Of a stretch of 64,000 bases of DNA, positions 1 to 64,000 are shown one piece after another. The translations under genes were made by a program, and so were the position numbers. The first letter of the stretch is position 1. Every line of letters starts with the position of its first letter. The notes beneath the pieces are model-generated. The model saw only the letters and a program-made list of their open reading frames with translations, had not been told where the DNA came from and searched no databases. This stretch comes from Sinimarinibacterium sp. NLF-5-8 (GTDB taxonomy: Bacteria; Pseudomonadota; Gammaproteobacteria; Nevskiales; Nevskiaceae), in assembly GCF_010092425.1 (NCBI RefSeq), contig NZ_CP048030.1, forward strand, positions 2,181,501-2,245,500. The letters run 5' to 3'.

Positions 1-1939
1 GGGGCAGCCCGGCCTGTTCAATTGCGTGCCTTTCGCTGGCGATCCACTCGTCGATGCGTTGCTCCAGCAAGGCCAGCGGCAGCGCCCCGCTGCCCAGCAC
101 CGCATCGTGAAAGCGACGGATATCAAAATACTCGCCCAACGCGGCCTCGGCCTTGCTGCGCAGTTGCTGGATCTTGATCATGCCGATTTTATACGCAGTG
201 GCCTGCCCCGGCATGATCAGATAGCGCTGCACTTCGGATCGGATGGTGGTCAGTGGCACCGGCGCATTGGCCTGGAAATAATCCACCGCCTGCTGCTCGG
301 TCCAGCCCTTGGCATGCAGGCCGGTATCCACCACCAGACGCACCGCGCGCCACATCTCGGCTGTGAGCCGTCCAAAATCGGAATACGGATCGCGATAGGT
401 GCCGGGCATCTGCCGCGCCAGCCACTCGGCATACAGCCCCCAGCCTTCGGTATAGGCGGTAAAGAATGACTGGGTGCGGAATCGGGGCAAGCCGGTCAGT
501 TCCTGGGCGATCGAGATCTGCATGTGATGCCCCGGCAGACCTTCGTGATAGGCGATGACTTCCAGCGCCGTTTTCGGCATCGCCGTCATGTCCGACAGGT
601 GAATGTAGTAAATGCCGGGGCGCGAACCATCCACAGCACCGGGATAGTAGTGCTGCGCGGCGCCATCACGCTCGCGGAACGGCTCCACGCGCTTGACCAC
701 CAGATCGGCCTTGGGCAGCACGCCAAACCAGGTCGGCAGCGATTTTTCGATGTTGGCAATCACCGCTGTGGCCTTGTCCAGATACGCCTGCCGCCCGGCG
801 TCGGTATCGGGATAGCGAAAGCGGGGATCGTCGCTGTTCAGATACGCATTGAATGCCGCCAGATCACCTTCAAAACCAATGCGCTGCTTGAGCGCCAGCA
901 TCTCATTGCGCAGCCGCGCCACCTCATCCAGCCCGAGCTGATGGATCGCCTCGGCAGTCATCGGCGTCGAGGTATTCGCCGCCAGCTGGTATTGGTAATA
1001 CGCCGCTCCCCGGGGCTGGCTGGCGACACCGCTGGGATTGACCCGGGTATTGGGCAAATCCTCGGTAAACCAGTCGATCAGCGCCCCATAGGCAGGCTGT
1101 ACATGCTCGATCAAGGCCGCGCGCGCCTGCGCCTTGAGACTCGTCGCCTGCGGCGAATCGAGTGTGCCGCTTTCAAGCAGGCGGTCGATCTTGGCCTGAA
1201 TATCGGCCCACAGCGAAGAATCCTCGCCGTCCTCGAACGGCGCGCCACGGATGATCTTGCGCGATTGCTCAATCACCCCTTCATAGGCAAAACGAGGCGG
1301 CCGGATCCCCTGCTGCGCCGCCTGCTGCGCGCGCGCCAAAAGCTGTCCCAGGGCACGATCGAACTGGCGCAGCCGCGCGATATACGCCTGTACATCGGCC
1401 AGCGTCTCGACGCTGTGAAAGTTGATCATGAATGTCGGCAGCGAGGACTGCGCGCCGTTCATCTGATCAAACACATACTGGTTGACCCGAAACGCCGCAC
1501 CCTGCTCGCTCAGCCGGTATTGGTAAAGCCACAAATCCCACGACCGCCGAGCCTCGGCATCCAGTGCCGAGCGCTGAAACTGCGCCTGCATCTGCGCCAC
1601 GCTTTGCGCCTGCCATTGCAACTGGCGCTGCTCCGCCTCGATCGAAAAATCATCCAGCTGATCCTTCAGCTCCGGACGCCCCAGAAAGGTCAGCGTGGTC
1701 GGGCTGAAGCGCAGCTGCGCCTCATATTGCTGGTCAAACCAGGCATTGATGCGCTGGGTCTGGGTGAGATTGCGCAGCGGCTGGGCCAGCGCACTGTCCA
1801 CCCCTGAGGCAGACACCTTCGGCGCCGGCACCGAAGGCGTGGCACAACCGGCAAGGCCGATGGCAGCCGCCGCCAATGCGATCCGCAGTTGCCGGATCAG
1901 ATGCAGACCGGGCGGCAGGGCGAAGCTTTCGCAGTACAT
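1..1939 (-). CDS. DUF885 family lipoprotein, probable metallopeptidase (3' end cut by window)
   Basis: The frame stays open for 646 codons and runs off the left edge, so the last few residues are missing; the family is about 600 residues, so nearly all of it is here. The N-terminus has a hydrophobic stretch ending in a lipobox LAGC with the lipidated Cys at residue 32, so the protein should be an exported lipoprotein. The motif HEGLPGHH at about residues 465-472, followed some 30 residues later by TEGWGLYAEW, is the zinc-peptidase-like signature of DUF885 proteins. The ATG at 1939 is the only one that retains the signal sequence. The substrate is unknown. The gene is divergent from the deacetylase-like gene at 2158, with about 220 bases between them. 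Confidence 0.9.
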   Translation of the reverse strand, partial: MYCESFALPPGLHLIRQLRIALAAAAIGLAGCATPSVPAPKVSASGVDSALAQPLRNLTQTQRINAWFDQQYEAQLRFSPTTLTFLGRPELKDQLDDFSIEAEQRQLQWQAQSVAQMQAQFQRSALDAEARRSWDLWLYQYRLSEQGAAFRVNQYVFDQMNGAQSSLPTFMINFHSVETLADVQAYIARLRQFDRALGQLLARAQQAAQQGIRPPRFAYEGVIEQSRKIIRGAPFEDGEDSSLWADIQAKIDRLLESGTLDSPQATSLKAQARAALIEHVQPAYGALIDWFTEDLPNTRVNPSGVASQPRGAAYYQYQLAANTSTPMTAEAIHQLGLDEVARLRNEMLALKQRIGFEGDLAAFNAYLNSDDPRFRYPDTDAGRQAYLDKATAVIANIEKSLPTWFGVLPKADLVVKRVEPFRERDGAAQHYYPGAVDGSRPGIYYIHLSDMTAMPKTALEVIAYHEGLPGHHMQISIAQELTGLPRFRTQSFFTAYTEGWGLYAEWLARQMPGTYRDPYSDFGRLTAEMWRAVRLVVDTGLHAKGWTEQQAVDYFQANAPVPLTTIRSEVQRYLIMPGQATAYKIGMIKIQQLRSKAEAALGEYFDIRRFHDAVLGSGALPLALLEQRIDEWIASERHAIEQAGLP

Positions 1940-2157
1940 GAAAATCCTTGGATTGAACAGTGAATGCAGACCACATGATGCCATGCCATCGGCTTTTTCA
2001 AGGTGCCGGATCAACCGCAAAAATCTGCTGCGTGCGATCGCGCTGCAACCGCCGGGCATGGCGCGTGGAAGCAAACACCAGCCAACGCCGAGGCTATGCC
2101 GACACCGGCACTTGTCTTACCCTGAGCGCCCCCAGAGGTTGTTCGACGGAAATCTGC

Positions 2158-3147
2158 ATGTGTCCTGCCATTGCCTGCGCCGCTGACGCGCCGTCCAGAC
2201 GCAACGACCCCGGCGGCCTGTGCGCACCGCTGGCGTGGTTCAGTCATCCGCTGTGCCTGCGCCACCGCATCGCCGCTGATCACCCGGAATCGCCGCAGCG
2301 TTTGGCGGCGATTGAAGACCGCCTGATCGCCAGCGGCATCGATGGCTTTATCGACCGCCACCGCGCGCCCGAGGCCAGCCGCGAACAGCTCTTGCGCGCG
2401 CACAGCGCCGCCCATGTGGACTTTGTGCTGGCGCAGCAAAACATCGGCGCGCGCACGGTGGTGGTGGATGACGACACCGCTTTTACCGAGTACACCGCCG
2501 CCGCTGCACTGCGCGCCGCCGGTGCGGGCGTGGCCGCCGTTGAGCATGTGTTGCAAAACCCCGGACAACTGGCTTTTTGTGCGGTGCGCCCGCCCGGCCA
2601 TCACGCCGAGCGCGCGCGCGCGATGGGCTTTTGCTTTTTCAACAACATTGCCGTGGCCGCCCAGCACGCGCTGCATCTGGGTTTGCAGCGGGTGGCGATC
2701 ATTGATTTTGATGTGCACTACGGCAACGGAACGGCGGATATTTTTCGCCACCAGCCGCGTGTGTTGCTGCTGTCCAGCTACGAGCACCCGCTGTATCCGT
2801 ATTGGCTGGGCGCGCCGGAGTCACCCAATCTGGTGGATGTGCCGCTGCCCGCAGGCACGCGCGGCGCGGCGTATCGACAGGCGGTGAGTGCGGCGTGGCT
2901 GCCAGCACTGGCGCGCGCGGCACCGGAGCTGATTTTGGTCTCTGCCGGATTTGACGCCCACAGCGCCGACCCGATGGCCGATTTGCTATTGGAATACGAC
3001 GATTACCGCTGGCTCGGTGCGTTCATCCAGGCCGCCGCCGCGCGCACCGCGCAGCAGCGCGTGGTGGCGATGCTCGAAGGCGGCTACGACACCACCGCGC
3101 TGGCGCGCAGCGTGGAGGCGTTTATCTCGCCGTGGGTGCAGGCATGA
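2158..3147 (+). CDS. Histone deacetylase family protein (class II HDAC/acetylpolyamine amidohydrolase-like)
   Basis: A 329-residue zinc-dependent deacylase of the arginase/HDAC fold. Visible signatures are RPPGHHA with the His pair at residues 148-149, IIDFDVHYGNGT with probable zinc ligands D185 and H187, and SAGFDAH with the third ligand D266. Family members remove acetyl groups from lysines or polyamines. The frame is open further upstream (to about 1960), but similarity to the family starts just after the ATG at 2158, so I use that start. The stop codon overlaps the next ATG (ATGA at 3144-3147), implying translational coupling to the acetyltransferase that follows. The true substrate, protein lysine or small amine, cannot be read from the sequence. 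Confidence 0.9.
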   Translation: MCPAIACAADAPSRRNDPGGLCAPLAWFSHPLCLRHRIAADHPESPQRLAAIEDRLIASGIDGFIDRHRAPEASREQLLRAHSAAHVDFVLAQQNIGARTVVVDDDTAFTEYTAAAALRAAGAGVAAVEHVLQNPGQLAFCAVRPPGHHAERARAMGFCFFNNIAVAAQHALHLGLQRVAIIDFDVHYGNGTADIFRHQPRVLLLSSYEHPLYPYWLGAPESPNLVDVPLPAGTRGAAYRQAVSAAWLPALARAAPELILVSAGFDAHSADPMADLLLEYDDYRWLGAFIQAAAARTAQQRVVAMLEGGYDTTALARSVEAFISPWVQA

Positions 3148-5507
3148 GCTTGCGCAATCTGGATGCGCTGTTTCGTCCGCAGCGGGTGCTGGTGATTGGC
3201 GCCGCGCAAGATGCGCCCGCGCGCGACCTGATCGCGCAACTCGAAACCCTGCCCAGCGCGCAGCGCACGCTGCTGTTTGCCCAGCGCGCGGGCTGGACCT
3301 GCGCGCGCCGCGCCGCCGAGGTGCCGCCCAGCGAATTGGTGCTGGTACTCGAACCCGCGCGCGTGACCCCGGCATTGATTCGCCAGCTCGCCCAAAACGG
3401 CAGCCGCAGCCTGATCTGGTTTGCCGAAAGCGATGTCCCGCTGGCGGTGCTGCGCGCCGGGCAACGGCACACGCTGCGTGTGCTGGGGCCGCGCACCTCT
3501 GGCGTGGCGCACGCCCAGTTTTTAACCGCCTCAGCGTGGCCGCTGCCCGCGCGCGGTCGCACTGCGCTGATCGCACAATCGCGCTCGATTGCCTCGGCGG
3601 CGATTGATTGGGCCGCGCATCACCAACTCGGTTTTTCGTGGATGGCGGTCAGCGGCGGCGAAGCCGACATTGATGTGGCCGATTTGCTCGACTACGCCGC
3701 GCTCGACACTCACACCCGCGCGGTGGTGTTGCAGCTTTCAACGATTCGCTCGGCGCGCAAGTTCATGTCGGCGGCGCGCGCCTGCGCGCGCGCCAAGCCG
3801 GTGATCGTGTTGCAGACGCCCAACCCCGCCAGCGCCGATGGCGCGCCGCAAGACCCGGTGCTGTCCAGCGCCTTTGCACGCGCGGGGCTGGTGGAGGTCA
3901 ACCGCGTGACCGCGCTGTTTTCGGCGCTGGCGGCACTGGATCGAGTCGGTGAGGCGGCCTCAGGGCGGATTGCCGTCTTTGCCACCGGCGCAGGGCTGTG
4001 CCAACTGGCCTACGCCGCGCTGCTGCGCGAGGGGCTGACGCCGACGCCGCCGTCGGATGCGGTGCACGCCCACATCGCCACTCATATTGCCGGTGCCCAT
4101 CGCTACGCCGAGGCGGTGGATTTGGAACAAGCCAGCGACGACGCCACGCTGGCGGCACTCAAAATCGCACTGGATTCGCGCGAAGCCGATTGCGCGCTGC
4201 TGGTGCGCGGCCCGGCGCCGGGGCGCGATGACACGGTGCTGGCACAAAAACTGGTGGATGCCGGTCTGCGGGAGCGCCTGGTGGTGGTGTTTTTAGGGCA
4301 GCACAGCGGCGCGCGCGCGTTGCAGCACTGCGCACAAGCGCAGATCGCCGCTTTTTCCAGCGTTGAATCGGCGGCGCGCGCGCTGCGCTATCGCCGCGAA
4401 CATCGGCGCACCCAAGACTTGCTGATGCAAACGCCTACGCTTGATCCGCTGACGCACGGCGCAGAAGGACGTCCGCAGTTGCCGCCGGCCAAGCGCGGGA
4501 TGCCGCCACGGATTTTACCGTCGGAAGAAGCGCAAGCCCTGCTGGCCGGTTATGGCTTAAAACCCGCCGCGTGGGTGGGCAGCGAAGGGCGTGGCCTGCG
4601 TGTGCGGCTGCGCCGCCATCCGCAACTGGGCATGTACGTCAGCGCGCGCCTCGATCCGGCTTCGATCAGTGCGCCCACCGCCTATGCCTTGCCGCCGCTG
4701 GACGATGTGATGGCCGAGCTGCATCTGCAAGACGCCGGGCTGGGCACGCGCGCGGACGCCCCGCCGGGCTTGCGCATCCGCGATTACAGCGTGGCGGTGA
4801 CGCGCCTGGCGCAACTCGCCGCCGAGCAGCCGCGTCTGCGCGAGGCCGATATTCGACTGGTGCCGGGCGACATGCTGGCCGATGTCGGCTTTGCCCGCGT
4901 CACCCTGGACGCCACGCCGACACCGGCGCGCGCGCATTTGGCTTTGGCACCGTATCCGCTGGCACTGGAGCACTTTGCCGAGCTGCGCGATGGCACGCCG
5001 TATCGCATCCGCGCGATCCATCCCACCGACGAAACCGCGCTGATCACCATGCTCTCGCAGGCGCGCCCCGAGGATATTCACCTGCGCTTTTTCCGCCATA
5101 TCCGCGAGTTCACCCACACCATGGCGGCGCGGATGACACAGATTGATTACGACCGTGAAATGAGCCTGGTGGCGGTGCCCCTGGAGGGCGAGCAAGACGT
5201 GCTCGGCACCGTGAGCGTGATGTTTGACCCCGATGGCAGCGAGGCGGAGTTTGCGATCTTGATTCGCCCCGAATACGCCGGCAAACGGCTGGGGCTGCAA
5301 CTGATGCAAGACATTTTGGCCTACGCCGCCGCGCGCGGTGCCCAAACCGTGTTTGGTGAGGTGCTGTTTGAAAACAGCGGGATGCTGGGACTGGCACGAC
5401 GACTCGGTTTTACCCGCCATATCGATCCCGACGATCCGGGTTTGATGCGGGTGACCATCACCCCACAAACGCCCGCCCCGTTGCCGGAGTGGCTGCGTGG
5501 AATCTGA
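3144..5507 (+). CDS. Pat/PatZ-like protein lysine acetyltransferase (CoA-ligase-like plus GNAT)
   Basis: A 787-residue protein with the domain order of the Pat/YfiQ family: an N-terminal CoA-binding Rossmann domain (about residues 1-120, VLVIGAAQ), a succinyl-CoA-ligase-like middle region (about 140-430), a remnant of the ATP-grasp region beginning at ILPSEEAQALL (about 457), and a C-terminal GNAT acetyltransferase domain (about 614-780, with EYAGKRLGLQLM as the acetyl-CoA loop). Family members acetylate and so inactivate enzymes such as acetyl-CoA synthetase. The ATP-grasp part is about 150 residues, much shorter than in E. coli PatZ (whole protein about 886 residues). Start taken at the ATG overlapping the deacetylase stop; a GTG 12 bases upstream is in frame. 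Confidence 0.88.
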   Translation: MSLRNLDALFRPQRVLVIGAAQDAPARDLIAQLETLPSAQRTLLFAQRAGWTCARRAAEVPPSELVLVLEPARVTPALIRQLAQNGSRSLIWFAESDVPLAVLRAGQRHTLRVLGPRTSGVAHAQFLTASAWPLPARGRTALIAQSRSIASAAIDWAAHHQLGFSWMAVSGGEADIDVADLLDYAALDTHTRAVVLQLSTIRSARKFMSAARACARAKPVIVLQTPNPASADGAPQDPVLSSAFARAGLVEVNRVTALFSALAALDRVGEAASGRIAVFATGAGLCQLAYAALLREGLTPTPPSDAVHAHIATHIAGAHRYAEAVDLEQASDDATLAALKIALDSREADCALLVRGPAPGRDDTVLAQKLVDAGLRERLVVVFLGQHSGARALQHCAQAQIAAFSSVESAARALRYRREHRRTQDLLMQTPTLDPLTHGAEGRPQLPPAKRGMPPRILPSEEAQALLAGYGLKPAAWVGSEGRGLRVRLRRHPQLGMYVSARLDPASISAPTAYALPPLDDVMAELHLQDAGLGTRADAPPGLRIRDYSVAVTRLAQLAAEQPRLREADIRLVPGDMLADVGFARVTLDATPTPARAHLALAPYPLALEHFAELRDGTPYRIRAIHPTDETALITMLSQARPEDIHLRFFRHIREFTHTMAARMTQIDYDREMSLVAVPLEGEQDVLGTVSVMFDPDGSEAEFAILIRPEYAGKRLGLQLMQDILAYAAARGAQTVFGEVLFENSGMLGLARRLGFTRHIDPDDPGLMRVTITPQTPAPLPEWLRGI

Positions 5508-5843
5508 AAACCACCTCCCCGCCAACCCCGGCGACAACCCTCGGTTCACCCCCTAGAAACGGCTGCGGCTGCACCGCTTCGAAGGCAGGACCGAACTGCA
5601 ATTTCGTGCCAGCTTTGAACGCTTGGGCCGCGCATCACGCAGCTATCTGTGGCGGATCATTCTGCTGTCGATGACCTTCATGGTCGGCTTTAACACCCTG
5701 TTTCTCGACCTGCCGACATCCGTGATACCGCTGGTTCATCTGGCGATTTTCGCCGTCATCATTCCGGCACTGCTGCGCGGCTGAGCAGCGCTTCGCGGCG
5801 GCTGCGAAGGCACACATCCAGCCTGTTCATCAGCGCATCCATA
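5497..5843 (+). pseudogene. Disrupted 5' end of the tandem GGDEF gene
   Basis: A GTG at 5497 overlaps the end of the acetyltransferase gene and has a well-placed GGAG at 5486-5489. Reading from it gives VESENHLPANPGDNPRFTP and then an amber TAG at 5554-5556. The same frame continues after the TAG with KRLRLHRFEGRTELQF and a hydrophobic segment (IILLSMTFMVGFNTLFLD) up to a TGA at 5782-5784. The following codons fit the downstream open frame only after a one-base shift. The segment lines up with the membrane region of the second half of the downstream protein, so it looks like the original N-terminus, broken by one stop and one frameshift. Sequencing error could explain either lesion, less easily both. 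Confidence 0.7.
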
Positions 5844-7898
5844 TTGGACATCGCCTGCATGATGTGGCTGCGTATCGCCTGCCTGCGCGCGGGCTATGAC
5901 GTGGTACCGCTGATCATTCCGGTCGCGGTGCTGATGAGCATGGTGGTGGCACAAATCCGCTTTGCCGTGCTGCTACCGGTCACGCTGCTGACGCTGGGCG
6001 GCATCGTTGGCGCCGAACTGTGGTTTTTGGGCGCCGATGGCAATCGGGTTTTCAATCTCACCGGCGCAGTGGCGCTGGTGGTGGTCGGCCTCAGCCCGGC
6101 CTATGCCCTGGAATGGTGGGCGCGCAGCAACTGGCAGCGCCAGACCCGGCTGCGTGAGTTCGCGCAAACCGATGCACTGACCGGCCTGCCCAACCGTCGT
6201 CATTTCGATACCACCCTGAAACACTCGCTGCGCATCGCCGCGCGCCAGGCGCAGCCGGTGGCGCTGATGATCCTCGATATTGATCATTTCAAAGCCTATA
6301 ACGATCACTACGGCCATCCGGCTGGAGACGCCTGCCTGAGCGCCGTCGGTCAATATCTGGCGCAAGTCACCCAGCATCCGGGCAGCTTTGCCGCGCGCAT
6401 CGGCGGTGAAGAATTCGTCTTGGTCTGGCTGGGGGCAGACCCCCAAACAGTGACGCAGCAAGCCGAACAGATCCGTCACGGGATTTCACAGCTCGGCATA
6501 TCCCCTGTGCCGGGGCTGGCCGCACTGACTGCCTCAGCCGGGCTATGCCAGATTGCAGCACCCCACGCACCCGCACTGGCAGACACTCTGGCGGCAACCC
6601 TGCTGGCGCGCGCCGACGCCGCGCTATACGCCGTCAAGCGCAGCTCACGCAACCGCCTGGCACTGGCGCCGCTGTCAGGTGCGCAGGCAACAGATTCATC
6701 ATCTGCGCCGCTGCCCCGGCAGCACAAGCCAGTGGACGAGTCATGGACGCAGTGGCCGCGCCAGAACGCCTTGAATCATCAGCAGCAGGCGGCATTCCAT
6801 CGCTATTTCGACCAACAGGGGTTTTATCCACGCATCCTCATCCTGACCGGCTTGTTGGCGGTGATCGTGACGATCATCCTGATGCCGCAAGCGTTATTTG
6901 AACTGCCTGAGCCGGTATACCGCCAAGGCATTCTCACACTGCTGTTTGGCCTGATGCCGGTCACGCTGCTGGCTCTGCTCGGCAGCCTCTGGGCACCGCT
7001 GCACCGTGGCTCGGCGGCGCTGTACATCATCGCGGTGTATCTGATCCTCGCCGCACAGATGGTGCAGCGCGTGATACACCTGTCCAACGGTTACGACACC
7101 GTGCCACTGCTGATGCCGGTGGCGGTGCTGGCGGTGCTGCTCAGTCTGGGCGTGGTCAATATCCGCCTGAAAGTTCTGGTGCCCGCCGCCGGACTGGGTT
7201 TGCTCGGCGTGATCGGCACCGAGATTCTGGCGTTTGATCTGACAACGCACCGGCTGCTGGATCTGTGCACCGCCACGCTGATGGTCATGGTCGTGATCCA
7301 TACGGCAGGACTGCTGGAACGCTGGACCAGGATCGGCTGGCTACAGGAGCAGCGCCTCACCGAGCAGGCCAATACCGATCCGCTCACGGGTCTTGCCAAT
7401 CGCCGACATTTCAACGCACGACTGCAACACACGCTGGAAGTGGCGGCACAAAAAGGCCAGTGCGTTGCGCTGATGATGCTCGATCTCGACCATTTCAAAG
7501 CCTACAACGACCGCTACGGCCATCCTCAGGGCGATGTGTGCCTGCGTGCGGTCGGGCAGTATTTGCAGCAGCAAATCCGCCGACCTGATGACTTTGCCGG
7601 GCGGGTTGGTGGTGAGGAATTTACCGTGGTCTGGGTCGATGCCGACCCTCAGTCGTCACTGATCATCCAGCATGCCGACACCGTGCGTGATGGCATCAGC
7701 CGGCTGTTGCTGTCAGCCACCGAGCCGCACACCACCATGACCGCCTCAGCCGGGCTGGCGCTGCTGCAAGTGCCGAAAGCCGACGCGATCGCCTATGCCC
7801 GGGCGGCTACCGAGTTGATCGCCCGCGCCGACGCCGCGCTCTACAAAGCCAAAAACAACAACCGCAACCAGCTGGTCATGGCCGATACGCCGGCATGA
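5844..7898 (+). CDS. Tandem diguanylate cyclase: membrane-GGDEF-membrane-GGDEF
   Basis: The open frame encodes two copies of the same architecture, a multi-pass membrane region followed by a GGDEF domain. Copy 1 has LDIDHFKAYNDHYGH and IGGEEF; copy 2 has LDLDHFKAYNDRYGH and VGGEEF, so both active sites look intact for making cyclic di-GMP. Copy 2 keeps an RPDD inhibitory site five residues before GGEEF; copy 1 has HPGS there. The listed start is the first possible codon (TTG) of the uninterrupted frame and is probably not the native one: homology to copy 2 continues upstream in this frame to about 5780 and then in another frame to 5497. If translation does begin inside, the first membrane region is truncated. 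It follows the deacetylase and acetyltransferase genes on the same strand. Confidence 0.75.
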   Translation: MDIACMMWLRIACLRAGYDVVPLIIPVAVLMSMVVAQIRFAVLLPVTLLTLGGIVGAELWFLGADGNRVFNLTGAVALVVVGLSPAYALEWWARSNWQRQTRLREFAQTDALTGLPNRRHFDTTLKHSLRIAARQAQPVALMILDIDHFKAYNDHYGHPAGDACLSAVGQYLAQVTQHPGSFAARIGGEEFVLVWLGADPQTVTQQAEQIRHGISQLGISPVPGLAALTASAGLCQIAAPHAPALADTLAATLLARADAALYAVKRSSRNRLALAPLSGAQATDSSSAPLPRQHKPVDESWTQWPRQNALNHQQQAAFHRYFDQQGFYPRILILTGLLAVIVTIILMPQALFELPEPVYRQGILTLLFGLMPVTLLALLGSLWAPLHRGSAALYIIAVYLILAAQMVQRVIHLSNGYDTVPLLMPVAVLAVLLSLGVVNIRLKVLVPAAGLGLLGVIGTEILAFDLTTHRLLDLCTATLMVMVVIHTAGLLERWTRIGWLQEQRLTEQANTDPLTGLANRRHFNARLQHTLEVAAQKGQCVALMMLDLDHFKAYNDRYGHPQGDVCLRAVGQYLQQQIRRPDDFAGRVGGEEFTVVWVDADPQSSLIIQHADTVRDGISRLLLSATEPHTTMTASAGLALLQVPKADAIAYARAATELIARADAALYKAKNNNRNQLVMADTPA

Positions 7899-7937
7899 CA
7901 GTGGCAACATCACTGCCAGCGTCCGCCCCGCGAGAAG

Positions 7938-9302
7938 CTACTGCTTTCCGGCAATCCGCATCTGCTCGATCAACACCGAGCCGGTGCGGATGCTGTGGCT
8001 GGTTTCAACGTCGCAGCCCACCGCAACAATGCCCTTGAGCATTTGCTGCAACGTGCTGGCAATGGTGATTTCCTGCACGGGATAGGCAATCTGGCCGTTT
8101 TCGACCCAAAACCCGGCGGCGCCACGCGAGTAGTCGCCGGTCATGGTATTGGCACCGCTGCCCATCAGTTCGGTCACCAGCAGGCCACGATCCATGCGCC
8201 TGAGCAGGGCGGCAAAGTCATCATCGCCGTGACTGACCAGCAAGTTATACGCGCCGCCGCCGGCATTGCCGGTGGTTTGCAAGCCCAGCTTGCGCGCGGA
8301 ATAGCTGCCCAGCAGCCAGCCTTGCAGAACACCGTCCTTGACCAGTGTGCGCTCCCGGGCGGCCACACCTTCGGCATCCCACAGTGCACTGCCGGCACCG
8401 CGCGGAATGAACGGGCGCTGCGCCAATGTGATGTGCGGCGCGCAGATGGGCTCTCCCATCTGATCGAGCAAAAAGCTGGCGCGACGGTACAACGCGCCGC
8501 CGGACATGGCACCGAGCAGATGACCCCACAGTCCGCGCGCGAGTTGCGGCACAAACAGCACCGGCGCGGTGCAGGTGTCGATCTTGCGCGCGCCCAGTTT
8601 GGCCAGGGTGCGCTCACCGGCGATGCGGCCAATGCTTTCGGCGCTGAGCAGATCCTCGGCACTGCGCGCGCTGGAATACCAGTAGTCGCGCTGCATCTGG
8701 CTGCCGCTGCCGCCGACCATGACGCAGCTGATGCTGTGACTGCTGCCGGTGCTGATGCCGTAAAAGCCATGCGAGTTGGCATAAATGCCGCGTCCGCGAT
8801 GGGTGTTGACGCTGGCGCCGTCGCTGGCGCTGATCCGTGCATCGACCGCAAAGGCGGCGTTTTCGGCGATGCAGGCCAGATCAATGGCCTGTTCCGGCGT
8901 GACCGCCCAGGGATGATCCAGATCCAGCGCTTCGATGCCACGGGCGTCGGCCATCAACGCAGCCTCGGCCAGTCCATTGAACGGATCGGCGCCAGTGGCG
9001 CGGGCAATGTCGAGCGCCGCCAGCACCGCCTGGCGGATGCCGGCGTCACTCAAATCCCCGGTGCTGGCATGGCCTTTTTGCTGACCGATGTAGACGCTGA
9101 TGCCCAGGTCACGATCCTGTTGAAACTCCAGGCTTTCAACCTCGCCGTTGCGCACGTTGACGCTGAACCCGCGGCTGCCGGAGAGGCCGACGCTGGCCTG
9201 GGTTGCCCCATTGGCGCGCGCGGTCTCCAGCGCAAACTCGGCGCTGCGTTGCAAAAACTCGGGGGTTGGCAGCAGATCGGCAGATTCGGCAACAGCAGTC
9301 AT
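7938..9302 (-). CDS. pmbA: PmbA/TldE metalloprotease subunit
   Basis: A 454-residue protein matching PmbA (TldE, about 450 residues), the partner of TldD. The TldD/TldE pair cleaves peptides such as microcin B17 precursor and CcdA antitoxin. Recognisable family stretches include GNGEV-like RNGEVESLEF near the N-terminus, SGANTMTGDYSRGAAGFWVENG near the C-terminus and the end TGSVLIEQMRIAGKQ. TldD is not in this window. A second in-frame ATG at 9320 would add six residues; I chose 9302 because it matches the usual N-terminal length. It converges on the GGDEF gene with 39 bases between the stops, and I see no clear terminator there. Confidence 0.93.
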   Translation of the reverse strand: MTAVAESADLLPTPEFLQRSAEFALETARANGATQASVGLSGSRGFSVNVRNGEVESLEFQQDRDLGISVYIGQQKGHASTGDLSDAGIRQAVLAALDIARATGADPFNGLAEAALMADARGIEALDLDHPWAVTPEQAIDLACIAENAAFAVDARISASDGASVNTHRGRGIYANSHGFYGISTGSSHSISCVMVGGSGSQMQRDYWYSSARSAEDLLSAESIGRIAGERTLAKLGARKIDTCTAPVLFVPQLARGLWGHLLGAMSGGALYRRASFLLDQMGEPICAPHITLAQRPFIPRGAGSALWDAEGVAARERTLVKDGVLQGWLLGSYSARKLGLQTTGNAGGGAYNLLVSHGDDDFAALLRRMDRGLLVTELMGSGANTMTGDYSRGAAGFWVENGQIAYPVQEITIASTLQQMLKGIVAVGCDVETSHSIRTGSVLIEQMRIAGKQ

Positions 9303-9428
9303 GATTACAGCCGCAGACATTCGAAAAGGGCGCGCACTGTAGCATTGGCGCGCGCGGTGACAATCTGTCACGTCCCGCCGCGCGCCAAGACTGGACGCCG
9401 CGCGCGCAGATGAGCTAAACCCGCAGGC

Positions 9429-10439
9429 ATGAAAACGCCTCTTTCGATTCTTGATCTGGCGCCGGTGGGCGAAGGCGATACCGCCAGCGCCGCCGTGCGC
9501 CGCACCGTTGAACTGGCCCGGCTCGGCGAACGCCTCGGCTACGTCCGCCACTGGTTTGCCGAACACCACAGCATGCCCAGCGTCGCCAGCAGCGCGCCGG
9601 AGATTCTGATTGCGCATGTGGCCGCCGCAACGCAGCGTATCCGCGTCGGTGCCGGCGGCATCATGCTGCCCAACCACCGCCCGCTGCGCGTTGCAGAGAT
9701 GTTCCACACCCTGTCGGCGCTGCATCCGGGGCGGATCGATCTGGGGATTGGCCGCGCACCCGGTGCCGATCCGGCCACTGCGCGCGCGCTGCAAGCAGGC
9801 AACGGCAGCCTGATCGGGCAAATGCTGGGCGAGCTGCACGCCTTTTCAGCCAATGCGCATCCCGATACTTCGCGCTTTTACGGCATTCACGCCGAACCTG
9901 CCGATGCGCTCCTGCCGCCGATCTGGCTGCTCGGCTCCAGTGGCGCCAGCGCGCGCATGGCCGCCGCTGCTGGATTGGGTTACAGCTTTGCCGCCCACTT
10001 CAGCACCACACCCGCGGCGCCCGCGTTGGCGCAATACCGCGCGCACTTTCGCCCCTCACCCGCCTTTCCCACAGCACATACGATCCTGGGCGTTTCTGCG
10101 GTCTGCGCCGACAGCGAGGCCGAAGCGCAACGGCTGGCCACGAGCATGGAACTGGCATGGCTGCGCTTTCAGCGCAATCAGTTTTTACCGCTGCCCAGTC
10201 CCGAAACGGCATTGGCTCACCCCTACAGCGATGACGACATCCGCGCCCTGCAACAGCACCGCGCACTGACTATTGTCGGTACGCCTGAACAGGTGCGCGC
10301 GCAAATCCAGACCGCTGTCAGCGACAGTGGCGCCGATGAGGTGATGATCGTCTCCAACATCCACGACCCGCGCGCGCGACTGCGCAGTTACGAACTGATC
10401 GCACAGGCGTTTGCCGCAGATCCAGACAACGCCGCATAA
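9429..10439 (+). CDS. LLM class flavin-dependent oxidoreductase (luciferase-like, YhbW type)
   Basis: A 336-residue luciferase-like monooxygenase of the MsnO8/YhbW group. Typical features are the opening [13 protein letters not shown], the [11 protein letters not shown] segment that lines the flavin pocket, and [17 protein letters not shown]. Members use reduced FMN (coenzyme F420 in some relatives) to oxidise small molecules; the substrate here is unknown. The gene stands alone on the plus strand, with a gap of 126 bases from the divergent pmbA start. It ends 158 bases before the convergent DUF1840 gene. Confidence 0.9.
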
Positions 10440-10597
10440 GGGCGCACATATCCGCCGCCATGCCCGCTCAACAGAAAACTGCGCCCACGGCTTGATGCGT
10501 CCGGCGATTGGCCCACGCCACTTCGTCTGCGGGGACAAACCCTGGCATCGTCTGCTGCGGCCTCTGGCGCAGGGTCAGAAAGGTTGTCAACCGCTGT

Positions 10598-10921
10598 TTA
10601 AACTTTTTCCCACAGCACGGGCTTATTTTTGCGCGCGGCGCGTTCAAGCATGTCGAGCAGCGGCCACGCACGCTGGGCAAGGCTGACGTGTTGGCGGCGC
10701 TGCGCCTGTTCCTCGGCCTCATCACCCTCGTTCTCGGTTGCAGGTTCCGGCTCGGTGTGCGCGGCAAGGGCGCTGCGCAATCGATCCCGCGCCTGCGGCA
10801 CATCGGCCGCAGCGATGGCACCCCGCTCGCCGGCTTCGCGTTCAACCAGCCCCAGCACATCCCGGGCATGGGCATCGAGCATTTCAAAACGGCCGGCAGC
10901 GGCAGAAGTGAAGCGGATCAT
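10598..10921 (-). CDS. DUF1840 domain-containing protein
   Basis: A 107-residue acidic protein of unknown function. It fits the DUF1840 pattern: an N-terminal MIRFTSAAAGRFEML, then a central VLGLVEREAG..GAIAAADVPQA segment, a variable acidic linker rich in Glu (about residues 55-75), and a C-terminal QRAWPLLDMLERA block ending LWEKV. There is no signal peptide or membrane segment, so it should be cytoplasmic. It lies 166 bases downstream of purU on the same strand, and the two may be co-transcribed. No function should be assigned. Confidence 0.8.
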   Translation of the reverse strand: MIRFTSAAAGRFEMLDAHARDVLGLVEREAGERGAIAAADVPQARDRLRSALAAHTEPEPATENEGDEAEEQAQRRQHVSLAQRAWPLLDMLERAARKNKPVLWEKV

Positions 10922-11017
10922 GGCTTTCTCGTGGTGGTGCGGAACAAAGCGATGCGCTCATTCTGGCACAAGCCCGCGTCCAGCAAGACCTGCGTGCGCC
11001 TCGCTGCCGCGTCACCG

Positions 11018-11040
11018 CGCCATCGCTTTGGCGTTTTTTT
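11018..11040 (+). terminator. Possible intrinsic terminator on the plus strand
   Basis: CGCCA (11018-11022) pairs with TGGCG (11029-11033) around a six-base loop and is followed by seven T residues (11034-11040). The stem is only five pairs. It points along the plus strand, against the flanking minus-strand genes purU and DUF1840, so it could stop antisense read-through from the oxidoreductase gene at 9429. Confidence 0.4.
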
Positions 11041-11087
11041 GCGCGCGGGGCTTTGCAAAACGTCTATCGCAACGAAACGCGCGCGCC

Positions 11088-11957
11088 TCACACAAACACG
11101 ATCGTCTTGTTGCCGTTGACGATGATCCGGTGCTCCACATGCCAGCGCACCGCGCGCGCCAGAACCTGGCGCTCCAGATCACGCCCGAGCGCGCGCAGAT
11201 CAGGCACTTCATGCCGATGTGAAACGCGCGCGGTGTTTTGCTCAATGATTGGCCCTTGATCCAGATCGCTGGTCACATAGTGCGCGGTCGCGCCAATGAG
11301 TTTGACGCCGCGATCATAGGCTTGCTGGTAGGGGTCTGCGCCGATAAAGGCCGGTAAAAAACTGTGATGGATGTTGATGATGCGCTGCGGATAGCGCGCG
11401 ACAAATTCCGGCGACAGGATGCGCATGTAGCGCGCGAGCACGATGAAATCGGCCTGATCGCCCAGCAATTCCAGCATCTGCTGCTCGGCTTGAGCATGAG
11501 TGGCGGCATCGATCGGCACATGTTCAAAGCGCACGCCAAAGCCTTCAACCGCCTCACGCAAATCGGGGTGGTTGGAAATCACCAGCGGAATGTCCACGCG
11601 CAACTCGCCACGCTGCCAGCGCCACAAAAGCTCCATCAGCGCGTGGTCGTGCTTGGAAACAAAAATCGCCATGCGCGGCTTGTCGGCGGCAAAGTGCAAC
11701 TGCCAATCCATGTCAAAGCGTTTGCCGACCACATCACCAAACGCCTGCCCCAGCGCCGCGCGCGACAGCTCCAGGCGCGGGGTCTGAAACTCCAGACGCA
11801 TGAAAAAGCGCCCGCCTTCGGGATCGGTGGCGTGCTGATCCAGCTCGGTGACGTTGACGTCGTGGTGATACAAAAACGTCGTCACTGCCGAAACGATGCC
11901 GGGGCGGTCGGGGCAGGCAATCAGCAGGCGGGCGGTGGTGTCAGCGTCAACGGTCAC
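11088..11957 (-). CDS. purU: Formyltetrahydrofolate deformylase
   Basis: A 289-residue protein with an N-terminal ACT domain (about 1-80, ARLLIACPDRPGIVSAV) and a C-terminal formyltransferase-fold domain (about 90-285). Key stretches are NIHHSFLPAFIGADPY and GATAHYVTSDLDQGPII, which carry the active-site His and Asp of the family. PurU hydrolyses 10-formyl-THF to formate and THF, supplying formate for PurT and balancing one-carbon pools; E. coli PurU has 280 residues. I chose the GTG at 11957, which has GTGAG six bases upstream; a TTG at 11978 would add seven residues. It follows the SET gene by about 60 bases. Confidence 0.94.
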   Translation of the reverse strand: MTVDADTTARLLIACPDRPGIVSAVTTFLYHHDVNVTELDQHATDPEGGRFFMRLEFQTPRLELSRAALGQAFGDVVGKRFDMDWQLHFAADKPRMAIFVSKHDHALMELLWRWQRGELRVDIPLVISNHPDLREAVEGFGVRFEHVPIDAATHAQAEQQMLELLGDQADFIVLARYMRILSPEFVARYPQRIINIHHSFLPAFIGADPYQQAYDRGVKLIGATAHYVTSDLDQGPIIEQNTARVSHRHEVPDLRALGRDLERQVLARAVRWHVEHRIIVNGNKTIVFV

Positions 11958-12018
11958 GGCAGTCTCACAAACAAGCAAGGGCAGGCGTTATACCCGCAAA
12001 CGCGCGCGCCTGACTTGA

Positions 12019-12420
12019 TCAATTTGGATCGTCAATGAAAGGGTAGTCGCCCACTTCGCTGAATTCGCGGTAATCACAGGTGATTTCACTGCGCGCGGCG
12101 ATGTCGGCAACGGCGTAATAGGTTTGGCTGGCATCGTCCCAGCGAATGTTGGGCGCATCCGAATGATTCATAAAACGCGAATCATCGGTGCAGTAATAGC
12201 GCGCGCCGGTGAGCCGATCCGCGCCATGCCCGCGATAAGTGTATTTATCCAAGGCATTGCGCGCCGCCACGGGCAACTGCGCAATCTCGGATTCCAGCAC
12301 CAGCTGCACGAAGCGCGGATCAAACCGATACACCGCCTGTCCGCGCGCAATCGACTCGGCACAGAACAACCCGGCACCGGCAATGGGGCTTTGCCCGATG
12401 TAATGCTCGATGAGCAACAT
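12019..12420 (-). CDS. SET domain-containing protein (first of a pair, downstream copy)
   Basis: A 133-residue protein consisting of essentially one SET domain. It shows the AdoMet-binding and catalytic signatures of SET lysine methyltransferases: GAGLFCAESIARGQAVYRF near the N-terminus, RFMNHSDAPNI (NHS motif) and EITCDYREF (the DY motif) near the C-terminus. The ATG at 12420 has a good AGGAG eight bases upstream. There is no post-SET cysteine cluster. It lies 16 bases after a second SET gene and at the end of the gatCAB-hslO run. The methylation target is unknown; small bacterial SET proteins are mostly uncharacterised. Confidence 0.85.
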   Translation of the reverse strand: MLLIEHYIGQSPIAGAGLFCAESIARGQAVYRFDPRFVQLVLESEIAQLPVAARNALDKYTYRGHGADRLTGARYYCTDDSRFMNHSDAPNIRWDDASQTYYAVADIAARSEITCDYREFSEVGDYPFIDDPN

Positions 12421-12436
12421 CAAAATCTCCTGCTTT

Positions 12437-12913
12437 TTATGCTTGAACAGAACTGCACATCAATTCCGCGACCGCGCGCGCGCTGTCGCGTAAAACCTGT
12501 TGCCACGGCAGGCCGACAATCGCGCGCCCGGTTTGGCTGTCGACAAACGGCATTTGCTCACCGCTGCCAATCACATAGCGGTAGTCCATGGTGATTTCGC
12601 TGCCGGCAGGCAAATCCGCGCGCGCAAAAATAAAACCCAGATGCCATAGCGCGTTGGGGGTGAAACTGTGATTGACAAAACACTCATCGCTCCACTCTGG
12701 CGTGAGTGAAAACTGATCTTCAAACCAGCGCACGCTCGATTCCACTTCAATGGCATCGGCGGCGTAAGTGCGCAGTTTGGATTCGGGCCAGACGGTGTGA
12801 ATGTTGTCAGGGGCGATCAGCACACGACCGCGCGCCAGCGGCTCGTCAATAAAAAAGCCTTGGCCAGCGTCGGGGATTTGGGATACCGCAATGTGGTAGC
12901 GCGGCAAAATCAT
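12437..12913 (-). CDS. SET domain-containing protein (second of a pair, upstream copy)
   Basis: A 158-residue single-domain SET protein. Motifs are PDAGQGFFIDEPLARGRVL at the N-terminus, CFVNHSFTPNALW (NHS motif) and SEITMDYRYV (DY motif). It is clearly related to the following gene in length and order of motifs but is diverged from it, so the pair is not a recent duplication. It starts 20 bases after hslO. The frame is open upstream into hslO; I take the ATG at 12913 because the SET homology begins immediately after it. Predicted lysine methyltransferase of unknown substrate. Confidence 0.83.
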   Translation of the reverse strand: MILPRYHIAVSQIPDAGQGFFIDEPLARGRVLIAPDNIHTVWPESKLRTYAADAIEVESSVRWFEDQFSLTPEWSDECFVNHSFTPNALWHLGFIFARADLPAGSEITMDYRYVIGSGEQMPFVDSQTGRAIVGLPWQQVLRDSARAVAELMCSSVQA

Positions 12914-12933
12914 GGCGACGGCCTTGGCGGGTT

Positions 12934-13803
12934 TTAGTGACGGGTGGTGTTGGAGGGCTGGGTGCGCGCGTGCAGTTGCAGCGTGGCGATGTCGTCGGCA
13001 CTGAACGGGTATTGCGCGCCGCAGAACTCGCAAGTCACATCAAAGCGGCCATGCGTTTTGAGGTGATCCTCAAGCTCGTCATCGCCCAGCGACAGCAGCA
13101 TGATGCCGATGCTTTGGCGGCTGCAATGGCAGCTCAGTGCCAGTGCCTGGGCATCGAACACGCGCAAATCTTCGGCGTGGAACAGGCGGTGCAACAGCGT
13201 CATTGCGCCGTGTTCGGCCAGCTCGGCTTCGCCCAGCGTGGCAAACAGCGCGCGCGCGTGTTCCCAGTTGTTTTCACTGCTGTTTTTTTCACCCAGCGGC
13301 AGGCGTTGCAGCACCATGCCGTGAATCCGACCGTGCGCTGCGGCCAGCCGCATGACGGTGGGGATTTGCTCGGAGCGCGCGTAGTAGTGCTCCAGCGCCT
13401 GCGCCAGATTGTCGCCTTCAATGCCGACGATGGCCTGGTAGTTTTGATCGCTGTGCGCGGGTTCGAGCAGCAGCCCCAACATGCCGCCTTTGAGCAGCGT
13501 TTGAAGATCGCCGTGGGCGTCGTCATCGCATTTGGCCATGCCGCGCACCTGGCCTTGGCCTTCGAGCTGGGCAACCAGCAGTTTGACTGCGCCTTCGCCC
13601 CGAAATTGCAGGCTCATGCGGCCTTCAAAGCCGGTGTTGGCTTGCAGCAGCGGCATGGCGGCGACGGCGTGCGCCAGCAGCTTGCGCACGTCGGCGGGAT
13701 AGGGGCGCGCGCCAAACATGGCGTCGATGCCATCGTCAAACTCAACGATGGCACCGCGCACGCCGAGGTTTTCCAGCAAAAAGGGCGTGAGTTGGCTTGC
13801 CAT
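12934..13803 (-). CDS. hslO: Redox-regulated chaperone Hsp33
   Basis: A 289-residue protein matching Hsp33, a holdase activated by oxidation. The C-terminal zinc-binding switch is present: CHC in ALSCHCSRQ and CEFC in VTCEFCGAQYPF, giving the CxC...CxxC pattern. The N-terminal domain has the usual substrate-binding core with LQFRGEGAVKLLVAQ and GMLGLLLEP. It starts two bases after the gatB stop, so it is almost certainly translated from the gat transcript, and the two SET genes follow it closely. Hsp33 binds unfolding proteins during combined heat and oxidative stress. Confidence 0.95.
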   Translation of the reverse strand: MASQLTPFLLENLGVRGAIVEFDDGIDAMFGARPYPADVRKLLAHAVAAMPLLQANTGFEGRMSLQFRGEGAVKLLVAQLEGQGQVRGMAKCDDDAHGDLQTLLKGGMLGLLLEPAHSDQNYQAIVGIEGDNLAQALEHYYARSEQIPTVMRLAAAHGRIHGMVLQRLPLGEKNSSENNWEHARALFATLGEAELAEHGAMTLLHRLFHAEDLRVFDAQALALSCHCSRQSIGIMLLSLGDDELEDHLKTHGRFDVTCEFCGAQYPFSADDIATLQLHARTQPSNTTRH

Positions 13804-13805
13804 GA

Positions 13806-15284
13806 TCAGCCTGCGAGCTTGTCCTTGAGCAGTTGGTTGACCAGTTCGGGATTGGCTTTGCCTTGGGTGGCTTTCATCACCTGCCCCACAAAGAAGCCAA
13901 ACAGCTTGTCTTTGCCGCCGCGATAGTCTTCGAGCTGCTTGGGGTTGGCGGCCATGATGGCGTCGATGGCGTCGATGACCGGGCCTTCGTCGGTGATTTG
14001 CACCAGCCCTTTGGCTTTGATGATCTGGTCGGCGGCGTCGTCACCCTGGGCTTCGCCTGCGAGCATGGCTTCAAACACGTCTTTGGCGATTTTGCCGGAG
14101 ATGGTTTTGTCGGCAATGCGCGCGAGCAGCACGGCAAGCTGGACGGCAGAGACCGGCGTGGTGGTGATGTCGTGGCCGAGTTTGTGCAGCGCGCCGATCA
14201 AATCACCGCTGACCCAGTTGGCGCAGAGCTTGGCATCGGCGCCGGAGGCTTTGACCACGGTTTCAAAGTAGTCGGCCAGTGCGGCTTCGCTGATGAGCAC
14301 GGTGGCGTCGTAGCGCGACAGGCCGTACTGCGTCATGAAGCGGTTGCGCTTGGCTTCGGGCAGTTCCGGCAGCGTGCCACGGATGCGTTCGCGCTCTTCC
14401 ACGGTGACGATCACCGGCAGCAGGTCGGGGTCGGGGAAGTAGCGGTAGTCGTTGGCGTTTTCTTTGCTGCGCATCGCCCGCGTCTCGCCGGTACCGGGGT
14501 CGAACAGGCGGGTTTCTTGCACCACTTTGCCGCCGGATTCGATGACGTCAATCTGGCGTTCGATTTCAAACTCAATCGCCTTTTCAACGTAGCGGAAGGA
14601 GTTGACGTTTTTGGTTTCGGTGCGGGTGCCAAACTCAGTGGCGCCACGTTTGCGCACGGAGACGTTGGCGTCGCAGCGGAAACTGCCTTCTTGCATGTTG
14701 CCGTCGCAAATGCCGAGGTAGACCACCAGTTGATGCAGTTTTTTCAGGTAGGCCACCGCTTCTTGCGAGGAGCGAATGTCCGGCTCCGAGACGATCTCGA
14801 TCAACGGCGTGCCCGCGCGGTTCAAGTCGATGCCGGTGACGCCCACAAAGCCTTCGTGCAGCGATTTGCCGGCGTCTTCTTCCATGTGCGCGCGGGTGAT
14901 GCCAATGCGTTTGACGATCGGCTCATCGGCGCTTTTGCCCGGCAGTTCAATATCCAGATGCCCTTCGTAGACGATCGGCAGATCAAACTGCGAGATTTGA
15001 TAGCCCTTGGGCAGGTCGGGGTAAAAATAGTGCTTGCGCGCGAACACGCAGCGTTCGGCAATTTTGGCGTCAATCGCCAGCCCGAACTTGACCGCATATT
15101 CCAGCGCGGTTTTGTTGAGCACCGGCAGCACGCCGGGCATTGCCAGCGTGACCAGATCGGCCTGGCTGTTGGGCGCGGCACCGTAGGTGGTGGCGGCGCC
15201 AGAAAAAATCTTGGTGTGGGTTAGAAGCTGGCAGTGCACTTCCAGCCCAATCACCACTTCCCAAACGGTGGAGTCGTATGCCAT
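13806..15284 (-). CDS. gatB: Asp-tRNA(Asn)/Glu-tRNA(Gln) amidotransferase subunit B
   Basis: A 492-residue subunit that binds the misacylated tRNA and activates its carboxylate with ATP. N-terminal [12 protein letters not shown] and [18 protein letters not shown] are diagnostic, as are EEDAGKSLH and the [12 protein letters not shown] block. The C-terminal YqeY-like tail domain (about 350-492, ending QLLKDKLAG) is complete. Gene order gatC-gatA-gatB is intact, with 13 bases between gatA and gatB. Presence of GatCAB means the organism makes Asn-tRNA or Gln-tRNA, or both, by transamidation. Confidence 0.97.
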
Positions 15285-15297
15285 GTCAGTGCTCCCT

Positions 15298-16755
15298 TCA
15301 AGCGAATGCGGCGGGTGTTTGTTTGTGGAAATCGGTCGCCAATTGGTATTGGTGCGCCGCGTTGAGCAGCCTGGCTTCGGAGAAGAAGTTGCCCATCAGC
15401 TGCACACCCACCGGCAGGCCGTCCACAAACCCGCAGGGCTGGCTCATCGCCGGAATGCCGGCAAGGTTGGCAGCAATGGTGTAAACGTCGTTCAGATACA
15501 TCTCGATCGGGTTTTGCGCGCCACTGCCCAGCGGGAACGCGGTGCCGGTGGTGGACGGGCCGAGCAACAGATCAACCTGTTCGAACGCGCGCTGAAAGTC
15601 GTCATAAATCAACTTGCGCACGCGCTGCGCTTGCAGGTAGTACGCATCGTAATAGCCGTGACTCAGCACATAAGCGCCGATCATGATGCGGCGCTGCACC
15701 TCGGCACCAAAGCCTTCGGCGCGCGAGCGTTTGTACAGGTCTTCCAGGTTCTTGGGATTTTCCGCGCGGTGGCCGTAGCGCACGCCGTCAAAGCGCGCGA
15801 GGTTGGAGCTGGCCTCCGCCGGGCCGATGACGTAGTAGGCCGGAATCGCCAGCGAGACGTTGGGCAGGCTCACGTCCACAATCTGCGCGCCCAGCGCCTT
15901 GAACTGCTCCACCGCCGTCATGACTTTTTCACGAATCGGCGCGGCCAAACCTTCACCAAAATATTCTTTGGGCAAGCCAATGCGCAGCCCTTTGATGGAC
16001 TGGTTCAAGCCACTGACTAAATCATCCACCGGACGATCAACGCTGGTGGAATCCAGCGGATCAAAGCCACTCATGGCTTGCAGCACTTGCGCCGCATCTT
16101 CGGCACTGTGCGCAACCACGCCGCCTTGGTCGAGGCTGGAGGCAAACGCAACCATGCCGAAGCGCGAGACGCGGCCATAGGTGGGCTTGATGCCGGTGAG
16201 GTTGGTCAGCGCCGCCGGTTGGCGAATCGAGCCGCCGGTGTCGGTGGCCGTGGCAATCGGCGCCAGGCGCGCGGCCACTGCGGCAACCGAACCGCCACTG
16301 GAGCCGCCCGGCACGCGGGTCACATCCCAGGGGTTTTTCACTGCGCCGTAGTAGCTGGTTTCGTTGGAGGAGCCCATGGCGAACTCATCCATATTGCATT
16401 TGCCGAGCATGACCATGCCCGCTTCAGCATGCAGCTTGCGCACCACGGTGGCGTCATACGGGGCAATGAAGTTATCCAGCATTTTGGAGGCGCAGCTGGT
16501 GCGCACGCCGTTGGTGCAGAACAAATCCTTTTGCGCGATGGGGATGCCGGTCAGCGCCGTGCCCTCGCCTTTGGACAGCAGCGCATCGGCGGCATCGGCC
16601 TGCGCCAGCGCCTGCTCCGGGGTGACGGTGATGAAGCTGTTGATCTGGCCATCAAACTTTTCGATGCGATTCAAAAAGTGTTGCGTCAGTTCACGCGACG
16701 AAAATTGCTTGGCGCGCAAAGCAGCCGCCAGCTCGGACAAAGACAGGTTATGCAT
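15298..16755 (-). CDS. gatA: Asp-tRNA(Asn)/Glu-tRNA(Gln) amidotransferase subunit A
   Basis: A 485-residue amidase-signature enzyme that releases ammonia from glutamine and channels it to GatB. The catalytic Ser-cisSer-Lys triad is visible: K76 in IAQKDLF, S152 in PGGSSGGS and S176 in [10 protein letters not shown]. Length is typical (about 485). It lies 50 bases after gatC in the gatCAB operon. Confidence 0.97.
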
Positions 16756-16805
16756 GGATCAATCCATCTTGAAGATTTATAAAGCGGCGTATCAGGCGCG
16801 CGCGC

Positions 16806-18371
<1,566 letters not shown>

Positions 18372-18570
18372 GCCGCGGTCGATACAAGCGTCCATTGATG
18401 ATCGCTGCCCCAAAACCGGCAATGGCACAGGGCCAGAAAAACCACCCCCACCTGCCCGGTGGTGCGGTCTGATTGCCCTCGCCATTGCGTAACGCTTCCG
18501 GGTGCGTTGAATATCGGACGGCGTACCGCCTATGCTTGGCCGGATTTTTAACGCCGACCGCTGACACACC

Positions 18571-19515
18571 TTGAATACGCTGCCGGAATCCCACCGCCGT
18601 CCTTTGTTTCCGCGTGGCCCCGGACTGGGGCTGCGCGTTCTGGCGCTGCTGGGGCTGGCACTGAGCCTGATCGTCTACGATGCCCGCAGTGAATCACTGG
18701 ACGGCACCCGCGATGTTCTGACCACCGTCACCGACCCGCTGATCTGGCTGGTTCAACTGCCCGATCAGATCCTGGATGCGATCACCAGCTTTTCCACGCG
18801 CGCGACGCTGGAGCAGGAAAACGCCACGCTGCGTGAGCAGCAGTTGCTGCAGGCCGCCCGCCTGCAACGGTTGGAGGCGCTGGAGGCTGAAAATCGCCGT
18901 CTGCGCGAATTGCTGGCCTCTGCGGCGCGCATCGACGATACCGTTGTCATCGCCGAAATCGTCGCCCTCAATCAAGACCCCTACCGCAACCAGATCACGC
19001 TCAACAAGGGCGCGCGCAACGGGGTTTATCGCGGTCAGGCGCTGGTTGATGCGCATGGGGTGATGGGACAGATCACCGAAGTCAGCAGCCGCCGCGCGCG
19101 CGCGCTGCTGATTACTGACCCTGATCATGGCATTCCGGTTGAAGTCACCCGCACCGGCATGCAAACCATCGCCATCGGCGCCGGCGATCAGGGCTTGCGC
19201 CTGCCTTTTCTGGCCAGCAATGCCGATATCCAGGTCGGTGACGAGCTGGTGTCTTCGGCACTCGGCGATCGCTTCCCGACCGGCTACGCCGTCGGCTCGG
19301 TGTACGAAGTCAAGCATGTCGCGGGCGAGCACTTCATGGAGGCGCTGGCGACACCTGCGGCACGCATCAATCAGGGGCGCCAGGCACTGCTGGTCTGGAA
19401 TCCCGAACACGATACCCATGCCGATGACCGCGATGACGACGCCGCCGATGCCGACACATCCACGCCGGTCGCGCCCGACACATCCCGCCCGACGCCGGTC
19501 ACGGCGGCACCATGA
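18571..19515 (+). CDS. mreC: Rod shape-determining protein MreC
   Basis: A 314-residue protein with one transmembrane segment (about residues 22-38, LALLGLALSLIVYDA), a coiled coil (about 75-115, with LEQENATLREQQ and LEALEAENRRLRELL) and a periplasmic beta-rich domain. MreC links MreB to PBP2 and RodA. The start is a TTG at 18571; there is no in-frame ATG that keeps the membrane segment. The last 40 residues are Asp- and Thr-rich. It overlaps mreD by four bases. Confidence 0.95.
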   Translation: MNTLPESHRRPLFPRGPGLGLRVLALLGLALSLIVYDARSESLDGTRDVLTTVTDPLIWLVQLPDQILDAITSFSTRATLEQENATLREQQLLQAARLQRLEALEAENRRLRELLASAARIDDTVVIAEIVALNQDPYRNQITLNKGARNGVYRGQALVDAHGVMGQITEVSSRRARALLITDPDHGIPVEVTRTGMQTIAIGAGDQGLRLPFLASNADIQVGDELVSSALGDRFPTGYAVGSVYEVKHVAGEHFMEALATPAARINQGRQALLVWNPEHDTHADDRDDDAADADTSTPVAPDTSRPTPVTAAP

Positions 19516-20000
19516 TGCGTACCCGCGACCTCGTCGCCAGCCTGATCAGCAGCCTGCTGATTGCCCTGATGCTGCAAATGGTGCAACTGCCCGATCTGCT
19601 CGCCGCTGCACGGCCGATCTGGCCCGCGCTGGTACTGGCTTACTGGGCGCTGCGTGAACCGCGGCTGTCGATGCTGCTGCCCGCATTCATGCTCGGCGTC
19701 ATCCAGGATGTGATCTTTGGCACGGTGCTGGGGCAGCACGCCCTGAGCCTGCTGGTGGTGGTGTATCTGGTCGAACGGCTGCGCAGCATTCTGATCCTGT
19801 TTCCGCTCTGGCAGGCCACACTGGTGCTGCTGCCGCTGTGGGCGCTGTACAGTTTTCTGATGTTCTGGATCGACGGCATGACCCACCATCAGGCCGATGC
19901 CTGGCTGCGCTGGCTGCCGGTTTTGTCCACCACCTTGTTCTGGCCATTGCTGTACAGCAGCATGGAGCTGCTGCGTCGTCCGCCCCAGGAAGAGCCATGA
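19512..20000 (+). CDS. mreD: Rod shape-determining protein MreD
   Basis: A 162-residue inner-membrane protein with about five hydrophobic segments, as expected for MreD, the third member of the MreBCD shape complex. It starts with ATGATG overlapping the mreC stop and its own stop overlaps the mrdA ATG, so mreC, mreD and mrdA are translationally coupled. Recognisable core: PIWPALVLAYWALREPRLS and QDVIFGTVLGQHAL. Confidence 0.95.
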   Translation: MMRTRDLVASLISSLLIALMLQMVQLPDLLAAARPIWPALVLAYWALREPRLSMLLPAFMLGVIQDVIFGTVLGQHALSLLVVVYLVERLRSILILFPLWQATLVLLPLWALYSFLMFWIDGMTHHQADAWLRWLPVLSTTLFWPLLYSSMELLRRPPQEEP

Positions 20001-21994
20001 CCAGCGGCCTGCCCCGCCCTCGCCGCGACGCGCTGAAGAACATCAACGCAGAACGCAAGCTGTTCATCAGCCGGATCATCGCCGCAGTCATCTTTTTGCT
20101 TGCCGGACTGGCGCTGCTGATCGTGCGGCTGGTTGATCTGCAGGTGACCCAGCACAGCTACTTTTCAACCCGTTCGGACGCCAACCGGATGCGTGTGGTT
20201 CCGGTGGCGCCGGTGCGCGGGCTGATTTATGACCGCAATGGCACGCTGCTGGCACAGAACCAACCCTCCTTTGTGCTGGAGATCACCGCCGAACAGGTGG
20301 AAAACATGGATGCCCTGCTCGCCGATCTGAGCCAGTACACCCAGCTCAGCGAGGCAGACATCGAACGCTTTCGCAGCCGCGTACGCAAAACGCCGCGTTA
20401 TCGCGGGGTGCCGCTGCGCACCAACCTGTCGATGGAAGAAGTCGCCAAATACGAAATGCGTCGGCATGAACTGCCCGGCGTCGAAGTCACCGCCGGGTTG
20501 TCGCGCAATTATCCGATGGGCATCGTCACCGCGCATGTGGTCGGCTATGTCGGCGGCATCAATGAGCAGGAGCTGCAGCAGGTCGAGGAGCGCGCCTATC
20601 GCGGCATCAGCCAGATCGGCAAGGTCGGTGTGGAAAAAAGCCACGAAGACCTGCTGCGCGGCGAACCCGGCGCCAAGATCATCGAAACCAATGCCTTTGG
20701 CCGCCCGCTGCGCGAGCTGGATTATCGGCGCGGCTATCCGGGGCGCAATCTGATCCTGTCGCTGGACGCCCAGGTGCAGCAGGTCGCTGAGGATGCGCTG
20801 GGCGAGCTCACCGGCGCAGTGGTTGCGATCGATCCCACCAATGGCCAGGTCATCGCCATGGTCAGCAAGCCCGGCTTCGATCCACATTATTTTGTCGATG
20901 GGATCAGCAGTGCCGACTATAAAACCCTGTTGGATGACCCGCAGCGTCCGCTGTACAACCGCGCGCTGCAAGGCACTTATCCGCCCGGCTCCACGGTCAA
21001 GCCGGCAATGGCGATTGCCGGCCTGGAATACGGCGTGGTCGATCCCAACCACCGTGAGTTTTGCAAAGGCTCGATGACGCTGCCCGGCTCCACCCGCAAA
21101 TATCGCTGCTGGCGCCGTTCCGGTCACGGCTGGCTGGATATGTCCGGCGGGGTGATGAAGTCCTGCGATATCTACTTCTATCAGCTGGCGCTCAATCTTG
21201 GCATTGACCGCATTCACGAAGCGATGAGCGGCTTTGGCCTGGGCGCCCCCACCGGCCTTGATCTGCCGCTGGAAAAAGGCGGCCTGTACCCCTCGCGCGA
21301 ATGGAAGCTGCGCGCGCGCAAGGAAAACTGGTATCCGGGCGAGACCCTCAACGTCGGCATCGGCCAGGGCTATGTGCTGACCACGCCGGTGCAGCTTGCA
21401 CAGATGACCGCGCGCATCGCCATGCGCGGTGGCGGCTTCAAGCCGCATGTGCTGAGCGTCATCGAAGATCCGATCACCAAGGTGCGAACCCCGGTCGAAC
21501 CGGAGCCGTTGCCGCAGATCGAACTCAAGGACAATCGCCACTGGGACAGCGTGATCAAGGCGATGGAGGACGTGGTGCAGTCACCATCCGGCACCGCCAA
21601 CGCCATCGGCCGCAATGCGCCCTATCGCATCGCCGGCAAAAGCGGAACCGCACAGGTCGCCGCGTTGCGCCAGGATGAAAAAGTCGCACCGACACTCGCA
21701 CAGACGCCGATCCATCTGCGCGACCATGCCCTGTTCATCGCTTTTGCTCCGGCAGATGATCCTCGCATTGCCGTTGGGGTCATTGCCGAACATGCCGGCG
21801 GGGGCAGCCGCATTGCCGCGCCCATCGCGCGCAAGGTGATGGATCAATATCTGCTCGGCAAGGTACTGTTTGACGAACCGGCGCCGGTGGTCGTCGCACC
21901 GCCGCCCCGTCCACGCCCAACCGCCAGCCCCTTGCCGTCTGCCCCGGTTGCAGCGCCGACGGCCGCACCGGCGCCTGCCGGAGGCCATCCATGA
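19997..21994 (+). CDS. mrdA: Penicillin-binding protein 2 (elongasome transpeptidase)
   Basis: A 665-residue class B PBP. One transmembrane segment (about 24-46), the PBP dimer domain (RGLIYDRNG at about 74), and the transpeptidase domain with the active-site SxxK (STVK, S332), the second motif SCD in GVMKSCDIYFYQ, and the third motif KSGT in IAGKSGTAQV. It cross-links peptidoglycan during elongation with RodA. The start is the ATG overlapping the mreD stop. The last 40 residues form a Pro/Ala-rich tail not needed for the fold. It overlaps mrdB by four bases. Confidence 0.97.
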   Translation: MTSGLPRPRRDALKNINAERKLFISRIIAAVIFLLAGLALLIVRLVDLQVTQHSYFSTRSDANRMRVVPVAPVRGLIYDRNGTLLAQNQPSFVLEITAEQVENMDALLADLSQYTQLSEADIERFRSRVRKTPRYRGVPLRTNLSMEEVAKYEMRRHELPGVEVTAGLSRNYPMGIVTAHVVGYVGGINEQELQQVEERAYRGISQIGKVGVEKSHEDLLRGEPGAKIIETNAFGRPLRELDYRRGYPGRNLILSLDAQVQQVAEDALGELTGAVVAIDPTNGQVIAMVSKPGFDPHYFVDGISSADYKTLLDDPQRPLYNRALQGTYPPGSTVKPAMAIAGLEYGVVDPNHREFCKGSMTLPGSTRKYRCWRRSGHGWLDMSGGVMKSCDIYFYQLALNLGIDRIHEAMSGFGLGAPTGLDLPLEKGGLYPSREWKLRARKENWYPGETLNVGIGQGYVLTTPVQLAQMTARIAMRGGGFKPHVLSVIEDPITKVRTPVEPEPLPQIELKDNRHWDSVIKAMEDVVQSPSGTANAIGRNAPYRIAGKSGTAQVAALRQDEKVAPTLAQTPIHLRDHALFIAFAPADDPRIAVGVIAEHAGGGSRIAAPIARKVMDQYLLGKVLFDEPAPVVVAPPPRPRPTASPLPSAPVAAPTAAPAPAGGHP

Positions 21995-23127
21995 TTTCTC
22001 AATTGCTCCCCGGTTCACGTCCGCACAAACCTGAACCCAGCCTCGCCGACTGGCTGGAAACCTGGCATATCGACCTGCCGCTGCTGCTGCTGTTGGTCGC
22101 GGTCACCGGCGTCGGTCTGTTCATCCAGTATTCGGCGTCGGGACTGTCGGTGGACGCGGTGTGGAGTCAGGTTCAACGCATTGCGCTGGGCATGGCTGCA
22201 ATGGTCATTGTCGCGCAAGCGCCACCGGAGCTGTACCGCACACTGGTGCCGTGGGCGTATGTGTTCATCACCATCTTGCTGATTTTGGTCGAAATCATCG
22301 GCGACCACTCCAAAGGCGCGCAGCGCTGGCTGGATCTGGGGGTGGTGCGCTTTCAGCCTTCAGAATTGATGAAGCTGATCATGCCGATTGCCGTGGCCGC
22401 TTTTCTGCATCAGCGTCGCCAACCCCCTTCGCTGGGAACCATCGGCGGTGCACTCATGTTGATCGCCATCCCCGCTGCGCTGATCGCCCACCAACCCGAT
22501 CTTGGCACGGCCATTCTGGTGTTTGCCGCCGGGGGGTTCGTGCTGTTTTTTGCCGGCCTGCAATGGCGCTGGATTCTGTTGACGCTGGGATCGCTGGCCG
22601 CCGCTGCGCCGATCCTCTGGCAAACCCTGCACGACTATCAGCGCAAACGCATTTTCACGCTGCTCAATCCGGAAAGTGATCCGCTGGGCGCGGGCTACCA
22701 CATCGCCCAGTCGCAGATCGCCATCGGCTCGGGCGGTCTGTTTGGCAAAGGGTGGCTCAATGGCACCCAGGCCAAACTCGATTTTTTGCCGGAAGCGCAC
22801 ACCGATTTCATCTTCGCCGTGTTCGCCGAGGAGCTGGGCCTGATCAGCGTGCTGGTGTTGCTGGCCTTGTATGTGGCCATCGTGGGCCGCTGTCTGTGGA
22901 TCTCCATGCGCGCGCAAGATACCTTTCAACGACTGCTCGGCAGCAGCCTGTCGATGACGTTCTTCATTTACATTCTGATCAACATCGGCATGGTCATTGG
23001 CCTTTTGCCCGTGGTCGGGGTGCCCTTGCCGCTGGTGAGCTATGGCGGAACCTCGGCCGTGACACTGTTGTCCTGCTTCGGCATCCTGATGTCGATTCAC
23101 ACCCACCGAAAACTATTGACGCAGTAA
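21991..23127 (+). CDS. mrdB: Peptidoglycan glycosyltransferase RodA
   Basis: A 378-residue SEDS-family polymerase with about ten transmembrane segments. The signatures GAQRWLDLGVVRFQPSELMK and PLVSYGGTSAVTLL, plus HTDFIFAVFAEELG near the large periplasmic loop, identify RodA. It polymerises lipid II together with PBP2, whose gene overlaps by four bases. The stop overlaps the mltB start (TAATG at 23125-23129). Confidence 0.97.
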   Translation: MISQLLPGSRPHKPEPSLADWLETWHIDLPLLLLLVAVTGVGLFIQYSASGLSVDAVWSQVQRIALGMAAMVIVAQAPPELYRTLVPWAYVFITILLILVEIIGDHSKGAQRWLDLGVVRFQPSELMKLIMPIAVAAFLHQRRQPPSLGTIGGALMLIAIPAALIAHQPDLGTAILVFAAGGFVLFFAGLQWRWILLTLGSLAAAAPILWQTLHDYQRKRIFTLLNPESDPLGAGYHIAQSQIAIGSGGLFGKGWLNGTQAKLDFLPEAHTDFIFAVFAEELGLISVLVLLALYVAIVGRCLWISMRAQDTFQRLLGSSLSMTFFIYILINIGMVIGLLPVVGVPLPLVSYGGTSAVTLLSCFGILMSIHTHRKLLTQ

Positions 23128-24137
23128 TGAAAAAACTCCTTTGCAGCGCCGTTCTGGCCGCCTTGAGTCTGAGCGCGCACGCCGATTACAGCCAGCATCC
23201 GCGCGCCACCGAACTGCTGCACCAGCTCAAGACCGGATTCGCCTTCAGCGACAGCGACCTGAACAACGTGCGCAGCGCACTGACCGCCGCCCAAAAACTG
23301 CCGCAACTGGTGCAGCAGGAGCAAAAAGCGCCGGAGCGCGTGGAAACCTGGACGCAGTACTCGCAGCGCATCGACACCAGCCGTATCCAGGATGGCGCCA
23401 AACTGCTGCAAACCCATCAATCATGGTTTGCGCGCGCCGAAAGCGAGTATGGCGTGCCACCCGCAGTGATTGCCGGCATTCTGGGCATCGAAACCCGTTA
23501 TGGCCGCATCACCGGCTCGGTACGCGTGCTCGATGCACTGGCCACCCAAGGCTTTGACCACCCCACCCGCTCGCCGTTTTTCTTCAGCGAACTGACCCAG
23601 TTTTTTGTCTTTTGTCGCGATTTTGGCTTCAAACCCGCCAGCCCCAAAGGGTCTTACGCCGGTGCCATGGGTGCAGCACAGTTCATGCCCAGCAATTACC
23701 GCCGCCTGGCCGTGGACTTTGATGGCGACGGCCACCGCGACCTGTGGACGCTGCCAGATGCCATCGGCTCCATCGGCCACTATCTCAACGAATACGATCG
23801 CAAACGCGCATGGCAGCGTGGCCAGCCACTGGTCACCCGCGCGCGCATCAACGGCGCCGTCGATGCCTCGATTCCGCTCAATCCGCGCGCGGTCACGCAC
23901 ACCATGGGCGACCTGCGCAAACTCGGCATCACCGGCGAAGCCGAACTTCCTGAGAATCTGGCCGTCGCCCTGCTCGATCTGACGCTCGACGGCGGTGCGC
24001 ACGAATACTGGCTGGCATTCCCCAATTTCTTTGCAGTGATGTCCTATAACCCGCGGGTGTATTACGCCATGGCCGTGACCCAGCTGGCGCAGCGCATCCA
24101 TGACGCCCACGCCCAGGCGCTGGGGGCACCTCACTGA
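23127..24137 (+). CDS. mltB: Lytic murein transglycosylase B
   Basis: A 336-residue member of the MltB family. It has an N-terminal signal sequence (MKKLLCSAVLAALSLSAHA, likely cut after residue 19) without a lipobox, so the protein is probably soluble in the periplasm, unlike the E. coli lipoprotein. The catalytic Glu lies in GIETRYGRITG, and YAGAMGAAQFMPSNYRR and VDFDGDGHRDLW are typical. It cleaves glycan strands to 1,6-anhydromuropeptides. Start and stop overlap the genes on both sides. Confidence 0.95.
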   Translation: MKKLLCSAVLAALSLSAHADYSQHPRATELLHQLKTGFAFSDSDLNNVRSALTAAQKLPQLVQQEQKAPERVETWTQYSQRIDTSRIQDGAKLLQTHQSWFARAESEYGVPPAVIAGILGIETRYGRITGSVRVLDALATQGFDHPTRSPFFFSELTQFFVFCRDFGFKPASPKGSYAGAMGAAQFMPSNYRRLAVDFDGDGHRDLWTLPDAIGSIGHYLNEYDRKRAWQRGQPLVTRARINGAVDASIPLNPRAVTHTMGDLRKLGITGEAELPENLAVALLDLTLDGGAHEYWLAFPNFFAVMSYNPRVYYAMAVTQLAQRIHDAHAQALGAPH

Positions 24138-25003
24138 TGGCGGCGCTGCGCGCAAGCATGGCTGTTCTGGCCGCCGTTGCACTGGCGGCCTGTCGCACCA
24201 CGCTGCCCCAGCCCGAGGGCAACCGCCCCCCGCCCCCGCGCAGCAGTCCCACGACACCGCGTCCGGTTGACCCCAACAACCCCAACGCCGGGCGCTACGC
24301 CCTGGAACACGATGAGGCGCCCGACCACCGCGAAGTGCCGGCCGATATTCTCAATGTTCCGGATGCCGTCCCGCGTGCCGAACCCCGCTCGCGCGGCGGC
24401 AACGCCCCCAGCTACAGCGTCTTTGGCAAAACCTACCGTGTACTCAGCGATGCGCGCGGCTATCGCAACAGCGGCATGGCCTCGTGGTACGGCAAAAAAT
24501 TTCATGGCAGCGCCACGGCCAATGGCGAGACTTACGACATGTACCAGATGACCGCAGCACACAAGACGCTGCCGTTGCCGAGTTTTGTCCGGGTCACCCG
24601 TACCGACACCGGGAAAAGCGTGATTGTGCGCGTCAACGATCGCGGCCCGTTCCATCCGGGGCGCATCATCGACCTTTCCTATGCCGCTGCCGCAAAGCTC
24701 GACATGCTCGGCGTCGGCAGCGCGCCGGTCGAAGTGGTGGCGCTGGATCCGGTCGAGCCGATCGCGCCCAGTGAACAATGGCTGCAAGTGGCCGCCTATG
24801 CCGATCCGATCAATGCCGTGGTGATGCGTGAGCAACTGCTGGCACGCGGACATGCCGGCGCACAAATCCTCATTGATGACGAAAACGGCGGCGATCCCCT
24901 GCATCGGGTCGTGCTGGGACCGTTCATCGACGAGCAAAAAGCGCTGGCCACCGATCAGAAGTTGCGCACCGAAGGCTATGTGGCACGCTGGATGCGGCGC
25001 TGA
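24137..25003 (+). CDS. rlpA: Septal ring lytic transglycosylase RlpA
   Basis: A 288-residue lipoprotein: signal with lipobox LAAC (Cys 19), a Pro-rich linker, a double-psi beta-barrel domain (about 108-205, GMASWYGKKFHGSATANGE and VNDRGPFHPGRIIDLS) and a C-terminal SPOR domain (about 212-288, LQVAAYADPINA). RlpA of Pseudomonas cleaves denuded glycan strands, the substrate the SPOR domain binds. It starts one base inside the mltB stop (TGATG). Confidence 0.95.
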   Translation: MAALRASMAVLAAVALAACRTTLPQPEGNRPPPPRSSPTTPRPVDPNNPNAGRYALEHDEAPDHREVPADILNVPDAVPRAEPRSRGGNAPSYSVFGKTYRVLSDARGYRNSGMASWYGKKFHGSATANGETYDMYQMTAAHKTLPLPSFVRVTRTDTGKSVIVRVNDRGPFHPGRIIDLSYAAAAKLDMLGVGSAPVEVVALDPVEPIAPSEQWLQVAAYADPINAVVMREQLLARGHAGAQILIDDENGGDPLHRVVLGPFIDEQKALATDQKLRTEGYVARWMRR

Positions 25004-25141
25004 AAATCCGCGCGCACCAACCCCGAATTTCTGCGTATGGGGTTGTCATTGCGGTAGACTTTGTGCACTGCGTCATCTGCGCGGCTGCGCGTGCAGGACG
25101 TACAACCTCTTGCGATTTTGAATGCCAACCCGATCCCACCG

Positions 25142-26281
25142 ATGAAAACCCTGACCCGCATCCTGTGTGTGCTGTGCCTTCCTCTGTCTGCCTGGGCGCA
25201 AGTGCCCGAACCGCCGTCGATCGCGGCCAAAAGCTACATCCTCTACGACTTCGACAGCCAGCAAACCCTGGCTGAGCGTGATGCGCTGATGCGCGTGGAA
25301 CCCGCCAGCATCACCAAAATCATGACCGCCTACATTGCCTTTGATGAAATCAAGCAAGGCCGGATCACCCTCAACGATCAGGTTCTGATCAGTGAAAAAG
25401 CCTGGCGCACCCCCGGTTCGCGCACCTTTGTCGAGGTCGGCAAGCGCGTGGTATTGGAAGATTTGCTGATGGGCAGCATCGTTCAATCCGGCAATGACGC
25501 CACCGTGGCCATTGCCGAGCACATCGCCGGGGACGAATCGGTGTTTGCCCAGATGATGAACAAGCAGGCCGCGCGGATGGGGATGAAAGACACCCATTTC
25601 ATGAACTCCACCGGCCTGCCGGACGCCGAGCACTACACCACCGCGCACGACATTGCGATCCTGGCCGATTACCTGATCCGTGACTTTCCCCAGCAATACA
25701 AGCACTACTACAGCACGCGCGAGTTCACTTTTGGCCACGGCAAGCAGATCAGCCAGATGAATCGCAACATGCTGCTGGACATGGATCCATTTGCCGATGG
25801 CATCAAGACCGGCCACACCGAATCGGCAGGCTACTGTCTGGCCGCCTCGTCGATCCGTGAAGGCCGCCGCATCATCAGCGTGGTCATGGGCACCAGCGGC
25901 ATGCAGGCGCGCGCCACCGCCTCCAAGGCGCTGCTGGATTACGGCTTCCGCTTCTTTGAAAACGTCACCCAGTTCGGCGTCGACAAGCCGGTCGAACGGG
26001 TCACCGCCTGGAAAGGCAGCGTCAGCCAACTGCCCGTCGGAACTGTTGCCCCGGTGTCGATTTCGCTGCCGCGCGGCACTGCCGACAAGCTCAAGACCGA
26101 ATACCAGATCAGCACGCAGGCGATCGCACCGATCCAGGCAGGACAAGAGCTGGGCACGCTGACGCTCAGCGTGGAGGGCAAAACCCTGCGCACTCTGCCC
26201 CTGGTGGCACTGGCTGACGTTGCCGAAGGGGGCCTGCTCACCCGCGCCGTCGACAGCCTGCGGCTGTGGTGGGCGGAATAA
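25142..26281 (+). CDS. dacC: D-alanyl-D-alanine carboxypeptidase (PBP5/6 family)
   Basis: A 379-residue low-molecular-weight PBP that trims pentapeptides. It has a signal peptide ([19 protein letters not shown]), the active-site SITK (SxxK), SGND (SxN), KTGHT (KTG) and the C-terminal PBP5 domain ending in an amphipathic anchor [10 protein letters not shown]. The frame is open further upstream, but the signal peptide fixes the ATG at 25142. The symbol dacC follows common practice; it could equally be called dacA. A gap of 138 bases after rlpA probably holds its own promoter. Confidence 0.95.
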
Positions 26282-26286
26282 GCCCG

Positions 26287-26940
26287 ATGAGCGACCCGTC
26301 GCAGATGATTCTGCGGCGCATGGGTTTGTGTGATTACACCCAAACCTGGGCACAGATGCGCGCGTTCACCGATCAGCGGACTTCTGAAACACCGGATCAG
26401 CTCTGGGCCTTGCAACACCCGCCGGTCTTCACCCAGGGGCAGGCCGGCAAGCCCGAACACTTGTTGGCCGCCGGCAACATCCCGGTGGTGCAAAGCGATC
26501 GGGGGGGGCAGATCACCTATCACGGCCCCGGCCAGCTGGTGATGTATGTGATGGTTGATCTGCACCGTCGTGGCTACGGCATCCGCAGTCTGGTCACCCG
26601 GATCGAGGGCGCCATCGTCACCACCCTGGCCGGATATGGCGTGACCGCGTATGCCGACCCTGATGCACCCGGTGTTTATGTCGATGATGCAGGCGGCCTG
26701 CCGGGGCGCGCCAAAATCGGCTCACTGGGGCTGCGCGTGCGCCGGGGCTGCACGTTTCATGGGCTGGCGCTGAATGTGGACATGGACATGGAGCCGTTTT
26801 TGCATATCAATCCCTGTGGCTACATTGGCCAGAGAATGACCCAGCTTGCCGACCTTGGCTGCACCCGCAGTGTCGATGACGTGGCCACGGATCTGGCCGC
26901 ACAACTGCAACACGCACTCGGGCAGCCCGGCAAAATCTGA
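26287..26940 (+). CDS. lipB: Lipoyl(octanoyl) transferase
   Basis: A 217-residue octanoyltransferase that moves octanoate from ACP to lipoyl domains. Diagnostic stretches are [33 protein letters not shown] with the catalytic Lys, and [14 protein letters not shown] with the catalytic Cys. It begins five bases after the dacC stop. In E. coli a small gene (ybeD) sits between dacA and lipB; it is missing here, and lipA is not next to it either. Confidence 0.96.
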
Positions 26941-27009
26941 GCGCTTGAGTACAATCCCATGCTCTGTGCCACGCCTCGGCAGCACCTCTTGCCTTTGATC
27001 TCCACGGCC

Positions 27010-27831
27010 ATGAATCGTCCCGACCCTTCTTCCGATGTGCTCGTCCAGGTGCGCGATCTGCGCTTTGGCTACGACGCCACACGCCTGATTTATGACGGCA
27101 TCGACCTCGATATCCGGCGTGGACGGGTCACCGCAATCATGGGGCCGTCGGGCACCGGCAAGACCACGATGCTGCGCCTGATCGGGGGGCAATGGCGCCC
27201 CAACAGCGGCACGGTTTTGTTTGACGGTCAAAACGTGCACAAACAAAGCCAGCGCGCGCTGTATGCCATGCGCCGCCGCATGGGACTGCTGTTCCAGCAC
27301 GGCGCGCTGCTGACCGATTTGAGCGTGTTTGAAAACGTCGCGTTTCCGCTGCGCGAGCACACAAAATTACCGGAGCCCATGATTCGCGACATCGTTCTGC
27401 TCAAACTCGAAGCCGTAGGCTTGCGCGGCGCACATCAGCTCTATCCGGAACAACTCTCTGGCGGCATGGCGCGGCGCGTGGCCTTGGCGCGCACGATTGC
27501 GCTGGACCCTGAAATGGTGATGTATGACGAACCGTTCACTGGCCAGGATCCGATCAACATGGGCGTGCTGATGCGTCTGGTGCGTTCGCTCAACGCGTCA
27601 CTGGGCATCACCAGCGTGGTGGTCTCGCACGACGTCGCCGAGGTGCTGTCGATTTCGGACGATGTGTACATCGTCCATGGCGGCAAGGTCATCGCCAAAG
27701 GCACGCCCGCCGAAATCCGCGCATCACCATCGCCATTGGTTCAGCAATTTCTGGAAGGCCGTCACGATGGCCCCATCGCCTTTCAATACCCCGCCGCTTC
27801 GCTGGCGCACGATTTGATGGGAGCCGCGTGA
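27010..27831 (+). CDS. mlaF: Phospholipid ABC transporter ATP-binding protein MlaF
   Basis: A 273-residue ABC ATPase of the Mla system, which moves phospholipids between the inner and outer membranes. Walker A is GPSGTGKTT, the signature is LSGGMARRV and Walker B is EMVMYDEPF. The frame opens earlier, but the conserved protein begins at the ATG at 27010. First of six closely packed genes, mlaF-E-D-C-B-A. TACAAT at 26950-26955 resembles a -10 element, though without a clear -35. Confidence 0.96.
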
Positions 27832-28598
27832 TGGCAGGCATCTGGCAGGTACTGGCAGGCTTTTTGGCCGGCCTGGGGCGCGCACAATTTTTTCTGGCGG
27901 CCATGCTGCGCGCGAGTTTTCCGGCGCTGCTACGTCCACGCTTGATCGTCCAGCAGCTTTACAGCGTCGGCGTGCTGTCGATGATCATCATCGTGCTGTC
28001 GGGCAGCTTTGTCGGCATGGTGCTGGCCTTGCAGGGCTTTCGCACGCTGGTCAAGTTCGGTGCCAGCGAATCGCTCGGCGTTTTTGTCGCCATCGTCATC
28101 ATTCGTGAACTGGGGCCGGTGGTCACCGCCCTGCTGTTTGCCGGACGCGCCGGCTCGGCACTGGCGGCCGAAATCGGCCTGATGCGCGCCACCGATCAGC
28201 TCTCGGCGATGGAAATGATGGCGGTTGATCCGATGCGGCGCGTCATCGCGCCACGCTTCATCGCCGGGGTAATCGCAATGCCGCTGCTGTCCGGCATCTT
28301 TTGCGTGATGGCCATCGGTATCGCCGGCGGCCACGCGGTCGGCGTGGATCTGCTGGGCGTTGATGCCGGCAGTTACTGGTCACAGATCCGCAGCAGCGTG
28401 ACCATGACCGATCTTTGGCAAAGTTTTTTCAAAGCCGCCACTTTCGGTGCGGCAATCAGCTGGATTGCGGTTTATCAGGGCTATCACGCCGCCCCCACGT
28501 CCGAGGGCGTTTCCCGCGCCACGACATCGACCGTGGTGGTGTCCTCGCTGGCGATTCTGGCGCTGGACTTCATCCTCACCGCATTCATGTTTGATTAA
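27831..28598 (+). CDS. mlaE: Phospholipid ABC transporter permease MlaE
   Basis: A 255-residue membrane permease with about five or six hydrophobic segments. Typical MlaE stretches include [36 protein letters not shown] and the coupling-helix region [18 protein letters not shown]. It starts at the base where the mlaF stop ends (TGATG), so the two are translationally coupled. A GTG three bases upstream is an alternative start. Confidence 0.96.
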
Positions 28599-28627
28599 CC
28601 GCCTGCCCCTCATCATCGGACGCAATC

Positions 28628-29152
28628 ATGCAATCCAAAGCCTTAGAAATCCTGGTTGGTTTTTTTGTTTGTCTGGGCGTTGCCGCCGTTTTTGTGCTGA
28701 CGTTTCGCGTGGCCAGCCTGGACACCTTTGGCGGCAAGACCTTTGCCGTCAGCGCCAAGTTCAACAACATCGGCGGACTCAAGGTCGGTTCTGCGGTGAC
28801 CATGGCAGGGGTCAAGGTGGGACGTGTGCGCGCCATCGAAATCGATGCCGACAGCTTCGATGCCAGGGTCACGCTCGACATTGCCGCGCAATATGACCGC
28901 ATCCCCGAAGATTCCAGCGCCAAGATCATGACCGCCGGACTGCTCGGCGAGCAGTACATCGGACTGGAAGCCGGCGGCATGGATGAATATCTGGAAAACG
29001 GCAGCGTCCTTGAACTGACCCAGGGCGCGCTGGTGCTGGAAAATCTGATTGGTCAATTCTTGTCCGGCCAGGATGGCAAAGACGACAAACTCGCCGGCGC
29101 CATCAGCAAACTGGCTGAATCCCTGAGTGCCAGCAAAGGAGGCACACCATGA
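28628..29152 (+). CDS. mlaD: Phospholipid transport MCE protein MlaD
   Basis: A 174-residue protein with one N-terminal transmembrane helix (LEILVGFFVCLGVAAVFVL) followed by a single MCE domain (about 38-120, FNNIGGLKVGSAVTMAGVKVG and LLGEQYIGLEAGG). MlaD forms the hexameric lipid-binding ring on the periplasmic side of MlaE. Its stop overlaps the mlaC ATG. Confidence 0.96.
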   Translation: MQSKALEILVGFFVCLGVAAVFVLTFRVASLDTFGGKTFAVSAKFNNIGGLKVGSAVTMAGVKVGRVRAIEIDADSFDARVTLDIAAQYDRIPEDSSAKIMTAGLLGEQYIGLEAGGMDEYLENGSVLELTQGALVLENLIGQFLSGQDGKDDKLAGAISKLAESLSASKGGTP

Positions 29153-29793
29153 AACACCTCAAAACCTGGACCACCCTGCACGCGCGGCTGTGGCTGATAC
29201 TCGTCGGCGCGGTATTCGCCAGCAGCGCGCTGGCCGCCAGCCCCGATGAAATCGTCACCCAGGCCACCCAGGACGTGCGCGCGGATATCCGCCAGAACAT
29301 CGAGCAGTACCAGACCGACAAATCGGCGTTCTACGCCATGGTCGATGCCAAGATCGTGCCTCATGTGGATACGCTCTACGTTGCCAAGGTGATTCTCGGC
29401 ACCCACCTCAAAGGCGCCAGTGAGGCTCAGGTGCGCGCGTTCGAAACGGCGTTCAAGGACATGCTGATCCGCACCTATGCCGATCAGCTGCTGGCGCACT
29501 ACGACACCATCGAAATCAACATCAAGCCTGCGCGAATCGACGGCAAGCGTGCGACCGTGGATGTTGCCATCGTCCGCCAGGATGGCAAGCCGCCGATTCC
29601 GGTGATCTTCTCGATGCGCCAGGTCAAGGACGACTGGAAGGTTTGGGATATCAAGGCCGAAAACATCTCGCTGGTGCTCAACTACCGCACCCAGATGGAT
29701 GGCCAGATCAAAAAAGATGGCCTGGAAAAAGTCACCGAGCGCCTGCGCAGCGGTCAACTGAATCTTGAGCAGCCCCAAGGCGTCGAGCCGTGA
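29149..29793 (+). CDS. mlaC: Periplasmic phospholipid-binding protein MlaC
   Basis: A 214-residue periplasmic lipid shuttle. It has a signal peptide with a longish N-region (hydrophobic core LWLILVGAVFASSALA, cut after about residue 27) and the Ttg2/MlaC fold, with VDAKIVPHVDTLYVAKVILG and WKVWDIKAENISLVLNYR as typical blocks. It carries phospholipid between MlaA and MlaFEDB. Overlaps both neighbours by four bases. Confidence 0.95.
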   Translation: MKHLKTWTTLHARLWLILVGAVFASSALAASPDEIVTQATQDVRADIRQNIEQYQTDKSAFYAMVDAKIVPHVDTLYVAKVILGTHLKGASEAQVRAFETAFKDMLIRTYADQLLAHYDTIEINIKPARIDGKRATVDVAIVRQDGKPPIPVIFSMRQVKDDWKVWDIKAENISLVLNYRTQMDGQIKKDGLEKVTERLRSGQLNLEQPQGVEP

Positions 29794-30071
29794 ACCCGGC
29801 CACCGTTTTTGCGCTTGCGCCCGACTCTCTGCGCTTTGACAGCGCCGCGCGCGGCTTCCGGCAGATTGAAGACTGGCTGCGCAGCCCCGCGCTCGATCTG
29901 GCGGCGGTTGGCGAAGCCGACAGCGCTGGCGTGGCGCTGCTGCTGGCGCTCCAGCGCCACGCGCGGCAACACCAGAAAACCCTGACATTACTCAACCCAC
30001 CGCCACAATTACTCGGTCTGCTGCGTTTTTTTGGCGTGGCCGAGCTGCTGGGTTTCACCGCTCAACCATAA
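29790..30071 (+). CDS. mlaB: STAS domain protein MlaB
   Basis: A 93-residue STAS-domain protein starting with a GTG that overlaps the mlaC stop. The core LDLAAVGEADSAGVALLLAL carries the DSAG motif of STAS proteins. MlaB binds MlaF and is needed for activity and stability of the ABC complex. Its position between mlaC and mlaA supports the call in spite of its small size and modest sequence conservation. Confidence 0.88.
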   Translation: MNPATVFALAPDSLRFDSAARGFRQIEDWLRSPALDLAAVGEADSAGVALLLALQRHARQHQKTLTLLNPPPQLLGLLRFFGVAELLGFTAQP

Positions 30072-30077
30072 TTCACC

Positions 30078-30827
30078 ATGCGCTCACATTCATTCACCGC
30101 CGCGCGCCTCGCCGCACTGTTGGCCTTGCCATTGCTGAGCGCCTGCGCGCACAACTCGGTGTATGAGCCGCAAGATCCGCTGGAAAAAATCAACCGGCCC
30201 ATCTTCAAGTTCAACATGACCGCCGATCGCTATATCTTGCGCCCGGTTGCCAAGGGTTATGCGGCGGTGGTGCCATCGCCCGCGCGCACCGGCATCGACA
30301 ACTTCTTCAACAATCTGTTTTATCCGCGCGTCATCATCCACGATCTGCTCCAGGGCAAGTTTGCCCAGGCCGGACGCGACACCGTGCGCCTGGTGGTCAA
30401 CACCACGTTCGGCATCGGCGGCCTGTTCGACCCCGCCACCTACGGCGGGCTGGAGCACCACGACGAAGATCTGGGGCAGACGCTGGGTTATTGGGGGGTT
30501 GGCGACGGCTGGTATCTGATGCTGCCGTTTTTCGGCCCGTCCACCAACCGCGATCTGATCGGCAGCATCGGCGACAACTGGACCGATGTGATGCAGTACA
30601 TCGACGACATCACCTGGGCCGAGCGGATTGGCATAAAAGCCTTGCAGGTGGTCGATGAACGCAGCCGTCTGCTGGATCTGGACAGCATCATCGATCAGCA
30701 GTTCGACCCCTACATCTTCATCCGCACCGCTTACCTGCAAAACCGCCTCAACAAGGTCTATGACGGCAACCCGCCGCTGGCGTTGATGGAGCCCGAGCTG
30801 CCAGACTTTGACGACGACGACGAATAA
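30078..30827 (+). CDS. mlaA: Outer-membrane lipoprotein MlaA (VacJ)
   Basis: A 249-residue lipoprotein with a signal ending in LLSAC (Cys at about residue 17). The VacJ core is clear: DPLEKINRPIFKFN, NNLFYPRVIIHDLLQGKF, NTTFGIGGLFDPA and the QTLGYWGVGDGWYLMLPFFGPS block. MlaA removes phospholipids from the outer leaflet of the outer membrane and passes them to MlaC. In E. coli it is encoded elsewhere; here it closes the mla operon six bases after mlaB. The C-terminus is very acidic (DFDDDDE). Confidence 0.96.
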   Translation: MRSHSFTAARLAALLALPLLSACAHNSVYEPQDPLEKINRPIFKFNMTADRYILRPVAKGYAAVVPSPARTGIDNFFNNLFYPRVIIHDLLQGKFAQAGRDTVRLVVNTTFGIGGLFDPATYGGLEHHDEDLGQTLGYWGVGDGWYLMLPFFGPSTNRDLIGSIGDNWTDVMQYIDDITWAERIGIKALQVVDERSRLLDLDSIIDQQFDPYIFIRTAYLQNRLNKVYDGNPPLALMEPELPDFDDDDE

Positions 30828-30860
30828 ACGCCCTGCCAAGGTGGTCTGGATAAGCCTCAG

Positions 30861-31271
30861 CTAGGGATCAGGCGGCGTCCACTTGCCCACCAGCGCGGAG
30901 AGTTTGACCACACTGCTGTCACGACTCATGCCGTGGGCATCGAGGCGCGCCAGATAACGCGCCCAGTTTCGGGTCTGGCCCTCGCCCAGCGCGCGCAGAA
31001 TTTCCCAGGAAAAAATGCCGCTGTCGTGGCCGTCGTCAAACACCAGTTTCACTGCGTAGCGGCCGACCGGTTCGATCCGGCTGATGTTCACTTCGCGCTT
31101 GCCGCCCACCAGCATCGGCTCTTGCAGGCCGTGGCCGTACAGCTCGGCGCTGGGGGAAAACACGCGCAGATATTCGCAGGGCAATTCAAACCGCACGCCG
31201 TCGCCCCAGGTCACGTCGAGGATGCGGGCTTTGCGGCGCAGCCTGATCTGTATGGGCGCGGAGACGTTCAT
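30861..31271 (-). CDS. DUF971 protein (gamma-butyrobetaine hydroxylase-like N-terminal domain)
   Basis: A 136-residue protein with the DUF971 fold, a small zinc-site-like beta domain also seen at the N-terminus of gamma-butyrobetaine hydroxylase. Typical stretches are FELPCEYLRVFSPSAE, VGRYAVKLVFDDGHDSGIFSWE and LGEGQTRNWARYLARL. Function is unknown, but the family is often next to hslVU, as here. Its ATG overlaps the stop of the alkene reductase gene. Confidence 0.88.
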   Translation of the reverse strand: MNVSAPIQIRLRRKARILDVTWGDGVRFELPCEYLRVFSPSAELYGHGLQEPMLVGGKREVNISRIEPVGRYAVKLVFDDGHDSGIFSWEILRALGEGQTRNWARYLARLDAHGMSRDSSVVKLSALVGKWTPPDP

Positions 31272-32386
31272 GCGCGCGCAGCGTCCAGCGCGGGGTAATC
31301 GGTGTATCCCACTTCGCCGGATTTGTAGACGGTTTTGGGGTCGTAGGCCGCCAGCGGTGCACCACGCCGCAGGCGCGCAGGCAGATCGGGGTTGGCGATA
31401 AACGCGCGGCCAAACGCCACCGCATCGACGGTGCCGCGCGCCAGCGCATCCTGCGCCATTGCCGGCGTATAGCCGTTGTTGGCGATGTAAGTGCCGGCAA
31501 AGCGCGCGCGCGCGGCGGCAAAGTCAAAACCATCGTGGCTGTGCTGGATTTGGGTATCGCCTTCAATGAAGTGCAAAAAGGCGATATTGCGCGCGCTCAA
31601 TTGCGCCACCAGCGCGCCATAAACCGCTTGCGTGTTGGAATCCAGCGGACAGTTGTTGGCCCGCGAGATCGGCGACAGCCGAATACCCACGCGCGCGGCA
31701 CCCCAAACGCTGATGGCGGCATCGACCACTTGCAGCGTCAGCTTGATGCGATTGGCGATGCTGCCGCCGTATTCATCCGTGCGCAGATTGGTGGCATCGC
31801 GCATGAATTGTTCAAGCAAATACCCGTTGGCGGCATGGATTTCCACCCCATCGAACCCGGCGTCTTTGGCGATCTGGGCGGCGTGGCGATAGTCCTCGAC
31901 AATGCCGGGGATTTCAGCGGTTTCGAGCGCGCGCGGGGTCACGCTCGGCTGCTTGCCGTTGGCGGTGGTGGTGAACAGCCCAGGATTGATCGCCGAAGGG
32001 GCGACCGGCAACGCGCCGTCCACTTGCAAATCGGGATGGGAGACGCGCCCCACATGCCAGAGCTGGGCAACGATCTTGCCGCCGGCGGCGTGCACCGCAG
32101 CGGTCACCGTTTTCCAGCCCTCACGCTGCGCCGGGCTGTAAACCCCCGGCGCCCCCATATAGCCCTTGCCTTGCGCCGAGATTTGCGTGGCCTCGCTGAT
32201 GATCAGCCCGGCACTGGCACGCTGGACGTAATAGCGCGCGTTCAGCTCGTTCGGCGCATCACTGCCCGGCGTTGAACGGCAACGGGTCAGCGGTGCCATG
32301 AAGATGCGGTTGGCACAGTCGATGGCGCCCACGCGAATCGGCTCGTGCAGGGTCGCTGCCGGAGGGTTGGGTGCGCGCACGGTCAT
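31268..32386 (-). CDS. Alkene reductase, old yellow enzyme family
   Basis: A 372-residue FMN-dependent ene-reductase of the NemA type. Motifs are NRIFMAPLTRCRS at the N-terminus, QLWHVGRVSHP, the active-site region GFDGVEIHAANGYLLEQF and, near the C-terminus, DAVAFGRAFIANPDL. These enzymes reduce activated C=C bonds and nitrate esters with NADPH. Start is the ATG sharing one base with the hslU stop (TGATG); a GTG one codon earlier is possible. Its coupling to hslU is unusual and may place it under heat-shock control. Confidence 0.93.
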   Translation of the reverse strand: MTVRAPNPPAATLHEPIRVGAIDCANRIFMAPLTRCRSTPGSDAPNELNARYYVQRASAGLIISEATQISAQGKGYMGAPGVYSPAQREGWKTVTAAVHAAGGKIVAQLWHVGRVSHPDLQVDGALPVAPSAINPGLFTTTANGKQPSVTPRALETAEIPGIVEDYRHAAQIAKDAGFDGVEIHAANGYLLEQFMRDATNLRTDEYGGSIANRIKLTLQVVDAAISVWGAARVGIRLSPISRANNCPLDSNTQAVYGALVAQLSARNIAFLHFIEGDTQIQHSHDGFDFAAARARFAGTYIANNGYTPAMAQDALARGTVDAVAFGRAFIANPDLPARLRRGAPLAAYDPKTVYKSGEVGYTDYPALDAARA

Positions 32387-33732
32387 CACAAAATGTAACG
32401 GCTCAAATCATCGTCGGCGGCCAGCTTGCCGAGGCGTTCGTCCACATAGGCGGCGTCGATGTTGACGCTGCTACCGGCCTTGTCGGGCGCGTCAAACGCG
32501 ACGTCATCCATCAGCCGTTCCATGATCGTGTGCAGGCGACGCGCGCCAATGTTTTCAGTGCGCTCGTTGACTTGCCACGCCACTTCCGCCAGCCGTTGCA
32601 AGCCACTTTGCGCAAACTCGACGGTGACATCTTCGGTTTGCATCAGCGCGCGGTATTGGTCGGTGATGGAGTAATTCGGCTCGGTGAGGATGCGCAAAAA
32701 GTCCTCGGTCTTGAGCGGCGTCAGCTCCACCCGAATCGGCAGGCGGCCTTGCAGCTCGGGAATCATGTCCGAGGGCTTGGCCATCTGAAACGCGCCGGAG
32801 GCGATGAACAGCACATGATCAGTTTTGACCGAGCCGTATTTGGTGCTCACCGTGCTGCCTTCGATCAGCGGCAGCAGGTCGCGCTGCACGCCTTCACGCG
32901 AAATATCGGAGCCGGAGTATTCGCCGCGCTTGCAGACCTTGTCGATCTCATCAATAAAGACAATGCCGTTTTCTTCAGCGTTTTTAAGGGCTTCGGCTTT
33001 GATGGCTTCTTCGTCGATCAGCTTGGCGGCTTCTTCATCCACCAGCTGACGCAGCGCATCAGCGATTTTGACCTTGCGCGTCTTGGTCTTGCCCTGCCCC
33101 ATGTTGGCAAACATGGATTGCAGCTGCTCGGTCATTTCTTCCATGCCCGGCGGCCCCATCAGTTCGACCCGCGCGGCCGCTTGTTCCAGCTTGATTTCAA
33201 TTTCCTTGTCGTCGAGCTTGCCTTCGCGCAGCTGCTTGCGAAACACCTGGCGCGCGGCACCGTTTTCCTTTTGGCGCGCTTCGCTGGCTTCGCCAAAATC
33301 CTTGGGTGGCGGCAGCAAGACATCAAGCACACGATCTTCGGCGGCCAGCTCGGCGCGATCACGCATTTTTTGCTTGGCCTGCTCGCGCGTCATTTTGATC
33401 GCCACATCGACCAGGTCACGAATGATGGTATCGACGTCTTTGCCAACGTAGCCCACCTCGGTGAACTTGGTGGCCTCGACCTTGACGAACGGCGCATTGG
33501 AGAGTTTGGCCAGCCGCCGCGCGATCTCGGTTTTGCCAACGCCGGTGGGGCCGATCATGAGAATGTTCTTGGGGCTGATTTCGGCGCGCATCAGGCCTTC
33601 CACCTGGCTGCGACGCCAGCGGTTGCGCAGGGCAATCGCGACCGCGCGCTTGGCGTCTTTCTGGCCGACGATGTGGCGATCCAGTTCGGCCACAATTTCA
33701 CGCGGGGTCATGCTGGGGATTACGTCTGTCAT
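32386..33732 (-). CDS. hslU: ATP-dependent protease ATPase subunit HslU
   Basis: A 448-residue AAA+ unfoldase of the HslUV (ClpYQ) protease. Walker A is GPTGVGKTE, Walker B lies in [11 protein letters not shown], and the C-terminal tail ending DDLSRYIL docks into HslV. The N-terminal [33 protein letters not shown] block spans the normal start. It lies 24 bases after hslV. Confidence 0.97.
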
Positions 33733-33756
33733 GGTTTTGGTCTCAAACGCGCGCGC

Positions 33757-34299
33757 TCAGGCGTCGATCGTTTCAATCGTCAAATTGTGGTTGGTGTAAA
33801 TGCAGATATCGGCGGCAATGTGCAGCGATTTTTCAACGATCGCGCGCGCATCCAGTTCGGTGTTTTGCACCAGCGCAATTGCTGCTGCCTGTGCAAACGA
33901 GCCACCCGAGCCAATCGCCAAAACGCCAGTGGCCTCTGGTTCCATCACGTCACCATTGCCGGTGATCATCAGTGAGGTTTCTTTATCTGCCACCAGCAGC
34001 AGGGCTTCCAGCTTGCGCAGGTAGCGATCGGTGCGCCAGTCCTTGGCCATTTCCACCGCCGCGCGCAGCAACTGCCCGCCGTGTTTTTCGAGTTTGCCTT
34101 CAAAACGCTCAAACAGCGTAAAGGCATCGGCCGTGCCCCCGGCAAATCCGGCGATCACCTGCTCGTTATAGAGCCGCCGCACCTTGCGCGCGTTGTTTTT
34201 GATCCGGGTGCGCTCCAGCGAAACCTGGCCGTCGCCCCCGATCACCACTTGTGAACCTCTGCGCACGCAGACAATGGTGGTGCCATCAAATTGCTTCAT
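33757..34299 (-). CDS. hslV: ATP-dependent protease peptidase subunit HslV
   Basis: A 180-residue Ntn-hydrolase subunit. The mature catalytic Thr follows a short leader: MKQFDG then TTIVCVRRG, like other HslV proteins with a propeptide. [17 protein letters not shown] and [13 protein letters not shown] are characteristic. The frame stays open upstream, but the start is set at the ATG at 34299 by homology. A sigma-32-like promoter lies 50-80 bases upstream, so the gene heads the hslV-hslU-alkene reductase-DUF971 operon. Confidence 0.97.
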
Positions 34300-34347
34300 G
34301 TGTGAGTCCGCTGCCGATTTCGGCACGTTTCGAGAATGGGACTGCAC

Positions 34348-34378
34348 AGGTGGGGACGGATTCAGCGCCTTTCAAGGG
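34348..34378 (-). promoter_or_regulatory. Sigma-32 (heat-shock) type promoter for hslVU
   Basis: On the minus strand CCCTTGAA (34378-34371) is followed after 15 bases by CCCCACCT (34355-34348). This fits the E. coli RpoH consensus CTTGAA, 13-15 bases, CCCCATnT, and sits about 50 bases before hslV, a classical heat-shock gene. Confidence 0.75.
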
Positions 34379-34444
34379 CGCGCGCGCGATCCGCCGGTCT
34401 GTGCACGCCCGTGCTGTTGTGATCAAAAGCACGACGCGCGCCCA

Positions 34445-34476
34445 CAAAAAAACCTCTTTCGTCAACGAAAGAGGTT
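34445..34476 (-). terminator. Intrinsic terminator after pgk
   Basis: AACCTCTTTCG (34451-34461) pairs perfectly with CGAAAGAGGTT (34466-34476) around a four-base loop. On the minus strand it is followed by a run of T residues (34446-34450 and the stem foot). It separates pgk from the hslV promoter. Confidence 0.9.
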
Positions 34477-34497
34477 TGGATGGCAACGCAAAAAGCC

Positions 34498-35673
34498 TTA
34501 ACCCGCGCGCGCTTCGAGCATCGCCACAGCAGGAAGTTTTTTGCCTTCCAGAAACTCTAAAAACGCGCCGCCGCCGGTGGAGATGTAGTCGATCCTGTCG
34601 GCCACCTTGAACTTGTCGATGGCCGCCAGGGTATCGCCGCCACCGGCCAGTGAAAACGCCGATGCGCTGGCAATGGCCTGGGCGATGACCTGGGTACCGG
34701 CGGCAAAGCTGTCAAACTCAAACACGCCGACCGGGCCATTCCAGACCACCGTGCCGCAGCCTTTGAGTTTTTCGGCCAGCAGCGCAGCGGTTTTGGGGCC
34801 GATGTCGAGGATCATCTCATCATCTTCAACGTCATCGACCTTGCGCACTTCGGCGTGGGCTTCGGCGGAAAACTCCGGCGCCGTGACCACATCGACCGGC
34901 AGCGGAATGTCGCCGCCGCGCGCGCGGATCTTGTCCAAAATGGCGCGCGCGGTATCGAGCATGTCTTTTTCATACAAGGATTTGCCGACCGGCTTGCCGG
35001 TTGCGGCCAAAAAGGTATTGGCAATGCCGCCGCCGACGATCAGCAGATCAGCCACATCCGCCAAGTTGTTGAGCAAGTCCAGCTTGGTCGAAACCTTGCT
35101 GCCGCCAACGATCACCGCCAGCGGGTGCCTGGGCGTGGCCAGCGCCTTGCCGAGTGCGTCCAGCTCAGCGGCCAGCAGCGGGCCGGCGCAGGCAACCGGG
35201 GCAAATTGACCGGCTCCGTTGGTGCTGCATTCGGCGCGGTGCGCGGTGCCAAAGGCGTCCATCACATACACATCGCACAGCGCTGCCATTTTTTTGGAGA
35301 GCGCTTCATCGTTTTCTTTTTCGCCTTTCAGAAAGCGAGTGTTTTCACCCAGCGCAATCTGCCCGGGTTCAAGCTCAACACCGTCGATCCAGTTGCTGAC
35401 CAGCGGCACGGTCTGCCCCAGATGTTGCGATAACCACCCGGCCACCGGCGTCAGCGAGTGCTCCGGCTGAAACTTGCCCGCCTTGGGGCGCCCCAGGTGA
35501 GAGATCACCAGTACCGAGGCGCCTTTTTCCAGCGCTAATTTGAGCGTGGGCAAGGATGCACGCAGGCGCGCGTCGGACGTGATGCGGCCATTGGAGATGG
35601 GGACGTTCAGATCTTGACGGATCAACACACGCTTGCCGGTGAGATCGAGGTCGGACATGCGAAGGATGGTCAT
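34498..35673 (-). CDS. pgk: Phosphoglycerate kinase
   Basis: A 391-residue glycolytic enzyme transferring phosphate from 1,3-bisphosphoglycerate to ADP. Typical blocks are [24 protein letters not shown], the KVSTKLDLL region and the [15 protein letters not shown] loop, with [13 protein letters not shown] and FISTGGGA-like [16 protein letters not shown] at the C-terminal end. I use the ATG at 35673 ([15 protein letters not shown]), which fits the family; a later ATG at 35658 is possible. It follows gapA after a terminator and so needs its own promoter or read-through. Confidence 0.97.
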
Positions 35674-35701
35674 GGCAATCAGCTCTACACAAAAGTTGGG
35701 G

Positions 35702-35735
35702 TAAAAAAATAGGGAATCGTTTTTAAGCGATTCCC
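35702..35735 (-). terminator. Intrinsic terminator between gapA and pgk
   Basis: GGGAATCG (35712-35719) pairs with CGATTCCC (35728-35735) around an eight-base A/T-rich loop. On the minus strand it is followed by ATTTTTTTAC (35711-35702). It lies 30 bases after the gapA stop. Confidence 0.85.
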
Positions 35736-35764
35736 CATTGTGCAACGGGTCTTGCAGCGCGCAA

Positions 35765-36871
<1,107 letters not shown>

Positions 36872-36899
36872 AAAGCCCGAGCCATTGCCGCGCGCGCAC

Positions 36900-38891
36900 T
36901 CAAAGCTGCTGCGCTTTGGCCACGATCGCCGCAACCGTGACGCCCAGGTATTCAAACACCTGCGCTGCCGGTGCGGATTCGCCAAAGCGATCCACACCCA
37001 CCACATCGCCATCCAAGCCCACAAACGCGCGCCAGTAGTGAGTCACGCCCGCTTCAACCGCAATGCGCTTGCGCACGCTCGGCGGCAGTACGGCGTCGCG
37101 GTAGGCGACGTCTTGCTCCAGGAACACATCGGCGCAGGGCATGGACACCACACGCACCGCGCGCCCTTGTTCGGCCAACTGCTTGCCGGCGGCCATTGCC
37201 AGCTCCACTTCAGAGCCGGTGGCAATCAAAATCAGCTCCGGTGCACCGCTGCTCTGCCACAGCACATAGCCGCCTTTGCGAGCGTCATTCAAGTGCGACT
37301 CCGGGTGCGGATTCGGCGTCAGGTTTTGCCGCGACAGCGCCAGCGCGCTGGGACCGTTGCTGCGTTCGATGGCACAGGCCCAGGCCACGGCGGTTTCAAA
37401 GTGATCGGCCGGACGCCACAGATGCAGGCCGGGAATCAGGCGCAAGCTGGAAACATGCTCAACGGCCTGATGGGTCGGGCCGTCTTCACCCAGACCAATG
37501 GAGTCGTGGGTCAGCACAAAAATGCTGCGCTGGTGCATCAGTGCGGCCATGCGGATGGCATTGCGCGCGTAATCGGAAAACACCAGAAAGGTGCCGCCAA
37601 ACGGAATCAAGCCGCCATGCAGGGCAACGCCGTTCATGGCGGCCGCCATGCCAAACTCGCGTACGCCGTAGTTGACATAGTTGCCGGCAAACGCGCCATG
37701 ACGAACGCTGACGTGGCCTTTGAAATCAGTGCAATTGGATTCGGACAAATCCGCCGAGCCGCCAAACAACTCCGGCAACTGCGCGGCAAGCACATCCAAT
37801 ACCGCCTTGGAGGCCTTGCGCGTGGCGACGGGTTTGTCCAATTGCGCAGTTTGCTTGAGCAGCGCCTCGATGCTCTGCACCCAATCGGCGGGCAACTCAC
37901 CGCGCGCGCGGCGCAGCAGTTCGGCGGCCTCAGCCGGATAGGCTTGGGCGTAGGCATCAAACTGGCTTTGCCACTGTGCCTGTCGCTGGGCGCCGGCCGC
38001 GCGCGCGTCCCAGGCTTGATAAATCGCCTCGGGGATTGCAAAAGGCGCGTGCGTCCAGCCGAGTTTTTCGCGGGTCAAGGCAATTTCGGCATCGCCGAGC
38101 GGCGCGCCGTGGCTCTTGGCCGATCCCGCCACGTTGGGGGAGCCAAAGCCGATCACGGTTTTGCAGCAGATCAGTGTGGGTTTGTCAGTCTGCGCGCGCG
38201 CCGATTCCAGCGCTGCTTTGATGGCGGCAGGGTTGTGCCCATCCACTGCGCGGATCACGTTCCAGCCATAAGCTTCAAAGCGCGCGGGCGTGTCGTCGCC
38301 AAACCAGCCGCTGACGTTGCCGTCAATCGAAATATCGTTGTCGTCATACAGCACGATCAGCTTGCCCAGCCCCAGCGTCCCGGCCAGCGAACAGGCTTCG
38401 TGACTGATGCCTTCCATCAAACAGCCGTCACCGGCAAACACATAGGTGTGGTGATCGACGATGTTGTGCCCGTCGCGGTTGAACTGCGCGGCCAGTACCT
38501 GCTCCGCCAGCGCCATGCCCACGGCATTGCCCAGACCCTGCCCCAGCGGCCCGGTGGTGGTTTCAACCCCTGCAGTCAGGCCATGCTCGGGGTGTCCCGG
38601 CGTTTTGGAGTGCAGTTGACGGAAGTTTTTCAGCTCATCCAGTGACAAGTCGTAACCGGACAAGTGCAACAAGGCATACAGCAACATCGAGCCGTGGCCG
38701 TTGCTGACCACAAAACGGTCACGATTGAGCCAGTGCGGATCGGCTGGGTTGTGTTGCAAAAAATCGCCCCACAGCACCTGTGCCATATCGGCCATGCCCA
38801 TCGGCATTCCGGGGTGGCCGGAATTGGCTTTTTGAACAGCATCCATCGCCAACGCGCGCACGGCATTGGCCAATTCAAAACGGGTGGGCAT
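36900..38891 (-). CDS. tkt: Transketolase
   Basis: A 663-residue thiamine-diphosphate enzyme of the pentose phosphate pathway. The N-terminal [21 protein letters not shown], the ThDP-binding [13 protein letters not shown] and the C-terminal pyrimidine-domain region ([16 protein letters not shown]) are all present. ATG at 38891 has a strong GGGGAG six bases upstream. It heads the cluster tkt-gapA-pgk, a common arrangement in proteobacteria. Confidence 0.97.
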
Positions 38892-38925
38892 GAAACTCCC
38901 CAGTCAACGACAAAAAAGGGCGCGT

Positions 38926-38954
38926 ATTGTCGGCGCTTGCCGGGACTGCGGCAA
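38926..38954 (-). promoter_or_regulatory. Candidate sigma-70 promoter for tkt
   Basis: TTGCCG (38954-38949) and GACAAT (38931-38926) on the minus strand are 17 bases apart, each matching four of six consensus positions, about 35 bases before the tkt ATG. Confidence 0.35.
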
Positions 38955-38966
38955 CCATGCCGACAT

Positions 38967-39674
38967 TTATCCGCCGCGTGGCTTGCCCGCATCAACGGGC
39001 TTGATCAGATACAGCTCCAGCGCCGGATAGAAGGGGTGTTCGGCATATTCCAGCCGCAGCAGTTGCCGCGTGGACTCAATTAGCCAGCGCGTTCTGACCT
39101 GCGGCTGCGGATGCGGCGGAAAAACGTAGTCTTCGGTAATCCGCAGCACCGGCCCGGAGTAGCCGGGCGTGACCAGCTGCGCGCGCGTGCAGCGCGCGCG
39201 CAGACGTGTGGTCTGAAGATAAACCGGATCGTCACGCAGGCGCACATAAGACAGCGCCGCAGTCAGCGGCACGCGCACGCCATCACCGCAGTCCACCGAG
39301 TCGTCGGCACGGCGCGGCGCACCCGCAAAGGATTCGGCAACATCCCGTGGCAATCCGTGGGTGTACAGCAATTGATCCTGGCTGATCTGCAGGGTCAAGC
39401 CATTTTTGCCGTACCAAGTCTGCACCCCGTCGTCCGACACCATCGCCAGCACCGCAAACGCCTGAAATTGCGCACCAACGCGCAGATACGCCGAGGCATA
39501 CGGCAGTTGTGACAGCGTCATCAGCGGCCGTCCCAATTCGGACGGCAGCTGCCCACCCTGGGTCAGTCCCTGATAAGCCACACGTCCAGTGTTGCAGGCC
39601 CCCAGCAGCAACACCGGCAGCAGGATGGCGCTGCGCATCACCACATGCCACACGTTCAAGAGGCTACGGCGCAT
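38967..39674 (-). CDS. gfcB: YjbF/GfcB family lipoprotein
   Basis: A 235-residue lipoprotein with lipobox LLGAC (Cys at residue 27). It fits the YjbF/GfcB group of exopolysaccharide-related lipoproteins: MVSDDGVQTWYGKNGLTL, a GLPRDV segment and a beta-rich body. The ATG at 39674 overlaps the end of the gfcD gene and has GGAG seven bases upstream; a shorter version starting at 39638 would still hold a lipobox. E. coli gfc and yjb operons need this protein for capsule or extracellular polysaccharide, but its molecular role is not known. Last gene of the local gfcC-gfcD-gfcB set. Confidence 0.8.
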   Translation of the reverse strand: MRRSLLNVWHVVMRSAILLPVLLLGACNTGRVAYQGLTQGGQLPSELGRPLMTLSQLPYASAYLRVGAQFQAFAVLAMVSDDGVQTWYGKNGLTLQISQDQLLYTHGLPRDVAESFAGAPRRADDSVDCGDGVRVPLTAALSYVRLRDDPVYLQTTRLRARCTRAQLVTPGYSGPVLRITEDYVFPPHPQPQVRTRWLIESTRQLLRLEYAEHPFYPALELYLIKPVDAGKPRGG

Positions 39675-41817
39675 CGAGCTGCTCCGCGGTATAACGCCCA
39701 AAAACGGAATACAGCTGACGGCCATTGCGGACTTTCTGACCGCCATCGCGCGACAGGAAGCGATACGAGAAATTCACATCACCGCGACTTCGCCCCGGCA
39801 CCAGCACACCCAGCGGAATGCGCAGATACACGCCTTTATCGAACGAGCCCTCACCAAAATCCGCCGACGACACGTTGGTCTGGGTGGCAAACGCCCCGAT
39901 CACCACGCCATTACGGAACTCACGCGCCACATCCAGCGTGGCGCCCCAGTCGCGGGCAAGATAACGGCCCGCGCTGAGCTTAACGACCACCCCCTGACGC
40001 GGCGCGCGGTAGTAGCCGGTCAGATGCCCGGTGGCCACCTGGTAATCCTGGAATCCCAGCCACTGTGCATAGCTGCGTTTCTTGACGTAGTTGAGATCCA
40101 GCCCCAGCGCCCACGCAGACGCTACCGGCCGGTAGAGGATTTCGGAAGCGATGCCGCCATACATTTCTTCCAGATAGCCGCCAGAAATACGCGCAAACCA
40201 GTCTTCGGCCAGCGGCAGCATGTAATTTGCCATCCAGCGATCAAGATACGCGGCAGATGAGCTGGTCTGAAAACGGTTCAGATCGCTACGCACGGCCGGC
40301 AGATTGCCGGACGGCGCGGGATCGTTGAGCCGATCCAGATTATTCAGGAGATTGACCCCCGCGGCCGCAATCATGCCCAGACGCGGCGTCAGTTGCAGAC
40401 TCGCAAACGGTTTGGCAACCACCTGGCCGATCAAAAAGCCATCGGCACCGCCGATATTGGTGCGAAACGCCGGCTCAATGCCGTACCGCCATGAAGGGTA
40501 GACCAGCAATTGCGGATACTGTGCCTGCGCGCGCGTGATCTCAGGGCGCGCGCTCATTGTCACCCGCTGCCTGAGCTGGTCTGTTGAAAGCTGCCCGCGC
40601 GCTTCGGCATCCAGCGTCGCCCGATCGGCCGACAGCTGCAGCGCATCCAGGCCGCCCACCACATCCACCACCTCAATCTGCTGAATCTCATCCGGCAAAC
40701 GCGCCAAGGTTTTACGCCCCACCACGCGCAAGGCATCCAGACTCGACTCACTGAGCCGGTTGGTCTGCCATAGCGTCAAGGTGCCCTGATCGGGGTCGAT
40801 TGCTGCCGCGTGCGGATAAATCTTGCTGCGCACCAGATCGGCGGTCCAGTCATTGACCCCTTGCTCACTGTCCAGCAACGGCATCTCGGCCAGGCTGGGC
40901 GGATATTGCAGATGGCGCGCAGCCGGCAATGGCGTCGGCGGCGCATGATCCCGCCCCAATCGCGGCGCAATCCCGACATGCCCGACCAGTGTATTGCCGC
41001 GCACATAGGCGACGCCGGCAAACCAGCTGCCCGGCAACTGGTAGCGCATGCCGATATTCAGCCGTGACGCCACGTCCAGACGCCCCTTGACCGGCCCCGG
41101 CCCCGGCAGGCTTTCATCGGGCACTGGCTCAATCGAGTAATCGTTGCCATCCAGCTCCAGCTGAATCGACCACGGTTTGTACGCGGGGGCCCATTCGATG
41201 CCACCGATGATGCTGGCACGACGTCCGCCAAACCAGTCACCGATGGCCGGAATGCCGCCCTGTCGGTCGGCATACGCCAGCAATTCACGATTCCTGGCGC
41301 GAGGAATCAAAGAGGCAACCGGATTACTCAGATCACCGCGCGTCCCCAGCCGCCCAAAACCCAATCCCAGCGTGGCAACCCAACGACCGAAGTGTTTGGT
41401 GGCCACAATCGATTCGCCCGCAAACAGCCCGGTTCCCCCAAGATCGCTGATCGACACCGCCACCGCAGGGCGCCAGCGCGATTCATCCCATGCGCGCACG
41501 GCCAGATCAAATGATTTGTCCTTATACGACTGGCTATTGGTCGAAATATCGTTGTAATGGCGGCTGGTGATCGCCACATAGCGCATCCCCACATGCAGCC
41601 AATCCGCCGGCTGCGCAACCAGATACAGCGTGTTGTAAGGCGAAGCGCTGGAAAATCCAAAGCCGATGGTTCCCGGCTGCGGCATCAACGCCGTAGGAAC
41701 GGTGATCAATGCAGGCGCGCCCGAGATGCCATACAGGGGTCTGCTCTCCTGCGCCTGCAGCGGGTGCGCCAGCAATGCCAGGGCCAGCAGCCACCATGTG
41801 TGCCCGTATCGGCTCAT
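39664..41817 (-). CDS. gfcD: YjbH/GfcD family outer-membrane protein
   Basis: A 717-residue exported protein with a signal peptide (WWLLALALLAHPLQA, cut about residue 22) and the YjbH pattern: an N-terminal GISGAPALITVPTALMPQPGTIGFG and a long, beta-strand-rich C-terminal half ending in aromatic-tipped strands typical of outer-membrane barrels (VNFSYRF, QLYSVFGRYTAEQL). GfcD/YjbH is thought to form an outer-membrane channel for polysaccharide. It overlaps gfcC by four bases upstream and gfcB by eleven bases downstream. Confidence 0.85.
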   Translation of the reverse strand: MSRYGHTWWLLALALLAHPLQAQESRPLYGISGAPALITVPTALMPQPGTIGFGFSSASPYNTLYLVAQPADWLHVGMRYVAITSRHYNDISTNSQSYKDKSFDLAVRAWDESRWRPAVAVSISDLGGTGLFAGESIVATKHFGRWVATLGLGFGRLGTRGDLSNPVASLIPRARNRELLAYADRQGGIPAIGDWFGGRRASIIGGIEWAPAYKPWSIQLELDGNDYSIEPVPDESLPGPGPVKGRLDVASRLNIGMRYQLPGSWFAGVAYVRGNTLVGHVGIAPRLGRDHAPPTPLPAARHLQYPPSLAEMPLLDSEQGVNDWTADLVRSKIYPHAAAIDPDQGTLTLWQTNRLSESSLDALRVVGRKTLARLPDEIQQIEVVDVVGGLDALQLSADRATLDAEARGQLSTDQLRQRVTMSARPEITRAQAQYPQLLVYPSWRYGIEPAFRTNIGGADGFLIGQVVAKPFASLQLTPRLGMIAAAGVNLLNNLDRLNDPAPSGNLPAVRSDLNRFQTSSSAAYLDRWMANYMLPLAEDWFARISGGYLEEMYGGIASEILYRPVASAWALGLDLNYVKKRSYAQWLGFQDYQVATGHLTGYYRAPRQGVVVKLSAGRYLARDWGATLDVAREFRNGVVIGAFATQTNVSSADFGEGSFDKGVYLRIPLGVLVPGRSRGDVNFSYRFLSRDGGQKVRNGRQLYSVFGRYTAEQLDAP

Positions 41818-42545
41818 GGCAGCACTTGCAGGCAATCGACATCGGGCGTGAGCAAAGCTCCGGGGGGAACCGCGCGCGGCGGGCTGCGCCACGACGCAGC
41901 GCGTGCAGGCTTCACGACAGAGGTATCGGGGTAGTGCAAAACATAACCGTCGGCCACGGCAGACGCCACATGTGCCTGCGTCAGATAATCGTCAGCCATC
42001 AGCCCGGGATGGTGTGCAAGCAACACGATTTCTCCATTCCCGCGCGCAACAAATACGGCGTGACCATAATGTGGGACGACGATCACATCGCTCGCCGCCA
42101 GCGGGGCTGACGGCTGATCCTGCCTTGGCCGTCCCCACGCCACAGGACTCATCGGTACTCGGCGAAGCCGTCCATCGAGTAACCCCTGCAACTGCTCCGC
42201 GACCATCGGATCAGTCTGAGCGTCTCCGGCAAGCAGCAGTGCCGCGTGGCGATCAACGACAGGAACACAGAGCCCTTCACGTCCCGTGACACGAGGACGG
42301 ATCGCCATTACCGCAAAGCGATCCGCCGTTGCATCTGGCCTGACTTGCGACAACGTATATTCCAGGGTTGGTCGTGTGATCTGCACGCTGACCTCGCCCG
42401 GAACAGCAACAGCACCTATGACCCTGACGTGAAAGTCCGTCGCCAACATTGATAGCTGCAGTGCCAATGCTGATGCCGGCAGCAACCCGATGCAGGCGGT
42501 CAGAACACATACGGCGCGCGTCATCGCTGAAAATCTGCGATTCAT
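41814..42545 (-). CDS. gfcC: GfcC/YjbG family periplasmic capsule protein
   Basis: A 243-residue secreted protein with a signal peptide (core VCVLTACIGLLPASALA) and a GfcC-like body with an SLBB-type start, FHVRVIGAVAVPGEVSVQ and YTLSQVRPDATADRF. E. coli GfcC has a beta-grasp domain resembling parts of Wza. The ATG at 42545 is chosen; an in-frame ATG at 42524 is also possible. The gene lies about 200 bases after the gfcA-like gene, with an intrinsic terminator between them. Confidence 0.8.
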   Translation of the reverse strand: MNRRFSAMTRAVCVLTACIGLLPASALALQLSMLATDFHVRVIGAVAVPGEVSVQITRPTLEYTLSQVRPDATADRFAVMAIRPRVTGREGLCVPVVDRHAALLLAGDAQTDPMVAEQLQGLLDGRLRRVPMSPVAWGRPRQDQPSAPLAASDVIVVPHYGHAVFVARGNGEIVLLAHHPGLMADDYLTQAHVASAVADGYVLHYPDTSVVKPARAASWRSPPRAVPPGALLTPDVDCLQVLP

Positions 42546-42692
42546 GTCCGGTAAAAAACCGCGCCGCATGTCACGACCAGGTCGCCGCGTTTCCACTCAA
42601 TCCACCAATACCGTACACCGCAAGCTGGCTGGCGCGCATCCGTTGATACCATCACGACTTTCGAGCTGCATACCTGTTTATCCAACCTGCAC

Positions 42693-42726
42693 AGAAAAAG
42701 AAAAGGCTAGCAAAAACTAGCCTTTT
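42693..42726 (-). terminator. Intrinsic terminator after the gfcA-like gene
   Basis: AAAAGGCTAG (42701-42710) pairs perfectly with CTAGCCTTTT (42717-42726) around a six-base loop. On the minus strand it is followed by CTTTTTCT (42700-42693). It lies just after the gfcA-like gene, so expression of gfcC-gfcD-gfcB depends on read-through or another promoter. Confidence 0.88.
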
Positions 42727-42745
42727 CTCAAAAAACTTCTGGCGA

Positions 42746-43165
42746 TCAGTTCGAGCTGGATGAGCTGGTCGTTGTACCATCACCACCGTCGCCACCGTCA
42801 CCATCGGAGGCGTCGTCGTCGTTATCGGCAAAGTCAACCGTTACCGCAACCAATCCCACCGCGCCGGCAACCAGCGCCGTGATCTGCAGCGCGCTCATTC
42901 CGGTAGTGCCGGTAACCCCAACTGCAGCAGCGCCGGCCGTGGTGACGACATACGTTCCGGGAACGCTGGCAGGCGCCAGATAGCCAGCCTTGACGGCTTC
43001 GGGCAGGGTGGTGCCGATTTTACCGGCATACTGAACGGCCTCGGCCTGCGTCAGCACGCCGGCAGCCTGTGCTTCTGCAGCCACAGCCGCTGTGCTGGTA
43101 ACGGCCACCGCAGCCGGCACGCCGACCAAGCAGGCAGCAACAGACATGATGATTGCTTTATTCAC
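42746..43165 (-). CDS. GfcA/YjbE-like small exported protein
   Basis: A 139-residue protein with an N-terminal signal-like segment (MSVAACLVGVPAAVAVTS), a middle Ala/Gly/Val-rich region with a second hydrophobic stretch (MSALQITALVAGAVGLVAV), and a C-terminal low-complexity tail of Asp, Gly, Thr and Ser ending TTTSSSSSN. The tail resembles the Gly-Asp-Thr-Ser end of E. coli YjbE, and its position before gfcCDB fits, so I call it YjbE-like with moderate certainty. The start is a GTG at 43165 with GGGG upstream; an ATG at 43147 is possible. Its function is unknown. Confidence 0.65.
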   Translation of the reverse strand: MNKAIIMSVAACLVGVPAAVAVTSTAAVAAEAQAAGVLTQAEAVQYAGKIGTTLPEAVKAGYLAPASVPGTYVVTTAGAAAVGVTGTTGMSALQITALVAGAVGLVAVTVDFADNDDDASDGDGGDGGDGTTTSSSSSN

Positions 43166-43289
43166 TGATAACCCCTTCACGATACTCAAAATAGATGCAA
43201 AGCTCAGCAAGCTGACAAAAACGCCCGCTCAAATCCGCGTGATACAGCGAACTATAGCATCAAATTATGCTGTTGTGAGCTACTTGGCG

Positions 43290-43625
43290 CTACTTTTCGG
43301 GCTCAACACCGGCATCGAGAACGCGCCTGCGGGTCAGATCGTAAGGCGCGCCACCGCCGCCACCGAGCATCCTCAGAAAATCGACGGCGACGGCCGCAGA
43401 AAGTCCACTATTTTGCAGCGCGCGCGCGCCCACCAGATCCAGAACCTGCTCGGCAACGGCCTGATAGTGCACCGGCGTTGCTTCCCAGAAATCGGCCAGC
43501 GCTGCGCCAGAATCGATGTTCGATTCCGGCGGTATCTGCGCCTGCGCCGCGCGCCACGGCCCGGCAGCAATGCAAAACAAAGCGCCAAGACAGTACCCAA
43601 TGGCGCTTGATCGATAGATTTTCAT
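43290..43625 (-). CDS. Small secreted protein of unknown function
   Basis: A 111-residue protein with a good signal peptide (core AIGYCLGALFCIAAGPW, likely cut after AAQA at residue 29). The mature part is about 80 residues, contains a GGGGG run, and has no cysteines after cleavage. I do not recognise a family. It lies 124 bases before the gfcA-like gene on the same strand and is divergent from the sugar-phosphate transferase gene at 43849, so a role in the polysaccharide locus is suggested only by position. Confidence 0.55.
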   Translation of the reverse strand: MKIYRSSAIGYCLGALFCIAAGPWRAAQAQIPPESNIDSGAALADFWEATPVHYQAVAEQVLDLVGARALQNSGLSAAVAVDFLRMLGGGGGAPYDLTRRRVLDAGVEPEK

Positions 43626-43848
43626 TTTTCTTTCAATATGTTGTAAACGGCATCATACCCGGCACATCCGCGCGATCGGACTTTTTTGATGCGCTCGTGC
43701 GCAGCATGCGCACTGCCTGTCTGCACCATCTTGACGTAAAATCCACGGTCGCTCCAGACATCACGCACGATATCGGACGCAGTATCGGGTTTGTGCGTCT
43801 TGAATTACGGTCGATCTTTGGTCTTGGTCATTCGTCGCTGAATCCCTC

Positions 43849-44919
43849 ATGTTGCCAGCCCCCTTTTCAACCGATCATGTATGGATCGTATTGGCGACCA
43901 GCCTATGCTGCGTAGCCGCGTTGGCGCTGGTGCCTCGCTGGCACATCGGCTTTAGCGGCGATCGCCCCGGTCAAACCATCCAGGCTGCGCACGCGCGCAC
44001 CGTGCCGCGCATCGGCGGGGTCGGCGTTTATCTGGCCGGCTTGGCCGGGCTGTTGCTGCTGTCACCGCAACTGCCGACACTGACCCTCGATATCCTCTGG
44101 AAACTCTGGGCCTGCCTGAGCATCGTGTTTTTCGTCGGTTTGCTTGAAGACACGACGCGACGGATTTCAGCAAGCTGGCGCTATATCGCAGCCCTGGTTG
44201 CCGCCGGATTGTTCAGCTGGATGCACGACAGCTATGGCATCGCCTCGGTCGGTTTTGACCTGCTCGATCCGGGGTTCAATTCATCCGGATTGCGGTTGGC
44301 GTTTTTTGCGTTTGCCGTGGCCAGCGTTTCTCACGCCTTCAACCTGATCGACGGGCAAAACGGAGTGTGCTCAGGCGTCAGCATTCTGGTCTTTTCGGCA
44401 CTGGCGGTGACCGCCGTGCGCACCGATCAAATCGCGCTGGCACAGCTCGCCACCATCATGGCGGCCGCCAACCTGGGTTTTTTTGTGTTCAATTTCCCAC
44501 TGGGCAAGATTTTTCTCGGTGACGGCGGCGCCTATTTCAACGGCGCGATGGCAGCCGCTCTGACGGTGCTGATTGTCCAGGGTGCCGGGCGAGCCTCTCC
44601 ATGGCTGGCCATTTTGATTCTGATTTATCCGATCTGGGAAACCCTGTTTTCGATGGCCCGCCGCCTGCGCGCGCGCCAACCCTTTCATCTGGCAGACAAG
44701 CACCATCTGCATCATCTGGCTGCAGCGGCGCTCAGCGGCGCCGCGCCAAACCGTCAGACCCAATGGATTGCAGCGCCCCTTTTGCTGAGCGTGGCGCCGT
44801 TTGTGCTGAGCGCCCCGTTGCTGGCGGAACAACCGGCGCGGCTGCAATTGCTGTCGCTGCTGTTCGTGACCGGCTATTGCCTGCTTTACCGCCATCTGGC
44901 GCGGCGTGACGCGGCATGA
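43849..44919 (+). CDS. Polyprenyl-phosphate sugar-1-phosphate transferase (MraY/WecA/WbpL family)
   Basis: A 356-residue membrane protein with about ten hydrophobic segments. Signatures of the polyprenyl-phosphate N-acetylhexosamine-1-phosphate transferases are present: VPRIGGVGVYLAG, the NLIDGQNG segment, IFLGDGGAYF, and a His-rich loop HLADKHHLHHL. The usual Asp-Asp pair appears as GLLEDTT. Such enzymes load the first sugar phosphate onto undecaprenyl phosphate, starting a polysaccharide repeat. It overlaps the next glycosyltransferase by four bases. Confidence 0.88.
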   Translation: MLPAPFSTDHVWIVLATSLCCVAALALVPRWHIGFSGDRPGQTIQAAHARTVPRIGGVGVYLAGLAGLLLLSPQLPTLTLDILWKLWACLSIVFFVGLLEDTTRRISASWRYIAALVAAGLFSWMHDSYGIASVGFDLLDPGFNSSGLRLAFFAFAVASVSHAFNLIDGQNGVCSGVSILVFSALAVTAVRTDQIALAQLATIMAAANLGFFVFNFPLGKIFLGDGGAYFNGAMAAALTVLIVQGAGRASPWLAILILIYPIWETLFSMARRLRARQPFHLADKHHLHHLAAAALSGAAPNRQTQWIAAPLLLSVAPFVLSAPLLAEQPARLQLLSLLFVTGYCLLYRHLARRDAA

Positions 44920-45851
44920 CTGAACTGCCAACCGCGGTGATCGTCAGCTATCACCCCCCGGCCGGTTTTGCACAGCGGCTTCGCGCCGTACTTGCGCAAA
45001 CGGCGCGGATTCTCATCGTTGACAATGGGGCAGGCGATCTTGCAGAACTGGCCTCACTCGACACGGACGCGCGCGCGCGCGTTCAGGTGATCGACAGCGG
45101 CGGCAATATCGGCCTGGCTGCGGCGCTCGATCTGGGCATTGCCGCCGCCCGCCAACAGGGCGCCCGGCAAGTTCTGCTGCTCGATCATGACAGCACCCCG
45201 GCCGCCGACATGGTGAGCCAACTGCTGCGCGCGCGCGCCGCAGCGCCCGAACCCTCCCTGATTGCCGTGGTCGTCCCGCAGATTCGCTATGCCCATCCCG
45301 ACATCCGCTGCCGCTGGCCTGCGGCACAACCGCAGCAGCGCCTGCGCTTTGCCTTTGCCTATGCGACACAGATGCGCGCGCCGCAGCCGGTTCTGCTGGC
45401 GATCGGCTCCGGCATGCTGCTGGATGTTGCGATCTGGCAGCGCCTCGGCGGGTTTGACGCACGCTTGTTCATCGACCTGGTAGATACCGAATACTGCCTG
45501 CGCGCGCGCGCGCAGGGCTTCACCATCCTGGCCGCACCGCGCGCGCAACTGGCACACGCACTCGGTGACGTTGAAAAACGCCGCGCGCTCGGCCTCGACA
45601 TGTTTCCGACGCACCACAGCCCGCTGCGCCATTACTACCTCAGCCGCAACCGCTGCGTGCTGATGCGCCGTTACGCACTCAGCCAGCCCAACTGGCTGAT
45701 CTACGAAACCCTGGGCGCCCTCAAGCTCACGCTCAAGGTGGCGCTGTTCGAACCCGGACGCCTGCACAAGTTTGCCGCCATGCTGCGCGGCACCCGCGAT
45801 GGCCTGCGGATGGCCCTGCGCGACCCCGGCGCCCCGCACGGCCATGTCTGA
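44916..45851 (+). CDS. Glycosyltransferase family 2 (rhamnosyltransferase-like)
   Basis: A 311-residue GT-A enzyme. The N-terminal AVIVSYHPP, LIVDNGAGD and the metal-binding LLLDHDST (DxD type) are followed by the acceptor-side FIDLVDTEYCLRARAQGF and HYYLSRNRCVLMRRY, a layout seen in dTDP-rhamnosyltransferases of O-antigen clusters. The sugar cannot be deduced. It is coupled by overlap to the genes on both sides, and the products presumably act one after another on the lipid-linked primer. Confidence 0.88.
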   Translation: MTELPTAVIVSYHPPAGFAQRLRAVLAQTARILIVDNGAGDLAELASLDTDARARVQVIDSGGNIGLAAALDLGIAAARQQGARQVLLLDHDSTPAADMVSQLLRARAAAPEPSLIAVVVPQIRYAHPDIRCRWPAAQPQQRLRFAFAYATQMRAPQPVLLAIGSGMLLDVAIWQRLGGFDARLFIDLVDTEYCLRARAQGFTILAAPRAQLAHALGDVEKRRALGLDMFPTHHSPLRHYYLSRNRCVLMRRYALSQPNWLIYETLGALKLTLKVALFEPGRLHKFAAMLRGTRDGLRMALRDPGAPHGHV

Positions 45852-46623
45852 GACTCAAACGCCGGTGCGCTGGCGCCTCTCGGTCATCAGCCACGGCCAC
45901 GGCGCTGCCGTCAACCGGGTTCTGTGCGCCGCCCACCAGCAACTGGCCGACTGCGCGCATGAGCTGGTTCTGACCATCAACATCCCCGAGCCGCTCGATC
46001 ATCTCGACGCCCTGCCCGCCAGCCTGCGCGCGCGCTTGCAGATCATCCACAACCGCGCTGCACGCGGCTTTGGCGCCAACCACAACGCGGCACTGCTTGG
46101 CAGCTCGGCGACGTTTGTGGCCTTGCTCGACCCCGACCTGGGGCTACCAGTGCCGATCTTTGCAGCGCTGGAACGCGCGCTCGCCAACCCCGCAACCGGA
46201 TTGATCGCACCACTGGCATACGATTCCAGAGGACGGCTTGAAGACAATGGCCGCCGTCTGGCCACGCCCTGGGATATCGCGCGCCGGCGCATCCAGCGGG
46301 GCAGCCACCAGTGCGTCGAACCGACGCAACCGCTGCAAGCGGTGGAATGGCTGGCCGGACTGTTCATGGCCGCGCGCGCGCAAACCTTCACCCGCATCGG
46401 CGGATTTGACCCACGCTTCTGGATGTATTGCGAAGATGTGGACCTGTGTCTGCGCGCGCGCCAGCAAGGGTTTGACGTCATCCGCGCCAATCATCTGAAG
46501 ATCAACCACGATGCACGCCGCAATACCTTCCGTCGCCCCGGTCACTTGCGCTGGCACCTGCAAAGCCTGTGGCGGCTGTGGCACACGCCAGCCTACGCCT
46601 GGGCGCGCAAACACCGCCTCTGA
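45844..46623 (+). CDS. Glycosyltransferase family 2
   Basis: A 259-residue GT2 protein with LSVISHGHGAAVNRVL at the N-terminus, VALLDPDLGLP as the probable metal-binding segment, and WMYCEDVDLCLRARQQGFDV near the active site. It begins eight bases inside the preceding gene. The C-terminal half of the protein is rich in Arg, His and Trp. Donor and acceptor are unknown. It ends seven bases from the stop of the convergent sulfotransferase gene. Confidence 0.87.
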   Translation: MSETQTPVRWRLSVISHGHGAAVNRVLCAAHQQLADCAHELVLTINIPEPLDHLDALPASLRARLQIIHNRAARGFGANHNAALLGSSATFVALLDPDLGLPVPIFAALERALANPATGLIAPLAYDSRGRLEDNGRRLATPWDIARRRIQRGSHQCVEPTQPLQAVEWLAGLFMAARAQTFTRIGGFDPRFWMYCEDVDLCLRARQQGFDVIRANHLKINHDARRNTFRRPGHLRWHLQSLWRLWHTPAYAWARKHRL

Positions 46624-46629
46624 ACGGGT

Positions 46630-47580
46630 CTACGTCTCCTTGAAAATCAATGCCTTGCCAGACAACGGGCGCAACTCACCGACCACACGCACGCTGACCC
46701 GATCGCCGTTTTTGAGTTGGCGCATCTGCGGCAAGCGAAAATTGAAGCCGCACGCGCCGGTGGGATGCAACCCACGATCCCTGACCTGTACACGAGGCAG
46801 ATCGGCCACCATGCTGCCGTAGAGTTTGTCGTTGATCAGCAGCTCAACACTGACCGGCTGCACGCTGCCGGAAGCCGCCGCCCAGCCGCTGACGCGATCG
46901 CGTTCGAAGATCAGCACTTCACCCTGGCTGTGCCAGGTCTTGGACGTGGACAGATAAGCCTCGGAGTTTTCACAGATGAACTGCTGCGCCTGCTCGCGCC
47001 GCTGCGGATCGGCAACCCCGACGAAGTCGGCCAGTGCAGCAACGAACCGGGGTTTGTCGAGCATCGCCTTTTCATACGAAAAAACCAGGGTACGGCGGCG
47101 GCTGTGCGCCAGAAAATCAAGCAGGCTACGGTATTGCACCAGCGCCTCGGCCATGTTGTCGAGCAGATCGGCGCGCACTGAAATCTGGTTGCGGTTGGCA
47201 ATCGCCATCAGATCACGGAACACCACCACATATTCTGGATTGCGCAGGTATTTTTCGAACCGGCGGATGTACGTCAACGCCGATGGCCGTTTCCAGCCCC
47301 AAACCTCGGCATGCTGATCACGCTGTGCGATCAACAGCCGCGCGCGCGAAACATCACGCGCTTCCAGCGCCTCGGCCAGCGGCACATCTTCAAACACCGG
47401 ATTGCGTTTGCCGCCGCCGAACATCTCGATGCCCAGCTGTTGCAGTGCGCCGGCCACCATGGTCGTGCCACTGCGCGCCACGCCCAGCACCACCAGCGTG
47501 CGCTGCGCAGGGCACGGCTGTTCGGCGTTGAGCACCTGCACGCCGGTATTGATCAGCGACAATGGCACGATTTCCGGCAT
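46630..47580 (-). CDS. Sulfotransferase with C-terminal beta-rich domain
   Basis: A 316-residue protein. The N-terminal two thirds have the PAPS-binding loop GVARSGTTMVAGAL (about residues 33-46) and the 3'-phosphate site VVVFRDLMAIANRNQIS typical of sulfotransferases. The last ~90 residues (from about GEVLIFERDRVSGWA) look like a separate beta-sandwich: SVELLINDKLYGSMVADLPR and GFNFRLP resemble a repeat domain found appended to other bacterial polysaccharide enzymes. It probably sulfates a sugar of the locally made polymer. The start overlaps the stop of the upstream glycosyltransferase gene by one base. Confidence 0.82.
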   Translation of the reverse strand: MPEIVPLSLINTGVQVLNAEQPCPAQRTLVVLGVARSGTTMVAGALQQLGIEMFGGGKRNPVFEDVPLAEALEARDVSRARLLIAQRDQHAEVWGWKRPSALTYIRRFEKYLRNPEYVVVFRDLMAIANRNQISVRADLLDNMAEALVQYRSLLDFLAHSRRRTLVFSYEKAMLDKPRFVAALADFVGVADPQRREQAQQFICENSEAYLSTSKTWHSQGEVLIFERDRVSGWAAASGSVQPVSVELLINDKLYGSMVADLPRVQVRDRGLHPTGACGFNFRLPQMRQLKNGDRVSVRVVGELRPLSGKALIFKET

Positions 47581-49460
47581 CAGCCACGCCCTCCGATGGA
47601 GCCAGCGCCCCGCCGTGACAGCGCGCGTTGCAGATAGGGCTGCGCGTCCGTCCTGATCGAAAAATCCTCGGCTTTGAGCGTCAGGCTCGGGTTGTAGCAG
47701 GGATCATCCTGCAGTTGTGCACCCCAGCGCTTTTGCATGACGCAGGCTTCGCGCGCCAGGCGGCGACATTTTTCAGGCGTATCGTCGGCTCCGCGCGAAG
47801 CCGACTCGTGATGGATCAACTCGGCATAGGGTGTCCACACCGTGCGCAAACCGCGCGCGCCCAGCTTCAGGCAATAGTCCACATCATTGAAGGCCACGGC
47901 CAGATGCGCGGCGTCCAGTCCGCCGAGGGCGTCGAAATCACGTTTGCGCGTCATCAGACATGCGCCGGTCACTGCGGACACCGTTTGCGGCAATCGCAAG
48001 CGCCCGCCATAACCAGGATGGTGGCGCGGAAAGTATTTGTGCGCGTGCCCCGCCGTGCCGCCAATCCCCAGCACCACGCCGCCATGCTGAATCCGCCCGT
48101 CCGGGTAATACAGCTTGGCGCCCACCGCACCAACACCCGGTTGCAGCAACTGCGCGAGCATTTCGCGCAGCCAATCGGCGTGCAGCACTTCCACGTCGTC
48201 GTTGAGCAGTAGCAACAGCTCGCCCTGCGCGTGCTGCGCCGCAAAGTTGTTGATCGCAGAATAATTGAAAGGCTGGTCATAGCACAGCACACGCACCGCG
48301 AGTCCCGGCCTTGCCTGCGCGCACAATGCGGCAAAAACGTCATGGGTCAGCGCATCACGGCTTTGGTTATCGATCAGCAACAATTCGATGTCCGGGTAAT
48401 CGGTCACGCCCAACAATTGCGTCATGCACTTCTGCAAGCGCGCACCGCCATCGCGCGTGGGGACGAGGATGCTGATTTTGGGCAGCCCCTCCGGCAGCGG
48501 CCAACGCACGCGATAGCTGGTGGGTTGCGCGCCGTCCTCAACCGGTAAGTCAAAGCGCGCGCGCAGCGCGGCCAATCCGGCCTGATGCGCATACGGTTTG
48601 GCATCACTGCTCGCTGCTGTGGAACCGCGCGCGGTGCGCCAGTGATACAGCACGGCGGGAATGTGGATGATCTGCGACGGCGGCAATTGCGCGGTACAGC
48701 GCAGCGCCACATCGTAATCCTGCGCACCGTCAAATCCGGGGCGAAACCCGCCTGCTGCATCCAGCACGCTGCGCCGGATCACCAGCAGGTGGCAAAAGTA
48801 ATTCACCGCGTACAGCAAATCCGGGTTCCAGTCCGGTTTGAAAAACGGCGTGTGGCGCACGCCATCCTCGCTGACCTTGTCCTCATCGGAATACAGCAAC
48901 CCGGCGTCCGGCGCGGCATCCAGCGCGCGCGCGACGAACGACAGCGCCCACGGCGCGAGCCGGTCGTCCTGATCCAGCAGCGCCACGAACGGCGCGTCGT
49001 CCAGCGCCAGCGCATCGGCGGTGGCTGCTGCAATGCCGCCGTTGTGGGCGCGATGGGTAACACGAATCCGTGCATCTGCGCGCGCCTGTGCGTCGAGAAA
49101 TGCGGCGATTGCGGGATCGGGCGAGCCATCGTTGGCGATGCACAGCGTCCAGTGCGGATAGGTTTGCGCGCGTACCGAATCAATGGCTTCGGCCAACTGC
49201 GATAAGTCCGGTGCATACACCGGCATCACCACCGCAAACCGCCATGCGTCGGCGCGCTGCGCCTCTTGCGCGCGCAGGGTGTCGAGTTGCGCCGCCGTGG
49301 GTTCCACGCGCGCGCACCAGCGTTGGTAGCCGCTGGGCAAGCCGCTGATGCGCAGCAATGTGTGGTGTGCGGCACGCAGTGCCGAACGAATCTGCTGGCG
49401 CTGACGCACCGGAATGTGCGCGGCCAGCGCACGGCGCGCACTCCGCAGCCATGCGTGCAT
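47580..49460 (-). CDS. Glycosyltransferase with two GT2 domains
   Basis: A 626-residue protein with two GT-A domains. The first starts at about residue 74 (AVVMPVYAPDLSQL) with ALLDQDDRLAPW; the second starts at about 327 (ISILVPTRDGGARL) with LLLLNDDVEVLHADW and FNDVDYCLKLGARG. Such two-domain proteins often make alternating linkages. It is the gene between kpsD-like and the sulfotransferase; both junctions are one-base overlaps (TGATG), so the three are co-translated. The N-terminal ~70 residues have no recognised domain. Confidence 0.9.
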   Translation of the reverse strand: MHAWLRSARRALAAHIPVRQRQQIRSALRAAHHTLLRISGLPSGYQRWCARVEPTAAQLDTLRAQEAQRADAWRFAVVMPVYAPDLSQLAEAIDSVRAQTYPHWTLCIANDGSPDPAIAAFLDAQARADARIRVTHRAHNGGIAAATADALALDDAPFVALLDQDDRLAPWALSFVARALDAAPDAGLLYSDEDKVSEDGVRHTPFFKPDWNPDLLYAVNYFCHLLVIRRSVLDAAGGFRPGFDGAQDYDVALRCTAQLPPSQIIHIPAVLYHWRTARGSTAASSDAKPYAHQAGLAALRARFDLPVEDGAQPTSYRVRWPLPEGLPKISILVPTRDGGARLQKCMTQLLGVTDYPDIELLLIDNQSRDALTHDVFAALCAQARPGLAVRVLCYDQPFNYSAINNFAAQHAQGELLLLLNDDVEVLHADWLREMLAQLLQPGVGAVGAKLYYPDGRIQHGGVVLGIGGTAGHAHKYFPRHHPGYGGRLRLPQTVSAVTGACLMTRKRDFDALGGLDAAHLAVAFNDVDYCLKLGARGLRTVWTPYAELIHHESASRGADDTPEKCRRLAREACVMQKRWGAQLQDDPCYNPSLTLKAEDFSIRTDAQPYLQRALSRRGAGSIGGRG

Positions 49461-51133
49461 CAAAGGCGCAGCACCACGCCTGCCGACAGCGCAATCTGAT
49501 ACAGCACTTGCACCAAATCTTTGGTCAACTGGAATTTTTTGCTGTCCACCTTGGGCAGCACCATGATTTCATCGCCCGGCGCAAGCTCGGTGCCACTGCC
49601 CCAGCCGAGGCTGGCTTCAACCATTTCGCCATTCGGGTGCATGATGAAAATCTTGCTCTTGTTGGCGTTCTGGGTCAGCCCGCCCGCTTGTTCGAGGTAG
49701 TACTTGAGGCCCTTACCCGGAACGTGGACGAAGGCGGTGGGAAAGAACACCTCGCCCTGCACCGCAACGGTGTTGGCCTGCCGGGGGATGCGGATCACGT
49801 CCTGATCTTCCAGCGCCACGTCGGTCAGATCGGCGTTGGTCTGCAACACCAATTGTCCGCGCGGTTCGATGGTGCGCGCGCGCTCGACGAACTTCATCAC
49901 CAGTTCGGCCTCACGCACGCGCAGCGTGGCTTCTTCCACGGAACTGGCGCGGGTGTTGAGCACCGCTTCTTCGAGCTTGCGCAGCATTTGATCCAACACC
50001 TGTTTCTGCCGCACCGCGACGCTTTTGCGATACAACTGAAGCCCTTGCAGATTGGAACGCTCGGTGGTCTGGACTTTCTGGAGCAAATCGCCCAGGTGGC
50101 TGGCATACGGCAGCGAATACTGGCTCAACCCCTGATATTCACCTTCGACCTTGGCGATGATGCTGCCGATCTGGCGGTCGGCGAATACCGACACTTCATC
50201 GCCCGACACCACCTGCTCCTGCCGCGCTTGCTCGGCGTCCACCGGCAGGTACACGGCTTCGCGTTCCGGGGTCTGGTTTTTGATCAGCATGACGTGCGTG
50301 GCGCGCGGGTCGATGCCCGCCATCGTCAGCAAATCGGCCAATGCAATCGTGCCGTCAAACTCGAACTGCGCGGCGTTGCGCACCAGCCCGGTCACCGTCG
50401 CCACGGATTTTTTCGGCCAAACGACAATCGTGTCGCCATCGCGGAACTGAAACAGCGGCAACTGGCCGCGCAACAGAAAGTCGTACAGGCTGAAACGCGC
50501 CACTTCGCTGCCGCCGCGCAGGATGCGAACGTCGAGAAAACTGCCGGTTTGCTCGTCGATGCCGCCCGCCTGATCGAGAAAATGCAGCAGCGAATCCGAC
50601 GCATACGCGCCAAACAGCCCCGGCGCCTTGACGTAGCCGGTGACGAACACTTTGACCGGCTCGGCCGCCGCCAGCGCCGCGTAGACGCCAACGTTTTCGC
50701 GGTACACCTGCTGGATGCGCTGCGTGACCAGCGCGTTGAGCGCTCCGTTGCGCACGTTGGCGACCTGCACAGGGCCAATGCGCGGCACAAAGATGTTGCC
50801 TTGCGAATCCACTTCCAGCATCAGCGCCAGATCGACCGCGCCCCACAGCTTGAGGTCGATGCGATCGCCGACGCTGACCAGATAATCCGGATTGAAGCCC
50901 TTGAATGACTGCGCGGCAAAACGTCCCCGAAACAGGTCGGCACCAAACACGCCCTGCGCGCGCGCCTGTCGATCAACCTGCACGGCTTCGGGAATCGGCG
51001 GCGCCTGCGACTCGACAGATCGGGCTTCCAGACTCTGCTGCTGCGCCAGCGCCGCCTGCAAGGAGGCGTCTTGCGCCACAGCGGCGCCAACCACGCCCAG
51101 TCCCACCAAAAACAACACGACTTTATTCAACAT
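49460..51133 (-). CDS. kpsD: Capsule polysaccharide export protein, KpsD family
   Basis: A 557-residue secreted protein with a signal peptide (KVVLFLVGLGVVGAAVA, cut before QDAS). It has a poly-export domain (DYLVSVGDRIDLKLWGAVD) and several SLBB-type segments (VFVTGYVKAPGLFGAYA, VTGLVRNAAQFEF, VAVQGEVFFPTAFVHVPGKG). KpsD carries group 2-type capsule through the periplasm and outer membrane with KpsE and KpsMT, whose genes lie directly upstream. ATG at 51133 chosen; a GTG at 51142 is also possible. Confidence 0.88.
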   Translation of the reverse strand: MLNKVVLFLVGLGVVGAAVAQDASLQAALAQQQSLEARSVESQAPPIPEAVQVDRQARAQGVFGADLFRGRFAAQSFKGFNPDYLVSVGDRIDLKLWGAVDLALMLEVDSQGNIFVPRIGPVQVANVRNGALNALVTQRIQQVYRENVGVYAALAAAEPVKVFVTGYVKAPGLFGAYASDSLLHFLDQAGGIDEQTGSFLDVRILRGGSEVARFSLYDFLLRGQLPLFQFRDGDTIVVWPKKSVATVTGLVRNAAQFEFDGTIALADLLTMAGIDPRATHVMLIKNQTPEREAVYLPVDAEQARQEQVVSGDEVSVFADRQIGSIIAKVEGEYQGLSQYSLPYASHLGDLLQKVQTTERSNLQGLQLYRKSVAVRQKQVLDQMLRKLEEAVLNTRASSVEEATLRVREAELVMKFVERARTIEPRGQLVLQTNADLTDVALEDQDVIRIPRQANTVAVQGEVFFPTAFVHVPGKGLKYYLEQAGGLTQNANKSKIFIMHPNGEMVEASLGWGSGTELAPGDEIMVLPKVDSKKFQLTKDLVQVLYQIALSAGVVLRL

Positions 51134-51148
51134 GACGTTCACGGGCGT

Positions 51149-52273
51149 TCAATCACGATGATCCTGAATCGTCGCCACGATCAGGCTCAGGACAAAATAA
51201 ATCAGGTTCAGCAACACAAAAAACGTCAGCGTCCAGTACGCCGTGCGCGGGCGCTCGTCGTCGTCGGGCAGGTTCGGCGCGGCCATCGACACCAGATACT
51301 TGCCCTTGCGCGCGGTTTCCAGCCGGGTTTTTTCCATCGTCGCCAACGCGCCTTTGTAGACCTCGGTCGCCAGTTTCAGATCGACCTCGGCATCCTGATA
51401 CGCCAGCATCACTTCGTTGAGTCCCTTGCCGGAGCGCGCGCCCGATGCGCCGCCCACCTGCTTGCTGCGTTCCGCACTGACCTGCTGTTCCAGTGCGCGG
51501 ATGCGCGCGTTGACGGCAGACACTTCCGGCGCGCGCGCGTTCAGGTACGACAACAGCGCGCTGCGTTCGGTGCGCGCCTTGACCAACTCCTGCATCAGCC
51601 CGGTCAACACCATGCCGGACACCTGCGTTTCGCCTTCGGGACTCAGCACGTCGTACTGCTGTTGCAGGGTGATCAGGGCTTGCGAGGCGGCCTTGAGACG
51701 CTGATGCGCGCCCGCCAGTTCATCGGTGACGAACGCCAGTTGATCGCGCGCCAGTTGTTGCGCCACGTCATTGACGAATTTTTCGGCGCGCTTGACCAGC
51801 AACTGCGTCACCTGCTGCGCATACGCAGGATCGAACGCCACGAATTCCACATCCAGCACATAGGTTTCATCGTGCACCTGCGTATGCAGGCGCTGCTGGT
51901 AATAGCGCAGAAATTCTTCGCCGGACGCATCGTGCGCCAGCCGCGAGACGATATCCACGTCGGGCGACGAAAAATGCGCGCGCAACGCCAGTTCGGCATC
52001 CAGATAGTCCAGCATGGCACGCGAGCGCATGAAGGTTTCGACGATCAGCGCATCGGTTTTGCTGCGCTGGCCACCAATCGTCAGCAGACCCAGCGTCATT
52101 TCTGCCGCAGCGGCCATCGCCGAATTGTCTTGTTCCACCATCACCTGCGTGCGGCTCACGTAGCCCTTGGACGCCCATAGCGCCAGATACAGCGCCACCA
52201 GCAGCGTCGGCAACAGCACGGCCAGCGCATACCGCTGACTGCGTGACGGCCACGTTATGGATCGTGCGTTCAT
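51149..52273 (-). CDS. kpsE: Capsule export inner-membrane protein, KpsE family
   Basis: A 374-residue polysaccharide co-polymerase-like protein. It has one transmembrane segment near each end (ALAVLLPTLLVALYLALW at about 16-33 and WTLTFFVLLNLIYFVLSLIV near the C-terminus) and a long helical periplasmic region between, with coiled-coil character (around KARTERSALLSYLNARAPEVSAV). This topology is that of KpsE/BexC, which bridges KpsMT to KpsD. Confidence 0.87.
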   Translation of the reverse strand: MNARSITWPSRSQRYALAVLLPTLLVALYLALWASKGYVSRTQVMVEQDNSAMAAAAEMTLGLLTIGGQRSKTDALIVETFMRSRAMLDYLDAELALRAHFSSPDVDIVSRLAHDASGEEFLRYYQQRLHTQVHDETYVLDVEFVAFDPAYAQQVTQLLVKRAEKFVNDVAQQLARDQLAFVTDELAGAHQRLKAASQALITLQQQYDVLSPEGETQVSGMVLTGLMQELVKARTERSALLSYLNARAPEVSAVNARIRALEQQVSAERSKQVGGASGARSGKGLNEVMLAYQDAEVDLKLATEVYKGALATMEKTRLETARKGKYLVSMAAPNLPDDDERPRTAYWTLTFFVLLNLIYFVLSLIVATIQDHRD

Positions 52274-52274
52274 A

Positions 52275-52943
52275 TCAGTTCTGTTGATCCTTCAGATAAT
52301 CTTCGATGGCCTGCTTGATGTCGTCGTAATAACGCACCTGTCCGGCCTTGACGTACAGCCCCGCTTCGCAGTCCCGACGCAGCGCATCCAGACTGTGACT
52401 GACCATGATGATGCTCGACCGCCCTTTTTTCTCGGCAAACGCTTTCTTGGCTTTTTCCCGAAACCGCGCATCGCCCACGGCGGTCAGTTCGTCGATCAGG
52501 TAATAGTCGTAGTCGAACGACATGCTGATGCCAAACGCCAGCCGCGCCTTCATCCCCGACGAATAGGTTTCCACCGGACGATCAAAAAAATCGCCCAGTT
52601 CCGAAAACTGGCGAATGAACGCCACCCGCTCGCGCGCCGTTGCCGCATCGTCGCCGCAAATCCGGCACACGAAGCGCGCATTGTCGCGGCCTGAGATTTG
52701 CTGCGCAAAGCCACTGGTCAGCCCCAGCGGTGGCGAAATGCTGCCCTCACTGCGCACCGTGCCGCGATCCGGCAGTTCCAGCCCGCCGATGATGCGCAGC
52801 AGCGTGCTTTTGCCCGCACCATTGCGTCCGACGATGCCAATGTGCGTGCGCGACGGCAGCGTCAGGCTCAGATCGCGCAGCACGGTGTAGCGCGCAAGCC
52901 CCTGCAACGGATACGACTTGGTGATGTTGCGCAGTTCGATCAT
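52275..52943 (-). CDS. kpsT: Capsule ABC transporter ATPase, KpsT family
   Basis: A 222-residue ABC ATPase. Walker A is GRNGAGKST, the signature is ETYSSGMKARLAF and Walker B is DYYLIDELTAVGD; IELRNITKSYP begins the protein. It lacks the C-terminal sugar-binding domain found in Wzt-type O-antigen ATPases, so it belongs to the KpsT/BexA capsule group. Its ATG overlaps the kpsM stop. Confidence 0.92.
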   Translation of the reverse strand: MIELRNITKSYPLQGLARYTVLRDLSLTLPSRTHIGIVGRNGAGKSTLLRIIGGLELPDRGTVRSEGSISPPLGLTSGFAQQISGRDNARFVCRICGDDAATARERVAFIRQFSELGDFFDRPVETYSSGMKARLAFGISMSFDYDYYLIDELTAVGDARFREKAKKAFAEKKGRSSIIMVSHSLDALRRDCEAGLYVKAGQVRYYDDIKQAIEDYLKDQQN

Positions 52944-53758
52944 TACAAAAGCCGATACAGATAACGCCGGTACGCCGCCAGCCCGACGAACATCAGCACC
53001 CCGATGCACAACCACACATAGCCCAGCGACGCGGGCGAGTCATAGCCGGGAATCACTGCCGCGCGGCTCAGATCGACCGCGTGCAGCACCGGATTCCACG
53101 TCAGGTAATGGCGCTGCGCTTCGGGAATCATGCCGATGGTGAAGAAGATGCCGGAGATGAAAAAAATCGGCCGCATGGCGATGCCAAACACGCGCTTGAG
53201 GTTCTCATACACGGTACCGAACACCTCGAACACCAACCCCAGCAACAACCCCAACAGGTACAGCGAGATCAGCGCCACCACCAGCAACAGCGGATCGGCA
53301 ATCGTCAACGGCATCCCCAGCCACCAGCCCCAGCCAACAATGAACAGCACCGCCACAGCCACCATCATCAGCGCATCAACCAACGTGCGCGCGATCATCA
53401 TGTCGATGGGACGCACCTGCCGATAATTGAACAGCCCCTTCAAACCGCTGCACACGCCCTGCGCACGCGATACCGCGTGCAGAAAAATAAACGCCGGCAC
53501 CGCACCAAACACGAAAAACACCACCGGATGCGCGCCATAAATCAGCGCACCCGCGCCGCGCAGCCCCGCGTGCAGGCCGGTCAGAATCGCCACCGTCGCC
53601 ATCGGCTCCATCAACGCCCAGAAATAGCCCAACCGCTGACGGCCAAACTGGTTTTTCATCTCACGCAACAGACACGCGTGCAGCGAGGTCAGAAACACCT
53701 CAAGACTGCCACGTCCGTGTCGGCGCGGCGGCGACGCGATGGGCACATCACCGTTCAC
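52943..53758 (-). CDS. kpsM: Capsule ABC transporter permease, KpsM family
   Basis: A 271-residue permease with six predicted membrane segments and the ABC-2 pattern. EMKNQFGRQRLGYFWALMEPM at the N-terminus is characteristic of KpsM/BexB proteins. The start is a GTG that overlaps the stop of the upstream fusion gene (GTGA), giving normal length; the frame is open much further but without homology. Confidence 0.9.
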   Translation of the reverse strand: MNGDVPIASPPRRHGRGSLEVFLTSLHACLLREMKNQFGRQRLGYFWALMEPMATVAILTGLHAGLRGAGALIYGAHPVVFFVFGAVPAFIFLHAVSRAQGVCSGLKGLFNYRQVRPIDMMIARTLVDALMMVAVAVLFIVGWGWWLGMPLTIADPLLLVVALISLYLLGLLLGLVFEVFGTVYENLKRVFGIAMRPIFFISGIFFTIGMIPEAQRHYLTWNPVLHAVDLSRAAVIPGYDSPASLGYVWLCIGVLMFVGLAAYRRYLYRLL

Positions 53759-56595
53759 GCATGGCTCCCGCGTTGGATTTCCTTCCACTCGTTTTTGACG
53801 AACATGCTCTGAAACATGCGCGGGTCTGCCTGTTTGAGCTGCGTCGTCGCGCGTTGCAGAAAGTGATACAGCTTGGCGTGCGGCGTGTAGACGATGCGCC
53901 GCCCGGCAATGCGCCGCACCGCTTCGCAATAGAGATTGTCGGAGTCGTAATGCGGCGCGCGTGCGTAGTCCAGCAACCCCACTTCATTGAGTGTACGGCG
54001 TGGAATGTACACGCAGAAAAACGGCGCAAACCGCAGCCCCACATAGCCGCGCTGCACGTCCAGCAACGGTTCCAGCACGTTGTTGTGGTGCAGAGACAGG
54101 TTCACCTCGGCTTCACGCGCCGGGTTCATCGCCGGATTGTGGATCTGGATGGTTTGCGTGTGCGCGGGCAGCACTTGGCGCGGCAGCACCAGTCCCGCAT
54201 CCGGGCAGTCGTCCAGCACCTGCTGCATGGCCTGCAACCAGCCTGGCGTGACCAGCGCATCGTTGTTGAGCAGGATCACATCGGCCTGCGCGCCCGTCAG
54301 CGCGTCGGCACATTCGATGCCCTGATTGACGGCGTAGGTGAAGCCATAGTTGTGCTCGTTCTGGATCACCGTGACGTTGGGCTGGCGACTCAGTTCCGCC
54401 AGATACGCGCGCACGTCGGCACCAGAGGCGTTATCCACCACGATCAGTTGATGCCCCGGCGGCGTGAACGTCTGCACCGAGGCCACGCACAGGCGCAGAT
54501 AGTCCAGACATTCAAAGCTGGGGATGATCACCGCCACCTTGCGCGCGGCCATTGCCGGCGACACCGTCAGCAGCGGACGCGGCAAGCCATGGAGCCGATC
54601 CAGTCCGGGGACGTTCGGCACATCAGGCAGCAGGTCGATCAGACGCGGCGCGCGGCGCGCGGCCATGTCCGGCACGTTATCGGGCAGCGCAGGTGCGCCG
54701 TACCGCGTGCTCAGCACGCACGGCACGGAGACCAGCGCCGCGCGTTCGGCAGCCTTGAGGATGAAATCCCATTGCGCGAGCGGCAGTTCCAGCGTGGCAT
54801 CAAAGCCCGCCACCGCATCCACCAACGCACGCCGATGCAGGATCGCCGTGCCATCGACGACCGGCTGATTTTCCAGCAGTGGGGTGCAGGCGACGCTGTA
54901 ATGCAGCGCTTGCAGGGTGTCATCGGCAGCGTGCTGCGCCTGCGCGCAGTAGGCCAGCTCACACCCCGCCTGCGCGTTCAGCGCAGCGGCGAGGATGGCC
55001 ACGAAATCGGCATCCAGCACGTCGCCCGCACGCACATAGCCGACCCATTCGCCGCGGGCCAGCGCCAGGGCCGCATTCAACGCCGCAGCGTTGTTGATCT
55101 CTGCCGGCAGCGTGATCCATTCCACTGATTCGCCCAGCGCTTCGATTTGCGCCGCCGCAGGCAACAACACCTGCACGCGCGGCCAGCTTTGCGCCTGCAC
55201 GCTCGCCAGCGTGCGTCGCCATTGCGCAGGCGTCCCGGAACCGAGCAGCACCAGACTCACCCACGGCGCATCCGCTGCGGGCTGCGCCTGACGCGCCAGA
55301 TGCTGGCGCACCGTGTGCATGTGTCCCAAAACGTATTTGTCCTGCTCATCCAGCGGCGCGCGGATCGGCGACAAAAACATCGACTGTCGTTCGTAATCGG
55401 TGAAGTCCGCAAACACCGGCCGCTTGCTCACCAAGGCTTTTTTCGTCGCCGCTGGCGGGACGGTCACGACGGATGATGCTTCTGCTGCCGCCTGCGCTGC
55501 TGTCGCCGGCGCTTGTTTTTTGTGGTCGGCAGCAGCGCCCAGTGCCACATACCGGCGACCTTCACCACGGCCAAATGTCAGGTAATGCAGCAAGGGGTTG
55601 AGGCCGGCTGCGGCCACATCCGGATACGCCGAACAGTACGCGGCGCTGTCGAATGCCGCACTCGGCGCGCGCTGCTCAGCCCCGCCAAAACGTAAAAAAT
55701 GCAGCAAGGGATCCATCCCGGCTGCGGCCACATCCGGGTTGTGCGCCAGATAGAAGCGGGCATCGAACAGCCCGCTGCGCCGCAGCTGCCGACAGGCCTG
55801 CCGCTCACGCAGGTGCTGCACGATGCGCACCGGCAATGCGGATTTTTGCCGTTGCGGCGGCTCAAAGGGCTTTGAATCCTTCATCCACTCACTCAAGTCC
55901 ATATTCAACAACTGCGCCAGCGCGCGCACCTGCGGGCGATACATCGCCTCCAGCGCGCGCCGCAAAGGCGCCGGCAGGGGCGCCCCATTGCCTGCAAACA
56001 CACGCTGGCCACATCCCTGCAACATGGCCTCTGTGGGCGCCGAAACGCCCAGATGCGCACAAACCTGCGCCAAAACCGCCTGCGGCTGCGACTCGATCTG
56101 CTCATAACGCACGATCAGCAGCGCCTGCGCACCAAAAACCTGTCGCCAACGCGCGATGGCGCCTGCGTAATCACCGCGCGCGCGCGATCCCGCAGAACGA
56201 AAATGATCCAGATACCACCTCTGGCTGGCCTCTGCCGGCGTCATTTCCGCGCGCGCCAGCGCCATCTGCGCCGACGACCACGCCCGCTCCACGGGGTTGC
56301 GCAGGATATAGATCAGACGCAAATCGGGGGCTGCACGATGAATCTGCCGGATCACCTCCAGCGGCAGCGCAGCATATGCAGGGGTGATTTCGCCTTCGAT
56401 CCGCAGCGGGTCCGCAAAACGCGCCAGATAAGCCGCAATACCCTCCGGCGTCGGCGCACGATTCCAGAAATGGGCTTCCTTGCCCAACGGAAAACCCAGC
56501 TGCGGATGCTGGCACAACTGCGCATACAGCCAGCTGGTTCCCGCTTTTTGCGCACCGATGCCTAAAAAACCCAGCATACCCGTCCATGAACCCAT
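53755..56595 (-). CDS. Sulfotransferase-glycosyltransferase fusion with NPDV-type repeats
   Basis: A 946-residue, four-part protein. Residues 8-235 form a sulfotransferase with PAPS motifs GAQKAGTSW (14-22) and YILRNPVERAWS (96-107). Residues 277-309 and 314-347 are two copies of a short repeat (HNPDVAAAGMDPLLHFLRFG and AYPDVAAAGLNPLLHYLTFG). Residues ~445-640 look like a GT2 domain with a weak metal site (GYVRAGDVLDADF). Residues ~686-920 are a second GT2 domain with LIVVDNASGAD and VILLNNDALVTPGW. It is first of the minus-strand run fusion-kpsM-kpsT-kpsE-kpsD-GT-sulfotransferase. A later ATG at 56577 is possible. Probably adds and modifies sugars on the exported polymer. Confidence 0.85.
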   Translation of the reverse strand: MGSWTGMLGFLGIGAQKAGTSWLYAQLCQHPQLGFPLGKEAHFWNRAPTPEGIAAYLARFADPLRIEGEITPAYAALPLEVIRQIHRAAPDLRLIYILRNPVERAWSSAQMALARAEMTPAEASQRWYLDHFRSAGSRARGDYAGAIARWRQVFGAQALLIVRYEQIESQPQAVLAQVCAHLGVSAPTEAMLQGCGQRVFAGNGAPLPAPLRRALEAMYRPQVRALAQLLNMDLSEWMKDSKPFEPPQRQKSALPVRIVQHLRERQACRQLRRSGLFDARFYLAHNPDVAAAGMDPLLHFLRFGGAEQRAPSAAFDSAAYCSAYPDVAAAGLNPLLHYLTFGRGEGRRYVALGAAADHKKQAPATAAQAAAEASSVVTVPPAATKKALVSKRPVFADFTDYERQSMFLSPIRAPLDEQDKYVLGHMHTVRQHLARQAQPAADAPWVSLVLLGSGTPAQWRRTLASVQAQSWPRVQVLLPAAAQIEALGESVEWITLPAEINNAAALNAALALARGEWVGYVRAGDVLDADFVAILAAALNAQAGCELAYCAQAQHAADDTLQALHYSVACTPLLENQPVVDGTAILHRRALVDAVAGFDATLELPLAQWDFILKAAERAALVSVPCVLSTRYGAPALPDNVPDMAARRAPRLIDLLPDVPNVPGLDRLHGLPRPLLTVSPAMAARKVAVIIPSFECLDYLRLCVASVQTFTPPGHQLIVVDNASGADVRAYLAELSRQPNVTVIQNEHNYGFTYAVNQGIECADALTGAQADVILLNNDALVTPGWLQAMQQVLDDCPDAGLVLPRQVLPAHTQTIQIHNPAMNPAREAEVNLSLHHNNVLEPLLDVQRGYVGLRFAPFFCVYIPRRTLNEVGLLDYARAPHYDSDNLYCEAVRRIAGRRIVYTPHAKLYHFLQRATTQLKQADPRMFQSMFVKNEWKEIQRGSHA

Positions 56596-56727
56596 CAAAG
56601 CGCGAAATTATGCACTGCCGGGCAAGGATTGCCTAACCCATCGCGCATTGTTTTCCTTGGGCTTTGCAGCCAACTTGGCTACCCTGTCGCCCCTTTTTTG
56701 TGCAATACAGAGAACATGGCGGCTGCA

Positions 56728-58020
56728 ATGAAAGTTTTAGTGATTGGCAACGGCGGCCGCGAGCACGCACTGGCGTGGAAGCTGGCGCAATCCGCGCGCG
56801 TGAGCGAGGTTTTGGTCGCACCCGGCAACGCCGGTACCGCGCGCGAAAAAGGCTGTCGCAACGTCGCCGTGGCGGTGGACGACATCCCCGGCCTGCTGGC
56901 ACTGGCGCAGCGCGAAAACATCGGCTTTACCGTGGTCGGCCCCGAAGCGCCGCTGGCGCTGGGCGTGGTCGATGCCTTTGAAGCCGCCGGCCTGCCGATT
57001 TTTGGGCCCAACCAAAAAGCCGCGCAACTGGAGTCGTCCAAAGCCTTTACCAAAGACTTTCTGGCGCGTCACAACATCCCCACCGCGCAATACCAGGTGT
57101 TTACCGAAATTGACCCGGCCTTGGCCTACCTGCGCGCGCGCGGCGCGCCGATCGTCATCAAGGCCGATGGTCTGGCGGCCGGCAAAGGCGTGGTCGTGGC
57201 CCCCACCGTGGCCGAGGCCGAACAAGCCGTGCGCGACATGCTCGGCGGCAGCCTGCTCGGCCAAGCCGGTGCGCGCGTGGTGATTGAGGACTTTTTAGAC
57301 GGGGAAGAAGCCAGCTTTATCGTCGTCGCCAGCGGCAAGAATGGCCGCATCGAATATGTGCCGATGGCGACCAGCCAGGACCACAAACGCATTGGCGACG
57401 GCGACAGCGGCCCCAACACCGGCGGCATGGGCGCCTACTCTCCAGCGCCGGTGGTCACGCCCGCGGTGTACGAACGCGCCTGCCGCGAGATCGTCGAGGC
57501 CACGCTGCACGGCATGGCTGCCGAAGGCGCACCGTTCACCGGCTTTTTATATGCCGGTTTGATGATCAACGCCGACGGCGCGCCGCGCACGCTGGAGTTC
57601 AACGTGCGCATGGGCGATCCCGAAACCCAGCCGATTTTGATGCGGCTGGACTCCGATCTGCTGGATATTCTGCAAGCCGCGGTTGAAGGCCGCCTGAGCC
57701 AAATCAGCGCACAGTGGTCGCCACAACCCGCGCTGGGCGTGGTCATGGCCGCCGAAAACTACCCCGGCACTCCGCGCAAGGGCGACGTGATTCACGGGCT
57801 GGACGCCGATTTGGGCGGCGCCAAAGTGTTCCACGCCGGCACGCGCGAACAGGACGGCCAGGTCGTCACCAGCGGTGGCCGCGTGCTCTGCGTCGTCGCG
57901 CGCGGAGACAGCGTCAGCCAAGCGCAAAAAGCCGCCTACGCCGCCGTGGACAAAATCCACTGGCAAGGCGAGCAGCACCGCACGGATATCGGCAGCCGCG
58001 CAATCGCGCGCGAGGCTTGA
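56728..58020 (+). CDS. purD: Phosphoribosylamine-glycine ligase
   Basis: A 430-residue ATP-grasp enzyme of purine synthesis. MKVLVIGNGGREHALAWKL begins the protein; PTAQYQVF, IVIKADGLAAGKGVVVA, and GDPETQPILMRLDSDL are typical. I use the ATG at 56728, which matches the usual length (E. coli 429); an ATG four codons upstream (56716) is also possible. It is divergent from the fusion gene. No purH is adjacent. Confidence 0.96.
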   Translation: MKVLVIGNGGREHALAWKLAQSARVSEVLVAPGNAGTAREKGCRNVAVAVDDIPGLLALAQRENIGFTVVGPEAPLALGVVDAFEAAGLPIFGPNQKAAQLESSKAFTKDFLARHNIPTAQYQVFTEIDPALAYLRARGAPIVIKADGLAAGKGVVVAPTVAEAEQAVRDMLGGSLLGQAGARVVIEDFLDGEEASFIVVASGKNGRIEYVPMATSQDHKRIGDGDSGPNTGGMGAYSPAPVVTPAVYERACREIVEATLHGMAAEGAPFTGFLYAGLMINADGAPRTLEFNVRMGDPETQPILMRLDSDLLDILQAAVEGRLSQISAQWSPQPALGVVMAAENYPGTPRKGDVIHGLDADLGGAKVFHAGTREQDGQVVTSGGRVLCVVARGDSVSQAQKAAYAAVDKIHWQGEQHRTDIGSRAIAREA

Positions 58021-58044
58021 GCGCAAAAGGTTGATCCACCCGCA

Positions 58045-58074
58045 CAAAAAAGCGCCCGAAAGGGCGCTTTTTTG
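58045..58074. terminator. Bidirectional terminator between purD and rho
   Basis: AAAAAAGCGCCC and GGGCGCTTTTTT form a perfect stem around a GAAA tetraloop (58058-58061). Both strands end in a T-run, so it can stop both purD and rho transcripts. Confidence 0.95.
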
Positions 58075-58091
58075 TCACGAATCATCGCCGA

Positions 58092-59663
58092 TCAATTCCG
58101 CTTCATCGAATCAAAGAACTGCGCGTTGGTCTTGGTCTGCTTCATGCGGTCGATCAGCAGCTCAACGGCGGCCAGTTCATCCATTTCATGCAGCAGCTTG
58201 CGCAGGATCCAAACCTTGTTGAGATCGGCCGGATCCATCATCAGCTCTTCCTTGCGGGTACCGGAACGGGTGATGTTGATCGCCGGGAACACGCGCTTTT
58301 CGGCAATGCGGCGTTCCAGGTGCAGTTCCATGTTGCCGGTGCCTTTGAACTCCTCGTAGATCACTTCGTCCATTTTGGAGCCGGTGTCGATCAGAGAGGT
58401 GGCGATGATGGTCAGGCTGCCGCCTTCTTCGATATTGCGCGCGGCGCCAAAAAAGCGCTTGGGCTTTTGCAGGGCGTTGGCGTCCACACCGCCGGTGAGC
58501 ACCTTGCCGGAGGACGGTGCCACGGTGTTGTAGGCGCGCGCGAGGCGGGTGATGGAGTCGAGCAGAATCACCACATCGCGCTTGTGTTCAACCAATCGCT
58601 TGGCCTTTTCGATGACCATTTCGGCGACCTGCACATGGCGCGCAGCGGGTTCGTCAAAGGTGGAGGCCACGACTTCGCCGCGCACGGTGCGCTGCATATC
58701 GGTGACTTCTTCAGGGCGTTCGTCGATCAGCAGCACGATCAGATACGCCTCGGGGTAGTTGGCGGCAATCGACTGCGCGACGTTTTGCATCAAGATCGTT
58801 TTACCGGCCTTGGGCGGGCTGACGATCAGGCCGCGCTGGCCTTTGCCGAACGGGGCGACGATATCGATGATGCGCGCGGTGATGTCTTCGGTGCTGCCGT
58901 TGCCGCGCTCCATCTTGTACTGCTTGTCGGCAAACAGCGGCGTGAGGTTTTCAAAGTTGACCTTCTTTTTGCTGACCTCGGGCGGCTCGTAGTTGATGGT
59001 GTCCACCTTGAGCAGCGCGAAGTAACGCTCGTTGTCCTTGGGCGAGCGCACACGCCCCGCGACGGTATCGCCGGTGCGCAGCGCAAAGCGGCGGATTTGG
59101 CTGGGAGAAATGTAAACATCGTCCGGGCCGGCAAGGTAGGAGCTGTCGGCACCGCGCAAAAAGCCGTAGCCGCCGTCCGGCATGATTTCGAGCACGCCTT
59201 CGGTGTAGATGTGGTCGCCGCGCTTGGCGGCGGCGCGCAGCAGCGAGACGATGATGTCGTGCTTTTTGGCGCGCGCGACGTTCTCCAATCCCTGTTCTTC
59301 GGCCATCCGCAGCAGCTCGGAGGCGGTTTTGCGCTTGAAATCCGGCACGCGAATGATCTGCGGCGGCTCGGTCGGCACCTGCACCTGGACTTGCGCGCGC
59401 GCGCGCCGGGGTTTGGCCGGTGCTTCGCCTTCGGCCGATTCGGCATCGGCGGGGCTGCCGCTGTCGATATCGCCACCGCCGACGACGATCGTGATCGGCT
59501 CCAGTCCTTCGGCCAATGCTTGCGCTTCTGCTTCGGCCAGCGCCATTTCTTCTTCCAGCTCAGCGTCGTCAGGAAACCCACCCATCGGGCCATTCGGGTT
59601 GGGATTACCAGAGTTGTTGTTACGCTTTGCAGGGTGAAAGCGGCGGCGGTGTTTAGTGGCCAT
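58092..59663 (-). CDS. rho: Transcription termination factor Rho with N-terminal extension
   Basis: A 523-residue Rho, about 100 residues longer than E. coli Rho (419). The usual N-terminus begins at about residue 110 ([23 protein letters not shown]), followed by the RNA-binding domain ([21 protein letters not shown]), Walker A (PPKAGKT), Walker B region and the Q- and R-loops. The extra N-terminal part starts basic, has an Asn/Pro/Gly-rich piece ([15 protein letters not shown]), then an acidic Ala/Glu helix and a basic patch. A TTG two codons earlier is an alternative start. It follows trxA by 12 bases. Confidence 0.97.
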
Positions 59664-59675
59664 GGGCAATTATTT

Positions 59676-60017
59676 TCAAGCAACAGTGAGATGAGGAGTC
59701 ACAAATGCAGCGAGCTGCGCCTTGGCAACTGCGCCCACTTGTGTGGCGACGGCTTCGCCATTTTTGAACAGGATCAGCGTGGGAATCCCGCGAATCCCCA
59801 GCGCCGCAGGCGTGGCCGGGTTTTCATCAACATTGAGTTTGACGACTTTGAGCGTTGCTGCATTTTCAGCGGCAACCTGCTCCAGCACCGGCGCAATCAT
59901 CCGGCACGGCCCACACCATTCGGCCCAGAAATCGACCAGCACGGGTTGACTGTTGCTGGCCTGTTTGACGTCCTGCTCGAAGCTGGCATCGGTAACCGCA
60001 CAGATGTGTTCACTCAT
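59676..60017 (-). CDS. trxA: Thioredoxin 1
   Basis: A 113-residue thioredoxin with the active site WCGPC in [14 protein letters not shown] and the cis-Pro loop [15 protein letters not shown]. The ATG at 60017 has GAGG upstream. The frame extends further upstream without homology. In E. coli rhlB, trxA and rho share the same order, with rhlB divergent from trxA. Confidence 0.97.
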
Positions 60018-60331
60018 GGCATAACCTCGGGATAAAAAACGTTGAAAGTGGAATAAAACAACAAGCAAGCTGGCAAAAGCTGGTCTCAAGGAATCAAGCA
60101 ATGGATGGCAAAATGACCGCCACAAAAGAGTTGGAAGAGCGCCCCGATCCATGCCGCCGAATAGATCATGTGCACCGGTCATTTGCGCAAAGCCAACGCC
60201 GTGACGTTATGATTTTTGGATCGGGGAGTTACAGCGAGAGCCAATAGCGCCGCGATAAACTAAACGCGCTATGCGTGCCGCAGGGTGCGTATTTGAGCCG
60301 ATCCGCCGTTTCCTTGCAAGAGTATTGACAC
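60018..60331. other. Intergenic region between divergent trxA and rhlB
   Basis: About 314 bases without a gene. It must hold promoters for trxA-rho (minus) and rhlB (plus). I see no convincing -35/-10 pair, hairpin or operator; open frames crossing it are uninterrupted extensions of the neighbouring genes without homology. Confidence 0.6.
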
Positions 60332-61615
60332 TTGAGCGCCATAAAAACCACACCCACGCCCAATCATTTATCCGATATCCGGTTTGCCGATCTGGGTCTG
60401 CACCCGACTTTGCTCAGTGGCTTGCAGCGGCTCGGCTTCAGTCATTGCACACCGATCCAGGCAGCGGCGCTGCCGCATGCGCTCAAAGGACAGGATCTTG
60501 CCGGACAAGCACAAACCGGCACCGGCAAAACCGCCGCTTTTTTGCTTGCCACCCTGCAGCATTTGCTCAGCCAGCCGCGCGCCGAAAACGATGACGGCCT
60601 CCAGCCGCGCGCCTTCATCCTGGCGCCGACGCGTGAGCTGGCCGTGCAAATCTTCAAGGATGCGCAAGGATTGGCCATCGACACCGGCCTGCGCATGACC
60701 GTGTGCTACGGCGGCGCCGGCTATGAATCGCAGCGCGCCAGCATCGAAGCCGGCATCGACCTGCTGATCGGCACCCCTGGCCGGCTGATCGATTACTACA
60801 AACAGCACGCCTACTCACTCAAGCAAATCGAGGTGCTGGTGCTCGATGAAGCCGATCGCATGTTTGACCTGGGCTTCATTGCCGACATCCGCTACCTGCT
60901 GCGCAAAATGCCACCGCCCGCGCAGCGCAAAAACTACCTGTTCTCGGCCACCCTTTCGCACCGCGTACTGGAGCTGGCGTATGAGCACATGAACAATCCG
61001 CAAAAAATTGCGATCGAGCCCGACCAGGTCACCGCCGATCGCGTCAATCAGGCCATGATCCACGTCGCCAACGACGAAAAGCTGCCGCTGCTGGTCGGCA
61101 TCCTGCGACAGCAGCACGCCAAGCGCAGCATGGTGTTCATCAACACCAAGCGCGAAGCCGAAAACGTTGAACGCGGCCTGCAAGCCAACGGCTTTGAAGC
61201 GCATGTGCTCTCGGGCGATGTATCGCAAGGCAAGCGCCTGCGCCTGCTCGAAGATTTCAAAGCCGGAAAACTCCCTGTGCTGGTCGCCACCGACGTCGCC
61301 GCGCGCGGCCTGCACATTCCCGGCGTCGATCTGGTGATCAACTACGACCTGCCGCAAGATCCTGAGGATTATGTTCACCGGATTGGCCGCACCGCGCGCG
61401 CCGGTGCCACGGGTGATGCCATCTCGCTGTGCTGCGAAACCTGGGTCTATTCGCTGCCCGCGATTGAAAAATATATTGGCATGAGTATCCCTGCGCTCGA
61501 AGGCGGCTACGACCTCATTGCCAGCGACTACATCACCCCCCCGCGCGCGCCGCGCAAGCACAGCGGCACCGCAAGGCGCGGCAGTGGGCGCCCGCGCACA
61601 CGCCGCAACACCTGA
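60332..61615 (+). CDS. rhlB: DEAD-box RNA helicase RhlB
   Basis: A 427-residue DEAD-box helicase. Motifs in order: Q motif region CTPIQAAALPHAL, motif I AQTGTGKT, Ia PTRELAVQI, II DEAD (VLVLDEADRMFDLGF), III SAT, V ATDVAARGLHIPG and VI HRIGRTARAG. The start is a TTG at 60332, directly after an in-frame stop, with AAGAG nine bases upstream. Its C-terminal tail is short and basic (RKHSGTARRGSGRPRTRR), shorter than the long tails of Xanthomonas RhlB. RhlB is an RNA degradosome helicase in E. coli. Confidence 0.93.
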   Translation: MSAIKTTPTPNHLSDIRFADLGLHPTLLSGLQRLGFSHCTPIQAAALPHALKGQDLAGQAQTGTGKTAAFLLATLQHLLSQPRAENDDGLQPRAFILAPTRELAVQIFKDAQGLAIDTGLRMTVCYGGAGYESQRASIEAGIDLLIGTPGRLIDYYKQHAYSLKQIEVLVLDEADRMFDLGFIADIRYLLRKMPPPAQRKNYLFSATLSHRVLELAYEHMNNPQKIAIEPDQVTADRVNQAMIHVANDEKLPLLVGILRQQHAKRSMVFINTKREAENVERGLQANGFEAHVLSGDVSQGKRLRLLEDFKAGKLPVLVATDVAARGLHIPGVDLVINYDLPQDPEDYVHRIGRTARAGATGDAISLCCETWVYSLPAIEKYIGMSIPALEGGYDLIASDYITPPRAPRKHSGTARRGSGRPRTRRNT

Positions 61616-61741
61616 CGCTTGCTGCACCCGCCTTGATCGACCCCAGCGCAGGCGCAGCGCAGCCCATCGCCGACTTTGTTACGCCGGGCGACCCTCGGCG
61701 CTGGCTTAAACTATCCCCACGCTTTTTTGCCTCTGCACACC

Positions 61742-62614
61742 ATGCGCCAAGGATTGCTGGCCGCCACACTGGCGTATCTGATCTGGGGATTGTTTCCGAT
61801 TTACTGGAAGCAGTTACAGGCGGTTCCCGCTGCCCAGATCATGGCGCACCGCATCGTCTGGTGCCTGGCGCTGGTTGCGCTGTGGCTATGGCTGCGCGAA
61901 GGGTTTGGCTGGATGCGGCGGCTGTCGCTGCATCTGTTGCTGATGCTCAGCGCCAGCGCGCTGATGATCGGCCTCAACTGGTGGCTGTACATCTGGGCCG
62001 TGAACAGCGGGCACATCGTTGAAACCAGCCTCGGATACTTCATCAATCCCTTGGTCAGCGTGCTGTTTGCGGTGGCACTGCTCGGCGAGCGGCTGAATCG
62101 CGCACAGTGGGCGGCAGTGGCGGTGGCGGCGCTGGGGGTTTTGTGGCTGACACTGCACGCCGGACGGGTGCCGTGGATTGCGCTGCTGCTGGCCGTCTCA
62201 TTTGCCAGTTATGGCCTGCTGCGCAAACTCGCAGAAGTCCCGGCCGTGCAGGGTCTTGCGATAGAAAGCGGGGTGTTGTTCATCCCGGCACTGGTTTTTT
62301 TGCTGTGGGAAAACCATCGGGGCAACGCAGCGTTCGGCCACCTTGACGTGCAAACCGATGTGCTGCTGATCCTGGGCGGACTGGTAACGGCAGTGCCCCT
62401 GGTGTTGTTTGCCATTGGCGCACGGCGGATTCGGCTGTCGCTGATCGGAATCCTTCAGTATCTGGCGCCAACCCTGCAACTGCTTTGCGGAGTACTGTTA
62501 TTCAACGAGCCTTTCACCGGCATACAGGCACTGGGGTTCGGCTGCATCTGGCTAGCATTGCTGCTGTATGCGCTGGATAGCGTGTGGCGCAACCATCGCC
62601 AGCGTTCGTCATAA
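61742..62614 (+). CDS. rarD: RarD-type EamA transporter
   Basis: A 290-residue membrane protein with about ten hydrophobic segments in the drug/metabolite transporter superfamily. The N-terminal GLLAATLAYLIWGLFPIYWK and NWWLYIWAVNSGHIVETSLG match RarD, annotated as a chloramphenicol-sensitive/permease family; the substrate is not known. ATG at 61742 fits the family N-terminus. It is followed after seven bases by the acyltransferase gene. Confidence 0.92.
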   Translation: MRQGLLAATLAYLIWGLFPIYWKQLQAVPAAQIMAHRIVWCLALVALWLWLREGFGWMRRLSLHLLLMLSASALMIGLNWWLYIWAVNSGHIVETSLGYFINPLVSVLFAVALLGERLNRAQWAAVAVAALGVLWLTLHAGRVPWIALLLAVSFASYGLLRKLAEVPAVQGLAIESGVLFIPALVFLLWENHRGNAAFGHLDVQTDVLLILGGLVTAVPLVLFAIGARRIRLSLIGILQYLAPTLQLLCGVLLFNEPFTGIQALGFGCIWLALLLYALDSVWRNHRQRSS

Positions 62615-62621
62615 GTACAAT

Positions 62622-63542
62622 ATGCCGATGGCCGCTCCCACTTTTAACGCTTCGCTGCTGCATCCCCGACACTGGCTGACCTGGCTGGGCATTGGCCTGA
62701 TCGGGTTGATCAGCTGGCTGCCGTTTCAGGTGCAGGCACGACTCGGCAGCGGCCTGGGCCGACTCGCCGGACGCATCCTCAAAAAGCGCCGGGCGGTGGT
62801 GCGCAAGAATCTGCAGATCGCCTTTCCGGATTTGCATGGCGCGGCTCTGGAGCGCCAAGTCGGCGCACATTTTGCCGAGATCGGGCGCGGTGTCTTTGAA
62901 ACCGCCAGTGCCTGGTTTGCTCCGGATTGGCGTCTGCGCGCGCACGGCCATGTGGAAGGTCTTGAACATTTGCACGCAGCCATGGCCGACGGCTCCGGCG
63001 TGCTGCTGCTGACCGCCCACTTCACCACCCTGGAAATCGGCGCGCGTTTTTTGTGTCTGGCCGGCGTGCCGTTCCATGCGATGTATCGACCCTACAACAA
63101 CGCGGTGATGGACTTCTGGATGCACCGCTGGCGCGAAGGCCGCTCCGGCCTGCCGGCACTGCCCCGTGAAGATCTGCGCGCGCTGGTGCGCGCGCTGCGC
63201 AACGGTCGTGCCATCTGGTACGCGCCGGATCAGGCACTGGATCGGCGGCTGTCGGTCTATGCGCCGTTTTTTGGGGTGCCGGTGTCCACGATCACGGCAA
63301 CGGCACGACTGGCACAGATGGGACGTGCCAAGGTCGTGCCGTATTTTCCCTGTCGCGAGAACGGCCACTACACCGTGCGCTTTTTCCCGGCGCTGGAAGA
63401 TTTTCCAGGCAACGATCCGCTGACGGATGCGACTCGAATCAATCGCATCATCGAAGACGGCATCGCCCTTGCCCCCTCGCAATATTTCTGGGTGCACAAG
63501 CGTTTCAAGAACACCCCGCCCGGCCATCCGCCGATTTATTGA
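62622..63542 (+). CDS. LpxL/LpxM-family lipid A acyltransferase
   Basis: A 306-residue membrane-bound acyltransferase. One N-terminal hydrophobic segment (LTWLGIGLIGLISWLPF), the conserved RRAVVRKNLQIAFPDL block, the active-site HX4E motif HFTTLE, and AIWYAPDQ and YFWVHKRFK at the C-terminal side are all typical of HtrB/LpxL. It adds a secondary acyl chain to lipid A. I cannot separate LpxL from LpxM or a relative. ATG at 62622 chosen; 62628 also possible. Confidence 0.92.
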   Translation: MPMAAPTFNASLLHPRHWLTWLGIGLIGLISWLPFQVQARLGSGLGRLAGRILKKRRAVVRKNLQIAFPDLHGAALERQVGAHFAEIGRGVFETASAWFAPDWRLRAHGHVEGLEHLHAAMADGSGVLLLTAHFTTLEIGARFLCLAGVPFHAMYRPYNNAVMDFWMHRWREGRSGLPALPREDLRALVRALRNGRAIWYAPDQALDRRLSVYAPFFGVPVSTITATARLAQMGRAKVVPYFPCRENGHYTVRFFPALEDFPGNDPLTDATRINRIIEDGIALAPSQYFWVHKRFKNTPPGHPPIY

Positions 63543-63599
63543 ACCGATTGGCTTTTTGCAATCCGCAGCGCCCCGACCCCAAACCGGGCATGGGGAGGC

Positions 63600-63608
63600 T
63601 GGTATAGT
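63600..63608 (+). promoter_or_regulatory. Extended -10 promoter before the TPR gene
   Basis: TGG followed by TATAGT (63603-63608) gives an extended -10 element about 35 bases before the ATG at 63643. No good -35 is visible. Confidence 0.4.
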
Positions 63609-63642
63609 TCCACCTTCACCATTGTTTTCTGGATCACTTTGC

Positions 63643-64000
63643 ATGTTTGCGCTCCGCCACATTGCCGCTTTTGCCGCTGCCTTTGCTCTGGTTCCTGCCG
63701 CTGCACTGGCCAACGTTTCTTCTGACGCCCAGGGGTTGATCAATCAAGGTCAGGCTGCACAGGCACTGCAACAACTCGACAGCCATCTGGCCAAAAACCC
63801 GCAGGATGCCGAAGCCCGTTTCACGCGCGGTCTGGCGCTGGTGCAATTGAATCGTTCCGCCGATGCTATCCGAGCCTTTGCCGATCTCACCCGCGACTAC
63901 CCGCAACTGCCCGAGCCTTATAACAATCTGGCCGTGCTCTATGCAGCACAGGGCGACTACGAAAAAGCGCGCGAGGCGCTGCAGGCGGCGCTGGCAACCA
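63643..64000 (+). CDS. Exported TPR-repeat protein (3' end cut by window)
   Basis: The first 119 residues of a protein with a signal peptide (AFAAAFALVPAAALA, cut at about residue 23) followed by helical TPR motifs: AQALQQLDSHLAKNPQDAEA, LNRSADAIRAFADL, and PEPYNNLAVLYAAQGDYEKA. The N-terminal organisation suggests a periplasmic TPR protein, but the rest of the gene lies outside the window, so no function can be given. It is on the same strand as the acyltransferase gene, with a gap of 100 bases. Confidence 0.8.
   Translation, partial: MFALRHIAAFAAAFALVPAAALANVSSDAQGLINQGQAAQALQQLDSHLAKNPQDAEARFTRGLALVQLNRSADAIRAFADLTRDYPQLPEPYNNLAVLYAAQGDYEKAREALQAALAT

Follow-up and report, generated by a model that had tools for sequence, protein, structure and literature searches.

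The window analysed here, a stretch of 64,000 nucleotides from Sinimarinibacterium sp. NLF-5-8, encodes a single polypeptide that joins a sulfotransferase (ST) domain, two 38-residue repeats and two GT-A glycosyltransferase (GT) domains, the first of which is degenerate (Table 1). The explanation that we favour, with modest confidence, is that of a cytoplasmic sulfotransferase-polymerase fusion serving the synthesis of a sulfated surface polysaccharide exported by KpsMTED, with the repeats acting as a spacer. The N-terminal ST would transfer sulfate from PAPS onto the glycan, its putative substrate, while sugars would be added by the GT-A domain at the C-terminus together with its GT2 partners in the locus; the first GT-A domain would be a degenerate remnant with a probably structural role. 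The two repeats and the helix that leads into them would form a small rigid helical spacer that keeps a constant distance between the ST and the growing end of the chain and in this way couples sulfation to elongation before export. The computed basis for this proposal comprises the domain architecture, the conserved PAPS motifs, the catalytic loss in the first GT domain, the operon and a recurring ST-repeat-GT order, and the spacer role is suggested by the distribution of the repeats.

Table 1. Features of the fusion gene and of the operon that it opens (positions in the window).
Feature	Position	Strand	Size or support
Whole fusion gene: ST, 2 x 38-residue repeats, degenerate GT-A, GT-A	53755..56595	-	946 aa
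PAPS-dependent sulfotransferase domain, residues 7-239	55879..56577	-	Pfam, PDB phmmer, conserved motifs, Foldseek
Arg-rich 19-residue helix (256-274), directly before repeat 1	55774..55830	-	AlphaFold2 models, sequence
Repeat 1, residues 275-311, three short helices	55663..55773	-	Viral-copy profile 59.4 bits; repeat-pair model
Repeat 2, residues 312-348	55552..55662	-	Viral-copy profile 54.1 bits; repeat-pair model
GT-A domain 1, residues about 441-640	54676..55275	-	Alignment with two plasmid homologues keeping both motifs
GT-A domain 2, residues about 684-930	53806..54546	-	Pfam Glycos_transf_2 best stretch, alignment
kpsM-like permease	52943..53758	-	4-base overlap with fusion gene
kpsT-like ATPase of no more than 246 aa; search for a C-terminal Wzt domain negative	52275..53015	-	
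kpsE-like inner-membrane protein	51149..52273	-	NCBIfam BexC_CtrB_KpsE 1.2e-83, below curated cut-off
kpsD-like polysaccharide export protein	49460..51142	-	Poly_export + SLBB
Double GT2 protein, same operon	47580..49463	-	
Second sulfotransferase-like protein, same operon	46630..47580	-	Sulfotransfer_3 9e-7, over cut-off

The gene is a single uninterrupted frame read from the ATG at 56595, in a host genome represented by a single contig of 3.2 Mb. An in-frame TTG lies next to this ATG, at 56598. The start may instead be Met7 (56577), because a methionine at this position is invariant across the six aligned STs and its equivalent is the first start codon after a stop in one of them. The four-part architecture within one polypeptide, as proposed in the original prediction, was borne out by the open frame, the Pfam matches to ST and GT2 families and the repeat profile. 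A frameshift or a two-gene artefact, named at the time as a danger to that proposal, was rejected at the level of the sequence, as the frame is open and internal stops are absent; an assembly error is improbable.

The ST domain carries the motifs GAQKAGTSW (residue 14), KEAHFW (39) and RNPVERAWS (99), and passed the cut-offs of both Pfam Sulfotransfer_3 (PF13469; 6.4e-18, 66.2 bits, cut-off 27) and Sulfotransfer_1 (PF00685; 2.1e-13, 50.7 bits, cut-off 22). A phmmer search of the PDB with this domain matched 3rnl at 4e-17. The fold was confirmed on the model, with 3rnl (Foldseek 2.7e-13, TMt 0.70) and the heparan-sulfate sulfotransferases NDST1 and 3-OST, enzymes acting on polysaccharides, as the best structural matches. 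Residues K17, G19 and T20, which we take to form the 5'-phosphosulfate loop, and R99, P101 and S107, presumably the 3'-phosphate motif, are invariant in all six aligned STs; the original prediction of a PAPS-dependent sulfotransferase is supported, with its PAPS-binding motifs intact, and the loss of such residues that could have spoken against it is seen in none of the six. Comparison with 3rnl, NDST1 and 3-OST showed a common fold, both PAPS motifs and the Glu and His of the KEAHFW stretch, whereas the window domain differs in its fusion to repeats and GT-A domains. Judging from these similarities, it should be a carbohydrate-type PAPS sulfotransferase, with glycan sulfation as its predicted activity. 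For the supply of PAPS, the host genome encodes one APS kinase.

Searching the whole fusion protein with Glycos_transf_2 gave 4.5e-20, with the best stretch in the second GT domain; the first is supported mainly through relatives, its aligned Enterobacter partner matching the same family. The second domain keeps the VVDN, LLNND and HYDSD motifs (VDNAS and LLNNDA identical, and HYxSD present, in four of four aligned sequences) and looks intact. In the first, VLLPAAA replaces IVVDDG and RAGD replaces DSDN, leaving neither the nucleotide-binding Asp nor the DxD, and this domain is probably an inactive homologue of GT2 enzymes. The earlier description of two GT domains, the first with a weak metal site, was therefore correct as to the pair but understated the loss, which extends to the nucleotide-binding Asp. 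With the first domain degenerate, it is unlikely that both GT domains are active. The DxD of this first domain is already missing in the relative from genome G011 (EGGD), so its absence does not point to recent decay of the fusion gene.

The tandem pair of repeats noted in the original prediction is real, but its period is 38 residues and the length of 33 given there was rejected. The two copies share 19 identical residues and align with a score of 74, against a best of 22 in 1000 shuffles. A profile built from 40 viral copies only, which had been chosen by a first profile that included the window, scored the repeats at 59.4 and 54.1 bits, compared with 6.2 for the next best among the 575 window ORFs and a maximum of 6.5 in 1000 shuffles of the fusion protein. 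Structure prediction of the repeat pair, also proposed earlier, returned compact three-helix units (mean pLDDT 89.9). The AlphaFold2 model of the full-length protein (mean pLDDT 58.2, GT domains of low confidence) is too weak for domain packing. No named family was found for the window pair in Pfam or NCBIfam, the best PHROGs match being 0.007, and an 8-repeat array gave 1.8e-4 in Pfam and 4.9e-5 in NCBIfam, both below cut-off, and 8e-4 in PHROGs. Foldseek found no match for the repeat fold in the PDB; these 38-residue helical repeats are perhaps an undescribed fold.

As originally predicted, the fusion gene is the first of the exporter operon and overlaps kpsM: it opens a tight series of seven ORFs on one strand, reaching to 46630, and its stop codon (53757-53755) overlaps the GTG start of kpsM (53758) as GTGA. 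The kpsM, T, E and D exporter set of the group 2/3 capsule type is present, but these genes are treated as kin rather than as named orthologues because their scores lie below the curated NCBIfam cut-offs. KpsC/KpsS Kdo-linker enzymes (PF05159) were not found in the host genome, and an E. coli control matched.

Searches for another instance of this exact fusion returned only the gene itself, in one of 85 genomes of the order and one of 369 of the class (two best candidates per genome scored). A pattern scan of genome contigs found two relatives, matched across the ST only, and none of 72,556 plasmid records covered 80% of the protein. The domain-architecture search suggested in the original prediction showed that the ST-repeat-GT order recurs in relatives, with three groups of sulfotransferase, and a second, larger protein of this order is encoded in the host genome. 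In three other exporter loci the same ST stands alone: two ORFs upstream of kpsM on its strand in G006 (42% identity), near kpsM, with a GT gene on the opposite strand separating the two, in G011 (56%), and upstream of a double GT and kpsM in G046 (40%). A further ST gene lies beside the stand-alone one in G011 (Sulfotransfer_3, 4.7e-18), and residues 353-941 of the window protein share 47% identity with the C-terminal end of a giant ST-repeat-GT protein of the G011 locus. The sister loci with a separate ST and the G011 giant indicate that the window gene is a rearrangement, particular to its lineage, of an architecture that recurs. In G006, the second ORF before kpsM shows PAPS-like motifs by eye but was discarded as a candidate sulfotransferase, Pfam giving nothing at 0.01.

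Relatives also occur on plasmids. In Enterobacter NZ_CP011590, kpsD-M-T-E is immediately followed by adjacent genes encoding a coiled coil with two repeats and a repeat with two GTs; a profile of the window and G011 sequences matched this plasmid and E. coli NZ_MH454107 at 9e-107 and 4e-114, respectively. Like the window protein, both gene pairs have the repeats ahead of two homologous GT-A domains, but they consist of two genes, a coiled coil replaces the ST (2 and 1 of 300 shuffles) and the first GT retains the DxD lost in the window. No kps match was found within the 32.5 kb examined of NZ_MH454107. Plasmid-borne group 3 capsule clusters have been described, with sulfotransferase genes among theirs (PMC10433991). 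The E. coli pKTa005_1 protein WP_341857793 resembles the window protein in that a single chain, encoded next to an ABC exporter, combines ST, repeats and GTs; it differs in its Sulfotransfer_2 family, a WbsX domain and a long tandem coiled coil (13.8 copies of a 42-base, 14-residue array, between ST and repeats), and its locus differs in a Wzt with the C-terminal domain Wzt_C and in the PAPS-synthesis genes cysD, cysN and cysC within the cluster. This example and the recurring ST-repeat-GT order support the general idea of the original prediction, a physical link between sugar addition and sulfation.

The same order could alternatively describe a chain terminator that carries its own ruler, similar to WbdD or WbbB, in which sulfate would cap the non-reducing end and the repeats would set the distance between capping and polymerising, although we consider this unlikely. 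For methyl, methyl-phosphate and Kdo caps, it is known that a modifying enzyme attached to the polymerase controls the length of the chain, and capping enzyme, spacer and C-terminal GTs follow one another in the same way in Klebsiella O7 ORF6 and O12 WbbB (PMC11231755). The window protein has an N-terminal modifying enzyme, a spacer and an ABC exporter in common with WbdD, WbbB and O7 ORF6 (PMC11231755; PMC3482155), and C-terminal GT modules in common with the latter two; its modifier is a sulfotransferase (the string 'Sulf' is absent from the main text of PMC11231755), its spacer is a helical repeat rather than a coiled coil, and its KpsT is without the Wzt C-terminal domain. The giants of G006, G049 and G039, with an ST-like N-terminus, a heptad-periodic spacer, repeats and GTs, fit the terminator (8, 0 and 0 of 300 shuffles reach their heptad signal), as does the pKTa005_1 protein with its tandem array, Wzt_C-bearing Wzt and cysDNC cluster. 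However, the other three of the six giants, those of G000, G011 and G046, fail this shuffle test for a coiled coil, their signal not being significant (171, 233 and 248 of 300 shuffles). In the window protein itself, the gap between ST and repeats is about 34 residues and the heptad signal is absent (290 of 300 shuffles reach it). The short window KpsT gave no Wzt_C match at E<=1, the domain being found in pKTa005_1 and Azospirillum, and end-recognition by the exporter is therefore not expected; moreover, the H. influenzae b capsule exporter works without a terminating residue (PMC11231755).

The distribution of the repeats bears on a further and quite improbable alternative, in which, as the original prediction suggested, their role is to bind the polymer or to anchor the protein at the KpsMT exporter. 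With the repeats alone as query, 47 of 398 sampled genomes of the phylum gave matches, as did 107 plasmids. In a survey of 40 regions from 33 of these 47 genomes, with frames read from stop to stop, 47 ORFs in 38 regions passed the repeat filter (three clipped by the region end). Glycosyltransferases are frequent fusion partners, as seen among the best 25 of 37 Pfam families, a selection from which single-member families may be missing. The repeats also occur in RTX and metalloprotease-like proteins, beside methyltransferase domains, in phage-contig proteins and in a protein of the host genome with no exporter match in the 35 kb examined, and no glycan polymerase domain was found in the RTX and phage-contig proteins. 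Exporter specificity of the repeats is therefore not supported. Docking would suit the 4-base overlap with kpsM and the kpsM and kpsT matches in five of eight related repeat regions (L031, L032 with L033, L035, L036 and L037) and in those of the Enterobacter, E. coli pKTa005_1 and Azospirillum plasmids, and glycan binding could explain repeats in both cytoplasmic glycan enzymes and RTX or phage proteins. Against this, exporter matches are absent around the repeats of the G000 giant (35 kb examined) and L034, and the repeats match giant-virus glycosyltransferases weakly (E 3e-3), so exporter docking cannot be their general role; nor do they have a PDB fold match. A search for viral relatives of the GT part found none. 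Least probable is a recent accidental fusion of little function, with the ST working alone and the GT part decaying, or a join that is an assembly artefact: the join in one genome only, the lost catalytic residues of the first GT and the second, larger ST-repeat-GT protein of the same genome would agree with it, but the 946-residue frame is open, the second GT motifs are intact, the operon overlap is kept and the DxD loss is already present in the G011 relative.

No description of the ST-repeat-GT architecture was found in the titles and abstract openings of the literature searched, and the papers searched gave no match for the repeat strings or for NPDV with repeat and glycosyltransferase. 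Tentatively, and with doubt, the window protein may be viewed as a stripped-down member of an unrecognised ST-repeat-GT class, in which sulfate would be the chain-end cap and the repeats would replace or extend a coiled-coil ruler; if true, capsules or O antigens of controlled length and ending in sulfate would represent a new kind of ABC-exported glycan. Since no Pfam or NCBIfam model matches the repeats above cut-off and the PDB holds no match, a name and a structure for them would aid the annotation of many enzymes. The sulfotransferase version recurs, in one case together with PAPS genes, which opens sulfate capping or coupled sulfation to direct tests, and a fused polysaccharide-building and sulfating enzyme could serve in making heparin-like polymers.

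The window gene forms a single open frame throughout 53755-56595 on the minus strand (946 residues, ATG at 56595), as the original prediction had proposed, and is part of a single-contig genome of 3.2 Mb. All six aligned sulfotransferases (STs) have a methionine at the position of Met7, so the true start codon may be that at 56577. The last four bases of the gene, stop codon included, are also the first four of a kpsM-like gene (GTG start at 53758), in agreement with the predicted position at an exporter operon; kpsM is followed on the same strand by kpsT, kpsE, kpsD and genes for a double GT2 protein and a second ST-like protein. The C-terminal part of the latter (residues about 219-301), which lacks a Pfam match, recurs in two other examined regions, L037 (1847-3067, in the same frame as a kpsM match) and L034 (4294-6156).

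Coordinates of features in the window and in two other DNA regions (L029, own genome; L071, E. coli pKTa005_1)
Feature	Coordinates	Strand	Remarks
Double GT2 protein	47580-49463	minus	same strand as window gene
Second sulfotransferase-like protein	46630-47580	minus	same strand as window gene
WecA-like gene	43849-44919		NCBIfam TIGR02380 at 1.9e-25, well under the cut-off
Three genes	38967-42596		presumed likeness to Yjb polysaccharide proteins
pKTa005_1 protein	L071:6306-11669, also L076		1787 aa
G000 giant (window's own genome)	L029:12745-19422		ST-like N-terminus, GT2, charged spacer, five repeats, GT2, GT4, GT92-like parts

Residues 7-239 of the window protein match Sulfotransfer_3 (66.2 bits, cut-off 27) and Sulfotransfer_1 (50.7 bits, cut-off 22), and 3rnl is the top match in both the sequence and the fold search, followed by heparan-sulfate sulfotransferases (3-OST in the former, NDST1 and 3-OST in the latter), which act on polysaccharides. 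Pfam scores above cut-off and the fold match to 3rnl support the proposed PAPS-dependent sulfotransferase. The domain carries GAQKAGTSW, KEAHFW and RNPVERAWS, which we take to hold the PAPS loop, the catalytic Glu/His and the 3'-phosphate site; K17, G19, T20, E40, H42, R99 and S107 are invariant across the six aligned sequences, so that no loss of PAPS-binding residues was found. The glycosyltransferase (GT) domains were aligned with those of two plasmid homologues and of a large ST-repeat-GT protein ("giant") of the related genome G011. In domain 1, the window protein has VLLPAAA and RAGD where the plasmid homologues have IVVDDG and DSDN, and the G011 giant has EGGD in place of DSDN while keeping the first-place Asp (VSDG). 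In domain 2, VDNAS, LLNNDA and HYxSD are conserved in all four. The prediction of two such domains, the first with a weak metal site, therefore stands for their homology and for the second domain's motifs, whereas the first, judging by these substitutions, is probably inactive.

The window's genome holds one APS kinase. No KpsC/KpsS (PF05159) was detected in it, with a positive E. coli control, which makes a classical Kdo-linked group 2/3 capsule unlikely; the WecA-like gene would fit a polyprenol-linked glycan. The three genes at 38967-42596 presumably resemble the polysaccharide proteins YjbF, YjbG/GfcC and YjbH; the two scanned (39664-41892 and 41814-42596) gave no NCBIfam match at 0.1.

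The repeats, predicted as two copies of 33 residues, were confirmed as a tandem pair with a period of 38 (FDxxxYLxxNPDVAAAGxNPLLHYLxxGxxEGRxP). A profile built from 40 viral copies only scores them at 59.4 and 54.1 bits, against at best 6.2 elsewhere among 575 window ORFs and 6.5 in 1000 shuffles. AlphaFold2 (18 rows) gave a compact helical model of the pair (mean pLDDT 89.9), with three short helices predicted in each repeat and a 19-residue helix preceding them. Foldseek found no match in the PDB at E<=10, and a second structural comparison with the PDB aligned one chain, at Z <2. A viral structure library gave 20 matches at E<=10 and none at 0.001; the four strongest (2e-3 to 7e-3, 26-34% identity) all come from giant viruses and include a GT2 and an FkbM-type methyltransferase. 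The pair matches no Pfam or NCBIfam family and PHROGs weakly (0.007 at best), and an eight-repeat array reached 1.8e-4 in Pfam and 4.9e-5 in NCBIfam, both below cut-off, and 8e-4 in PHROGs.

Repeats were matched in 47 of 398 sampled genomes of the phylum (E<=1e-8) and in 107 of 72,556 plasmid records (1e-5). Among 47 repeat-bearing frames (40 regions, from 33 of the 47 positive genomes), Pfam families included Glyco_trans_1_4 (19), Glycos_transf_2 (16), RgpF (9), WsaF_N (5) and WbsX (4), with overlapping counts; among the families seen once were RTX repeats, Ig domains and a methyltransferase. The sulfotransferase profile derived from the giants picks out two of these frames, one of them backed by Pfam below cut-off (7.5e-5). 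Repeats also occur in a metalloprotease/RTX protein, an RTX protein and a phage-contig Peptidase_S74 protein. Judged by this distribution, the module is frequently though not exclusively combined with glycan enzymes and is not tied to exporters, so that anchoring at the exporter, one of the suggested roles, would not be its general function. Viral contigs (L064-L068, L077-L096) encode proteins with 38-residue repeats, one with Peptidase_S74. The frame at L143:596-5086 has AMP-binding, carrier and thioesterase domains, two C-terminal repeats and a part matching the giants' ST profile without Pfam support; here the module lies outside polysaccharide synthesis.

The nearest relatives of the window ST are all stand-alone (G011 56%, a Competibacteraceae contig 56%, a Thioploca contig 48%, G006 42%, G046 40%). 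In the related genomes, the gene lies two ORFs upstream of kpsM on the same strand (G006), near kpsM with an opposite-strand GT gene in between (G011), or upstream of a double GT and kpsM (G046). Directly after the G011 gene lies a second sulfotransferase gene (L031:2755-3564, Sulfotransfer_3 4.7e-18); the corresponding ORF of G006 (L033:2902-3735) has PAPS-like motifs by eye and no Pfam match at 0.01. The C-terminal half of the window protein is closest to the C-terminus of a 1592-aa protein of the G011 locus (47% over 353-941). From these two kinships, the window gene appears to combine the stand-alone ST of such loci with a giant's polymerase end.

In the giants of G011, G000, G006, G049, G046 and G039, the N-terminus is also ST-like but differs in kind (GMHRSGTS); after it come a charged spacer, 3-7 repeats and several GTs, so that the ST-repeat-GT order recurs in related form. 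Pfam matches to this N-terminus are weak and below cut-off in G006, G011, G039 and G046 (4e-5 to 2.3e-3); the G049 giant is absent from the Pfam listing, that of G000 scored 3.3e-4 in one scan and was absent at 0.01 in another, and in both the motif was read by eye. The G000 giant (2226 aa, GT2 inside the spacer) lies about 156 kb from the window gene, with no exporter match within the surrounding 35 kb (L029, L030). On Enterobacter pCAV1043-97, kpsD-M-T-E genes precede a coiled-coil+repeat gene and a repeat+GT+GT gene; E. coli p417957-CTXM carries this pair too, with a shorter first gene and no kps match within the 32.5 kb examined. In Paracoccus yeei (plasmid pLM20P4, L168:4780-10203), a gene for 493 aa whose sulfotransferase match stays below cut-off ends 42 bases before one that encodes six repeats and GT2 and GT4 parts, the ST, repeat and GT modules being neighbouring genes. 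Both in the order (85 genomes, 12 with repeats) and in the class (369 genomes, two best candidates per genome scored), the window's own genome was the only one in which this ST was found in frame with repeats. The fusion is genuine: a lineage-specific rearrangement of an ST-repeat-GT architecture that recurs elsewhere and of which no description was found in the literature searched.

We favour an ST-polymerase fusion in which the repeats would space the sulfotransferase and polymerase active sites, so that the chain would be sulfated during synthesis, before export; the role of the repeats we infer from their distribution only. Against this reading, no second case of the fusion has been found so far, three of the six giants lack the heptad signal, the giants' ST domains fall below the Pfam cut-off, and the GT structure model is poor. 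Sulfate end-capping with chain-length control, by analogy with WbdD and WbbB as described in PMC11231755 and PMC3482155, would be a weak explanation for the window protein, since it has no coiled coil and its KpsT no C-terminal domain. The same explanation is attractive for the pKTa005_1 protein, which combines Sulfotransfer_2, a coiled coil of 14-residue repeats encoded by a tandem array (42-base unit, 13.8 copies), four copies of the 38-residue repeat, WbsX, GT2 and GT4, and whose gene adjoins a Wzt with Wzt_C in a cluster that also holds cysD-cysN-SLC13-cysC. A near-match search of 5426 E. coli genomes with the first 995 bases of this gene found them in one, the genome it comes from. A protein of Azospirillum argentinense plasmid p6 (L075:4681-7899), with a methyltransferase, a head-to-tail array of eight 38-residue repeats and a GT-like end, its gene flanked by a Wzt with a C-terminal domain and by a permease, is a methyl counterpart of the same layout. 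As a candidate sulfate-capping chain terminator, the pKTa005_1 protein is perhaps of greater interest than the window gene.
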